This document shows, piece by piece, positions 1 through 64,000 of a stretch of DNA of 64,000 nt; the stretch's first letter is position 1; every line of letters starts with the position of its first letter. The notes beneath the pieces are model-generated. The model worked only from the letters and a program-made list of their open reading frames with translations, was not told the origin of the DNA and did not search any database. This DNA is from Branchiostoma floridae (Eukaryota > Chordata > Leptocardii > Amphioxiformes > Branchiostomatidae): positions 2,586,342 to 2,650,341 of the forward strand of contig NC_049989.1 in the NCBI RefSeq assembly GCF_000003815.2, given 5' to 3'. The position numbers and the translations under genes are program-made.

Positions 1-5
1 CAACG

Positions 6-340
6 CAGGGCTCGAAATACTTTTTTCTGCATACCTGTACTGTTGCAGGTAACATTTAAAATTACCTGCACCTGACAAATTTTACCTGCACCACTCTGAA
101 TTTGGGAAGTATGGATCATACTAAAATTGTTCAGGAATCATTGGTATTTTTTTTTCTTTTATAGTTTGTAGGTGGTAACAGCCAATGCAGCTAATAACAA
201 TCCTACATCATGGGACATTTATGTATAAAATCCAGTACATAGACAAGTGCAGGTTAGGTGCAGGTAGACACCAGAAATACCTGCACAGCTCCAATTTTAC
301 CTGCACTAACGTGCATTTGCAGGTGGTATTTCGAGCCCTG
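6..340. repeat. CAGGG-ended short element, 'ACCTGCAC' subtype
   Basis: The ends are an inverted repeat: CAGGGCTCGAAATAC on the left and GTATTTCGAGCCCTG on the right. Inside, near both ends, the word TACCTGCAC or its complement recurs many times. The flanks CAACG and CAATG look like a decayed 5-bp target duplication. No coding capacity is visible, so it is probably a non-autonomous DNA transposon. Related elements with the same ends but different internal words occur at 15148, 19403 and 34104. Confidence 0.6.
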
Positions 341-3300
341 CAATGTGACCACTTGTTGTTGGTCCCTTGGACAATTTTTCCCATTGACACAAGCATTAAG
401 AACCCTGTCCACAGAGACTGGATTTTATTGGTCCCCTGAGTGGTCTTCTTGGGCAGATTTGACTGTAAAGTGAAGTCTTGCCTAAATCAACATCTATCAG
501 ATGAATTCAGGTATATATTCCTGAGCTAATTTATGTGCTGGCTACTAGTTAGTATTCAAGACTTATTCCATAGTCTCTAAATTATTGTTTGGCAGAATGG
601 CCAGTCGTTTTAGGTTTCAAAAAGTGCAAGTTATACATGTAGATGTAAAAAGTAAAAGTGAGGCTGTTTTCTTGTTGCCCTTTTCCTTGAAGTTCTCTCT
701 TTTAGGCAGCCATCTTTTCTTTCCTCAGTCAAACCAAGACTTTCTCTGTGTCTGTTAGACTAACTTAACTTACATGTTATCTAAGACTATCACAGCTTTG
801 TAGAACAGCGCGGTTTTCATGTAATAGTGACCTTTAGAAGAACAGTCATATTTTATTTTCATCATATGGTGCTACAAGACCCCTGAGGGTATACCAAAGC
901 TTATAATTGGTCTGGCCCCGGAAGACCTTCGACCAACCGAGTCAATTAAATGTGGAGAAAAATATCTTACGTAAGCAGTTAGTATTTATGTGTGAGCGAG
1001 AACGGCAGGTGTTCTATTAGGTGAATTCCATCCAAACCATCAAACTGTCAACTTAGGTTTACATTCAAAAATATTTAGCAATGCTTGTGGAAACACAGTG
1101 CTTATTTTGTTGAAATCAAAAGCTGCTACAATGTCTTAACTGAATTGACAGAAATCTGGTCGGTATGATAACTCACTGTAAAAAAAAAAAGAGACAATCT
1201 TAATCTTGCAGATGGTACTCAAATATTTCCCAGAAGCACTCTCATAATGTTATGAAATCATAATGTTCTTGACTCAGTTACATTTCACTGAAAGTCAGAA
1301 GGAGAAGAGTACTTGAAAAGCATGCTTTAACAGCTGCAGCTTTCACTAAAATGTTGGCTTCATGAGAATTTGGCTTCATTAATTTTACCTGTCTTCAAAA
1401 CACTGAAAGTACTGCTTCATCTATTACAATGAGTACATGAGAGTTTTACGGCTAAATGCCATTATAGAGCTTGTCACTGAAGCTCAGCTGTTGGCAGTCT
1501 TAAAGTTCACTTGGCCAGGGTTCCTGGTTCCTATCAGTGGAAGCTGCACTGTCTTTTGGAAGGGACATAAATGGGATTCCTGTGCTCAAGAAGGTAACTT
1601 GAGCATGACGCAACAGCCTTATTGCAATAGATGGCTGTAATGATACAAGAAGGTAAATAGAATTTTGGTGTTAGCAGAGTTGGCAAAGAGCTGTGGCTAA
1701 TTGGCCCACTGAGTCCAAACCTTTGACATACCGGTAGCACGCAAGACTGACTTAATATTAAGGGAGACGGAAGACGGATGGTGAGAGGTTAACTTGATGA
1801 ACCGAATCAAGGTTGTTAAATTGTGTACTTACATTTGATTTGTCAAACTGAATGATTGACTCAATTGTGTTTGGCGCGTTGTACTTACATGATAAAAGCA
1901 ATCAGGACTTGTTTCAGACAAGTTTGCCAACTTGAACAACTCCAATTTGAATTGCAGTTTGCTATAGGAAATGCACTACATTCAAATGAAAGTAAGCCTA
2001 TGCTATTAGTTAGGATATTTTTTCCCATATTGACCACTCAAGATACCAGATGTTGGTTTGGGGCAAAATCAGATTTAAGTGTAAAACTGTTCATAGTAAG
2101 TGTTTTCAGTATTGTGTGAGTTTGCCAAAAGGACAAGTTTTTGAATACTTTAATTTCATTAGAGGATGTTCAAAGAACACTAACATTGGCTCATTTTCTC
2201 ATTAAGTGTTACCTCATAGAACGCTTTGTTAACCTAACAGGACTTTGACAGTACTTCTCAATGTTTAATGCTATTCAGCCCTATACATGTATATATTAAG
2301 TATGTTGGTGCTTTATTATTTATTGTACAATGGTAGGTGATTTTGCTGTACATTTCCTTCATAGAAATGTATTTTTTGGAGTATCTTGAATAATGTGGAA
2401 GATTTTAGATCATTCCCTGCATATAGAACACGGTTTTTGTGTGAATTTGTCAGTATGATATTGATTCTGTATTGCCAGTGTGTTGTGAAGCTTACTTCAC
2501 ACACGTCAGTTGAACAGTATCCTGTACTTATATGAGGGGTGATCAAAAAGTTTGCAGCCTTATCCAGAAATAAAAAGGATAACTCAAATTTTGGGGCATT
2601 AGCATACATTGTGAAGTCCTTTATCAATATCCCCCCAAAAAGTTTGAATCATTGACCCAAATTGTGCTCAAACTTTCCTGTCAACATCCTTTTGCATGGG
2701 AGTTCTCGTGCCAAGAAATCTTCGAAGACATTGTCAAAATGTTTGATGAGGATAATCTTCATATTTCAAGTAAGACGTAAGTGGGTATCTGACAAGAGAA
2801 AGTTGACCACCACACCTAAAGTCGCAGCTCAATTGTTTTTCCTTCTCTCTCATCAAACGTCACTGGCATCTCATGCAAAGAAATAGTCATAATCATTATA
2901 ATATGAATTTTGGTCGACATCAATCAAAGACTAATTTTGTACTTTATAGTTATGCCCCAGACTTTGAGTTGGGTACCTTACAATGTCATGTACTAGTACT
3001 TCTGGGTGAAGCCTCAAACTTAAACTTCACCCCTCTAATGTCTTGAGCTATTCATGAATTTGTGAATTCCTTGGTGGTGAGACCACCTTTGAGTGAGACC
3101 TGCTTTGTGCAATATACATAGCTTATAACGTTTGTAACATTTTGTCTAGATGGATTATCAAAGTGTGAACAAGATATAGCCAGAGCTTGCACAGTTGATA
3201 TAAGAGACAAATCGCAACATCAACTTCTTTTTGGATACCCAAGACTGCTACATTAGACGATGCTGTATCAAGGCCTTCTGAAAAACGCTTAAAACTTAAG

Positions 3301-5870
3301 ATTCATGTTTAGTCTTGGGGTACCCATAAAAATTAATCCACAAAGATCAAGAATTAATGAAAGAATGGATGATTGATGAGTATGTTTGGAAATTAAGCCA
3401 AAGCCTGAAAATGTAGAAAGCTTTTTAACAGACAGAATCAACAAAATTTCTTCCCTGAACCAGATGCAACTGTACAGAAAGTGCCTGGTGCTGGAGGCAC
3501 CTACTTTTAGCATTTAGTTATAATTAAGAGCTATAAATGAAGAAAAAAATTCTCTTCTTCCGAATTGTATACAATAACCAGTAATTGACCATGCCTGGTA
3601 GACTCTTAAGCATGATTCAGGCTGACAAATTGGAACTTGAAATTACTAACAAAGGTTTAAGGGGTTCAGTGGACAATGAATAAGGTGTAACTGTTATCAT
3701 GATGATTGTACTAGATACAAAATGTACTTCTTGTTATTAGTGACAATTGTGCCATTGTCCATTGCACTCTTCGGCTAGATCTTTTGATTGGAAAGCATAA
3801 GTATCAATTTGCAAACCAGCAAGGCTGGAAATGCTCGAAGCGAAGACAATTTCGTTAAAAATTTTGTATTTCAGGCTTGTACAATCATGAAAAAATGTGT
3901 GGAAAATGGAAAGGATTTATGAAAAATATCTGTGGAAAAAGTAATGCTACTTTTAAGCCATTCAGTACTAATAGTTTTGCCATGACTTTCTTGTGAACGT
4001 ATTTATTTTTCTTGACAGTAAAATACTGTGAATGGAGCTTGAGCCTTTGTATAGAAGACAGTGTGCTTTGTCTTATGAAAGTATCTGTTCATTTGTTCCA
4101 TGGCTGTAAGAATAAAAATGCTGATATGTTGCAAATAATAAGCAGTGAATGGTTTCATACTTCTCATGGGGGCATAGAAATTGCATTTTCCATAATTATG
4201 TGTTTACTAATTAAAAATAAATATTGACCCTTTACTATTTTTACAAAGTATTGACATAGAAATCAAGATACATTTGTACAAAATTAATCAAAGAAAATAA
4301 CTTTCTTAGAGTTGGGACCCATAAATGAATGAACCTTGTCTGGTCAACCCACCCGTGGTGATGACGATGGGACTCAAAGGCTGTCACCAGATCTAGAGAG
4401 TAATTATAAGGTTGGAACACAACTCCAAATACAGTTAAATGGAACTACATACAAGGGACATCCCATTGAATTGTGCAATGCATTGAGTTTGGTGTATAAA
4501 AAGTGCCCCTCAAAGACTGGAAGATAAATGACATGAAAAAGACAACTTACCCTAAACACAATAATTATCACTCTGTTCTTTGTTTCTGTGAATAATAATG
4601 TTAATTTTAATTAAAAAGCAATCTGCAAGTTTGACGCATTTTGCATCAAAACTTTACTGATGCAAACAAGAGATTTAGGTTGGCATGAAGTTACAAGCAC
4701 ATAATTATACAATATACACAATATCACCCTCATCCCATAGCTAGTCTCAGAATGGGCACTGTCTGTCCACAAAGGCTACAATGCATTGTTCAGTAAAAAA
4801 AGTCTATGTCATGTACATTGTACAAGTAGCGATGGGTAATAATAAATTAATGGCAATATATACTTAGTGTTTCTGGCAATGTACATTATGTACAACATTG
4901 ATTGATCATTTCTACATCCAATAATAATTTCTTTTATTGCAATTCTTATCGTATATTTAAAGCTCTTGTGTATGATATCGTAGAAGTTTTTTTTTAAAGT
5001 CTCATAACTTGTTCCTATACACAGTTATGTACATTAGAGGTATTTGACATGTTTTTCAGATATGTAGTAACTTGCCATGGCAGGATCTGATGTATTCTAT
5101 TTTCTATAATTCAAATCCACAATGTGATTCCCTACATTATTACACAGGATAATTTGTTTGATGATCCATACATATTTTCATAAAGATTTTGTATACTGTG
5201 GGTAGTTTCCCATTCATTTCGGACCAGAGGTAACACAGACATTTGCTTTACAAAGCTTTGATGTAAGGCAGACATATGTATCAGCAGACTTTTCTTGCTA
5301 GTTGGAGGTTGCAATAGCTTTGCCTGTGGTCGATTTTGTTGCTGTTGATTTCCATTGTTTGGGTATTATTATCTTTTACAACAAATAGTTCACAAGCTCA
5401 ATTCTGTTTTATTGTAACCTTGAGTTGAAACAAATTTTCACTCTCATACAAGTTCATTTCTGCAAAAGATAATTGACATAAACAAAGTAAAGATCTGGCG
5501 GGATTTCCCACCATTGATAAGGAAATTCAATGATTGTTTCCCCAAAATGATGTGGCCTTGTATGCCTGAGGCATTGATTTCACCCAGTTCACTCATTTTT
5601 GCCTTCATGACAAGCAAAGACAATTTGCTCTACACCAGGTATAGACAGTAGGTAAAATGTACATGTTACTCCTCCAATTGATTTATCAAGAAAAACAAAC
5701 TGTGATCAAGTTGTCTCAAGTCATAGTCAGCATCTTATGTGTGTTTTCAACATCAGGGCATGCAGTGTCCTCGCAATACCGGGTACATAGTTTATAAACT
5801 GAATGCCTATAGCTACAAAATATCAGAAGGCCTAATAGTATATGAAATGACCAAGAACCCATTGGAATAA
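341..5870. other. No gene recognised
   Basis: This is AT-rich sequence with only short open frames and no recognisable domains or joined exons. A stretch near 2534 (GGGGTGATCAAAAAGTTTGC) resembles a mariner-type terminal repeat, but no transposase frame follows convincingly. The segment lies downstream of the minus-strand RHIM/TPR gene, so part of it may be that gene's 3' untranslated or trailing sequence. Confidence 0.5.
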
Positions 5871-5879
5871 ACCAATACA

Positions 5880-6395
5880 CCCATGCAGTGACTGGGCAAC
5901 ACCAGTATGTGTTAGTGTCCTCACTATAGATACCCTGCCTCTTCTGTTAATTGTTCTTGATAGCTTTGGGCCTTCAGGTGGTAACTGAGGTTATACCAGA
6001 TGTTACCAAAGTGGTTAAGATGGCGATGTCAGGATGCACGTTTTTTTCCATGAATACTTTGCTTCATCTGCAGTTACTGTTCATGATATAACGGCGACGG
6101 CAGCTAAGCCAATGGCCTTTCTGTGGTCACCAACTTGAATGAAAATCAATGCATCACCCACATTGTTGAGTGAATTGTCAGTGTTAGAAAGTGCATAATA
6201 CTCATATGCAACATCTTTAGTGACCTTTCATGATAGCTGATGGCTTTTCTGTGATCACCAGGGTCACTCCTTGCGTTACCAAAGTTGTTTTGTGATTTGG
6301 CAATGACAAGATGTCTGGTGTTAGAGACTGATGTCTGGTGTTTTCTCTGCACTGAATGTTCAAAACAGCTGACAGCCACTCTGTTATCAATAAGG
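5880..6395 (-). pseudogene. Eroded TPR modules downstream of the TPR gene stop codon
   Basis: After the stop codon at 6396 the minus strand still carries recognisable remnants of about four more TPR modules of the same family, in shifting frames. For example, [14 protein letters not shown] is read from about 6200-6260, and similar words recur around 6080-6120 and 5930-5990. The DNA words seen in the intact array (such as GGCCTTTCTGTGATCACCA and ACCATAGATACTCTG on the plus strand) recur here with substitutions and indels. The array was probably once longer and its 3' end has decayed after frameshifts. An alternatively spliced or frameshifted isoform is possible but less likely. Confidence 0.75.
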
Positions 6396-7739
6396 TTACT
6401 CCAAGTGATCCAAGTTGGTAAGTGACATGTCAAGATGTGCGGTGCTCTCACCATAGATACTCTGACTGATCTGTAGCAACTCTTCATAAGATATGACATC
6501 CTTTCTTTGATCACCAAGGTGACTTGAAGCATTTCCCAAGTTCTTAAACTTACCATACATACTCTGCATCATCTTTAGGAACTGTTCACGATAGGCAATG
6601 GCCTTTCTGTGTTCACCAATGTGACTGCAGGTGATAACCAAGTTTTCAAGTGCCTTGGCTATGTCAGGATGTGCAGTGTTCTTACCATAGATACTCTGCC
6701 CAATCTGTAGTGACTGTTCATAACAGCTGATCGCCTTTCTGTGATCACCAAGCTGACTGCAGGCATTACCCAAGATGATAAGTACATTGACAATGTCAGG
6801 ATGCGCAGTGTTATCCCCATAGATATTTCGCTTCATCTGTAGTGACAGTTCATGATAGCTGATGGCCTTTCTGTGATCACCAAGGCTACTCCAGGTGGTA
6901 CCCAAGTTGGTAAGGGACATAGCGATGTCAGGATGTGCAGTGTCCTCACCATAGATACTCTGCATCATCTGCTGTGACCAATAGGGATCAAAGCTGATGG
7001 CCTTTTCAAAATAGTAGACGGCCTTTCCGACATCACCAAGTCTTCTCCAGGTGGTACCTAAAATGGTAAGTGACATGGCGATATCAGGATGTGCAGTGTT
7101 CTCACCATAGATATTTCGCTTCATCTGTAGTGACAGTTCATGATAGCTGACTGCCTTTCTGTAGTCACAGAGGCTACTCCAGGTGGTTCCCAAGTTGGTA
7201 AGTGACATGGCGATACGAGGATGTGCAGTGTTCTCACCATAGATAGCCCGCTCCATCTGTAGTGACTGTTCCTGATAGTTGATGGCCCTTCTGTAATCAC
7301 GAAGACACCACCATGTGTCACCCAAGTTGTAAAGAGACGTGGCTATGTCAGCATTTGCAGTGTTCTTACCATAGATACTCTGCATCATCCGTAGTGACTG
7401 TTCATAATACACAGCAGCCTGTATGTGATCACCAAGGCTACTCCAGGTGGTACCCAAGTTGTTAAGTGACTTGGCAATGTCAGGATGTGTGGCGTGCTTA
7501 CCACAGATACTCCACTTCATTTGTAATGACTGTTCAAAATAGTTGACAGCCATTTTGACATCACCAAGCTCACTCCAGATGACGCCCAAGTTGTTAAGTA
7601 ATGTGGCGATGACAGGATCCACTGTGTTCTCTCGCTTCATCTGTAGTGACTTTTCATAACAGCTGATGGCCTTTCTGTAATCACCAAGGTTCCACCAGAT
7701 GGTACCCAAGTTGATGAGTGAATTGGCAAGGTTAATATG
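6396..7739 (-). repeat. Array of about ten 44-aa (132-bp) TPRs
   Basis: Modules follow the pattern [19 protein letters not shown] then HRKAISYxExSLQM then xxSIYGxNTAH, as in kinesin-light-chain and nephrocystin-3 type TPRs. Neighbouring modules are very alike at DNA level, which points to recent duplication or gene conversion. One module (around 6975-7010) has an extra [10 protein letters not shown] segment. The penultimate one (around 6540) has lost about six residues at its start, and the array ends in a truncated module. Confidence 0.85.
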
Positions 7740-10700
7740 TTCTTTTTCTCTACCAAGCTTAGAACCATCATCCCATAATGACCATGTTATGCATGTTTTC
7801 GCTTTTTCGTAATCACACAGTCTTGTGTACACTTCTGCTTGTAATGTTGATGAATTGTCAAACAATATAGATGGTCCTATGGCTGGTGGCTTGATTTTCG
7901 TAATTTGTGAAATAAAGCCCTTTAATGGAGTTGCTGTGTTATAGTACCTCATCAGTTGTTTTGTAGTTGAATAGTAAAACAATTCATTCAACTTCTCCCC
8001 AATATCTGTGTCAGCATCCATAGAAAATAAGGCTGGCATGTTCTCTGTTTGACCACGGTTGTTCATGAATGTCCTTAGCTTCACTTCTGCTGAGATACTG
8101 ACCATCACCATCAAGTGATGTGTGTTTTCAGTGTTGATGACACCTTTCATGTGCATCTTCTGAATGGTTTCCCATATTGTGGTGGGTTGTATGCCACAGA
8201 GTAGTGCCCAACAACTCACAGCAAGGGTAGGAAACAGATAGATTTCTTTCTTTGCATCAAGTGGATGTGAAGTTCTTTTGAACATCACAAGATTTGTTCC
8301 TTCTGCCAGTATGTGACAAGCTTGTAACTCATACATTTCCCGAGTCCATAAAGTGAAATAAGCATCGACCAAGTCCTGTTCTCCTGTGATCAAACATACG
8401 TTTCCCAATATGCTGGCAAGGCTGTAGCCTTTCTTTGAATGCAAAGTCAGGTCATCTTCAATGATCTTGGTCATCATCCTTGGTGTGTGAATAAGTTCGA
8501 TAGTTATACCCCTGACCAGAGGAGTCTTACATGCATTTGGCATGGCTCCATCAAACGCAAACCCATGAGGTGTTACAGAGTCGTAGAACCAGTTGTCCAG
8601 TGGGTCGTTTGAGTAAAAGTCATTAAGAGACTTAATCCCCATGGCCGGCAGAATGGTTTCTCCCAGATCAATGACTTTGAGATGCAGATAATGAGTAAGG
8701 TTCCTGAAGTACTTGATGTTGCCCTCTGTCTCTTCCTCTATCAGAATGGCAAATTCCAGATCAGAGTAAGGAGTTACTAATCCTGTAGCCAGTGAACCAA
8801 GTCCTATCAGGGCATACTTGCAGGGTGGGGGCCCCATTACCTCCACACATTCATCTACAAGGCCAGCTAAAAACATTTTTCTCTGTTGAGCAATGGTTTG
8901 AAACAAGGTCATGATTGCTTTTCCTCTCTCCTTCTCCACTTCTCTTATCTTTGGATCATTGTCATCGAGTTTATAAGGATTTATCTCTAGTTCAATTCTA
9001 TTCATCTCATCTTCCACCTGCCTGCGACTTTCCGTCAATGTCAATTTGTGTTTCTCTGTGTCACCGATAGCCACTGCTTGCTTGATCCCCAGTACATGCT
9101 CAACAAACATTTGGCTAGTTCGTAGGATTGCTTGTTTGATGCCTGCCCTATCTTCTGTCATTGCTCTCACCAGTGCGGAATTGCAGAGTGCTGCAGCTTT
9201 GGTGAAATCGCCTCCGTCTTCTGACTGTATGCCTCTTTCCAGGTAGACATCACTTAACTTGCATAGGATCTCTGCCTCTTTTTTGTATTGATCTATATTT
9301 GGATCTAAAAGAAATGGTTTTTGGTTATAAACTCCAACACCACTTTTTATTTGACTAATTGAATAGTACTATTTATCAAAACATGCCAGTAGAAAAATAA
9401 ACTATTCAAACTGTTCACCCATTCTTCATTAATGAGTATAATTGTGAGGTATATTGTAAAAAAAATCATGAGAAGTAAGTTTGTCAATTCCAAGAGACTT
9501 AACATGGTAATGTATTTATGACCTTTACACTTTAAGCAACAAACAGCCTGCAACTAACATTGTCATGATAGTTTTTTAGGTAAAAAGATGCAGTTTGTTT
9601 TAAGCAGATAAAATTATTTGGAGATTTCTTTTGTTGGTAAATTATGCCCAATTGTTCCATAACATACTTTATTTTAGAAAGTTTGGACAAAAAATAAAAT
9701 GGCAATTTAGACAAGCTTAAAATTGATAAGTATGGATGCCAGCTGGATGACCTGAATGCAGCTAAAAATGGTGGCAGCAACGTAGCTTGGCATATTGCTA
9801 TCATGCTGTACTGGGGAAGAAAGTGCATAACACTAGTCATTGTGTCTTTTTAAAAAATGGCGGTCAGCTGCTGCTAACGTTAGACAACAATTTTCCCTTT
9901 CAATGAAGAATGGGTTTATGATGTTACATATTTGCTCATACGGTGGCTGGGGCTGTTGTGATGATTTGTCTATAATTCATTGTGATTAAAACAATGTTTA
10001 CATGAACTGACAATAAGGATGATACTCTAGACTATTATGATAACAGGAAAACACCACCACATGCTAATTACTTCAATCAAGTTCAAAATATGCTGTATTT
10101 GTCACACAGATGTCCTCCCAATGGCGATGGTACATGACATTGTATTTATTATTACTATTAAATGAATTGGATTACCTTTCATGTGAATGGCCTTGAGTGC
10201 AGCTGCAAAGACTAGTTCTGCCCTGTCCAGGTCCCCTGTCTTCAGGGCCCAGCAGCCCTCCTGAAGAAGTTCTGTATATGACGTGTTGGTCAGTGCTACC
10301 TCCATTCTGTGTTTTGTAAGAAAACAGTGTTATCAGCATAAAACATAATTTCATTTGACAAAGTGATTGTTTTATACTAATTTAACAAAATGGCAGTCAC
10401 AGAAATAGATGTGACAGGAGCTAATGAACACACGCACCCTTGCCTATTTGTTTGATCGATGACGTCAGAGGTTGCCTGACTTGTAATTGGATAAGACCTG
10501 AATGTAGAGGTTACTCTCCAGTTCCTAGATAGTCGCCTATCTTGTCGCTTCTGAAATGAAAATAACATACAATAAGTAATCTAGCATTCCGTTTGCAAGC
10601 CAAAAAATCAGGAGTGCCAATACTTCCAAGCAAAGGCAACACTTTATCATAATTTAATCATAAAAATTGATAATAATATGTTAACAATTATTGTTTAGAT

Positions 10701-13700
10701 ATATTGACTATAACATGCAAGACTTTACACATAATTGTGTATGTCTGAAATGAAAGATCCATTAATATGCGTCAATGTAGTGAGCGATGTACTAAGAAGG
10801 AGAAAAATAATGATGCAGTATGTTAAGCAAAAAAGTGCATCCAATTGTAATACCTTGACTCCAGCTTGCTTTATTTTCTCGGCATACTTGATGCGATGTT
10901 CCAGCGTTTCTCTTCCGTCTGAATCTTCACAGCAGCGCAGTGCTGCTCGGTACAGGCCACCTGCTTTGGTGAATGCTGTCTCATCCTCACCAACCTGTCC
11001 CCTCTCTAGGTACAGATCTCCAAGGCTTTTCAATGATTCTACTTTCTGACTTCTCTTTCTACTGACAACTGCAGTCACAAAGTATTTGGTATAAGCTTCA
11101 ATCAAGGGAGCCAAACCATATCCTTTCAACCACGTCTTTCTTTCCAATTCACAAAGCTCCGTTGACACATCTAAAATCTCATCATCTGATTCCATGGTAC
11201 TTTGACAGTATACCAGCTTCGTACACTTCTCTGCATATTTGATACGATGCTCTATGGCTTCATTCTCTTGCCTACTGCTACAACATTGTAAGACTTCTGT
11301 GTACAATCCACAGGCCTTGTTAAAACTCTTAGCCTTGTGATTATTCATCTTAGCTTTCTGCAAGTACAAATCACCAAGACTTTTCAATGCCTCACATTCC
11401 AAAACCTCATCTTCACTACTAATAGCATTGATCAGAATTTGCCCGTATCCCCTCTCTACAACATCCAAATTAAACCCAGTTGCAAGGATTTTGTCCAGTA
11501 CACAAAACTCTTTCACCACGCATGTTAGCTTAGTCTTTGCTCTTTGAATGCCTGATTTTCTTGGAGAAACACTCTTGGATTTCACGATGGAATCCTGTTC
11601 TTTGATCTTCTCTGGGTGTCCGTGGTGTAGGCGAGCCTCTTGCTCACCAGTTTTCTCACATCCACCACCAACATCTGCCAAAACCAACATTTTCTCAGGA
11701 ATAAAATATATATTGTGGTAATCACATGACATATCAAACTCGATCTTGACAGTGTACATGAACGTGTGTGTGTTTGTTGATGTCAGTTGCAAAACTTAAT
11801 TGCTTTAAGACTATGGGTTCTGCAGTTTTGGATTGTTCAATTTGTATGTGTCAATGTCATCTACACTGTCTTCCATCAGTAATTTGGCAATGGAGGACTG
11901 GCACAATGGTATAAAAACTATAATGATGATATGTTGTGAACAATGTGGCACAACCAGTTATCAATGCCATTAGGATGTACTTTCTACGTCTTTGACATTA
12001 AATTACAAATCTGGAAACAAGTAAGCTGATTTGCTGACAGTTAACTGCATTTACATAATCTTGTGAATATGCTTTCCTGGTGGAGTCACATCTCCTCTAT
12101 AGACTCCTCATAAGGTCCACTATCATATCCTGCATCATCAGCCTTCCAATTGAATAAGTAGCTACCTTATGAAATGGTAATTCACTATCATTGCATTGTA
12201 ATCTTCTTTCTAAAAGTAGAATGAAATGTACCTCCAGCTGAGACTGACATGCTGTCCAAATGTGCTACCGGTAAGTCCTTGATGGGTCGGGGTTGCTGCG
12301 ATGTCGTTGATGCAGACGTACCATCCACACGGGCAGCAGCTATCTGTGCACTTGAAGGACCTCCAAAATCTTCCATCTGAACATCCTCTTGTCCTACATT
12401 CAATTGATACAACATACATGTAATAAATGTTTCCATAAACCACAACAGAGACAGTTTGACTGTCTTTAATCCTGAAGCTGACATAGCAATCATTGCTGCA
12501 ACAGAAACCATCATTTTACAACAGACTCACTGCCAGTTTGATAAAACTACCCAAGCTCAAATATTCTTACAGAAACAAAACACAAACCTTCGACTGACAC
12601 AGCTTTCTCGTCAGACTGCTTTGGGCTCCCAATTTGTCCTTGGTGCAGTTGGGCTTGTTCATCTGTAGCTGCACCACCACGGATCTTTATCACCACAACA
12701 TTCTCATCCCCTACAGTGTTGACAAGAACATAAAGGGACTATAATAAGTGTTTTTTTTTACACCCATCAAGATCATACTCAAACACAGTGTAGCCTGGTC
12801 ACGGATGTAACTAGCTACATGTATATATAAATGATTATCATATGTTTACCAATCTTGAATGTAATGAATGCTTAGACTAGTAGCTACCAGAAAGATACAC
12901 ATTGTATGGCTGACAGATATCACATTTTAAAACAGGGTACTATTATGTTATTATTATAATTATAATATGTCTTAAAAACATGAAATTAGATTAAGGATTG
13001 CTCACTGCTTGATGCCACAGCCTGTTCAAGTTCATGAACCATTTCCTGGGAAGGGTTCCTCACGCCGATGGCCAAGTTAATGGGCACATCGATCCCTTTT
13101 TCTGCAAACTCCGGTAGGAATGTCTCGATGAGGATTTGCTGCAATGTCCCATCTCTTGCCTTGCGGATGAGCTGTAGACGGTCTGCCTCCGTTGCAACCT
13201 TAATCTTAAGTAAGATGCATCCCTCTTCAACACTTTCTACTGTGCAGTCCACGCTACATCGTTCTGCAATCAAAGTGGCAAGCCGATCCTGAATGCCTGG
13301 GTCTTGGAGCTTTGCACGTATGTCCTCTTTCTTTCTCGGATTGATGCCAGCCTTGAAGCAGATCTCCATAATTCCTGTGTGTAAAATGAGAACAATTTGG
13401 TTCCAAGAAACATATTTAAATTGTGTTGTTTTTGTTTGACAGGTCAAGATTATTGTCTTTTTGTTAGACAAGAAAACTTACAATTAATTACAAAATGTAT
13501 GTTACTGTCAAAAGTCTTGTTACCTTGGATGCATACAATTGTAAGATAGGCTCATTCTAAGTACATGGCAGACTAGGACTTACCTTCATTCTGGGGCAGC
13601 ACTTTTCTCTCCAAATCCATAAGGTTGTTGTTTCCAATTTGCACGTTTTCGCAGTTGTCAATACCCTTCTTACTATACACAACGACAGATTCAGGCTCAC

Positions 13701-14844
13701 GGATGATAAACCGTGGGTGACGTGCTATTGCACCAGAGGAAGGAACTAGGGCTGAACTTGTGCACTCTTCTGTTCCGCCAGAAGAGCAAACATTGTTATT
13801 ACCCAACTGCACACAACTTGAGTTCTTCACCTCTTCTTGATCATGTATGACTACCTCTTTTGGTCTGTCAATCACAATATCACAATTGCCTTGTTCTAGC
13901 TCTGATGTAGATAAGCTGAATGATGCTGGATCTCTGGAAGACACTTGTATGTTGTAGCCAATGGCATGCTGAGCAACCTCCAGTGTGCCTGCATCTGACC
14001 TCTTTGTGGTTTTGGTCTCTGACCATGATGCAAGATGTAAGCATGTGGTAGCCTGTTCCTCTGCACCTGCCTCTACATTGCTTGTATCCACTGATGCTTC
14101 TTGTAATGTTGGACAGTTATTACAGTAACTATCATTTGCTACACAAGAATTTGGCTGTGCACTTGGCAAAACCTGACCTTGACCATGAACTATGGGTTTG
14201 TTGTTTGTAGACTCTGAGTTCTCAACAGCTCTTCCAACATCACTGTTGCTTGTATGTTTTTGCCCTGACTGCATGTCTTTGTAATTTGCTTCACTGAGAA
14301 AAGTATGAAGAGGTGTGTCGTTATCTCTGCTGTCGGCAGCCTGGTCAGTTTCATTGCCACTATCAGGAGAGATACTGATTTGATCAGAGCTTGTTGGGCA
14401 GATTGGACGATTTGCATCTTCCCTATGAATGATGCATTCATCATGGTGGTCGGTGACAGTTGTTTCACCATTATTCAGGTTTGCAGATGTATTTTCTCCT
14501 TCTGTCTTGCTGTAGTTACCAATCTGAACTATAGTGCTCACCCCTTGTTGGAGTTTTCTGGTGTCTTCACTTTGTTCGTTTCCTTGTGCAAGCATGTCAA
14601 AGTCACCATTTTGACATCTGTCTATTGCAGTTCCAACCCTGCAAGGTTCCATGTTATGACTAGGATAAACTGCGTTCATTGTAAGGCTGTAAGAATGCTT
14701 GTCATAGCCACTAATCACACAATTGCCTAAGCCAAACAGAAGTGATGCCTTGTAGTCTGCAGGGATATTATAACAGTTTAGATGGCTAGTTGGGATCGAT
14801 CTTTGCTTGACATGATTCAGAAATGACATGTGTGGTGACCTCAT
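6396..14844 (-). CDS. RHIM / TRADD-N / nucleotidyltransferase / TPR protein (8 exons, about 1,942 aa)
   Basis: Minus-strand model with exons 14844-13584, 13374-13006, 12710-12588, 12393-12232, 11674-10854, 10550-10498, 10306-10176 and 9304-6396. All junctions are GT-AG, phases agree at every join, and the sum is 5,829 nt. Order of parts: a low-complexity Ser/Asn/Thr-rich N-terminal third with RHIM-type motifs; a TRADD-N-like alpha/beta domain; two short linker exons; three related TPR-like modules containing SLGDLYL and FTKA words; a GlnD-like nucleotidyltransferase domain; then about ten 44-aa TPRs. By analogy with RIPK1/RIPK3/ZBP1 (RHIM) and TRADD, an immune or cell-death signalling role is inferred, with the TPR array as the likely recognition surface. 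The start is the Met at 14844; the frame stays open a little upstream, so a further 5' exon is possible. The exact orthologue is not recognised. Confidence 0.8.
8466..8843 (-). other. GlnD-like nucleotidyltransferase domain
   Basis: The segment reads [12 protein letters not shown] followed by [11 protein letters not shown], the hG[GS]-x9-Dx[DE]h signature of the DNA polymerase beta-type nucleotidyltransferase superfamily. The TPYSD spacing is closest to the GlnD/DUF294 group. The two metal-binding acids would be D and E of SDLE, with a candidate third acid in GITIELI about 86 residues on. The motif looks intact, so activity is possible, but the substrate is unknown. It sits between the TPR-like modules and the long TPR array. 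Confidence 0.65.
10854..11674 (-). other. Exon with two TPR-like modules
   Basis: Two related modules of about 65 residues each carry the words [11 protein letters not shown] / [20 protein letters not shown] / FTKAGGLY and [10 protein letters not shown] third, more diverged member ([10 protein letters not shown] ... FTKAAALC) is encoded just before the nucleotidyltransferase domain in the last exon. They are helical hairpins of TPR type and are distinct from the 44-aa repeats of the C-terminal array. Confidence 0.7.
13006..13374 (-). other. TRADD-N-like domain exon
   Basis: One exon encodes about 122 residues. Helical segments alternate with strands: a charged N-terminal helix ([11 protein letters not shown]), a [15 protein letters not shown] beta hairpin, then GTLQQIL and a long helix followed by the strand VPINLAIGV. 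The order, strand-then 'G-x-L-x-x-x-L' helix-then 'V-x-L-x-L' strand, matches the N-terminal domain of TRADD (which binds TRAF2) and its relatives in metazoan and bacterial immune proteins. Assignment is by pattern only, so other ferredoxin-like folds remain possible. Confidence 0.55.
13584..14844 (-). other. RHIM-bearing first coding exon
   Basis: The exon encodes 420 residues, largely disordered in composition. Near its C-terminus (about residues 397-410) is [13 protein letters not shown], which fits the RHIM pattern [IV]Q[IVL]G-x-x-N-x-[ML]. It is preceded by a VVVYSKKG stretch, as the mammalian RHIMs have a short hydrophobic strand before the core. A second core, [10 protein letters not shown], lies about 55 residues upstream, and a weaker one, TIVQIGNYS, near residue 107. 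RHIM cores build hetero-amyloid signalling fibrils in RIPK1, RIPK3, TRIF and ZBP1. The donor at 13583-13578 leaves phase 1. Confidence 0.75.
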
Positions 14845-15147
14845 CGGCAGACCAGTGGTGTTCTGCAGTTCTGTGCACTCTGTATTTTGAAGCCAAGCCG
14901 AGAGTATTGAATATAAAGTTTCAATGTTGGTGTACGTTTTCGACTATAAAAGTTTGTAACGTTCTTTGTCTTCAGTGGCTCTAAATATCTGAAATACAAA
15001 GAGGACTCATAAATACCATTAATATTTACATTCTGCATAAATTCAAAGTTTGATTATATTTCTTTATATTTCTGAGATGTTGGTGTTTCTTGTCACCATG
15101 AATGGCATATGACTGCTTTAGTGCATATATTACAAGTACGAGGTATG

Positions 15148-15485
15148 CAGGGCTCGAAATACTGGGTGCAGGTGCACAATTGGAGCTGTGCACCCAACTA
15201 TCTTCTGTGGGTGCACAGTGTGCACCCAAATATTTTCTTACGTTTATGTATGTAAAGATATCAAAGTATACTAGTATACATCTTATTCTTGACAATTAAG
15301 TGTTCAGAAGATGATAAAAATGTCTGTCATGGTACTTGTTTAAGAATTTAATAGCTTGTAACTAAGTTTTATTATTAGGTTATTACTTAAAATTAAGTAG
15401 TGCACCCAAAAAATTTTTGGTGCACCCAATTTTTCAAGCTGGGTGCACCAGTGCACCTAATCCCCAAAATGAATTTCGAGCCCTG
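15148..15485 (+). repeat. CAGGG-ended short element, 'GTGCACCCA' subtype
   Basis: Bounded by CAGGGCTCGAAATACTGG and GAATTTCGAGCCCTG, with direct flanks GGTATG on both sides (15142-15147 and 15486-15491), so a 6-bp target duplication is likely. GTGCACCC words crowd both ends. It is near-identical in layout to the inverted copy at 34104-34459. It lies about 300 bp upstream of the RHIM gene start codon. Confidence 0.75.
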
Positions 15486-15917
15486 GGTATGTAATACTAT
15501 ACAGGTTAATGACATTTATTGTTTGACATTTATTGTTAATGACATTTATTGTTTGAATTCAAACAGACAGAAACAACAAGAAATTGAAATATGTTGCACA
15601 ATCCCATACAAGCAAAATAAATTGACACATGAGCATGAATCTCATTTCTGTACAAGTTCCACTTGGTAAAAGCGCAAATGTAACGTTATAGTGCAAAAAG
15701 CTTGACACAGCATTCACAAGCAGCATTTACCACACATTTAATTTAAGCACACGAGGTCAGAAGCTTTTCGTCACTTATTGGAACATTTGATTAAATCATG
15801 GGAAATTGTACTACCACAGCTAAAGGCTCAGTCCCCATCTGAGTCATTCTCAGCATGCTTCCTAATTGCAACAAATAGGACTACAGAGAAATATAGCATA
15901 ATGTTTAGCAGCATAAG

Positions 15918-16222
15918 CAGGGTTTAACAAGTTTTCTAAATTCACTTGTCCTATCGGGCAAGTATATAAAGAATTTACTTGCCCAAATGATCTTTTCACA
16001 CGCCCGAAATTTAAGTAACATTTTTCACTATGTATTCTCACTTCCAGCAATGGAATTATTTTATTATTTGATCTATTTTTCTGTGTTGATCAATGCTTGA
16101 GCCTTGATGCCATGACAAATATAACAAATATATCAAAATCTCACTCTGGGGAAAATCTTACTTGCCACAGTAGGACATGCACTTGCCTGGGACAATCGAA
16201 CTAGTGAATATGTCCAACCCTG
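15918..16222. repeat. CAGGGTT-ended element, 'CTTGTCC/GGGCAAGT' subtype
   Basis: It starts CAGGGTTTAACAAG and ends GTCCAACCCTG, with ACTTGCC and GGCAAGT words near both ends. A related copy in the opposite orientation is at 30311-30566. No coding capacity. Confidence 0.5.
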
Positions 16223-16984
16223 ATAATTGAGGGTATGCTATATATACCCTAAGGGGGACGGTACAACCCTGTTGTGTGTAAGCACATCGACTGATGATGA
16301 TGATGATGAGAAAGATAGGTGAGCCATGCTTTCTTATGAGATAACAGTCAAGAAAATAGCACCAAGGTCAAAGATCACATGCAGATATGAGAGTCAAGGG
16401 GTATATATAGCTGCCATGGCTAAAGGAATTTTTTAGACAAAAAAACACTGCTTCAACATACTCTTCTATTAGTTATTTGCTTTGCTCTAAAGCACTAGTT
16501 TTATTCATCTATTCATCAACAATTTCTGCCACAGGAGGCTAAACCTACTCCACTAAGGCACAGTTTTTCCCGATATCGCGAGCCGACAAGCTCTCGCTGA
16601 CAGCTTTTTTTCAGCGTCTAGATGTAACTGCAATATTTCTCCCGAAAGGTCTGGACCATTCACCCGATATCCTAGCAGGGGTCCCCGATAGCTTAGCAGG
16701 GGTCCCTGACAACTTCCACGCGCGTGTAGATGCATCCCGACTTCGGGAGGGCTCATTAGCATATAACGCAGGCTCATTAGGCTATATATCTGTTTATGAC
16801 TGCAAGCGCCACGGGTGTCCCGCAGCCAACGTTCCAGATCCGTTCCAGATCCCTCCCGACATCTCCACAGATATCGGTAAAAACTGTGTCTAGATTGGGC
16901 CTAAGTCTTCTTCCTCACATGACAAGCTATCCAAAAAATTCAAGACAATATAATAGAAATTGTCCAGGAAAAATAATACAATAA

Positions 16985-17236
16985 ACAGAAGTTCTGCTGG
17001 AGCACCAAGGTCATACACCAGGGGGCCCAAACTTGACCTTGACCTTAGCCTTTTCAAGACCTACCCACAAAAACGTGTTGTTGTTCGTCCGTCAAATCGA
17101 CGAGGATTGCTTTAAACATAAACATGTATGCTGACCATGAATATCCAGAAAAAACACAGACAAGCAAGGAAGGAAACACAAATACAGCCCACAATCAGAG
17201 ACATCAAAACCTATACCTCCATTTTTCATGGAGGTA
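16985..17236. repeat. Truncated copy of the TACCTCCAT repeat
   Basis: Shares the words GCACCAAGGTC, CCAGGGGGCCC and CTTGACCTTGACC and the terminal hairpin TACCTCCA...TGGAGGTA with the 745-bp repeats at 18569 and 60828. Only the 3' third is present. Confidence 0.55.
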
Positions 17237-17446
17237 ATTAATACACTTGATAGCAGGCATATCAGTTCCATCCTAAATCAAATTGTCCTAAAACAAAGGG
17301 AGAGATTGGAGACTCATACCTTGAGATATTCAGAGCTTTGGTAACCTAATTATTTTATCTCCTCTCATTGATTATGCAAACAAGGCTGTAATTAACATAA
17401 TCTATTCTATATGATGGTCTTTTCTACCACGAGTAAATACATTGTA

Positions 17447-18338
17447 CAGTCAAACCTGCCCAAGAAAACCACCCGGGGGACCGGGAAAAAGCGGTCGACT
17501 TGGACAGGTGGTCGCCGAGAAGAGTATCGACTCAAAACATGCCCGATGCAAAGTATAAATGGTTTCTGTTGTGTTTAATGGCAAATAGCAAGCATGCACG
17601 CAAAGAAGCGAGGTCTTTCATGTCAAATACAACACGCACACTGTAAATTGTAAATTTAACCCCAAGCTTTTATCTAGCTTTTATACGATAACAGTGTTTT
17701 AAAGCTCACTATTTGTACATTAACGTTTTAGACAGTAAGGGAATTTTGATGCTGTCAGTTACCATACAAGCCTTAATGCGTCGCTGTGTTCTTCATCGCC
17801 GTATCTGAAATAACTACGGTGCACCTTTCGAATTCGATGCCCGGTACGTCTCGATAGCGTACTTAACCAAGGGTGAATGTACAGTACAGTTGGACAAAAG
17901 CACTCACACAGATCTTTCTTAAAAAAGTTTGAGCTACACAGATCTTTCTTAAAAAAAGTATGAGGCTATATACGTTTCCGCATTCGTTCACTTTATAATG
18001 ATGTAGACTGCCCCATTGACCCACCCATTGACTGTCGCCATCTTTATTCTAAACATAACATCGTAATGGCAGTCAAAATCCGACGCAAACTGGCCGATTT
18101 CGGCACAAAATCGCACTAGTTTTATAAAAAAAAAACAATGAAAACCTCAAGGTTGAAAATGATGCGGTCATTATGGGTCCCAATTTGGGCCGGTTGCGGT
18201 CGCGTTGGCCAGGTGGTCGTTGAGAATAGGTTGCTTAATGCTTACGTCAATGGGGGAAAAAAATCGGGACCCAGAAAAAGCGGTCAAAACGGCCAGATGT
18301 TTGCTGAGAAGAGGTGGTCGCTCAGGCAGGTTTCACAG
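17447..18338. mobile_element. Pogo/Tc1-like non-autonomous DNA transposon
   Basis: The left end CAGTCAAACCTGCC and the right end GGCAGGTTTCACAG form an imperfect terminal inverted repeat flanked by TA on both sides, as in Tc1/mariner/pogo insertions. Subterminal GCGGTCG / GGTGGTCGC words recur at both ends. The about 860-bp interior shows no transposase frame. A related end, CAGTCAAACCTG with AGCGGCCAC words, starts at 63761, and a fragment lies at 22408-22612. Confidence 0.65.
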
Positions 18339-18568
18339 TATATTGTATACAGGAAAAATAATAACTGTCCTTTCTTTGGCAGAATTCCATGATAAAACTG
18401 TGATTTCATAATGATCTACATATATGCATGGTACTGTAACATTCAACAAACATAAAATTATACATATCACGAGTGAATTACAACACTTTCGAATGCAAAT
18501 AAGGCCCTCATTTGAACTTCCAATGATTATGTCCTAATGCCACACAAAACAAGAGTTCGGAGACCTTG

Positions 18569-19314
18569 TACCTCCATGAAATATTTTGATTATGTTAATG
18601 ACTTTCACATCTGCATAATTTATGGTTGGTTATGTACACCTTTAGCTAACTTACACAGGTCACAATATTGACAATCCAATAAAGTAATACATATACTTGG
18701 AAGGATTCGGGACTTTCACATTAATTATGCAAATTAGGGACTTACTTGCATAATTGGATAATCCTCCACCTGCCACAACTACGTGTGTTACATGTATTGG
18801 AGTCCTATAATGGCAAATACTGTAAATGTACATTTTCCTCATCAAGTATGCAAATTAACTCAAAATTTGTATAATTTGCACTTCATTATGTACATTTTGG
18901 CCAAAGATACCTGCATACTAAATATCATGGAAATCCATCGTTCCTTTGTTCCGTTATCCTCCTTGGAATATTTTGACCAGAATGCCCCTGCAGTTCCAGA
19001 GCAAGCTGCTAGGGGGTCCAAACATACAACACTTTTTCCCTACAACACAAGCTATCTGCCACCAAAAAATCAAGACCATAGCATGTCCAGTTTAAAAGAT
19101 TAAAAGAAACAAAGTTCTGCTGCAGTACCAAGGTCACACACCAGGGGCCCCAAAATGACCTTGACCTTCGTCTTCCCAACATCTACCCGCATACCAAATG
19201 TCATTACAATCTATTCAGAGGTTCTAAAGTTATGCTGACCACAAATATGCGGAAACACAAACAAACACACAGACAGTCACACCAAAAACTATACCTCCAT
19301 TTTTTATGGAGGTA
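18569..19314 (+). repeat. 745-bp dispersed repeat with TACCTCCAT / ATGGAGGTA ends
   Basis: It begins TACCTCCATGAAA and ends with a short palindrome TACCTCCATTTTTTATGG followed by AGGTA. An inverted full-length relative lies at 60828-61575, with matching stretches on the opposite strand such as CAGAATGCCCCTGCAGTTCC, GCAAGCTGCTAG and GACCTTGACCTTCG. Truncated relatives are at 16985, 20330, 48380 and 54575. No protein is encoded; it is probably a non-autonomous DNA element. Confidence 0.7.
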
Positions 19315-19402
19315 ACAACATTGTGTTGAGTTAAGCTGTTAGGTTAAGGATCATGATCAATCTTGAGCTTTGTCTAAATTCCCAACACCTTAGACCCACA
19401 TA

Positions 19403-20305
19403 CAGGGCTCGAATTAACCACTTGCGCACCCCTGCTGCGCAAGTAGTTTTCTCTGTGCGCAAGTTGTTCAGAAAGTCAGGTTGCGCACGGCGCAACTTGA
19501 TTTTTTGGGTAAACAAAACGATCCTTAGATACAGGCCCTTTACTAACAAGATATCAGAAAATGTACACCCTGTTTTGGGGATGAACGCCTTTCCGTCGGA
19601 AACTTTGCTCAAAGTTCAAAATTTGCGGATTTCGGCCGCTATAGAGCCGCCATTTTAAATCTACCTTCAAGTCTCGCGCAAAATCTCGCACTAACTCACA
19701 TCTCGCAAATCGCGAGAGTCATACCCCATTGGCCATTTCGGCGTGACGTAGCGCCTATTGGTGGAATATCTGATGACCCAACGCTGTGTTCACAGCAAAA
19801 ATCATGCAGCAAGGCATCAAACTTTGACAATGTAAATACGAAAACTCATCGACTGCCTAACGTCCTTGCCGATAAGTACATGTATAGGCTTATTTTGAAG
19901 GTTTTTTTTTTGCTTGTTTGGGACAATACTGTCGATGGAATGCGGGAAAAACAGCTAGTGTGACAATGACTATACTGGGGAGGGGTGCACGGTCGGCACT
20001 GTTCAACGGAGGTCGCGATTTTTTCATGGTTCTTTGAGAATTATGTTTGTTGCAGTCTTTATTTTCAAAAGATCGATAAATGGATGTTGTTTATTGAGAA
20101 AAGTGCGCTAATTTGCCCTGCATCTTTTTTTTTGCTATATTTCTTCAACTGAAATGAACTGTTATTACAGATACTTGATAAGTAGCTAATTTGAAGAAAG
20201 TTACAACTTGAAAGTGGCGCAACCTGAAATGCTGATGGCGCAAGTTGGTTTTTGATTCAGGTTGCCGCCTGCGCAACCTGGCTAAAAAAAGTATTTCGAG
20301 GCCTG
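19403..20305 (+). repeat. CAGGG-ended element, 'GCGCAAGTT' subtype, 903 bp
   Basis: Bounded by CAGGGCTCGAATTAACC and GTATTTCGAGGCCTG, with the 6-bp flank CACATA on both sides (19397-19402 and 20306-20311), a convincing target duplication. GCGCAAGT / ACTTGCGC words crowd both ends. The middle carries CTCGCGCAAAATCTCGC-type CpG-rich sequence absent from the shorter relatives. No coding frame is seen. Confidence 0.75.
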
Positions 20306-20329
20306 CACATACCAAATATCATCACAATT

Positions 20330-20455
20330 CATTAACTTAAGTTCTTGATACATTGACCACATGTGCACGCACGCACACACACACACTCACACACAGACAG
20401 AAGTACAGACACATCCAAAACCTAGACCTCCATTTTCACAGAGGTCACAAATGCT
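20330..20455. repeat. Fragment of TACCTCCAT repeat with CA-rich stretch
   Basis: GACCACATGTGCACGCACGC is followed by a CACACA run and then by AGACCTCCATTTTCACAGAGGTC, the end hairpin of the dispersed repeat at 18569-19314. Confidence 0.5.
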
Positions 20456-21208
20456 GCAAAAGATCACAAGCTGTGAGCTGTCTGCCTGATGGCTATCTAC
20501 ATACCAAAAGTCATGATGATCCGTCAACCACACATACCCCAACAACTCCTTGGAGAAAATCTATTTATTTCAAGGACATTATATAACAAAAATCCTTGAT
20601 TACATATAGCACAGGCCCACAAAAGCCAGACATTCCACTTTCTACATCCATTTCACTACCCATAAAAACTGCTACAGTGCAAAAAAAACAATGAATGTGC
20701 ATAACATCTTAAATCCACCACGAAAAGTCCCTTTTTCCCGTTACCGCAAAATTAAATCCCCGCTAACATTTACAGTATTATAGGCCAAGCATGTAACTCA
20801 CTTAACTGCATGTGATTATAGTTGCAACTGTACAAACATGACCACTTAAATACAGGTGACCCTCCTTCCTGGCCATGGGTGGAATTACCTGATGAACTGA
20901 AAATGGAAAATATTTAATGAATAGTCAGTTGTTATGGTAGTGGTAGTGGAAGGGAAGATGGATTGTTTCTCCAAAGTTTTATAATGGATAGATATTGGCT
21001 GAACCTTTAATACTGTCTAGTCCTACTGACATTGGCCAACCTGTAATTTGGAGGCAAACAAGTAGACCTAAAAATGGTGTTAAGTTCTAAATATGAAATG
21101 GCTCTCCCCTATATATTGTACTTTGTTATGCCCAACACCATCACAAGGCATGCTTTGTAAGACGATCACTGGTCAGCACCCCCCACGTCACAGGATCACC
21201 CAAGGCTT

Positions 21209-21242
21209 GGGAATCCCCACCTGTTGGCTTTCGGGGCTTTCC
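21209..21242 (+). promoter_or_regulatory. Paired kappaB-like sites, copy 1
   Basis: GGGAATCCCC at 21209-21218 and GGGGCTTTCC at 21233-21242 both fit the Rel/NF-kappaB consensus GGGRNWYYCC or its close variants. They start 24 bp apart with ACCTGTTGGCTTTC between them. The same arrangement recurs about 975 bp further on. Confidence 0.4.
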
Positions 21243-21868
21243 GCGCATAGGTATGTGGTTTAACTTGAAGCCTAATTTTCCCGGCTTTCCACGATCGCTC
21301 AGGTTGGGGGGAACGCATAATAATTGCGTCAGGTACTCTTCCCCACATGTTGTGAATGCCGTGTCTGCACCCACTAGCAATAAGAACCTGGCCCAATTTA
21401 TGTTAAAAAATACGAATCAGCGCAATAATAACCGCCAGCACCCACGGAACGGAGAAGGGAGCAAAGACAGCGACAGAGTTTCCTTCATCGTCTAACGTTA
21501 ACAACCACGAGAAAGACGCATTGGTTAAATCCAGACAATAATCACACTTACAGTCGACGCAATATATCACTATGGCACACATGCGCCTGCGAAAAGCTTG
21601 GATAGAGCTAGCCAAGGGCGCTTCTTGTGGGCTGACGTAAATTCTGATACATAAATATGCTAGTACCTGCATGCGTCAGAGGACTCTGATGATGGGGAAG
21701 TGCTAGCTGCAAACCCACCAAGGCAAACCCCATGCTGGAGAACGGTTAAGAGTTCGTCTCCATATTTAGTTGACAAGCATTGTTGTAGTTGCAGGTGAAC
21801 AACAATGTAGCGGTCCCATCTCGAGACTGGCACCAGCAAAAGAGGAAGTTCGGGGTGCAGGCGCGGTT

Positions 21869-21904
21869 CTTATATACGCGGGTGCCTGGGAAAGGGGGTT
21901 CCCC
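21869..21904 (-). promoter_or_regulatory. Candidate TATA promoter with adjacent kappaB-like palindrome
   Basis: Read on the minus strand there is a consensus TATATAAG box (21876-21869) with the palindrome GGGGTTCCCC about 20 bp upstream (around 21894-21904). Downstream on the minus strand are short open frames only, for example a 17-codon frame from 21820, so no product is named. Confidence 0.35.
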
Positions 21905-22183
21905 TTTCGGGAAGTCTTATTGAAAGTGGACGGGAGGGAAAGTTGAACTTGTACAATCATTATGTAATAAAAGCATCGCCACTGGTTTACAAAGCAACAA
22001 GGAAAGCATTGAATTCGGAGTGAAATTATGGTAAATAGGATATAACCGAATATGGGATTGCGTTGTACAAAATACTAACAGATTGTTGTTTTTTCGTCAC
22101 ACATGACACTTCGAAATGGAACCACCCGATAATAAAGGCACAGGTCACATGATACCAAATGCTGCTGACATGCAGAAAGGTTC

Positions 22184-22217
22184 GGAAATCCCCACCTGCC
22201 AGCCCTCGGGACTTTCC
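22184..22217 (+). promoter_or_regulatory. Paired kappaB-like sites, copy 2
   Basis: GGAAATCCCC at 22184-22193 and the textbook kappaB decamer GGGACTTTCC at 22208-22217. Start-to-start spacing is 24 bp, as in copy 1, and the spacer ACCTGCCAGCCCTC resembles that of copy 1. The pair may be part of a duplicated segment. Confidence 0.4.
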
Positions 22218-22407
22218 ATTGGCATTTTGTTTGTTCCGCGATGCCATGAAACGTATACGAGCGAAGGAAACGAGAGATCGAAGATCTCAAACCTCGGTCA
22301 GTTTTTGTAATGCCATGTCATCAGACAGAAAATACACAAATAACCATGAAAATAGCCTTTTGATTAACATAATAATGTCGAGTGAAGGTCTCCTCTACTT
22401 AGATTAC

Positions 22408-22612
22408 CGTCAACCCTGTATTAGCGGCATTATTAAGAATTGGTCTAATAGTGACCACCTGTCCAACACGGCCATGGCCACACAATTTCCGGTCCCGTAG
22501 ATACAGAAACACTGCCTATTGCGACCATACAGTGGCCGTATGTCACCCTGCGCCACTGCGAGTTTATAATTGTAGTTTGCAAGGATTTGGAATTCCCAAC
22601 AGGGTCAACGCT
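22408..22612. repeat. Fragment of the 'AGCGGCCAC' repeat
   Basis: Matches the repeat at 63761-64000 over stretches such as ACAGAAACACTGCCTATTGC and TTTGCAAGGATTTGGAATTC. It lacks the clear CAGTCAAACCTG end. Confidence 0.6.
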
Positions 22613-22689
22613 TATCTCCACATCCTATATTTATATTTCAGCCATACCATAGGTATGGTGAAATATATTGTATTCGTAATGTTTCTTTC

Positions 22690-23340
22690 TTTCTTTCTTT
22701 CTCCTGTCAAATCTTCAGAACACGGTATCTCCCTTGTTCCTCAACCGAATGACTTGAAATTTGGCACAAGGGTAGAGTGGGCCAATACCCTCGGACGTTT
22801 TTTTCATTTTTTCCATATCTGTCTCTTAAATGATTTTATTAAGGTTTTTTGGTCATCTTAAGACCAAAACTGTATATTTGGGCCCCCTGTACCCTGGTAT
22901 TATAACCGAATGAGCTGAAATTTGGTACAGATGTGCCTTGATAAGTCCCCCACATAGATTCAATATCAGTTTTGGTGTACAGTATAAAGAAATACTTATT
23001 TTTGCGATTTTTTTGGTCATTTTTTTACCAAAAAAGGACACTTTTGGCTCCTGTACCTTGGTTTTAGAACCGGATGACCTGAAATTTAGTATAGGAGTGC
23101 CCTAGACATATGCGCACATGGATTCAATAACACTTGAGGCATACGGTACAATTTTGCGATTATTTGGCCATTTTATGACCAAAAAGTACACTTTTGGCTA
23201 TTGTGCTCTGGTTTTAAAACCAAATGACCTAAATTTTGGTAAAAGGGTGCACTAGATATTTATTCAAATGACACATGTATAATTTTTGTCATAGACTACG
23301 TCAAAATGATATATTTGGGGATTTTTTTGTCATTTTCCAA
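22690..23340. repeat. Degenerate tandem repeat, about 160-bp unit, about 4 copies
   Basis: Each unit contains a variant of GGTTTTAGAACCGGATGACC, TGAAATTTGGTA, a T-rich GATTTTTTTGGTCATTTT and ACCAAAAAGTACACTTTTGG. Copies differ by substitutions and indels, so the array is old. No gene is seen here. Confidence 0.65.
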
Positions 23341-23489
23341 TAGCCAGAGGGGTCAATGACCTTAAGGTCGTTGACCCCCAGCTGCAGATTGGACCTACTG
23401 GCATATATGTCTATTTAATCTAATTAGATAGGTAACCAATCACTTAGCCTGAATCTATATCCTAAAGAGGGGGGGTGGCAGCCAATCAG

Positions 23490-24240
23490 CGAGCCCGGTG
23501 TTATCTGGAAGAGTCCATTCTTACACGGAGGGGTTCGTTTTTTTTTTAAATTCATCATTGGACTGGTGAAGTCTTTCAGTGGATGCATTTTTGGACAGGT
23601 CTATTTTGCAATTTTACAGAATGTGTGCTGGAAGAGTCTATTCTCGCACAGAGGGGGGATTTTTCAAAATTCATATTTTGGACTTCTAGTTTGTCAAAGT
23701 CTTTCAGTAGGGTTATTTTTGGACTGGTCTAATTTGCAATTTTACATGGGTGTTCTGGAAGAGTCCATTCTTGCATAGAGGGGGCTTTTTTTTTTAAATC
23801 CATTTTTTGGACTTCAGTGATTATGTCAAAGTCCTATTTTAGCGGATGTATTTTTGGACTGCTCTACTTTACATGGAAGAGTCCATTTTTTGCACACGGA
23901 AGGGGGATTTTTTCAAATTCAGTTTTGAACGGGTGATGATTCAAAATTCAATTTTAGTGGAAGTATTTTTAGACTGGTCTATTATACCTTTTTATGCACT
24001 GGGACCTTTTTTGCTAAATTCAATTTTGGATTTGGTTTCTTATTCAAAAGGCCAAGGTTTCAGTGGGAGTATTTCTGGACTGGTCTATTGTGCAAATTCA
24101 CATAGGGTGCACTGGAGTCCATTCTTGAACGGGGGAATTTTGTAAGACTCATTTTTGGGTTAAACCGTCATTAGTAAAAGTGATTTTTCAAATGGGTGAT
24201 TTTGAAATAGCCTATTGTTGCATGGGGAGGGAGATGGCTG
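23490..24240. repeat. Degenerate tandem repeat, about 130-bp unit, about 5-6 copies
   Basis: Units carry GGAAGAGTCCATTCTTGCA, GAGGGGG followed by a T run, AAATTCATTTTTGGACTT and GTATTTTTGGACTGGTCTA. Decay increases towards 24,200. The open frames inside are by-products of the repeat and are not taken as genes. Confidence 0.65.
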
Positions 24241-24604
24241 AAATATGCTGTATTTGCTCTCAAGCAAATGTCGGCCTTTCTAGTGGGAATATAAAATTTC
24301 CTCCTTTACTATTACAGTTCATGTTGTGTTCATAAATTTCATGTAAGGTTGAAAAATCAGGCTAGGTTGCAAAAAAATGAAAAGGACAAGTTTATATGTC
24401 TATGCAAACAACTTCAAGGGCAATGAAAAATGCATGGTATGTTTACCCCACTAACATTATCACCAGGCTAGGCTCGTGTATTATATCATTACTATTACAA
24501 TGGTTAAATCAAAGAAATACATTATATATGTCAAACACTTTGAAATAGTATCTTCAGTAGTAACCGAACCATAGTTTCACTAAACCTACCTCCAAGAGTA
24601 TCAT

Positions 24605-24641
24605 AACAGTGATTTATGATACTCTGTCATAAATCACTGTT
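24605..24641. other. Perfect 15-bp hairpin
   Basis: AACAGTGATTTATGA (24605-24619), a 7-nt loop TACTCTG, then TCATAAATCACTGTT (24627-24641). It lies in a gene-free stretch. It is short for a microRNA precursor and could be a transposon footprint. Confidence 0.6.
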
Positions 24642-27566
24642 CAATTTAACAGTGACTGCATGCAATAAATTTGGCCTAATCCAACAAAAATGAGATTGAA
24701 ATCCATTTTATACATGTGCAACAGCAACTTTAATGACACTTTGCAGAAAGTATACTTTCAACTGGCCCTTTCAAAGCAGGACCTACAATACATTTTACAG
24801 CTAGCTTTCAACTTTGCCACAGTGTTCCATAGTGACAGTTAACCCATCTCTGTTAAGATGTACTTAAAGTAAACTGTTGATGTTAAATGCACCCTTAGTA
24901 CAGTGAAGGGTAAGGCATACATGATCATTGCAGCATTGTGCCATTGGTCGAGTGAAACGAGGTTTTTCAACCTCCTTGAGTGAAGTTATACACATCTAAG
25001 GCCATAACAGTGAGTTTCCTTCTTCCACTTCTTAGTTCATTGTTTGTTTTATACATGTAGGCAGTAAGCTGATTCACAGTTTGGACTGCACATGCACAGT
25101 GTGATGCATTATAGGTAATATGTCAAAGTTGAAGGCCCCTGAGAGATAAACAAAACATATCTGAGCATGTATCAAACAAGAACTGTTTACAAGTTAGGGG
25201 TCTTTACCTGTTTTACATGTTATTTACTGGTATTGACTAGGCCATGTGGATTTGATTGTGACATCCATGGGAACATCAAATTCTGAACGCTTCCAAAAAG
25301 GTATTGATTTTGACCACATACTGTACACTGTACAAGGCAGTGACAAAATGAGCAAACATGTGCCATACATTGCAAAATGAAGGCAACCTTTTTTACTCCA
25401 ATTTTTTTTCTTCACACACTCTCATCAATTTTGTGTTCCCAGTCGGTGTCATCCATATAATCAAATCAACATGATCATTTGGCTTACATAGCATTTTTCT
25501 AAACATTATATATTAGAATCAATATTTCTTTGTGCTTGTACTTGATATTCAACATGCTCTTTGGTCCCTCTGTTATGCATTTATCATGAGAATGAATACA
25601 TCAAGTCACTTTGAATTCAGACAATAAATAGTTTGACGAGATACTAAAAATATACTCTCTTTTTATGAACGTCACATATCAACATCCAGGTTTCTCGGGT
25701 AACTATATAGAATCTAATATATGTGTATAAAGATATAGCTTCTTTGCTACGATACAGCAACATATACAAATACAACACCCCATCACCTATTGCCACCACC
25801 ACAAACTTGCATAAAATTCACAAAAGTTATTAGCTTTGCATAATGCTAAAATCTCTTTGCATCTTGGTCACTTCATCCATTAGTACACTGATTGTCACAT
25901 GAAAGGCAATGATCTAACTTGCTAAATATATATTTGTTTTTCATTAAAAATCTTATCTCTATATGATAAAAGCAAATGTTGGGCTACTATTAATCACTCA
26001 CTAAGTCTTGCACAGATTATGTATACTTGTTGAGAAACTCCAGCCACTTTCTTGCATAGCATAGACTTAAACATCAAGCATCACATTTTAAATCAGTTTC
26101 ATATTTTCCATGACAGTCTAAAATATCTCTCAGCTTTTCAGAAACTATCAGCATCACTTTGATTTAAAGCTTTGAAATGTGGCTGACTTCAAGTCATTTC
26201 CAAGTCCTTTCCATTTCTGGAAGTTTGTTTTCCCAGATATAATCTTGTTGTTAAGGCCGCGATAGAATTCTCCTTTAGTCAGTATTGAAGGCCTGCTCAT
26301 TGCGGACATAGCATAAAATTGCCAACAGTTTACATTACAGGAGAACTGCAACACTAAACCTACAAACACAACATTGCCTTCCGCTTTGGTTTTGGTGGAG
26401 GTTTACAGCCTGATAGCCATCTTTAAGTTATCAAGCTCTGTATACTCTTTTCACTCCTTCATCCCCGCAGAATAGTCTGGGACCCATTAACATAGAAATG
26501 ACTGGCATTTGAATATTAGCCTAAGATATAGGCAAGTTCTGACTGGCTTGATGTCGTATGGTCCCCTGGGTTTTCTGTCAAACATCCTTTAGTTATGCCA
26601 CATGACCCCATCTGGGTCAATGTAGAACGTGAGGTTACATTTAATGGAGACAGGGACCAGACAATTCTGCTTGGTGTAAGGATTATTGGAGTAGACTGGA
26701 GCCAGAATAGATGGAGTCATGGATATTTAAATCATATTACCCAGGCTTAAGTCATGACACTGAACTGTTTTCGGTAGCAGCATGTCAACGAAGCCCAGAC
26801 GTGATTGTCATCTCTATGTGGTTAGACATCTAGGTAATAACTTAAAAAAAGATACTCAACTCAAGATAACACAGATTTTGGAAATGGTCAGACATCTCAG
26901 GTAGCATCAAATGACGAAAGTTACTGGATGCTTCCTTAAATGTTTGTCTGTTTCCAAAATGTATCCGGTTGCTTGAGCAATTGTTATCTTGATTGTCATC
27001 TTTCTTCACACAATGAAGGCATCCTGCCTATGCTTCTGCATCTTCTGTACACTTCTGGACTTTCCTCTACGCTTCCGCACTTTGCTCTATACTTGGGCCA
27101 TCATCAGTCTGAAAGAGCAAGAATAAGAAGAATGGATATTTAAGGTCACAACTAATAAAGACAGTTTTGACATATCAAAAAGAAACATCATCGACATCAT
27201 CAAAAGAAGCTAAGAACAGAAAAAGAGTTACATTATTATGATTTAATTTGTTTCAGGTTTTTCTCATCTGAAAATTGTTCTAAATATTCTACTCATAATT
27301 CTTTAAAACAATGTTTTCAACCAACGTAAGATGATCAAAACACAGCCTTTAGTTCTAGAGTAACTGTTATTCTACAAACATGACGTACATACCAACTACA
27401 ATACGGTACCATCACTCATTGCATGTTCTTTGTGTACTTTCCTGACAAAGCTCTACTTACATTTCACTTCACACATCACAAAGGGTTACTAACTACAAAG
27501 AAATGCATATAGGTTAACTTTGTACTTATTCTAGTAAGACAGTAAATAAAAAGAGACAAGGACGAT
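24642..27566. other. No gene recognised
   Basis: AT-rich sequence downstream of the minus-strand receptor stop codon. The proximal part may be its 3' untranslated region. No exons, RNA genes or clear repeats were identified. Confidence 0.4.
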
Positions 27567-30500
27567 CTAAATACTGACGTTATTAGCAGGCACCTCATAC
27601 ATGGGATTGTCGAATGAGGGAGGGATGTTGGTGGTCTTCGACTTCTGCAGAAGTTCTAGGATCTTGCGTCTGAAGTTAAACATTCAAACAAAGGTCAGAT
27701 AGTCAATAATGTAGCTCAGAAAAGCACAAAAAAATCTCTTTAACAATTTCTAGAAACCTTTCATGCTGCAATTAAGAAATTTTCTTTTGTGTCAAACCAT
27801 TGAGATTATATAAAGGCCCTAATACTAACAAAAAAACATCATACTTTGTCTTAAATCTGAGGTTTGACCACTTTTAATGACTGAAATGTGACAATTTTTA
27901 AGATAAAGAGGATTTACTAACATCTTTAACTTAATATCTTACATGAATATAATACACAAATTTTCAAAAACTAGATAAGAACAGTCACTGCTACTTGGTA
28001 AGAGCATATCATTTATTATATTATTATAGTAGAGTCAATTCCAAGTCACCGATAGGGTTTGATGATAATATTCGTACTACCTTAAGTTTGAATGAGCTAC
28101 TAAAAAAAACAATATTTTAGCCACAATAGTTCTAATTTCTTTTCACATTCAAGCTCTAACATATGACATAATAAACTATAACACAATGAAGTATCAATAA
28201 CTTCACTATTCATCAAGTTTAGATTGAAACTATGAATTGGAAAATAATATGATTAGTACCAATAAAGATGTAAGAACCAACCTGTGCTGGTAGACAGAAA
28301 CAGCGATAGATACCGACACAAATATGGCTACTGCAATGCCAGCTGCCTCCAGGGCTATGCCCCGCTCTTTCTCAAGTCTGTCTGCTGTAAACAGGCGGAC
28401 AGTTTTCTAAAGAAAGCCTTCAAGCTCCTCATAGGATACAGCTGAGTGTGTTGATTCTTGCTGAGATTTCCTCTCAAAATTTCCTGATTTCCAATCAAAC
28501 TTTAAGGGGTTTAAAACAAATCACATTTGGGACACTTAATGCCCTTATCTGCGCAAGTTTTATCCAGACTGTGAGTTATGCCTTTTTTACATCATCAGAT
28601 ATGACTTTCAAGTAGGCAGTTACGATTGAGTAAAGCTCCAAAACAAGACGAGAGATTTCCAAAACATTCAGCAAGATTCAACACATACAATGTACTTGCG
28701 TGGGTTAACTACTTACCTGCAGACACTGTTAACAGGTGAACATCCCAAGACAAGGATATGAAATGTTAGATGGTAAGATGGTGTACTTGTATAGGAAACC
28801 AGAAGGTAAAGTTCAAAATCCTTACATAATACTATGCTAGATATATACCAAAGTCAAGTTCTCAACTGTATTACATTCGTCTGTCATGACACTCCTGCAC
28901 CAATGAAAAATCGTGCCAAAATCTGGGTCTGGCTCTGCTTTGCATCAAATGGCCAGTCCGGGATAATCAACTCAGAGCTATGGAGGTAATCCAGCCCCAA
29001 AAAAGGAAGTCTTTCCATGCCCTTATGCAGCCTATAAAACTCGTAACCTTCCTCAGACCTCATGGTCTGCCATCATCTAATAAAATATTTTGGTAACTTC
29101 ACAGAATTGTAGATCTATAGATGGTACAAGGGCACGGAAAGCTTGGTTCGTGTTTTGGCGCAGGTTTCCCATTTACCTCCTGACCTCAAAGTGAATTTTC
29201 CAAGATTGACCATGTGGCATCATGCGACAAAAGACAAGACCAAGGTGGCCATTTATGCCACAAATTCCAAACAGCTACGGGATTCGTAAGTTAGAATAGA
29301 CTGACGTAATCTGAGTGAGAACTTAACTCAAATGTACATGTAGTATAACATCATGAAGGCTTTCAAACCTCACCTTTTGGTTTCCTTACAGACAGACAGC
29401 TTTTTCTTACCTTAAGACCTTCTTGTAACCAATGACAAGCCCTCCCAGAGCCAGTAGAAAGATAACAGTAATGCTCCCGGCACGAATACCTTCATTTACA
29501 TACCCAGAGTGAGCCGGAGCTGTGGGGTAGATGGGGGCGGGACTAGAATCAAAGTGTTGCCCACTGATTGCCACATTGGCTGGAGTTTCATTCTCTGCTG
29601 ATCATCCTTTTTTGTGGTAGTAGATCATCCTTTCCAAACTTGGCGTTTGTTAATTTGAATTTTGCCATCGATTGATGATACAGCAACAATTAAATGCACT
29701 TCAAAGGTGAATTTGTTTAAAATGTTGTATTACGGATCTCAAGCATTTCCTTCAAGTTGATGAACTTATGATCATTGGATCAAATTGTAATTTGGAGGGG
29801 GAAAGAACAAATCTCACATGAGTATATGTTTTTGAACTGTATCCAAACATAATTTTCTCACAAGATTTTCTCAGAAATAAGATCCAAAGATATTTGAAAT
29901 GTTACAGTAACTGCTTTTCAATCTTTCCATGTTCTTTTGTTAAATGTACACACAGTTTTGCCAAATACTGTTCTGGTTGCTGTGTGTGTAACATAACGTG
30001 CAGAAACTACACCTGGATGCTGAGATACAGAAGAGATGACTGCCTGTTGATAAAGGAGGTTGTTAGTTTTGTTAGTTGTTGCTGTTTTCTCACCTCCATT
30101 TGTAAGCAACCACACCACCGACTCCCAGTAGTGCTAGCACCACAAACAGACTGACCCCCAGGGCGGCATTGCTGCCAGAGCGAGCACTGCTGGTCTTCAC
30201 CTGGGCTTCTACAGTACCGGGGGGAGGAAGGATGGATAGACGGGGAGTAAGAGTCAGTGGGGTAAAAAGTATTCTCCTGTGCAGAGCCTTGTCTATACCA
30301 CAGGCAAGGCCAGGGTTGGACAAGCCCACTAGTCCAATTGGATATGTAAGATTTTTGATGAGTGAGATTTTCATATACATGTACTTTTTTCTGTCATGGC
30401 ATCAAGCAGCACAGAAAAATATGCCAATTTCTGTCATTGGAAGTGAAAATATATTGTCAAAGAAAATTTTTTAATTTCAGGCAAACAAAATGTTAGTTTG

Positions 30501-33500
30501 AACAAATTTTTCATGTACTTGCCCAATAGAACAAGTTAATTTAAGAAAACTTGTTATTAAACCCTGGAGGCTCTGTGAAGAAGAATGGGAAAAATGGAAC
30601 ACATTTCATGCACTTGGTTTCTGTATCAAGCCCCTGTTGGGAGCAAAGTTGTGCAAAGGTCATGGTTTTGTGACAGGGTCTTTATTTAGAGACACATGCA
30701 GTGATTTAGTGGTGCATTTTATAACATAAGCAGTGATGTGAACTTGTTAGTCTTGCTGTTATCAAGCTCAGCCATTGTTTGACATCATTGTGGTTTCAAT
30801 CAAAATGTTCAATATTGTACAATCATACAATGTTATTCAATGACAAGGATTTTGCAATGTGAATTATACATTGTTACAGAACATTACTGCCAACACTGAT
30901 CACGAATAACTTAAGAACAGTTAAAAATACAACAAGTACTTGTATTACTTAAAATGCAACCCTCAAGATTGATTCAGCAAATATGTCTTTTGAACCATTG
31001 TAAAAAAATCTTAATTTGACATATAATCATACAGAATTAAGAAATGAAATTATACACTTCAATCATATGTTCCTCTGCTTAAAAGAAGGCACTAAAAATA
31101 CTTTCATTTTCTGCTGCAAATTGTGAAAAAATATATAATCATGATACATTTAGAATATGCACATGAAAAGCGAGTCTTAGAGGAAAGCCGGTGTGTACCT
31201 TGGTAAGGAAGTTTTAGAGTGAACAAAGTCAGATGCAAGTTTTCCTCCCAGCCCTCTGTTTTTACAATGTTTGTTAGCCTTACTAAGTTTATTACTTGTA
31301 AAAATATCTGAGAACCAATAACTTAAATTGATGTGGCTTAAACATTGCAAAATTGTAATCAATTTGGCACTTACTTTCACACGTAGGGTAAGCATTATTC
31401 CAGCGTGGCTTGGCACCGCGGGAGTCACCCAGTAAACAGACGAGGGTCTTGTTACCCTTCAGTACATAACCCGAGTTACAGGAGAAGGTGACAACAGAGC
31501 CCACAAAGTAGTGGTGGGTTTTAGGGGTGTACGTTCCATAGTGGAGGAACGCTGGGTCATGGCATAGCTGGATGGGAACCTCTGTGGGAAATGTGGAATG
31601 TTTAAGAAAGGACCAGAATTACATGCTAATTGTCAGTATATGCTGTTATTTTCATATTGGAGAGAATGAATGGAAAATGGGAAAACTTTTGAAACGTTTC
31701 CAGTGATAGGGGGTTCCTGTCCTTGGTGCTGAATGCCTTCATATAACGACAGTACTGAAATGCCTTCATTTAACAAAAGTACTAAAATGCCTTCATTTAA
31801 CAAAAGTACTAAAATGCCTTTACAGTTTACTTAACAAACATGCAACAGTGGCATTCAAGTAGTGGTGAGTTTTAGGGCTGTAAGTTGCATAGTGGAGGAA
31901 CACTGGGTCATGGCACAGCTGGATGGATACCTCTGTGGGGAAAATATGGAATCAGTTCTTAGTTCAGTACAGTTCTCAGTTCAGTTCATCCATCTATTGT
32001 TTAAGTACTACAGTCTACAGCCACTTGAAAACACTATGAAACACTAATGTGGTATATTAGGACTCGACGTGGCTGGGCGGCTGGGGAAATGTGGAATATT
32101 AGGGAGGGAAAAAACTACATGCCAATCATCATACATACGAATATTTTCCTATTGGAGAAAATGAATGGAAAATAACAAAACTTTTGCAACCTTTCCATTG
32201 ATAAATGGTTCCTGTCCTTGGTGCTGAACGCCTTAAGTTAACAACAGTGATTAAATACATGTGCCTTTAGTTATCACAATCAAAATTTTCATGTCGGAGA
32301 GAATGAATGGAAAATTATAAAAACATTTTCAACCTCGATCATTGAAAGGGAGTTCCTGTCCTTGGTGCTGAATGCCTTCACTTAATAACAGTAATGAGAT
32401 ACATGTGCCTTTAGTTATAACATTCAATAAGAAAACTTTTGGATCCTTTTTATTGATAAGGGGTACCTGTCCTTGGTGCTGAACGCCTTCATTCAACAAC
32501 ATTAATGAAGTGCCTTCACCTGACACACATACTGAAAGGCCTTCAATTCACAAAAGCACTGAAATTTATTAAGGTAACTCTGTGTTTGCGGAGAGCCACA
32601 CCTCAAGCACATTAAAGATCCCAATGTATTCATTGAAAAAAGTAAGGGCCTATTCCGGTGTGAGTGGATCAAACCTTACAGTCTAGTTTTACGCAGAATG
32701 TACCTACTGTACATAACTGGTGTACTACACCTAAAGGGGGTTAAATGGTTACACAAAACAAGCAAACACACTGACCTTCACACACTGGAGACTGGTGGTC
32801 CCACCTAGGCCTGAAGCCGGGGCGGCTCCTGCAGGTCAGAGTGGTCTCCCCCACCAGCGTGTACCCCTGCTGACAGGAGTAGGACACGGATGCTCCCACA
32901 CTGGTGTCATTCGAGTCCCGCTGGCCATTCTCTGGGATTCCCGGGTCCACACACTCTTTCACTAGTTTTAGAGAGAAAAAGTGTGGTTGTGTATAATAAT
33001 ATCCGGGGGTCGACGATGACAAATTTTTTTCTGAGGCAATTTCATAAACGCTTAAATCCAAAGTAAAACAATCTTATTACTCTGACTTCCTTGATCATTA
33101 TCAAAGTGTCACGTACCAGTAGGAAGCTTGTTTATTTCCATCCAAAATGATGCTGTAAACCTCAACATGTTTATCTTTTTTCCGCCAGATTCTTAAAACG
33201 TCAATATTACATTTTTGACATAACTAAAAAACAGTGACAACAACCGCAACAATAAATTAGTTTACAGTACATATCCTATTTTCTATTGTTACCAATGACC
33301 CACCTAGTACACATCTGGGTTTTGGGTAGTCCCACATGGGTGGGTTACCAGGCTTGCAGATGATTGTCTCTCGGCCCTCAAGGTCGTAGGCATCGTCACA
33401 GGTGTAGTTGACGGAGGAGCGAATGCTGAAGTCATCCCCGTACCTTCGACCATTTTCCACAGTCCCTGGGTCTGGGCAATGCTTCTTCTGCGCCTCTGAG

Positions 33501-36500
33501 AACATGTACAATAAAATTTTCATATTTATTCATTCATTTCTTGGTTTGGCTGTTCAGCACGCACAAAGAGCTAGCACTGCTGACAAAAACAGAGACAATA
33601 TATGGATTCAGACAAGGACAGGATACTTACCAATAACAATAATAAGTACATAAAAAGATAAAACAAGTATTGTTTATAGTATTGTAGGAATTTTGCCATA
33701 ACCAACTCACCAATATATGTGAGACTGAAGTTGCCATAGCTGTTGGTGGGTCCATGGTGGAACAGGACGAGGACCTGGCTATCTGTGCTGTACACATCTG
33801 CTGAGGCAGGTGCAGTACTGCTGAAGTTTGCTAGGGGAGCTGCACCGAGGTCCCCACCATCAAAGATGGCCAGGTATGCATCAATCTCTCGGAGTTCAAA
33901 GCTAACAAGAAAAAATAAATGTGAATTAAGATTTCATATTCGAGCATATTTGGCAGCAAGTTGTCTAACAAAACTTAAATTTGAATATTGTCTTTAGTTA
34001 CCAATTATAATAGTAGTATGTAAACAACATTATATAAAGAAGATTCGTTTCTGAATGAAGTAGGCAAAGTTTCATTCTTACGTCTTATGGTTGTAAGACA
34101 TACCAGGGCTCGAAATTCACTTTTGGGATTAGGTGCACTGGTGCACCCAGCTTAAAAAATTGGGTGCAACAAAAAATTTTGGGGTGCACCACTTGAATTT
34201 AAGTAGAATGTCAGAAAAACCTAAAACTTAGTTACATGCTATCAAATTCCTAAACAAGTACCATGACAGACATTCTTATCAGCTTTCTAACACTTAGATG
34301 TCAAGAATATTATGTATACTGGTATACTTTGATATCTTTACAAACATAAACCCAAGAAAATATTTGGGTGCACCCTGTGCACCCACAGAAAATAATTGGG
34401 TGCACAGCTCCAATTTTGGGTGCACCTGGGTGCACATGCACCCAGTATTTCGAGCCCTGCATACTTTTGGTGGTGTGCGATACGAAAATGCGATTATACA
34501 AAAAATACAAGTAAAATGTATCACATTAGTGCACGCCCTTTCCAATACACTTTGGGCCAATGGGTAGACCTGACATTTTATACTGCAGACATATCATAAA
34601 AGTAGAATAAGAAATAAAACATCTTGTTGTAAACAATGAACAGAAACTAAACATATTGCTAGCGTTCCTGTCCTTGGTGCTGAATGCCTTCACTTAAGAA
34701 CAATACTGAAATGCCTTCACTTTATACACTAGTCCAGTCACAACTTTGTATCACCTGTTAAACATGACTATCACCCTGAGTATATATTGGTAGCTTTTCA
34801 CTGCCAGGGTGTTCCTGTCCTTGGTGCTGAATGCCTTCACGTAACAACAGTGCCAAAATGCCTTAACACTTTATACACTAGTCACAACAGCTTTGTATCA
34901 CCTGTTAAACATGACGATCACCCTGAGTCTATATTGCTAGCTTTTCATTGTCAGTGTGTTCCTGTCCTTGGTGCTGAATGCCTTCACTTAACAACAGCGC
35001 CAAAATGCCTTCACTTTTCAAAGCATGGCAGTAGCTACTCAAGACCACACCCTTTGGAGACAATCTGCTCACCGAGTCCACCAATACAACAGTGTTGCGG
35101 GAGGAACTAAGGTCTAAGGTAAGGTATACAGTAACACTGGTCACAACAACTTTGTATCACCTGTTGAACTTGACCATCACCCTGAAGCTGTCGTCCACGT
35201 GCACCCGCCAGTAGCAATCCCTGCCGACAGCGTTGTCGGGGTCAGGGGTCGGGGACGCAATTGTGCCGTTAGCAGAGGTCAAGTTCCCGCCACAAGGAGC
35301 TGTACAAGGGATGGACATTTTATTACAAGCACACTACTGCTTTTTCATAAACCAACTTCTGTACTAACTGTTACAGAAAGATGGCAGATATTGCATATGT
35401 CCTGTTTAAGAATTTTAACATCTGATTAGAGTATAGTTAATTAGAATATTTGTGACTTGATACAATGGCCTTTAGCAACATGACAATGTAATCTTTGAAT
35501 AGACACTCTTTTTACACAACCACAGCTTTATTTTCACAGATGTTTTGGTGACTGTTAGTCTCCTTCATCAAGGCAATTCTCACTGGTTCACATTGTACCG
35601 CAGCAAGTATTGCTGCTTACAGATGTTGTATATATGTAAATGCTTTGCGTTTGTGACCGCAACTGTAAGCAGCGAAAGAAATGTTGCAGTTCCTCACCAT
35701 AGCAGACAGGGGGTGCTGCATCCCAGATCCTCTGTCTGCCCTGCAGGCAGGTGAGGGTTGCATTGCCTATCAGTTGGTAACCTGCATCACAGCGGTACGA
35801 CACCGACTGTCCCGCGGAGTACAGGACTTTGATGGAAGTGCTGACTCCGTTAAGAATGGGCCCGGGGTCTCGACAGAAGGTTTCTGGAATGCCTGTGGTT
35901 ATGAACAATAAACAATAGATAAGACATTCATTTATTTTCAGTTCAGTTCATTTTCGAAGGGACTTTATTTCGTGGAAGTGGGGAAAGGAGGTTTCAAAGT
36001 TTGTGGTGGAAACAATTCTATGTTATAACATAAGTGACATAAGAACAACAAGGGGTAAATAATAGTGTGGTCACCCTCTGGGACTTACCATTCTTCTACT
36101 TACTAAGGGGGTGGTGGTTCCTTAAAAGTCCTAACACAGAAAAACAAACAATATGAGACACCTACTTTCATACAGGAGTGAGAAGCCTCCCATGCCTGTG
36201 TCTGTGTTGGTGACCAGCTGTAAGGTGATGTTGTGTGTCCAGCTTAGCCAGCTAGCCGGTATTGTAGTACCGGTCAGGCTTCTCTCTGGCTGGTCACCTG
36301 GCCTGTTCTCATCATACACATCTGTGGGCAAGGTGGTCTGGTGGTTAGAGTTGATGACTTTATCTTGAATCTATATACTAGTATTTTAGGATGTACTACA
36401 ATGTGAACCAGTGAACTGCCCTGAAGAAGGTGACAGACAATCACCGAAACAACAGTGAGAAAAAAGCATTGGTTGTGTAAGAAGGCTCTTTATTCAGTGA

Positions 36501-39500
36501 CGTACCAACCTGATGAAACTATTCATGGATTTATATTTTAGGTTCAAATCCATAACAGGCTCCAATGTTGTGCCCTTGGGGAAAGCTACCTAACATTATC
36601 TATTTCCTCACTGGAATCAGGTGAAAATGAGTATCTAGCATTGATGAGGGACGTCCTCTAGGACGGTACATAAATCCAGAGCCCTACGGCCTGTTTGACT
36701 AGAGCCACACCTTGAGAAAGTTGAAGAACCCACATTGCTACTAGGTTACATATGGCCAGTCTTAACTGTGAGTCCCCTGACAGTAATTTCCCTTAAGAAC
36801 CTTTGCTTGCTTGCTTGCTTACTTCTTTAAAGCGAGTCAATCCGGCCTTTAGAATACCCCATATTAGCTCAGGATTCTCTAAAACTCCATAATACTTAAA
36901 TAAGAGAGTTCAACTTACAGAGAAAGTCTTTTCCGTCCTCCAGTGAGAAGTTGTTGAAGAGGAGTCGGAGCAACATGCCATCAGGTGCAGACAGGAACCA
37001 GGTGCAGGACAGGTTACCTGCGTACCTGTCGGGGTAGCCAGGTGAGAGGAGCACACCTGTGCTGGCGTTGGTGATGCTTCCCCCACACTCAGCTGTGGAA
37101 GGTAAGGCAAGCTCTGTCATGTATATTGGAAATTTGATTATTTTTGCAGAAAGTTAAAACAAACTTTCCAAACTTTTTTAGTTTGAACGTTCAAGTTCAT
37201 TTTTGAGAATATGTGCACATGAAACATATGGCATGAGAGTCTAACAACAATTTATTTTTTGCCATCAGTAATGTATTAATGAAAAGTTTTACCCATGTTC
37301 TGAGTTTCAATGGAAACTACACATTGTATACTGTAGCACAAAAGCACATGCTCACGGTGTCATGATTGTGGAATGGGGTGGCACCTCGAAAAAAACCACA
37401 GCAAATATTTCAAGATCTACAGTAAAAATCATTCTTACCTCTGCAGGTAGGCAATGGACCATCCCAGGATCCATCGGCACAGGTGAGTGAGGAGTTACCA
37501 TGTAGGGTGTACCCGTCATCACAGGAGAACTGTACGGTAGAACCCGGGCCGAAATCCCCTCCAACACGGCTGCCGTAATCTGGGCTGCCTGGGTCAGGGC
37601 AGGCTGCAACTGGGGTGGGCTGAGCTGTGTGGACACAACATGGACAATATCTGTCAGTAGAAAACAAACGTTTCTTAAAACGTTGGACTGGCAGGATGCT
37701 TTGTGGAAAGCAGAAATCCAAATTAGATCTCACTAAATTAAATATTGGTGTGCCAAAAACATCTGGCAACCAGTTTTCTCCATCTAATAAGGGATAGATG
37801 AGATAGAGGAGAGAGGCACTGATTTGGCAAGTCAGATTTGTTCAGCAAATGCTCACCACTGACTGGCTCTGCAGTAGAGTGACCACTAGGAACAGGTGCG
37901 GATAGAAGTTCGTGTCCCAAACATGTCTGACTGTTCTCAGAGGGAAGATAGCTACAGTCCAAATTTCCCGGCCACTGGAATCCAAACCGTTCCATCAGAG
38001 GACCGCAACCAGACTTTGCGGCTTCACACAGCCTGCGACAAGGAAGTCTCGCACTTTCCCCACCTTCACAGGGTGGCGCATACATGTAGCACAAGAACTG
38101 GCGCAAGTATCTGTAACACTGAAGCTGCACTAAGGGGGAGTATTGGCTGATCTCCAAGCCTGCGTCTACTTGATTCTGGTTTAGGTTGTTTGGGAAAATG
38201 GCTGAGGTGTAGTTAAGGGTCTGACAGAGCGGTATGGTCACCTCTTCACAATGAAAGGAGTCTGTAAGAAATCAAAGGGAGTTGTCACCTGTATTCACAA
38301 CGAAATTGTTGAGATGCACAATGATAGCCTTGACATAATGATCGAAGTAAAGAAATCAAAGGGAAGCATTTTTGGTATGATCGCCAAATGTGGAAATCCA
38401 AGATTGCCCTGATGAATTGGATCAAATCAAAGACAATAGGCAACTAACTCAGTACTGTCACTATCTTTGAAATTTTGACCAATATCTGCATGGTATGCTT
38501 TTCATAGAGGAGCAAGGGACCAACAGTTGACCTAGAGACACAGCTGGCAATACCTAAGATAGAATAGTAGGCCCTAAAACTTGTAAAAGGAACCAAAGCT
38601 AATAAAAAGCCTGAGCTCCCAAAGATGTGAAAAGCAAACAGCAAGTGCATAATGCATTGTGCCTTAGAGAGAGAGTTACACGTAGACTAATGATCTAACA
38701 TTAGACTCAGACTGGGGGTGTTGGCATCTAGTCCTGTAGCAACTAAAAATACTGCTAGGGGGGCCCAAATTAACCCCCGAAATCAACATGTCTCATTGGG
38801 ATTCATATAGCAAAATCCATAAAAATCCATCAAAAGGATCTTGAGCTACAAGTGTGAACATACAAACACAACCAAAAACAGTAACCCTAACAGTTAATAA
38901 AGCATTGTACTTCTAATAAGTAATATATCTAAAGTTTTTCTGTTCACCCAAAAATTTTAGGTTAGGTGCACCAGTGCCCCTATTCCCAGAAGTGAATCTT
39001 GAGCCACAATGCATTACTGAACTCAGAACTGTAATGATTTAATGGAAGCACTCCACACAGACACAGCCATAGCTAAAACGCATCATGTAAAGCTATTTTT
39101 GAACACTGGAAATACCCCCATTACTTCCATCTGGCTTTTAGCTATAGGTCATTTGTAGACAGGACAACTGAGAAATTGGAGGGGGGGGGGGTTATGCGGA
39201 AGCAACACTGTCATTATGGCAGTGCATTTGGGGGGGGAGCAGATGTGTTGCTATGTAATTACAACTTGGAAATAAGGCATCCTTTGGGCATCTTCTTTAC
39301 AAAATGAATACCAATTCAATTTCTTGGCTCTCGGATTTTCAAAAGTAAAAATATAGCAAGCTGACATCATAAAGCTAGAAGGTAGGGAGGAAAACTGGAA
39401 TATGACTGTATTCACCCCATAAAACTGAATGCACCAAGGCACAAACCTGGTTCTCAGGCTTCATTATTTATCATTATGTTTTTTCCAGTTAAGGGTTTTT

Positions 39501-41831
39501 TGAAATTTAAAAAAAATGCGAGAACCAACAAATGAAATTGGTGTGGCCTGAGTTTCACCTTCATCCCGGCACCACTCACCTCTGTAAGTGATATTAAATC
39601 CTCCTGTTCCATTAACAGCATCTGATGAGAAGCTCAAGTACAGCTGAGAGCCTGTGCTGTTGATGACATCACCTGCACCCAACATGTGACCACTGTAGGA
39701 GCCAATCACAGGGGAGCTGGCATTCGCGCCGTCGTAGACAGTCAAGGTGTCTCCAATGTCTGCCGTTGAGAAAGTGTTGACACTGAGGGATAGAGAATGG
39801 CCAGGCTGGGCGATGATGCGGTAGACACAGCTGGCGTTGTTGCCATAGTCCTGTGGCCACTGGGGTGATAGAAGCTCACCAAAGGAGTCGGTGTAGTTGC
39901 CCCCACAGTCTGCTAGTGAATAGGGACAAGAAATTGAGAAAAAAATTTAAAATATGTTCTTTAATACAAGTTACATTCATTATTCTTAGTTAGAAGGACT
40001 TGCTTTTTCGATAAAGGGGGAAAGAGGGTTTTTTGGTAGGTACAAATAAATCACATTTAGCAATACATTATTCACAGTGTTATGAATTCGTAACTTAGAG
40101 CAGTCACTGCGAAAACTGTGAAAATAAACCCACTCCTAGTGCATGTTAGGACAAGAAAAGAAAATGACATAGCCAGTTTTGCAAGGCATCTATTATTAAT
40201 GGTTGTCAATGTGACGTTCCTTAGCGACCTACCGGCATTCTGTGCAAGGCTCAAAAGCCTGGGTAAATACGACTTTTGTAACTGGGTATTTGAGCTACAT
40301 AATTATATATGTCATAACTAGTGATTTGTGCATTTTCGTCACATTCAAATGTCAGGAAAAATGTGGAAAGCTTTTTCTACAAAGTTATCTATACTAGCAG
40401 AATTTCATATTCAATCTCAGAGTGGCAGTAAGGTTTGTGAGTTAAGGTTTTGCTCACATTCTAGTTTCTCATATGTTTGACATCCATGTTTTTCAGTACA
40501 CCTAAATTTACCAGATTGTCTATTTCCCCCCAAAAAATGAATTTCGAGCCTTTCTGAACAACTACATAATATACACTGTGTATACAATGTTCATGGCAGA
40601 CAATGCTTTTGAAAGAGAAACATTCAATGTTGCTATCAATTATTGACTGCAATCATTGGGACTGAGCTTTCACTACTAAATCTGATACATAGTATGGAAA
40701 AGATCACTGCCCATGAACACGTATTAAGCATTGACAGAGGATTTCTATAACCATATTACAATACATTTCAGAAATCTTATCATTGGCACAATATGTTCTA
40801 GTGTAAAGACAAAATGGATCACAATATGTTCTAGTGTAAAGACAAAATGGATCACTGCTGACACACTGGTCTTGTTTTTGTCATATCTTTCAATGGTTTT
40901 GTTTACTCGTTTCCTCTGCCTTATTAATAGACAACATATTCAGCAACCGGGGAAAATTAATTTGTCTGGCAATAATTTTCATTTATGCATCCCTTGGGAT
41001 GGCTTGTCCATTCATGAGAAAACAATCTGCATTTTTTCATACACACTCAGACACTTCTACATTATTTGAGCTGGAGGGGCAATAGACATTTCTTAGATAT
41101 TTAGGATTCCTTGCTAGGTTTGTCATAGAACTACAAACCATTGAGAAATAAAGAGAAATATTTTCAATTTGTTTCTTTTGACAGCGTTACATTTTGCTTG
41201 GATGTTTATCAAGTTCTCTCTAGTTTCATGAACACACTGAGTGTGACTTGGAGATATTTGTGACTGCTCAGCTAATAGGCTTCAGAGCCGGATATGTCTG
41301 AAGGGAGAGATCTTTTTAATTAAGACAACTGAACCCTCCAATGTTTTGATAAGAAATCGTTTCACCGTGAATTACTTAGAACGTCAGGAAAGCATTATAT
41401 ATGCCAACGGATCAACAACTGAAAGAGACTGTTGTTTTAGCGACATTTGTGGTATTAACAGATGGAAAAATAATAGTATTGTCAAACCTCGAGAGGTGCG
41501 GTGATTGCTAGTATGATGTCATCATAGTAACGTTACCGGATTCCATGTCCCACAAAGGAAACGGAAAACGAAAGCTGAACACAAACTACTTTCCGTATTT
41601 CCGACTACCCTGAACTGACACACGACCAAAGCAACTAAGGACTGGCCGATCTAACATTGGAATACCGAGGAGAAATATTGAGATAATGATGATACATAAC
41701 GCTAGCTATCCGGATTGTGTTACACTTTTCTCACCTGCGGGTGACTCAGCGGGCGGTGTCACAGGTGTCTGTCCCGCCGCCAAGAGCACGGCAGCGCACA
41801 AAATTCCCGCCAAAAACTGCAGTCTCGGCAT
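27567..41831 (-). CDS. CUB / Frizzled-CRD / Sushi type I membrane receptor (14 exons, about 892 aa)
   Basis: Exons on the minus strand: 41831-41735 signal peptide (MPRLQFLAGILCAAVLLAAG); 39912-39580 CUB1; 38261-37857 Frizzled CRD; 37624-37439 Sushi1; 37092-36919 with 36321-36166 CUB2; 35892-35698 Sushi2; 35299-35161 with 33901-33711 CUB3; 33495-33304, 32961-32776 and 31581-31375 Sushi3-5; one of three TM exons; 27669-27567 tail. Nearly all junctions are phase 1, as expected for shuffled extracellular modules, and the sum is 2,679 nt. The 34-residue tail contains SFDNPMYEVP, an NPxY endocytosis signal like the LDL receptor FDNPVY. A cell-surface, internalising receptor is inferred; the Frizzled CRD suggests Wnt or lipid ligands. 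It is divergently transcribed from RAD51C. No exact orthologue is recognised. Confidence 0.88.
28282..28384 (-). other. Alternative transmembrane exon 3 (phase 1-2)
   Basis: 103 nt; acceptor TTTACAG, donor GTTGGT. It encodes ADRLEKERGIALEA, the hydrophobic AGIAVAIFVSVSIAVSV and YQHR. It joins the common tail exon in the same phase as the other two. Confidence 0.72.
29411..29519 (-). other. Alternative transmembrane exon 2 (phase 1-2)
   Basis: 109 nt; acceptor preceded by the pyrimidine tract CCCGCCCCCATCTACCCCAC, donor GTAAGA. It encodes APAHSGYVNEGIRAG, the hydrophobic SITVIFLLALGGLVIGY and KKVLR. Confidence 0.75.
30094..30208 (-). other. Alternative transmembrane exon 1 (phase 1-2)
   Basis: 115 nt; acceptor CTGTAG, donor GTGAGA. 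It encodes EAQVKTSSARSGSN-type juxtamembrane sequence, the hydrophobic run ALGVSLFVVLALLGVGGVV and the stop-transfer YKWR. The C-terminal half resembles that of TM exon 2. Confidence 0.8.
30311..30566. repeat. CAGGGTT-ended element in receptor intron
   Basis: Starts CAGGGTTGGACAAGCCC and ends AACTTGTTATTAAACCCTG, with CAAGT/ACTTG words near both ends. It is the opposite orientation of the copy at 15918-16222. Confidence 0.5.
31640..32560. repeat. Intronic repeat, unit with TTCCTGTCCTTGGTGCTGAA
   Basis: TTCCTGTCCTTGGTGCTGAA followed by TGCCTTCA (or CGCC) recurs near 31712, 32209, 32353 and 32467, each preceded by GAATGGAAAAT-type sequence. Further copies in another intron of the same gene lie near 34669, 34810 and 34965. 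Confidence 0.6.
31857..31932 (-). pseudogene. Relic duplicate of the Sushi5 exon
   Basis: About 25 codons resembling the start of the Sushi exon at 31581-31375 (EVSIQLCHDPVFLHYATY versus EVPIQLCHDPAFLHYGTY), still with its own CACAG acceptor on the minus strand. The rest of the exon is missing. The neighbouring intron sequence is duplicated too. Confidence 0.75.
34104..34459 (-). repeat. CAGGG-ended element, 'GTGCACCCA' subtype, inverted copy
   Basis: Ends are CAGGGCTCGAAATTCAC and GTATTTCGAGCCCTG, with the direct flank CATAC on both sides (34099-34103 and 34460-34464). It aligns in reverse orientation with 15148-15485 over nearly its whole length. Inserted in the intron that splits CUB3. 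Confidence 0.75.
36322..36735 (+). repeat. tRNA-derived SINE-like sequence interrupted by an insertion
   Basis: The plus strand has an A-box-like GGTGGTCTGGTGGTTAGAG near 36330 and a B box GGTTCAAATCC at 36541-36551, followed by a tail GTGCCCTTGGGGAAAGC and AGAGCCACACCTTGAGAAAG. The two halves are separated by the insertion at 36391-36533. The SINE head abuts the splice acceptor of the second CUB2 exon (acceptor AG at 36322-36323). Confidence 0.55.
36391..36533 (+). mobile_element. Short insertion with hammerhead-ribozyme-like core
   Basis: Flanked by the 9-bp direct repeat TATTTTAGG (36382-36390 and 36534-36542). Inside, CTGAAGA (36421-36427) is followed by a 5-bp stem GGTGA/TCACC with a 7-nt loop and then GAAAC (36446-36450), the order CUGANGA - stem II - GAAA of a hammerhead core, with one extra A before the stem. 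Helices I and III were not established. A related fragment on the opposite strand lies at about 35505-35590. Penelope-like elements and animal retrozymes carry such motifs. Confidence 0.4.
37857..38261 (-). other. Frizzled cysteine-rich domain exon
   Basis: The exon reads SFHCEEVTIPLCQTLNYTS then FPNNLNQNQ, LQCYRYLRQFLCYMYAPPC, LPCRRLCEAAKSGCGPLM and FGFQWPGNLDCSYLP. This is the ten-cysteine Frizzled CRD order with its YT-x-x-FPN and FLC-x-x-YAPPC signatures. The domain binds Wnt acyl chains in Frizzleds and also occurs in MFRP, corin and collagen XVIII. Confidence 0.9.
39580..39912 (-). other. CUB domain 1 exon
   Basis: A single exon encodes a full CUB domain: DCGGNYTDSFGELLSP, a YGNNASCVYRI strand, GDTLTVYDGANASS and GTGGFNITYR at the end. 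Only one cysteine pair is visible. Several N-x-S/T sites are present. Confidence 0.85.
40788..40855. repeat. 33-bp direct tandem duplication
   Basis: ACAATATGTTCTAGTGTAAA followed by GACAAAATGGATC occurs twice in a row without mismatch. Intronic, so probably recent slippage. Confidence 0.8.
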
Positions 41832-42354
41832 CCTCCTCGGACTTTACACCCTTCCCACGTGTGTACACGGGACGATCGTCAAATAAAATGAGGTAAGGTC
41901 AACGTTTTGACGTTTTTATCTTCAATCTGTCAACACACTTCTACCTGCCCGCCGGCCGCCCGCGCCAAGCATGTTCTCAACAGGTATGATTGGGTGATAC
42001 TACTATTATGATAGGAGACAAAATTCGAGATATTTAAAGATTAGGACAAAATTTATGAGAGTAAAATATCAATGACATTTTTCAATGAAAATATACACTA
42101 TCTAGATATTTTCATTTGATCATAATAAGGTATTTTTGTTGTCCAGTTCAAAATATACAAAGTTATTGATAGTTGTGAACCCCTCAGATGGAATGAGAAG
42201 GACCACTTCACGTCCCGTGATCTGAGATGACGTACTTCCGCAACAGCCGAAGAAACCGGAAATAGAAAAATTTCAGACGACATTTTGGTCAACATTTGGG
42301 GAGTTTGTACTTTTGAAAAGTATTTTGAACGCATTTCGTCTTGTTTTCAGCCAA
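41832..42354. promoter_or_regulatory. Bidirectional promoter between receptor and RAD51C
   Basis: The two start codons face away from each other across 523 bp. The RAD51C-proximal part has ACTTCCGC (42233-42240, reverse of GCGGAAGT) and ACCGGAAAT (about 42254-42262), both ETS/GABP-type motifs typical of housekeeping bidirectional promoters. The receptor-proximal part is CpG-rich (GCCCGCCGGCCGCCCGCGCC near 41947). No TATA box is obvious. Confidence 0.55.
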
Positions 42355-45300
42355 ATGTCGCGACATATCGGTTCATATCCCATCCCACCCTACCTGAAGA
42401 ACAAATTAATTACAGCGGGATTTTCGACAGCGGAGGATTTAGAGGATGTGAAGCCAGTCGAGTTGAGCAAAGGTGGGGAGGGCAACTTCTTTTTGGCGGT
42501 AAATTCGATTTCTTTAGAAATGAGTCTAGATTGGTGGTAAGAAACTTTAACACAGATTACTAGTACTGTAGTAGTGTGTTACAGTTCTCATTATAATTTA
42601 TAGCTAAATGATTGTATCGAGGCTTGACTTTTGAGATTTGCAGCAAGAGATTTAATCATAGAGTATAGAAATACGAGGGTTTTAACGTTACCTTCAAAAT
42701 GATTGATAGTGAATTATGTACTGGACGGACCACTGCAACTGCAGTGCAAGACTTGCCAAGAGTAAAAGACTGAGAGTAAAAATATTTGGGTTGGTATGAT
42801 TTTACATTGAACAACAACAACTTTTGTACATGAATAATGGTAATTGTGATTGTTCAAACTTTGTTTATTCAAGAGCAAACCATTCTGTCTGGAGTTGGTG
42901 ATTCACTACAAATCACCCGGACGGAGGCCTGGCAAACCTCTGTTTCGTATTAGTCAATACATGTCAATAATTGCTGATTCCTCGGCAAATGGACATTATC
43001 GGAAGAACAAATCAGAAGAGAAGCTCAAAATGACCTGCAGGCCATTTTTTATTGAGGTCATGAGGGAGGGGGTAGCAAAATAGAACAAATAACTATACTA
43101 GATTACATGATCAAAGTCCCTAGAATTCTTTGAACATGGAGTGGTATACTTTCAAAAACATTGTATCATACAGTATTGTTTTGTCACTAGAGCTCAAGAT
43201 AACCCCAGCAGAAGCTCTGGAAGTCTTGAGAGTTGTCCAAGGAGACCAGAAGGATCCCCCCTCCCCTGACGAGGGAGTGAAAACGGCCCTGGACATGCTA
43301 CAAGAGGAGAGAGAGCAGGGCGGTATCATCACGTTCTGCTCTGCTCTGGATGAGCTGCTGGGGGGAGGGGTGCCGCTCACCAAGATCACGGAGTTCTGTG
43401 GTGCACCGGGAGTTGGGAAGACACAAATGGGGTAAGACTATTAAAGGCTGCGTTAGACAGATACCACTTTTTAAAGTAAAAGTATAACTATTTTTTTCAC
43501 TTCTTGTTGGTGTCCTATTATCTGTATCTGTATCTGTATCTATATAGCCGGTATAACCGCCGTTCGGCGTAACACACCAGCTTTGCAGGCACGCGGCGCG
43601 GCAGCAGCTGGTTATATTACACCGAACGACTCGTTACCCCTAACTTTTGCACATCTATCTGCAAGCGTTCTTTAAAACTACCAAGAGAAGATGCCCCTAC
43701 TGTACTTGGTGATAACAAGTTCCAATCTACGATAGTTCTGGGAAAGTACGAATTTTTGAACACATCAATCCTAGGTTGGTAACTCTGGTATTTGAAGGCA
43801 TGACTGTTTCTTGTTCTTTTTCTACTATTGACTAATGTTGAATAGGACTTGCAGTGGTTGTTTTCATGCGGCTTTCGCAGTGATCTTTCCACTGGAAATC
43901 ATGCATTTTTAATGCATTAGTACTGTGCTACAGAATTACTTCATGAATTGAACTTAAAATACTGTGGAAACTCTTTTCCCCTTCTGTGAAATTAAGTCCC
44001 ATAAAATTAATAAATACACAGGTTGCTCAGGTATCTTGATCCTTATGCTACCCGTTACTTTGTAATGATTATCATTGTTTGGTGCTGACTTAAGTGATTA
44101 AAACTTATATATGTTCATGAAGTGATCTGTGAACTTTCCCTTTTTTTTACTTCAGGATGCAGCTGGCAATAGATGTGCAAATCCCCTCAGCTTTTGGTGG
44201 TTTGGGTGGAGAGGCAGTGTACATAGATACAGAAGGAAGCTTCATGGTCCACAGACTAGAAGACATGGCCAAGGCTGCAATGGAGCATTGTAGACACATA
44301 GCTACGGTGGAGAATAATAGAGGTCAGTTCTAAAGAATGTAATTTTTAGATAAAGCCCAAGGCTGTCAAACATTCAAGAACTTCCCACTACTAGTACTTT
44401 TCTCCCAACCTCTCCCCACCAAGGTCGGTGCTGGGTTGGGAGTATCCTGAAATCCATCCTATTCTAGTTAAAGTTCGCTCCTATGATGGCATTCAAGCAA
44501 AATATTATTATTACTTTTCCTCAATTTGAATTCCCAAATTCATGGTCAGCTGGTACAGGTGACTTTTGAAGACAAGCTGGCAACCTCACCTACCAACTCC
44601 CAACCACAAAGTACCTTGTTCATGACTACAAGTACCAGTAATTCCCAACCAAGGTCTGAAGAAGGTATAGATATGGAGGTCACAGTCTGCTATGTGTGAC
44701 AGGTGCTTAGGACTTGAGTGAAAAAATGTCAAAAGGAAAAAAAATGTATGGCTTGGCTTATTCCATATTTCTTCACATCTAGCTACATCATATGTCTTGA
44801 ATCTACATAATCCAAGTCAACTTTTCCTTGTCTAATGGCAATACATGTCTTTTTAATCAGCCAGGCTATTGGTTTACTTGTATAGTGTTCATTTGATGTA
44901 TGCAATAAACTTTTAATATTGCCTTTGATACAGACCAACTGGAGGCAATGGCAGACTTCACTGTGGAACACATTTTATCAAGAATCCATTTCTACAGAGT
45001 TCATGACTGGGTAGAACTAGTGGCTCTCATCAACATTCTACCAGAGTTTTTGCAAGAACATTCCAAGGTTTTAATCCCTTTTTACTGTATCCAAACATGA
45101 GATTTTACATATTTTTAGATGTAAAGTACACACAGCTCTAAAGTTCTTGCTCTTGCATAAGTAATTTTAGTTGTTTACATATGTATTTCTGGTACATACA
45201 TTGTAATTATTGTTTTTTTTGTGTTAGCCTGGTATGCAGCCATATTATAGCTTTCAAGTCTCTTCTGTCACTCCCTTAACTAATCACTATTTGGTCTAGC

Positions 45301-47854
45301 GTCCGTTATTCTCCATTTTGCAATGGTGGGACATTGCAGGGTGTCATTCAGGTCCAATTGCTGATCTCCAGCTGCCTCTGTCAAGGGGTTAGCCTTTTGC
45401 AGGTTCAGTTTGCAATTAATATCTTCCTTGACATTGTCTACCCATCTCCAAATATTTGCGAAGAGGACAGAAGAGACTCTTGAGCTATAATACAACCTGA
45501 TATCGAGACAGTTTTGTATCTATTTCAGGTACGCCTTGTGGTGATAGACAGCATTGCCTTCCCCTTCCGACATGACTTTGAAGACCTGTCTCTTCGGACC
45601 AGGCTGCTGAATGGCCTGGCACAGAACTGCATCAGGCTAGCAGACAGTCACAAAGCAGCTGTAAGTACCAGCCTGAGAGTACTGCAAGGGTAGACTGTCT
45701 TTCCAATCTTCTAACTAAACTTGAATTATAGATATTACTTTCCAGTGGCATCCTGCATGCCCTTTAATACAGGGCGTAATCAAACATTTCAATCAATCCC
45801 ATGTGTACATGTAATTCGTAGCAAGACCCCCTTCAAATCTAACATTAGAAAATAAACACATTCTACTTTAAGTGCATATAAATAAGCACCGTAACTTAAG
45901 GAAAAGCCAAGCCAGCCTGCCAAACTTAACATAACTCATAACCTTTGCCTTCCTGAATTTAGCGTAGAGCGTAACGACGACGATGGTCAGTGTTTGCCAT
46001 CACAGAAATATGTTGCACATGCATATCTTTACTGGTCTGTAGGTGGTGCTTGTGAACCAGATGACCACCAAGATGGGGCATGCTGGTGATGGGCAGGCTC
46101 ACCTCGTTCCTGCATTAGGTTAGTGGCAATAAGCCAGTACACGGTTTTCAGGGCTTGAAATACCATCTGCATGTGTAGGTTAGTGCAGGAAAAAGTTGGG
46201 CTGTGCAGGTATTTCTGATGTCTACCTGCACCTAACCTGCGCCAACTAATGTATTGTGTACTATTGTTAAGTGGATTTTTCTTTGCGGTACTGGTTGTAA
46301 CTTTTATTCAGTTTCTATGCAATGTAATCTCTTACCTACTTTGTTAGTAAAAAGGGGTATATTTTGAGGTATATTTGAATTATGCAGGTAACATTTCTCT
46401 GGTGCAGGTGATTTAAAAAAGGTCTGGATAAACGTCAAGCAGTTTACTTAATTGCATATCATGTTAGTTACATTATATCATTTGCTTATTGCTTTGCATC
46501 TTACCTATCTGTATTTTGATAACTGCACATTACTCAGTTTCTAGTTCACACTCTTGCTCCGTTCTATTATTCATACCTACTTGTGTGTTCACTTAAGGAG
46601 AAAGTTGGGGACATGCCAGTACCATACGAGTGCTGCTCTTCTGGGAGGCTGGCTGCAGGTATGTAGAGTTGGGTGGATACATTTGTAAGATACAAATGTA
46701 TGTCACATAGCTACTGTTAATTCTTTATTCTTATGGGGACTTAATTTCACTGTAGACAAGGGAAGGATGTTTTCCCTCTGTTTTAAGCTGATGTTTCAAA
46801 CAATTATTTAGTACCTTAAGTTAGTAATACATTTCGGACAGGACATCCCGGTTGGGGCTCCACCGTCTTTCAGAAGGGATGTCAAATGGGTCTCGTTTTT
46901 GGTGAGGTGCCTAGAACATGTTAAATGTATAAAAATATACCGATATATACTGAAACAGCAAGAAAACTTGCCGTCCTATGTGCAACTTGGCACCACAGGA
47001 TCTGAATTAACAAATGAGCAAACGAACAAACAAATGTATTATCAGATTGGTTTTGTTACTTATTTTGACTTTTCAAGTCTTACGGTAGAAAGACAACAAT
47101 TTTAAAATAATTTTGCTCACAAAAATGAAAAAAATGAATAAAAGTTCTTATATTGCCACAGGTATGCAAGGTTGTACAAGTCACCAACTCGAGAAGAAGC
47201 AACAGTACCGTATCAAGTGACAGTAAGTACACCTTTCACAGATACAACTAGAAAGTTACAGTTATGATGATAACAATATATAAAACAACACTTTAGTTGT
47301 ATCTGATATGTACTTAATAAATAAAAGTTTATCTGTGACGGTAGTCAACATTATGTTACAATTTTGAAAACCATATACATGTATCCGTACACAAAATAAA
47401 GCACAACCATAAACTCGGAGTTGTAAGGACTTTGTTCCATAGAGCTGAAACTGTGATTTCTGAACAACAAGATATGGAATCAGAGAAGGAACATCTGTTT
47501 TTTGCGCTTAGTGTTGGGCCATTGAAAAGGCAGGCTCACCGAGTACAGCAAAACCCAGGACTTGAAATCGTGATCCTGGTCATTCTGGGAACATTCCTGA
47601 GCTTGCACATGTATTAACATTAAGATACATAGACTCGCTTTACCCATGCATATTTTAGTCAAACTAGAGTCAATTAGCAGCTCCTAGTCAACTCAGAAAG
47701 TGCGCGTGTAAATCTATGTCTTTTTAAACAGGTGGCAGGTGTACGTGATGTATGTGTTCCAAACAACATGCAGGACCAAGCAACAAACATCTCAAAGGAA
47801 GATGGAGAAGGTCTCGATGACCACAGTCAAAGGAAAAGGCCAAGGATATCGTAA
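42355..47854 (+). CDS. RAD51C: DNA repair protein RAD51 homolog C (RAD51 paralog), 9 exons, 370 aa
   Basis: Exons 42355-42472, 43191-43431, 44156-44322, 44934-45067, 45529-45660, 46043-46118, 46598-46658, 47162-47222 and 47732-47854; phases agree and the sum is 1,113 nt. RAD51C is an ATPase of the BCDX2 and CX3 complexes in homologous recombination. Visible hallmarks: the N-terminal helical domain ([19 protein letters not shown]), [17 protein letters not shown], Walker [10 protein letters not shown] (about residues 110-118), [22 protein letters not shown], Walker [30 protein letters not shown] and a basic C-terminal RKRPR like the nuclear localisation signal of the human protein. Length and nine-exon structure match vertebrate RAD51C (376 aa, nine exons). 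Convergent with the sialyltransferase gene downstream. Confidence 0.95.
43518..43895 (-). mobile_element. 3' fragment of a non-LTR retrotransposon
   Basis: The minus strand encodes about 80 residues with [14 protein letters not shown], the C-terminal signature of many LINE reverse-transcriptase ORFs. It is followed by a short 3' region and then by a microsatellite tail (TATCTG repeats on the plus strand, 43518-43543). It lies in intron 2 of RAD51C in antisense orientation. 5'-truncated, as usual for LINE insertions. Confidence 0.7.
45225..45503. repeat. MITE-like element with AGCCTGGTAT ends
   Basis: The left end AGCCTGGTATGCAGCC, ATTATAGCTTTCAAG and TCTCTTCTGTC is mirrored at the right by GACAGAAGAGACTCTTGAGC, TATAAT and ACCTGATATC. 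Non-coding, about 280 bp, ending only about 25 bp before the acceptor of RAD51C exon 5. A shorter relative lies at 61676-61790. Confidence 0.6.
46140..46435. repeat. Decayed CAGGG-ended element, 'ACCTGCAC' subtype
   Basis: It begins CAGGGCTTGAAATACCATC and carries TACCTGCACC, ACCTGCGCC and GTGCAGG words like the element at 6-340. The right end is worn and lacks a clear CCCTG. Intronic in RAD51C. Confidence 0.5.
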
Positions 47855-48593
47855 AATAATGATTGAATTTTGTATTTTTTTTCCATAATGATAACTTTAT
47901 GAAATCTTGAGTTCAGATCTGTATTAGAGTGACAAATTGTAAATATTAAAATGTCCACCCCTTTTCTAAGAAATGTTTGTTGCCAGTTCTTGTTATGTTC
48001 ATGACATTTATTGACCACTTTCCCACTTTCTCTTCCTTATACTTCCATATTTTGCTTATCCGTTTTTACTACTTTTAAAGAACAACCCAGTTACTCCCAA
48101 GATACTAGTATCTTGTTAGCAGGTCTAACTTCAAAGGACGTTTTTGTCCTCCTATGTAGAGGTCTGATCGCAATGATCAGGTCATGCAGAGTTGCTTTAA
48201 AAGATTGATTATGTCTTATCAATTTGATAAGAAAGAAAAGAATGAAGTAGATCTATCGACACAAGTTGTATTGACACTTTATCTTACTGTGGTCAAATTA
48301 ACTTAACATTTGACAATCCAGTTTTGCATTCCCATCCTGTACTGCATGCAGATTCCTGATAGTCATAGAATATCAAACAAGAATAGCTGCCAGGGCCCCA
48401 AACTTGACTTTTGCCTTTGTCAAGACCTACCCTCATCCAGCTGACCACTAATATCCACACACACACACACACACAGATGGACACACATACACAGAGGCAG
48501 GTAGACACACACACACACACACAAACAGACACACAGAGGCAGACATGCCAAAACAATACCTCCATTTTTTCATGGAGTAGAGGCAACAAATTA
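47855..48593. other. Convergent intergenic region with CA repeats
   Basis: Lies between the RAD51C and sialyltransferase stop codons. It holds an ATTAAA near 47946 that could serve RAD51C. A truncated TACCTCCAT repeat spans about 48380-48578, with CA runs at about 48451-48476 and 48500-48522. Confidence 0.5.
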
Positions 48594-51500
48594 TCAATGA
48601 CATGGTTCTGTGTGCAGTACCACTGCACCACGCAGGTGGAGCTGCTGAAATGCCCTGAACTCCTCTGGCATGTTGTGAGTCCTGTTGCTGATCATCTTCT
48701 TCCTGTCGTAGTAGTGGTAGCGCAGTGCCCTCCCTCGTGCGTCGTCCGTGAATGGGTAGAAGCCGTACATGTGGATCTGGTCGCAGATGGTGGCAGCAAG
48801 GGTGTACATGTGGGCACCGGTGGATGGACGGAGGATCTCGAACCCAGCGTCTCTCCAGATACTGTAATACCGGTATATTTGATTTAGATAGTAATGCATC
48901 ATCTATGATGATTACATTCAAATACAGAACCCAGACAAGAGAATGTTTAGAAAATAGTTTAGTTCAGTTCACCTTTATATACTGATAAGCCCTGTCGGCC
49001 AACATGTAGGCCGTTCTTCCCAGAGGACCAGTTGAGGGGAGGTGTCACGGGGAAAAAAAGGATCTCATACTGCCAATAAAATGTTTTTTGTCTCCCCATG
49101 AATAAGTAGCCTCACCCATTGACCCCATGACCTGGAATGTCTGTCAGGGTTGATGAATGACTTGTTCTACCGACTCTGAACTCGACTTCCTGTCACTCTG
49201 GCAACCTTTTGCCCCACACTTCCTGCCACTAGTAAGAGTTGCCCCAAAATGCATGTCATATAGAAATAACTATATAAACAGACACAATTAATTCAGAACG
49301 TACTGAGGTGATGACAATAGGATGGAGATGAAATAATAAGAGGGAACTCACGATTTCATGAGATTATTTTGTCCCGTCGGTGGAAATGCCATCTTCATCG
49401 GCAGCTTGTGCTGAAGAACAATCTGTGCAACGGCTCTGACGTACTTCTCTCCATACGGAGATGTGAAAGCAGGCACGTACAAGATCTGGTCGCCAACTTG
49501 TTTCAGGCTTCGTAGGAAACGATTGTACTCTTTTCTCGTCTTGTTCCATCTTCTGAAATTTTGCGGAATCACCGACGGATTCATGGTGGTGAAGTTCGCC
49601 TTGGAGCCGACATCTTTCTCGTAACCCTCGATTGGAGGTAGATTGCATCGCATGACGAAGTCCATAGAGTCGATTTCTTTGCCACAGTTACTGTTCAGCA
49701 CAATCCCAGAATTCCCTACCACTGCACACGTGTTGAAATGGCGGTCTGCTAAAGGTGATCTTTTGGGGACCAACTGCAAGAAGTCTTCCGTGACGTTGAA
49801 TGGAGTCATGATAAGCTTGGTATGAAGTTCGTACGTTATATTCTGCCCAACTTTCAGACTGGACTGAGTTAGAGTCAGGTTCGCTTCTGGGTTGTAAAAC
49901 CTGAGTATATGTTGCCTGGAAGTAGAAAGAAAATAGTATTCAGCTATCCAGTTTCAAAGGGTAAGGCACAAAATCATATCCAGTTGCTTGAGTAACTGCT
50001 TTTTGACATATCTTATTACCTGGATGTCTAACCTTCATCGACGTACATTATTGATAAACTGTTCTCCAACTTTTGTAAAAAAAAATGAGTTGGAGAATTT
50101 TGAGTTGGAGAACAGTTTTTCTAGTTGGAGAATAGTTTATTTCTATGAATAAACTGTTCTACTAAAAAAATATTTCTAGAAATAAACTTCTTGAGAAATA
50201 AATTCTAGAAATAAAGTGTTCTCTCAAGAATTCTTGATGCTAGTTTGATTGGTGTTTACCTCATCTTCAGTACCTCCGTTCTGTTGAAACACCAGTTCTG
50301 TCCCGATCCGTTTCGCCAACCACAGCTCTCCTTGGTTATTGTTTCCTTCACAGCACCTGTCCCTGGCTTGGCAGCTTTCTTGCGCTTCACGACTCGCTTA
50401 ATGACTTTGATAACTTTCCTTTTCTTCTTCGGTGGGAGTGGGGCCGTTTTACTACCGGTACCGTTCTTTGTCGCGGAAGGCCCGGGAACCAAAAGGTTTG
50501 CTGTATTGTTTTGAACAGAAGTCCCATTTATGAAATCAGCTTTAACGCTCCGCATTGCACCAAGGCGTCTTGCGGTCACTGTCACGAATTCTTTGAAAAG
50601 AGTTTTTGCTGTCTGCTTTTCGACACTGTATTAAAGAGAATGTGTGATTAATACTGGTATACAATGATACATGTATAATTCCCTTGCGATCGCAAGTCTA
50701 CACTAGGACCCGTTCACAATGTGTGTGTATTCAAGTGGCGTATTGACAGCCTTAGGTAAAGTTTTTCAAAGTTGTTTTTAACGTTGACTCATCGTTGTGC
50801 AGCCTGCTTAACGAACTGGAAAAACTTCTTTTGTTTTCGGCCACAAACTTTACCAAGGACAAAAATGTAAACATACAGTGCGCACACACTTGTATATACG
50901 CACAACGTGTGAACGAGGCTTTGTAATAGTATTCTATTTCATGTAGAAGAATCTTTGCAAACTCTGTTATCTAAGGTGATTAGTGATATACATCTACTCT
51001 TTTATATAGAATAGAGAGCACTGAATGACAGCTGGTGGAGTGCTTATACTGATTCAGAAAGATTTGCAGTGACAGTAATTATGTGTTGTACGTTAAGCCT
51101 CGATTACTGGCCCGGTCACACATAGTCGAACATGGCCCCCAACCACTAACCTTGCCAAGGTCGGGAGCAGTCTGACCAGTTTCAGGCCACGCCCATCTTT
51201 TGGCACCAACCATGTTCCGAACACGTCCTGACCACATGTCCCAACCATTTGACCATGTCCCAACCATTTGACCATATCCCAACCATTTGACCATGTCCCA
51301 ACCATTTGACCAACATGAAAGATGAAGAGAAGTGAAAATAAACAGCCCGTGAACTGCATATAGGGCCGCTTTTACCAATTTGGAGAGTAGCCTAACTCCG
51401 GAGAACATTATTCCCCTTGTTTGCTTACGTGCTGCTCCAATATATTGGTACCGACGACAACCTACTAGAGAACACGTCGCTGACAATACAGCCCATCCAT

Positions 51501-52257
51501 TGATCAAATACAAATACACAGGGTCGATTAGCGTGACCGTCAAGGACGAGTTCATCTGCCAACATCTGTCTCTACCAGACTGACTACGCTGACTACTTCC
51601 TAATTTGCCGGGGAGTTTTGCTACCAGAGGAGTTGGTCGGAGGGGGAAAATGAACCTAAGCATGGACTGACTCCCCTGTCCAATTTCCCGATATTTTGCC
51701 GGATTCTACGATCCCTGCACCCCCGTAGGAAGGCCTGATCTAGGCCACGTACGGGAACGGTTGTATGGACAATGTGCAATGGTCAATAGTGTCGATTGAA
51801 GATAAAACAAACGAACATAAGTGACGAATTAAAACTCAAAGGTCAATGGACAGACACCAGGCGAGTAGAAAGTACAATGGTCATTATGAATTGAAGATAA
51901 AACAAACGATCATAATTGGAATTTCGTCAACTTTTGAGATATATTAAAGGTATATTGCAAGCTCTTCGTTGAAAGACAGAAAGAAATAGTACACACATTT
52001 TCAATAAAAAATGGCAGCGTTCCTTGTCTAAATACACATTTTTACTCTTAGTTCAAATACACCTTTTACAAACCACCCACGTACCATTGAGGTGTGCCAT
52101 GGAACTCCTTGCTCGCCTTCATCAGGTGAAATCGCAGCTCCGCATACGTGGACCGCTCGCGCCAAACCATGTACAACACAGCCATGTTCACCACAAACAG
52201 AAGAAACATTCCTCCTCGAAATATCTTCGGTAAGTTACACTTCTTCTTGAGACGCAT
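48594..52257 (-). CDS. Alpha-2,8-sialyltransferase-like (ST8Sia, GT29), 4 exons, 456 aa
   Basis: Exons 52257-52085, 50625-50260, 49915-49352 and 48861-48594; phase 2 at every join, sum 1,371 nt. A type II Golgi enzyme that transfers sialic acid from CMP-sialate. Residues 1-16 are basic and cytoplasmic, followed by a TM segment (MFLLFVVNMAVLYMVW); a Lys-rich, N-glycosylatable stem; sialylmotif L from about residue 243 (CAVVGNSGIVLNSNCGKEID, then SMDFVMRCNLPPI); sialylmotif S (PSTGAHMYTLAATICDQIH, then MYGFYPF); motif III (YHYYD); motif VS (HNMPEEF, with the catalytic-type His about residue 430); and a C-terminal Cys. CGKEID and RCNLPP favour ST8Sia over ST3/ST6. Start is the first in-frame ATG after a stop; a six-codon upstream ORF lies in the leader. 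Linkage specificity cannot be fixed from sequence. Confidence 0.92.
51235..51310. repeat. 19-bp minisatellite, 4 copies
   Basis: CATGTCCCAACCATTTGAC is repeated four times with almost no change, in the first intron of the sialyltransferase gene. Confidence 0.9.
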
Positions 52258-52638
52258 CGTGAAGGGTAGCCTGATTAAATCTCGCTCACAGCAGCCCGCC
52301 AAACATCCGCCGGCCCCCTGTTACTGCCCTGGACAGCGGAGTTTGTGTTACACAGACTACGTGAAGGGATATCTCAGCACGAATGTGAATCGAACATGAC
52401 CGCCCGACCGGGTCCTACACCTACACGGTGACCTCACTTCACTGGTTACAGTCAAGGGAGCGTCTCAACATTCATACGTCATTCACAGACATGTTTTTTC
52501 TGGTTCTATTGTTATAGCTCAACGTGTAACCAAACACCTGTTCCTCTAGGCCAAGTTGGCACGATTTGCAACATTCACAACATCCCCTGGAGAGGAGATA
52601 GGCGCCGTCAGGGAAATACCTGCCTGTTGAGTCAGCAT

Positions 52639-53065
52639 TAGGGCTGGGTATCGGTACAGCGTACCGGTACAAAACCGGTTTTTCTTATTGGACCGGTCCA
52701 GAAAAACCGGACCTAAAAAAATTGGGTGAACCGGATGTTGGACCGATTAGAAAATCAACAGATTATTTGATCAGGCATTCACACGTTTTGGCTCTTGTAG
52801 GTGGAAGAAAATAACAAGAGAGAAGTAGAGTAGAGTTTATAGTAATTTCTACCAAGTTTTACAGCCAATCGTACAGGTGCAGTTAGTGTTGTAGGATTTT
52901 AAAACGTCAGTGTAAGTCTAATACTCCACCAAACAGATTTCTTTGAAGTGAAATGGACCATTGGTATGAGTCATACTGAATCAGGTTCAGGTCCGGACCT
53001 GGACCTGATCATCTGGACCTGAACCGGACCTGGACCTGAACTTTCTGTACCGGTACCCATCCCTA
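52639..53065. mobile_element. Intact hAT-type MITE with perfect 8-bp target duplication
   Basis: Begins TAGGGCTGGGTATCGGTAC and ends GTACCGGTACCCATCCCTA, a terminal inverted repeat. It is flanked on both sides by GTCAGCAT (52631-52638 and 53066-53073). The 8-bp duplication and ends fit the hAT superfamily. The right subterminal part is packed with GGACCTG/CAGGTCC words. No transposase frame. Confidence 0.85.
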
Positions 53066-53125
53066 GTCAGCATGACAATTGTTGTGCTGCCCCTACGGCT
53101 GATTGATTAAGCTACGGGACTGATA

Positions 53126-53157
<32 letters not shown>

Positions 53158-53158
53158 C
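53126..53158. repeat. (GAT)n microsatellite
   Basis: About eleven GAT/ATG units in a row. Confidence 0.9.
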
Positions 53159-53159
53159 C

Positions 53160-55515
53160 ACGCACGCATCAGCTTCCGTCCGTTTAAAACAACAACAACA
53201 AAACTCGACTAAGCTGTAAATCATAAAATGAGTAAACATATGTCCTAAATTGTAACACAATATCGGAAAACACATGCTAATGTAGACTGCCAAAGTCAAT
53301 GAAGATGTGGAAGACCGAAAATTAAGAACCTATTGTTCGGTATACCACACTCTTGTTCAACCTTCCTGGCTGTTCAAATTTCTCTCACGCATCAATAGGT
53401 GGTTCCCAGAGGATGTCATCCATATCCATATAATCGAATCACTATGGCTTTGTTTGCTTAAACCTGATTCTTACCTAGGGCAAAAGAACAAACGAATCCC
53501 AAATGTAACCTCTTACGAGTCAGACATTAGCAACGACAAAAACGCACCCGTCTGGGTGTTACATTAACAACAGGGTTGAAGTGGGGCGTCCATGTGAACG
53601 AAATAACAACTAAATCTAAAAGACATTGGGAGTGATCAAACGCAACTTGTGGGCCATACCTGCAGTTTGAATTGACCCTAGCCTAATAAATACACAAACA
53701 CTAAAATCTGTCGTTACTTGTACTCGGTAAATGTCTTAGGTATGTATCCGCTGATGTGAATAGCACGGCTGCCAATAGTGCACTGAAGCCCACAGTTTAC
53801 GTTATCCGGATTTGAACTGGTAGGGTCCGGTCATTATTTAGTTAGTATTACTGGGGTCTTTCACTAACTGCTCACCATTGTTTATTTTCTGTACACAGAA
53901 CTGAGCCCCGAAAACTTTTTGCTCTGTGCTCGGAATACAGTGCTCCTCCTTTGAAAGCTTTTGTTTTCAGAGTAAGGTCATGTTGATCCGTTTACATGGA
54001 TGACATACTCTTATAATCCCCAAACTGATGTGAGTGTGCGAAAACAAAGTCAATTGTGAAATCTAAGTGGTCTGGAAGATTGAACAAAAACATACAGTCA
54101 GAGTATGATATAACAATAGACTGATAACAATAGATCATTCACGTTTGTTCTGACTCATCTTCTTTGACATTGAAATTGACTTTGGCATTCTTATTACCAG
54201 TTTTCAATTTTTTTTTCAATTTGATTACGGCACATATTTGCTATTTCAACAGCTTATTTGTACGGTGTTCATTATAGTCGAAAACTTTTCTTTGGAAACG
54301 GACGAATGGATTCCATCCATATAGTCGAATCAACATAGCTTAACATTTTTTTGAAAAGAATCCCGGCTTATGTATCAAATATCATGAAAGCTTTCTCAAC
54401 ATCGCTCTAGAGAGCAGAAATAGTTTCTTACTACAGAAAACTCGATCCCGTTAATTGCACGATGCCTTAGGGATTGCTGGCATGCAATTTTTGGAGATTA
54501 TAACGTATTGCACAGTAGTCAAGTCTGAGTAACTTCGGTAAAGTGCTCTTGTCTTCCACAACTCTATAATACCCGAATGGATTGTCTGTGGGTAGGTCTT
54601 CATGAGAAATTCTTAGATTCTGGGCCCCCTAGCTGCTAGTTGCGGTGCTGCAGTGAAACGTCCGGTTTTGATATCTCGTGTTCTGGACAAGCCAATTACG
54701 TGAGTAGCTATCAGATCTTCATAGATGTCGGATCGTAACTTCGTGATGCATAAGAAGCTGACAGTGCGGTGTCACGTCACACTGAAACATGATCTATCCA
54801 TGTATACAAACTTTTGATCCTATGGATCTCTTGTAGAATTCACTCAGCAGCGGGTTGTTCCTGTTGTTAGAGACGCCCGGGCCACCTACATGCATGATAC
54901 GCACAATGCCTCAGGGATAGCGTGCCTGGTAGAGATTAGAAGGTCCTGTAATAATACTATTTCTGATACTGGTGTAACCATTTCAATTGTGCAGACCAAA
55001 GAGTCACTCATAGATTCGACATGCCTGTATCAATTCTTCTAGTGGACCTTCTATTCAAGTTGTCAGGCCTTTAAAAGTTTAATTTGATGGTCAACACTTC
55101 TAAGTCCAATGACGGTATGTAACGTCCTTGCTAAGGTTTAGGTCCCATTTCTCCGAACGTGGCCCGGCCGGGATGTTTGCGATGGCGCGAAAGATAAAAG
55201 TGTTTACCAAGGAAAATACAGAAATCATGCTCATGACTAATTTCTTTTACGTTCTGTGTGTTTTGTTTCTTTCTTATGATATTTTTCGTTTCCAAAAGCT
55301 TCCCGGCCGAGCCCTGGTTGGGAATTGGGACCTAGACCTCAGTCAAGCCGTTCACATTGTGCATAATCTATCATAAACAGCAGCGTTTGTCATATCATAC
55401 ATGTACATAGTGTATATATATATTTGCACACATCCCTTTCCAATAAGATTAGAAAATATGCTTATTCATCTCTAGAGGTAATAGCAGCATTGTTCATGTA
55501 TTCAGATGATCTTCC
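53160..55515. other. No gene recognised
   Basis: Intergenic between the two sialyltransferase loci. Short open frames only. A degraded TACCTCCAT-repeat fragment lies at about 54575-54690 (GTGGGTAGGTCTTCATGAG, GGGCCCCCTAGCTGC). Confidence 0.45.
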
Positions 55516-55721
55516 ATAAGCTCCTTCACAGAGTTCACTGCGCAAGGTCGACTGGAATTCTGGGTTATATGTCAGAGGTGACGGCCCCAGAACGTAAACA
55601 TTCCGCCATATTACAGTGGTCGAGACGAGACTGTTTACGTCTTAGGGCCCCTCACCTTTGACATATTACCCAGGATTCCTGTCGCCCTCACTTGTGTCAT
55701 GAACTCTGCGAAAGAGCTTAT
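55516..55721. repeat. Foldback (long inverted repeat) element, about 206 bp
   Basis: The left arm ATAAGCTCCTTCACAGAGTTCA is mirrored by TGAACTCTGCGAAAGAGCTTAT on the right. Further in, CTGGGTTATATGTCAGAGGTGA pairs with TCACCTTTGACATATTACCCAG, and AACGTAAAC pairs with GTTTACGTC. Nearly the whole length folds on itself. Non-coding. Confidence 0.75.
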
Positions 55722-56707
55722 TCAGATCGGTGACTTGTTCATTACGATGTCAATTGATATTTCACAAATCTTGACGGGTTTTCGATGAAGATATCGTAGA
55801 ATTATCAAGTTACAATTACAATTACCCGTAAGAACCCGTCGTTTACATACTTCAGATGATGATGGAGATATGTACTAAGTGTTTCACGAAGAAGGATGGT
55901 AGAGACTTGAATTGATCGGAAACAAGATAGGGACCGGAAGGTGTCAGGATCCAAAGATCGTCGGGCGTCGCACATCGATGGTGATGGGTGTAAAATAGAT
56001 TTCGCCGTCTGTATTCTAATGGTTTGACATGAAGTATACTTAGGCCACAGCAAGTAAATTTTATGGATGACATTAGCGCGCGCATCAATTTTCGCCTGAT
56101 TTCAGAAGAAAAAAAACAAGAATGTTTTTCCTCTTCGGCGATGGTCAGATAGACCAAAACAGGCAAACATGTTGTGTTGTAGCCTACTAATCATACTTGT
56201 AGAAGTGACACTAGGGAGGTAGCCATGACTATAGTTGCAGAAGTGAAACTTGTTGGATTGTTGTAAAAGTGCCACCAACGTGGAAGCCATGAATGTAGTT
56301 GTCAGCTTGGCAAGCGATACCAGTGTATCACACTAGTATCACTTTTATTACACTAGTTCACTTCTTTAATACAGGAATAAATGCTTTGTTAGTTCTGATG
56401 CCACATGTCACTTCAAATCTTGTTATGGCGTTTATGGTGTCTACGTTGAAAATTTAGCCATCTTGTTTTTGTTTTTTAGCCATCTTGTTTTTTTATCCAT
56501 CTGGTTTTTTTTTCGCGCCATCTCATTATTTTTGCACTAGTTCTTCAAAGGATGTCATCCATGAAATTTACATGCTGTGGCCTTAGCAGTAGTAGCACAT
56601 TGCAGGTAGCACTGATCTGCCTACTTAGCTAACAGTGAGAGTTGAAAGTTAACACAACGTATATCCATGTTTCTACATTGATTATGCAAAGATCGTATCA
56701 ACACGAA

Positions 56708-56975
56708 TCACTGGCATGGTTCTGTGTGTAGTACCAATGCGCCCCGCTGGTGGAGCATCTGCAAGGCCCTGAACTCCTCGGGCATGTTGTGAGTGGCGAT
56801 CTTGATCATCTTCCTCTGCTCGTAGTAGTGGTACCTGAGTGGCGTTCCGTAGGGATCCGTGCTGAAGGGGTAGAATCCGTACATGTGGATCCTGTCGCAC
56901 ATGGTAGCGGCCACCGCGTACATGTGGGCACCCGTGGACGGACGGCGGAGTTTGAACTGAGAGTTTTGCCAGATT
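56708..56975 (-). CDS. Terminal exon of a second ST8Sia-like gene (partial)
   Basis: The 268-nt exon has exactly the length and entry phase of the last exon of the gene at 48594-52257. It encodes PSTGAHMYAVAATMCDRIH, MYGFYPF, YHYYEQRK, THNMPEEFRAL and HTEPCQ before TGA, so sialylmotifs S, III and VS are intact. The acceptor is ATGCTTCAG. No sialylmotif L exon was found between 57 kb and the window end, so the upstream exons either lie beyond the window behind a long intron or are lost. Probably a tandem duplicate. Confidence 0.8.
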
Positions 56976-57473
56976 CTGAAGCATATACATGACAAAAATT
57001 GTAAGGATTCCAGTATAAACGTGGCCTGCGTACCACACGATTTCTACCTATGGGGCTCCTTACACTCGCTACCCTAAAAGTGTACGGAGCCCCGATAGAA
57101 GTCGGATGGTACCCAGGCTAGTATAAATGCAGAGTTAAGTGGATATAAGTAGAGAATTTGCACCACTAATGATGACCAATTAATGTCTCAAGAAATAGAC
57201 TGAAGCCCCTGTCACACACAGCCGACCTTGGCCTCCCGACCAACTACAGACCATGGTTGTGAGACAGGCCCCTGTCACACATAGCCGACCATGGCCTCCT
57301 GACCTTCCACCCGATTCTATCATTATTATCATAAAGGTTTGTTAATCATGGGGCATGATTTGCGAATACGTTCGGTTGATCAGTGCCTTCCCATGGACTG
57401 AGGCCGTCTGATTAGCGAAGAGTTCGCGCTGGGGGTAATCAGGAGTCGGGGTCAACAACCCGTGATGCTGACC

Positions 57474-57488
57474 CAACATGGCGGCGCC
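57474..57488 (+). promoter_or_regulatory. YY1-like motif at a likely transcription start
   Basis: CCAACATGGCGGCGCC matches the YY1 core ATGGCGGC, which often sits just downstream of the start site of housekeeping genes. It lies about 40 bp upstream of the proposed start codon of the plus-strand gene below. Confidence 0.45.
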
Positions 57489-57524
57489 CACAGATCGGAC
57501 AGAAGGTGTGTGGCGGTCGGCGAT

Positions 57525-58384
57525 ATGAGCCTGGAAACTCCTTTCCAAGCATATTCATTCCACGTAACACGTTCAACAGGTAGGTCTTATACTGATCCAG
57601 GCTCCGGTTTTTTCTTCGATAACAAGATTTGCGTGAACCTGGGGTTGGGAAGCAGTAAACTAAATCATATTCATTTTACTGGCGCCAAGGAGGTAAAAAT
57701 TATATATATAACCTTCTTGCTAAGTATCGGCTCTAACGGACTTCCCTGACCGGGTAAGACGGATGATATTTTACTTAAGTCTCTTGTCCGAGGATCAAGT
57801 ATACCGGTAAGTAGCCCTCAGTTTAAATATATAGCGTCGACTATCATGGCGAACCATGTCAGCATGGACAAAATAAAATGCAAGCTTATTAATTGGTCTA
57901 TTAAAAAGCTGGGGCCATGCCAATATAATGTAAAGTACCATATACAACATTTGCATGCTTCTTTATGTGATTATGTTAAGAGTTGTTAAGGCATGGACCT
58001 TAGGTATAAGTTCAGAATGCCAGAATAGATTCTCAGTTGCAATGATACCCCCCTCCCCCAAACCTGGAGAGTACTGCATTTACAGGGGGTTCTGGACAAG
58101 AAGGGCTCAGCTCTTCAGGGCGGGCTAACTGAAATATTAGCTTAAGCTTAAGTACAGGGGCCCCACTCACAACAATCCAAGCAAGGGTTCACATGAAGTA
58201 TCCACTGTCTATAAAACTGCTTCCAGTCATAATTCCAGAGTATGATACCCTGGGAAAACCTGACCCCAGAGCCGCGCGCAAGGTTTACCGATCTTTGCCA
58301 CACGCGCCCCCAGAACACCCGCCGCCCAACACCCACCTGCTCGACAATCCAGCTGGCCTCAACTATCACTTGCCTTTCAGAGAA
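57525..58384 (+). CDS. Tentative 5' exons of an unidentified plus-strand gene
   Basis: Exon 57525-57579 (MSLETPFQAYSFHVTRST, donor GTAGGT, phase 1) joins in frame to 58158-58384 (acceptor TACAG, donor GTAAGC, phase 0). The second exon reads ARVHMKYPLSIKLLPVIIPE, then DTLGKPDPRAARKVYRSLPH, a proline-rich run and NPAGLNYHLPFRE. GC and codon use are higher than in the surroundings. A possible last exon at 60035-60081 (ITIPPKGVAQNKS, stop TAG) has a good acceptor, but its phase needs another exon in between. The family is not recognised. An in-frame ATG further upstream at 57463 is an alternative start. Confidence 0.4.
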
Positions 58385-59319
58385 GTAAGCGATAGTCAGG
58401 TCCCGGGCTGGCATTAATTTAAGTGGGGCCAGCTGGTTGGTAGTGCCTAGTGTGCGGGTGTATAGTTGCGGGCGTGCGTGAAGCAGGCAGGGATCGGTAA
58501 CTCTTCTTCGTGCCGCTTCTTTGAGTTTGGTTTCCCTGGGTAAGACTATGACTATCTACAATTTTTTACACTGACAGTTCTACCTCATCATGATTGGCTG
58601 TTTAAATTTTTTCAGACCATTCATAATTGCTTCAGTTTCATTTTTGGTAAATCTTTCCCCAGGAAATGGGAGTCATAATCCAAACTTGCTGCTGTGATGT
58701 GGGGCTGTGTCTTTAGGGCAAGGTGCATGTGTTACATGCAAAATGCAGAAAAATTCTGTTTTAGCTCCTTGTCAGTGGTTGGTTCAAAATTTATGTCACA
58801 GCCTGCTCAAAAATTGGATTGTACAATATTACCTTACCATAAACAAAGCTAAGCTGATGATGAAAACAGCTATTATGCATGATTTGACTGAGGTGGTTGC
58901 ACATTGAATGGGGTATACATAACTGGTATTTCTGGGTGCACCGGTCATAAAAAAATGAAGGAATGGAAAGAAATCAGGTGACAACAGTTAACCAATTAGA
59001 AAATGGTTCCGTTTTCTCAGCAAAACATGTAATTTTGACTGTGCATGTTGAACAGTCAGCAGTCATGCCAAAACAGAAAAAGGTTGATAAATGTTGAATA
59101 TACATTTCCTTTCTGCATTGTAGTTGATAATGAAAATAAATTTGTTATTCCAATCCAAAGTACAATCTGAGCGTATTCTGTAACACTCAAAGAGACCAAT
59201 ACACAATGACATGTAAATGTTTGTCTCGCTCTCCATTATGATACAAGTCTGTACTACTATAAGCAGGCCTGGACTTGAACTTGATCCTCTGGACATGAAT
59301 GTGGTGTCATCTGGACTGT

Positions 59320-59570
59320 GGTGTCCTACTGGCCAAACAGTTAGGGTGTTTGTGGTCCAGAGCGCAGGGGTCCTGGGTTTGAATCTCCTGACATGCCATT
59401 CATATTGTGCCTTTGGCACAACACTGATTCACATAACTTTCCTCACTTCACTCTCAGGTGAAAATAGGTACTTTCATGTAACATAGGATAGGATGTTAAA
59501 AAAAAAACAAAAAAACTTTAATGGTGTCCCAGTGTTTGAAGAGAGCCACACCTTGGGTACAGTTCTCACC
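59320..59570 (+). repeat. tRNA-derived SINE-like sequence
   Basis: A-box-like TGGCCAAACAGTTAGGGTG, then a B-box-like GGGTTTGAATCTC about 45 bp on, then a tail with CTTTGGCACAACACTGATTC, CTCAGGTGAAAATAGG, an A-rich run and GAGAGCCACACCTTGG. Same tail words as the SINE at 36322-36735. Confidence 0.6.
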
Positions 59571-60827
59571 AGACATAGTTCACAGTGGTTAAAATATACA
59601 GCGCAATTCACACATTTAGGTTACCTGTGTTACAATGTAGTGCTGAATGGCAGCTGCTCCAGACCCTTCCTATTCAGCCCCACCAATTACAAGCTCCTTG
59701 CAATTCAGCTTATGGTGCCAAGAGATCTACTTGTCCGTAATTCAAAACTGTATATGTTCAATAACATCCTGGACCTGGATTTTCTGTACTACTACTACTA
59801 GTACCTGTACCCACCCATGCATGTGCATGGATTTACATGTCCCATCCGTATCCAACTTGTATCACACAGGCTTACAGGCTTTCATCAAATGAATTGAATA
59901 CAGTCTTCATGTGCGCCGAGTGCAGCACAGTCTAAAATTTAAATACCAGACTTTGATGTTGGATAGCTGTTGGTACAAGTTTTGTTTGTTGACACTGTGT
60001 ATTGTGCATCACCCTGGTCCCATCCTTCCTGCAGGTCAGATCACCATCCCACCCAAGGGAGTAGCTCAAAATAAATCATAGTTCAATTAGAACACTGTTC
60101 TAGTTGGTGTCAGCACAATGATAAAATAATTGCGGTCCTCTGAAGTTGCTAAAATCAAACAAATCAAGAAGGAGAGTCTGTAGGACACATTTCTCCGTGA
60201 AGTAAATTATGGTGTTGTTTTAGATGTTGTACGGTTTGTTTTAGATGTTTGATACATGGCAAATGTCAGACTAAACTTAAAAATAATCTTGACAGTGCAA
60301 AGACTCAGTCCCATACCCAGACAAATATGTATCTAATTGCTGTTTCCGTTTTATGTTCTTGTTCATCATAACAAAAGGCACTAACCATGAGTACAGTGTA
60401 CTAGAGCTAACCCAACATCTGCTTGGATCTTTGAGAGCTGTTTCCTTTAATAAGCCACCAAAGGACAGTAAAACAACACCTGCTTCGAGAAAAGGCTGTA
60501 AGTGGGGACCAAAACAAGCAGACTGCATCTCTCTATGAATGTTCCACAATTTTCTGAATATAGGAGTGTTCTTTGAAAATTACAGTGTAAGCAAAACAAT
60601 GTGCATTATCAGTTTGTCACATAGGTACCATTTGCCAAAGTAGTGTGTCATACTCATAGTTATCTACCGAACCAATCGTGAGATACATGTCAAGCTGCAA
60701 GGAGCACAAACTCAGACAATTTCAAAACCCCTTGTCACGTCAGCATGTCACCTTCCTTTCCAGGAAGTAATTACAGTATACTGTATCAAGTCACTCCTGC
60801 AAGGTCTCAGAGAATATGTGTTCTTAT

Positions 60828-61575
60828 TACCACCATGAAAAATGGAGGTATAGTTTTTTGGTGTGTCTATCTGTGTGTCCGGATATTTGTTGTCACCATA
60901 GCTCGAGAACCTCCAGATGGATTGTGATGATATTTGGTATGTGGGTAGGGGTTGGGAAGACGAAGGTCAAGGTTGATTTTGGGCCCCCTGGTGTGCAACC
61001 TCGGTACTGCAGTAGAACTTTGATTTTTCGTATCTTTTGACCTGGACATGCTATGTTCTTGATTTTTTGGTGGCAGATAGCTTGTGATGTAGGGAAGAAG
61101 TGATGTATGTTTTGGTCCGCTAGCGGCTTGCTCTGGAACTGCAGGAGCATTCTGGTCAAAATCTTCCAAGAAGCATAACGGAACATAGGAATGACAGATT
61201 TCCATGATATATAGAATGCAGGCATCCTTGGCAGAGATGTATATATTGAAGTGCAAATTATGCAAATTTGAACTTAATCTGCATAATTAATGAAGAAAAT
61301 CAGTATTTAGTGTTTTCCATTATAGGACTCAAATACATGTAACATGTGCAGTTTGTGGCAGGTAGAAGATTAGCAGATACAAATTATGCAAATAGCTCCA
61401 TAATTTGCATAATTAATTTGAAATTGTCATAACTATTCTAAGTACAGTTAAATGATTGGATTGTCAACATTGTTACCTGTGTAACATGTGTAAGTTAGTT
61501 AAAGTTGTACATAACCAAGCATAAATTATGCAGATGTGCAAGTCATTTGCATTATAAGAATATTTCATGGAGGTA
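60828..61575 (-). repeat. 745-bp dispersed repeat, inverted copy
   Basis: Reverse-orientation relative of 18569-19314 over its full length. It begins with the hairpin TACCACCATGAAAAATGG then AGGTA and ends TTTCATGGAGGTA. Shared words include GACCTGGACATGCTATG, TTTTTGGTGGCAGATAGC and TAATTTGCATAATTAA. Confidence 0.7.
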
Positions 61576-61675
61576 TGAGGTCAGAGGGCCAAAGAAAAAC
61601 AGTTTCCAGCTTTCACTTTTACAATTATCTGTCCTTAAAACTTGCAAGCAATTCTGTGCAGTGTGTACAAGTCAT

Positions 61676-61790
61676 GGCCTGGTATCTAACCATGTTATAT
61701 AACTCCCTAGTCTCTTCTATTGTATCTGCAAGGATTTGCAGAGAGGACAAAGGAGACTTGGAGCTATAAAAGGGCTGGATACCAGGCTAT
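61676..61790. repeat. Short MITE-like element with GCCTGGTAT / ATACCAGGC ends
   Basis: The left end GGCCTGGTATCTAACC...TATATAACTCCCTAGTCTC is mirrored by GGAGACTTGGAGCTATAAAA and GGCTGGATACCAGGCTA. Related to 45225-45503. Confidence 0.6.
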
Positions 61791-61799
61791 TTAGTTGTG

Positions 61800-63270
61800 A
61801 AATGCTTGTGGTTAAAGATCAATCAGTGTCATCAGCAACGGAAGGTTCAAGTTAAAGGCAATGTATCTGACTGTAGGTTATTCTGCCAGACATTCATCTC
61901 TATGTCTTTGCATTTGTCAGTTTGTTTTCTAAAGTGCAACTCACATGTGCTACGCAATAACTGCATCCATCTTTCTTTTGTTTTGTAAATGGTGTTGCTC
62001 AATACAAGGCCAGTGCTGGCCACATTTAAGCTAAGGACTGAACTAATTGAAGATGTAAGGCGATAGCTGTGTACTTGGTGTGGAAATCTAATGTGGGTTG
62101 TATTTGTGTGGGAAGCACTCCCCAGAAAAAGAGTTCCACATTTAGTCAAAGGATAGACGCTTTTGCTAAAAGGGGGTATTATTGTACACTTTCCACACAA
62201 GAGGTATAACATTTTACTGCACGTGCTTACTTGGCAGTTGCATTCTTTCTTACTGTGGATGTGTTTAATACCATGATATACTGAAGTTGATAGTCCCAGT
62301 GCTAGTAAGACATCTACATTGTTACTATAATGCCCCTAGATAAAAGTAACACTTACAGCACAACAGATCTGTGGGTCCTTAAAACTAAAGAGGGAGGTAG
62401 CCTGCTGAGGTAGCCACCCTGCTATAGCCTGCCCACCATTTCCAGACACCCTATTACAAGAATCCCTTTCTCAGTTTTTTGAATGTCATCTGTAGGAGTT
62501 TCATCCACTGAGCCTGGCTTGGCATTCCTTTCTATGATTATATGTGCATGCGGTAAGAAAGAATATTTGGAGCTTAATAATAATAATGATAATAATAATA
62601 ATATTTGTTTAGGTGTCAGAACAGTCATACAGGTCTGGACCTAAACAACTGTGCCTGTCCTGTACCTTCAAACAAACTAAATACTGATGGACACAACTTT
62701 TTAAGAGTACAGATAAGTAAATTCCAAAGCAATGATGACTATTGTTATATTCTTGCAGTTGATAATCAAAAAGTAACTTTGCTAGAGGTTGAAATAGATG
62801 TTAGTATTCATATAAAGATTCCAATTTATCATTTTAAAAGTCATTAAGCTACAATCATTATTTTATAGCTTAAAAGATGATTGATCAAACTTGTTAATGT
62901 ACATGATCTGGTCTGGAACTTTCCTAAAACAGTGTTAGTCTGGCTTCGTAACCTGGTGTACTTGAAGTTGAATATTGATATTGTTTGCTTTTTGTTTGAA
63001 CCTTTAAATTTATTTATTCATGAAAAGCTCAAATCCGCCTGCAGTAATACTATGGCTGTTTTTAACATCTCTTGCAATCAGGTGGAATCTGAAAGTCACT
63101 TTTGAATAAGCATAACTTGAATTTGTAAGCTCTACTATTAGTACACCAGTAGGTATTGACAGTCACTCTCAGCTGCCAGCTGTACTGCATGGCTACCACC
63201 TGTGTCCCTCTAATGGGAATATCCAAAATCTGTGAGGGATTGTAATCCAAAGCAGTGACCCTGTAGTGTA
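61800..63270. other. No gene recognised
   Basis: Short open frames only, an AAT-rich run near 62577-62604 and no recognisable domains. Confidence 0.4.
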
Positions 63271-63279
63271 CCACTGATC

Positions 63280-63607
63280 TAGCCTGGAATCCAGCCGTAC
63301 TGTGCGTTGGTCGCTCTGCTCCTGCCAGTACGTCTGGCATTCGTTAGCATTGGAACGATCGGCATTTGAATATTCGCACACTTTATGTGCGCGATTTCTG
63401 ATTGGCTGTTGGCTCCAAGCCCCCTTCGCAAAGCACCACCAAGGTGGAAATCGAGCACACAGAATCATGTTTACAGTTCGTAATCGAACGGAACACTACT
63501 TCTATCTTTCCCGCATTAATGACCGATCGTTCCAATGCTAACGAATGCCAGACGTGTTCGCAAGGAAGTAGAGCGACCAAAGCACAACACGGCTGGATTC
63601 CAGGCTA
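63280..63607. mobile_element. Long-TIR element with 9-bp target duplication (MULE-like)
   Basis: Terminal inverted repeats of roughly 90 bp begin TAGCCTGGAATCCAGCCG and share GGTCGCTCT, CGTCTGGCATTCGTTAGC and ATTGGAACGATCGG. The 9-bp direct repeat CCACTGATC flanks it (63271-63279 and 63608-63616). Long TIRs with 9-bp duplications suggest a Mutator-like origin. No transposase. Confidence 0.75.
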
Positions 63608-63760
63608 CCACTGATCAATATTGACTGAAGAAAGCGATGCATATGTCAAATGCAGATGTACCAGCACCTTATAAGGTACAGAGTCTGATTTAGTATTGTC
63701 TCAATGGCTGAAATTGTCTATGATGGCTTCCAGAACACAACTAGCAAGAACATTAATGTA

Positions 63761-64000
63761 CAGTCAAACCTGTATTAGCGGCCACCACATGGCCATAGTG
63801 GCCACTTTTTGTCGGTCCTTTGGATTCGTAATGATTAAGAAATAGGCTTAGCGGCCACTTGTCCAACGCGGCCACGGCCACACGGCCGGTCCCATCGATA
63901 CAGAAACACTGCCTATTGCAACCGTACAGCGGCCACATGTCACCCTGCGCCGAGTTTGAAATCGTAGTTTGCAAGGATTTGGAATTCCCAACAGGGTCAT
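63761..64000. repeat. Pogo-like repeat end, cut by the window edge
   Basis: Starts TA-CAGTCAAACCTGTATTAG with AGCGGCCAC words. It matches 22408-22612 internally and shares its end with the element at 17447. It runs off the window. Confidence 0.6.

Follow-up and report, generated by a model that had tools for sequence, protein, structure and literature searches.

The window analysed here, a stretch of 64,000 nucleotides of the Branchiostoma floridae genome (G000:C11:2586342-2650341), contains a predicted minus-strand gene that joins two families: a small family with a RHIM-TRADD-N head and a very large family with a nucleotidyltransferase (NTase)-TPR body. On balance, we favour its reading as one fused innate-immunity gene, in which the head is spliced onto a GlnD/DUF294-type NTase-TPR copy without its own start codon, with the sensor-adaptor working proposed below. 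The evidence comprises domain content and order, a conserved splice donor of exon 2, the families to which the parts belong, the different bodies next to the head at three further loci, and constraint on the NTase family. Genome searches covered the 513-Mb assembly in 431 contigs.

Eight exons (E1 to E8) spliced in phase at AG/GT sites gave 5,889 nt and 1,962 amino acids without an internal stop. The earlier note had described eight in-phase minus-strand exons of 5,829 nt; the exons stand, but the length does not, and some boundary must differ. The seven exon junctions are predictions. E1 (13584..14844; this and all following features are on the minus strand) encodes the N-terminal part of the protein, which is probably disordered and contains three RHIM cores and a Pfam RHIM match; its start codon is tentative. 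A phase-1 GT was found at the corresponding place in its relatives on contigs C135, C148 and C235. E2 (13006..13374, phase 1-1, donor GTGAGC at 13005) encodes the TRADD-N-like domain. E3 (12588..12710, phase 1-1, in-phase AG/GT) encodes a short VVVxxI segment and a linker, and E4 (12232..12393, phase 1-1) a linker. E5 (10854..11674) encodes a TPR-like module, E6 (10438..10550) a linker, and E7 (10176..10306) TPR-like helices. E4 and E6 were placed by in-phase AG/GT sites only. E8 (6396..9304) encodes the NTase, a helical region and the TPR array, with Pfam matches to DUF294 and TPR_12.

The predicted protein order is therefore RHIM region, TRADD-N-like domain, two linker exons, TPR-like modules, DUF294-type NTase, helical region and TPR array. 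The Pfam scan covered E1, E2, E3, E5 and E8. The domains and their order were as the earlier note had claimed, with RHIM, DUF294 and TPR above the Pfam cut-offs and TRADD-N recognised through its predicted fold. No Rfam family matched within the window at gathering scores, and PADLOC gave no match for three pieces of the gene.

In the genome search at E ≤ 1, E3 and E4 each matched only themselves. E3 was weakly similar to the piece following TRADD-N on C135, C148 and C235, with pieces chosen by eye; the scores were reached by 1, 64 and 24 of 1000 shuffles, respectively. E3 and the start of E5 were also considered as duplicates, a weak candidate (47 of 2000 shuffles for protein, 306 of 2000 for DNA).

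The RHIM assignment has several lines of evidence. Pfam RHIM (PF12721) matched two stretches of exon 1 at 21 bits against a cut-off of 20. A motif scan found three [IV]Q[ILV]GxxN/S cores: VQIGNYS at amino acid 106 (14509..14529), VQLGNNN at 345 (13792..13812) and VQIGNNN at 401 (13624..13644). When exon 1 was shuffled 20,000 times, one core appeared in 103 shuffles and two cores in none, so that the RHIM cores reported earlier are borne out. The second core aligns with VQLGQSN on C135 and ILLGKNN on C235. The third, in the best Pfam stretch, has an aligned core on C135, C148 and C235 and at locus L035 of contig C19. A RHIM family search of the genome matched nowhere, and neither did its own control, making that search uninformative. 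Neither a kinase domain nor a C-terminal Death domain was among the families that Pfam showed for E1, E2, E3, E5 and E8 (25 of 29 for the whole of E8).

For exon 2, the profile TRADD-like_N (PF20694) reached 18.2 bits, below its cut-off of 23.7. Among seven TRADD-N rows it matched four at E ≤ 1, the best (E 0.0022) being the window row. Thus, among the profiles that the earlier note had named, RHIM and DUF294 scored above cut-off and TRADD-like_N below it, and sequence alone is no proof of TRADD-N membership. Structure prediction pointed to the expected RRM-like fold of TRADD-N. An AlphaFold model built from seven lancelet sequences had a mean pLDDT of 79.2, and its top Foldseek match among 350,542 PDB chains was 1f3v_A, the TRADD N-terminal domain in complex with TRAF2 (12% identity, E 8.2e-5, query-length TM 0.62). 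The same list included the NMR structure 1f2h, at rank 16. For a modelled structure the fold class is firm. The exact family assignment is a little less firm because many ferredoxin-like folds follow 1f3v_A with weaker scores. Sequence searches of the PDB yielded no usable match for TRADD-N.

In the model, a G51-C52 turn sits between strands 42-49 and 52-59. The turn residues are GC in all four close rows and GL in the three C19 rows that were aligned. The Gly-Cys turn agrees with the published TRADD-N turn motif, a tiny residue followed by Ser, sometimes Cys, in the beta2-beta3 turn (PMC8195603). In the binding of TRADD-N to the MATH domain of TRAF2, Ser67 is a key contact (PMC8195603).

In the body, the TPR array (6396..7742) consists of about 10-11 units of about 44 amino acids by repeat analysis and as tandem arrays, and TPR_12 matched at 187.6 bits (cut-off 30.1, E = 3.9e-56). 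The earlier note had described about ten near-identical 44-aa repeats. The number and length of the units hold, but near-identity was rejected: seven full repeats had pairwise identities of 42-89%, with a mean of 58%. The array stops at the stop codon at 6396, and decayed TPR sequence continues out of frame past the stop to about 5950 (5950..6395).

The NTase is of the DUF294/GlnD type. DUF294 matched the first 517 amino acids of exon 8, on which residue numbering is based, at 22.9 bits and the whole of exon 8 at 21.9 bits (cut-off 21). The signature G-S-x10-D-x-E lies at 8754..8798. When this 517-aa piece was searched against the genome, the best 83 of 511 candidate places were scored, and 79 of the 83 were without a stop in the matched stretch. 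We aligned 29 members, namely the window and 28 of the other 82 scored places; L002, which carries a stop, was left out. G169, S170, D181 and E183 were invariant in all 29. At E ≤ 0.01, DUF294 matched 29 of 29 and DUF294_C 21 of 29, the window member not being among the latter. The median dN/dS was 0.22 over 406 pairs; the family, for the 29 members compared, is under purifying selection. A degenerate PYSD-x-EF pattern had 258 exact genome matches against 17 for its reversed control. This corresponds to roughly 240 copies, a count of motifs and not of intact genes.

The GlnD-type signature described earlier is thereby upheld, but the comparison with cGAS and OAS as makers of second messengers is not. 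Neither Mab-21 nor OAS was among the three Pfam families that matched the 517-aa piece at E ≤ 1, and we rejected a cGAS/OAS identity on the Pfam class, which is DUF294. Known enzymes of the GlnD/DUF294 class modify proteins with nucleotides, so that second-messenger synthesis would be only one option among several. Sequence searches of the PDB yielded no usable match for the NTase either, the best for its profile being an MNT antitoxin at E 0.32. The whole-protein NCBIfam model of GlnD (PII uridylyltransferase) gave 12.2 bits, below its threshold of 519.4.

The head also occurs elsewhere in the genome. The exon-2 protein matched eight places at E ≤ 0.001: the window on C11, one each on C135, C148 and C235, and four on C19. 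At five of these eight (the window, C135, C148, C235 and L035 on C19), the TRADD-N exon has RHIM cores upstream of it; none was found within 1.5 kb of flank at the other three C19 loci (L036, L037 and L038). As background, a six-frame count over 63 other loci, 520,870 codons in all, gave a single RHIM motif. Pfam RHIM scored 25.5 bits on C135, above the cut-off of 20, and 17.4 on C148 and 13.8 on C235, below it. A degenerate TRADD-N pattern matched the genome 15 times and the control 3 times, and 8 of the 15 were the known places.

What follows the head differs between loci. On C135, a single long exon encodes RING, B-box and NHL (TRIM-NHL). On C148, there are two Death-domain stretches. One is an exon at 18.7 bits, below the cut-off of 22.6; the other is split over two exons, the first half without a match, the second at 33.5 bits and the two joined at 39 bits. 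On C235, there is an open stretch without a Pfam match, and the TRADD-N exon carries a frame break. These bodies were assigned to heads by position and strand, and the downstream stretches covered were about 9 kb on C135, 4.3 kb on C148, 4.3 kb on C235 and 1.5 kb on C19. The protein of exons 5-8 had no match at E ≤ 1 in twelve loci of C135, C148, C235 and C19, and head and NTase-TPR body were seen together only at the window locus. The presence of a switch-adaptor head beside other bodies suggests a swappable immune signalling head.

Exon 5 belongs to the other family, with 201 genome matches at E ≤ 0.001, and within the flank examined an E7-like piece was seen in 22 of 29 paralogue loci. Exon 5 usually opens the protein in the NTase-TPR family. 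Among the 29 paralogue loci, out of the 201 matches, that were compared for a start codon, 17 had Met at position -4 from the conserved exon-5 core, and in 23 a Met lay within the range -4 to 0. In the remaining six, the position was -10 (L045), -12 (L052), -23 (L047), -25 (L070) and -56 (L065, with two units), L064 being incomplete. In the window, position -4 is Ile (ATT), and the closest Met upstream lies at -51, just ahead of the acceptor. The -4 Met need not be the start everywhere because it is internal to a two-unit exon in at least L050 and L067. The extra 5′ end of exon 5 might be what is left of a TPR-like unit that once preceded it, but this is no more than suggestive: comparison with L050 gave a blastn E of 0.001 over part of it, and the ungapped profile score was reached by 355 of 20,000 shuffles.

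We consider it likely that E1-E8 form a single fused gene. The phase-1 GT donor of exon 2 is at the same place in all four close copies (GTGAGC, GTGAGT, GTGAGT and GTATGT), and for this reason the in-frame stop at 12988 is best interpreted as lying within an intron. The conserved donor and the replacement of the usual NTase start Met by Ile favour one fused gene. On C135, the TRIM exon has no Met ahead of its RING and would thus need upstream exons. The single polypeptide of the earlier note is favoured by these three observations, although its junctions are predicted. An unlikely alternative is a pair of adjacent genes, one for a short RHIM-TRADD-N adaptor and the other for an NTase-TPR protein starting from ATG 11690. 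This ATG opens the exon-5 frame, and a Met at or just ahead of the exon-5 core is, as described above, present in 23 of 29 paralogues. The adaptor could end by read-through of exon 2 (TAA 12988) or of exon 4 (stop near 12188), an ATTAAA is present at 12470 in intron 3, and E3 and E4 are without relatives in the genome. Two genes would not, however, account readily for an exon-2 donor kept in four of four copies, for the loss of the NTase-family start codon in the window, or for the dependence of the C135 TRIM exon on upstream exons. Neither AATAAA nor ATTAAA was found between E4 and E5 on the gene strand; this also speaks against two genes but says little because neither was found between 6396 and 5500.

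For the fused gene, we infer a single transcript as well as the sensing, catalytic, assembly and output steps of its product. RHIM cores are known to form amyloid. The TPR array would bind a cue or partner, and the NTase would then switch state or nucleotidylate the bound protein. The molecule would cluster, and the RHIM cores might seed an amyloid-type assembly with other RHIM proteins; a RIPK1 homologue with RHIM is present in lancelets (PMC12119088). TRADD-N could recruit TRAF-type partners, and the output would be NF-kappaB or cell death. The weakest link of this mechanism is how the NTase would lead to clustering.

It is possible, if doubtful, that the fusion is real but its NTase inactive, serving only as a scaffold or switch in a RHIM/TRADD-N adaptor with TPR bait. 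No residue could be assigned as the third catalytic carboxylate; residue 212 is Asp in the window and Asn in the other 28 of 29 members, and the AlphaFold model of the NTase is poor (pLDDT 60.5, with most of the signature region below 50). An active enzyme is argued for by the invariance of the GS-DxE motif, by the constraint on the family, and by the substrate-binding domain DUF294_C in 21 members, the window member excepted. We regard it as very improbable that the locus is a decaying paralogue without present function. The stop that cuts the TPR array with decayed repeats beyond it, and the frame break in the C235 relative, could be explained by decay, but 1,962 codons are open despite a dS of about 0.9-1.2 between the NTase part and its nearest sampled relatives.

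A broader reading of the fused gene is offered tentatively, with rather less confidence than the fusion itself. The RHIM-TRADD-N head may be portable, carried on NTase-TPR, TRIM-NHL and Death bodies, so that one amyloid/TRAF output would serve several intracellular sensors. Here it would be plugged into one of about 240 GlnD-type NTase-TPR copies, which may form an unrecognised chordate sensing system acting via protein nucleotidylylation. This family raises the question of what is sensed and what is modified.

Vertebrate TRADD and RHIM kinases are distinct proteins that come together on receptors. At five lancelet places, adjacent exons carry RHIM cores and TRADD-N, and at one of these Death stretches follow. 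This suggests that the partnership can exist as a single chain, which offers a way to test how the TRADD/RHIM-kinase partnership arose. The window gene shares the TRADD-N fold with TRADD, and its C148 relative has Death-domain stretches downstream, but the window gene carries RHIM. With RIPK1, RIPK3, ZBP1 and TRIF it shares RHIM cores of identical pattern. It differs from them in that no kinase, TIR or Z-domain family was shown for its scanned pieces and in having TRADD-N on the same chain. With GlnD/DUF294 proteins and MntA it shares DUF294 (with DUF294_C in 21 of 29 members), the GS-DxE motif and weak MntA and GlnD matches; in place of HD and ACT, which were not among the families that Pfam showed (25 of 29 in the case of whole exon 8), the lancelet protein has a TPR array.

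RHIM and Branchiostoma are both mentioned in PMC9440496 and PMC12119088, and the text of PMC12373286 contains none of TPR, TRADD and RHIM. Human RIPK1 and RIPK3 are cross-seeded by a RHIM-like domain of fungal origin (PMC12881547). Fungal PNT1, of PP/RHIM-NB-ARC-TPR architecture, likewise has an N-terminal RHIM-like amyloid motif on a TPR protein, but an NB-ARC NTPase switch where the window gene has the NTase, and it is without TRADD-N (PMC12881547).

The closest published likenesses are among TRADD-N proteins, for which lancelet expansions have been reported (PMC8195603). Invertebrate TRADD-N of the DEDD2 clade is fused to TTC28-like TPR, OAS or TRIM (PMC8195603). These proteins resemble the window gene in lancelet expansion, variable partner domains and a TRADD-N with a Gly-Ser/Cys turn; their constant part, by contrast, is a Death-like domain plus TRADD-N, and the likeness is one of domain content. 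An oyster DED-TRADD-N-Mab21/cGAS-TPR protein (XP_011454060.1), with TRADD-N of the NCOA6 clade, has TRADD-N, a polymerase-beta-type NTase and TPRs in the same order on one polypeptide (PMC8195603). It differs in having a DED with HEPN and Ig where the window gene has RHIM, and in its cGAS-type rather than DUF294/GlnD-type NTase. The uniqueness of the domain order claimed earlier is weakened by this protein and by the TRADD-N fusions to TTC28-like TPR, TRIM and OAS, and the window gene may already be listed as a TRADD-N-TPR protein in the source data of PMC8195603. RHIM has no occurrence in the main text of that paper. As far as our literature search reaches, the predicted pairing of RHIM with TRADD-N at several loci, and the GlnD-type NTase alongside it, appear to be new.

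The gene family with a GlnD/DUF294 nucleotidyltransferase and TPRs, to which the body of the window gene belongs, is very large in the Branchiostoma floridae assembly: 258 signature matches were found genome-wide versus 17 in the control, with members clustered on contigs C4, C7, C12, C156 and C174. In the window gene, decayed, out-of-frame TPR repeats continue past the stop (5950-6395, minus strand); its TPR array was probably longer in the past. On the same strand of the window, CUB, Frizzled and sushi domains are encoded by exons at 35591-39946, perhaps from a single extracellular protein, and there are also Glyco_transf_29 exons (49351-49953 and 56711-57043) belonging to one or two sialyltransferases.

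A degenerate TRADD-N pattern had 15 exact matches in the whole assembly and 3 in the control. Seven of the 15 lay outside the eight known places and may be chance matches or further relatives. Four of the known places form a more distant cluster on C19, between 0.35 and 0.79 Mb (loci L035-L038). In L035, the RHIM core VQIGSNN lies upstream, and TRADD-N is apparently divided between two exons.

RHIM-TRADD-N heads were also found beside other bodies. At C235:234700-240760 (L034 and L074), the TRADD-N exon contains a frame break, and the head is followed by a 326-aa open stretch, partly proline-rich, for which there was no Pfam match. At C135:196001-207878 (L032, L040 and L071), the head precedes a TRIM exon (RING, B-box and NHL) without its own Met ahead of the RING. 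At C148:161727-167900 (L033 and L073), no kinase was seen among the pieces scanned. Two Death-domain stretches come after the head there, and this locus looks like a TRADD/RIPK1 hybrid adaptor.
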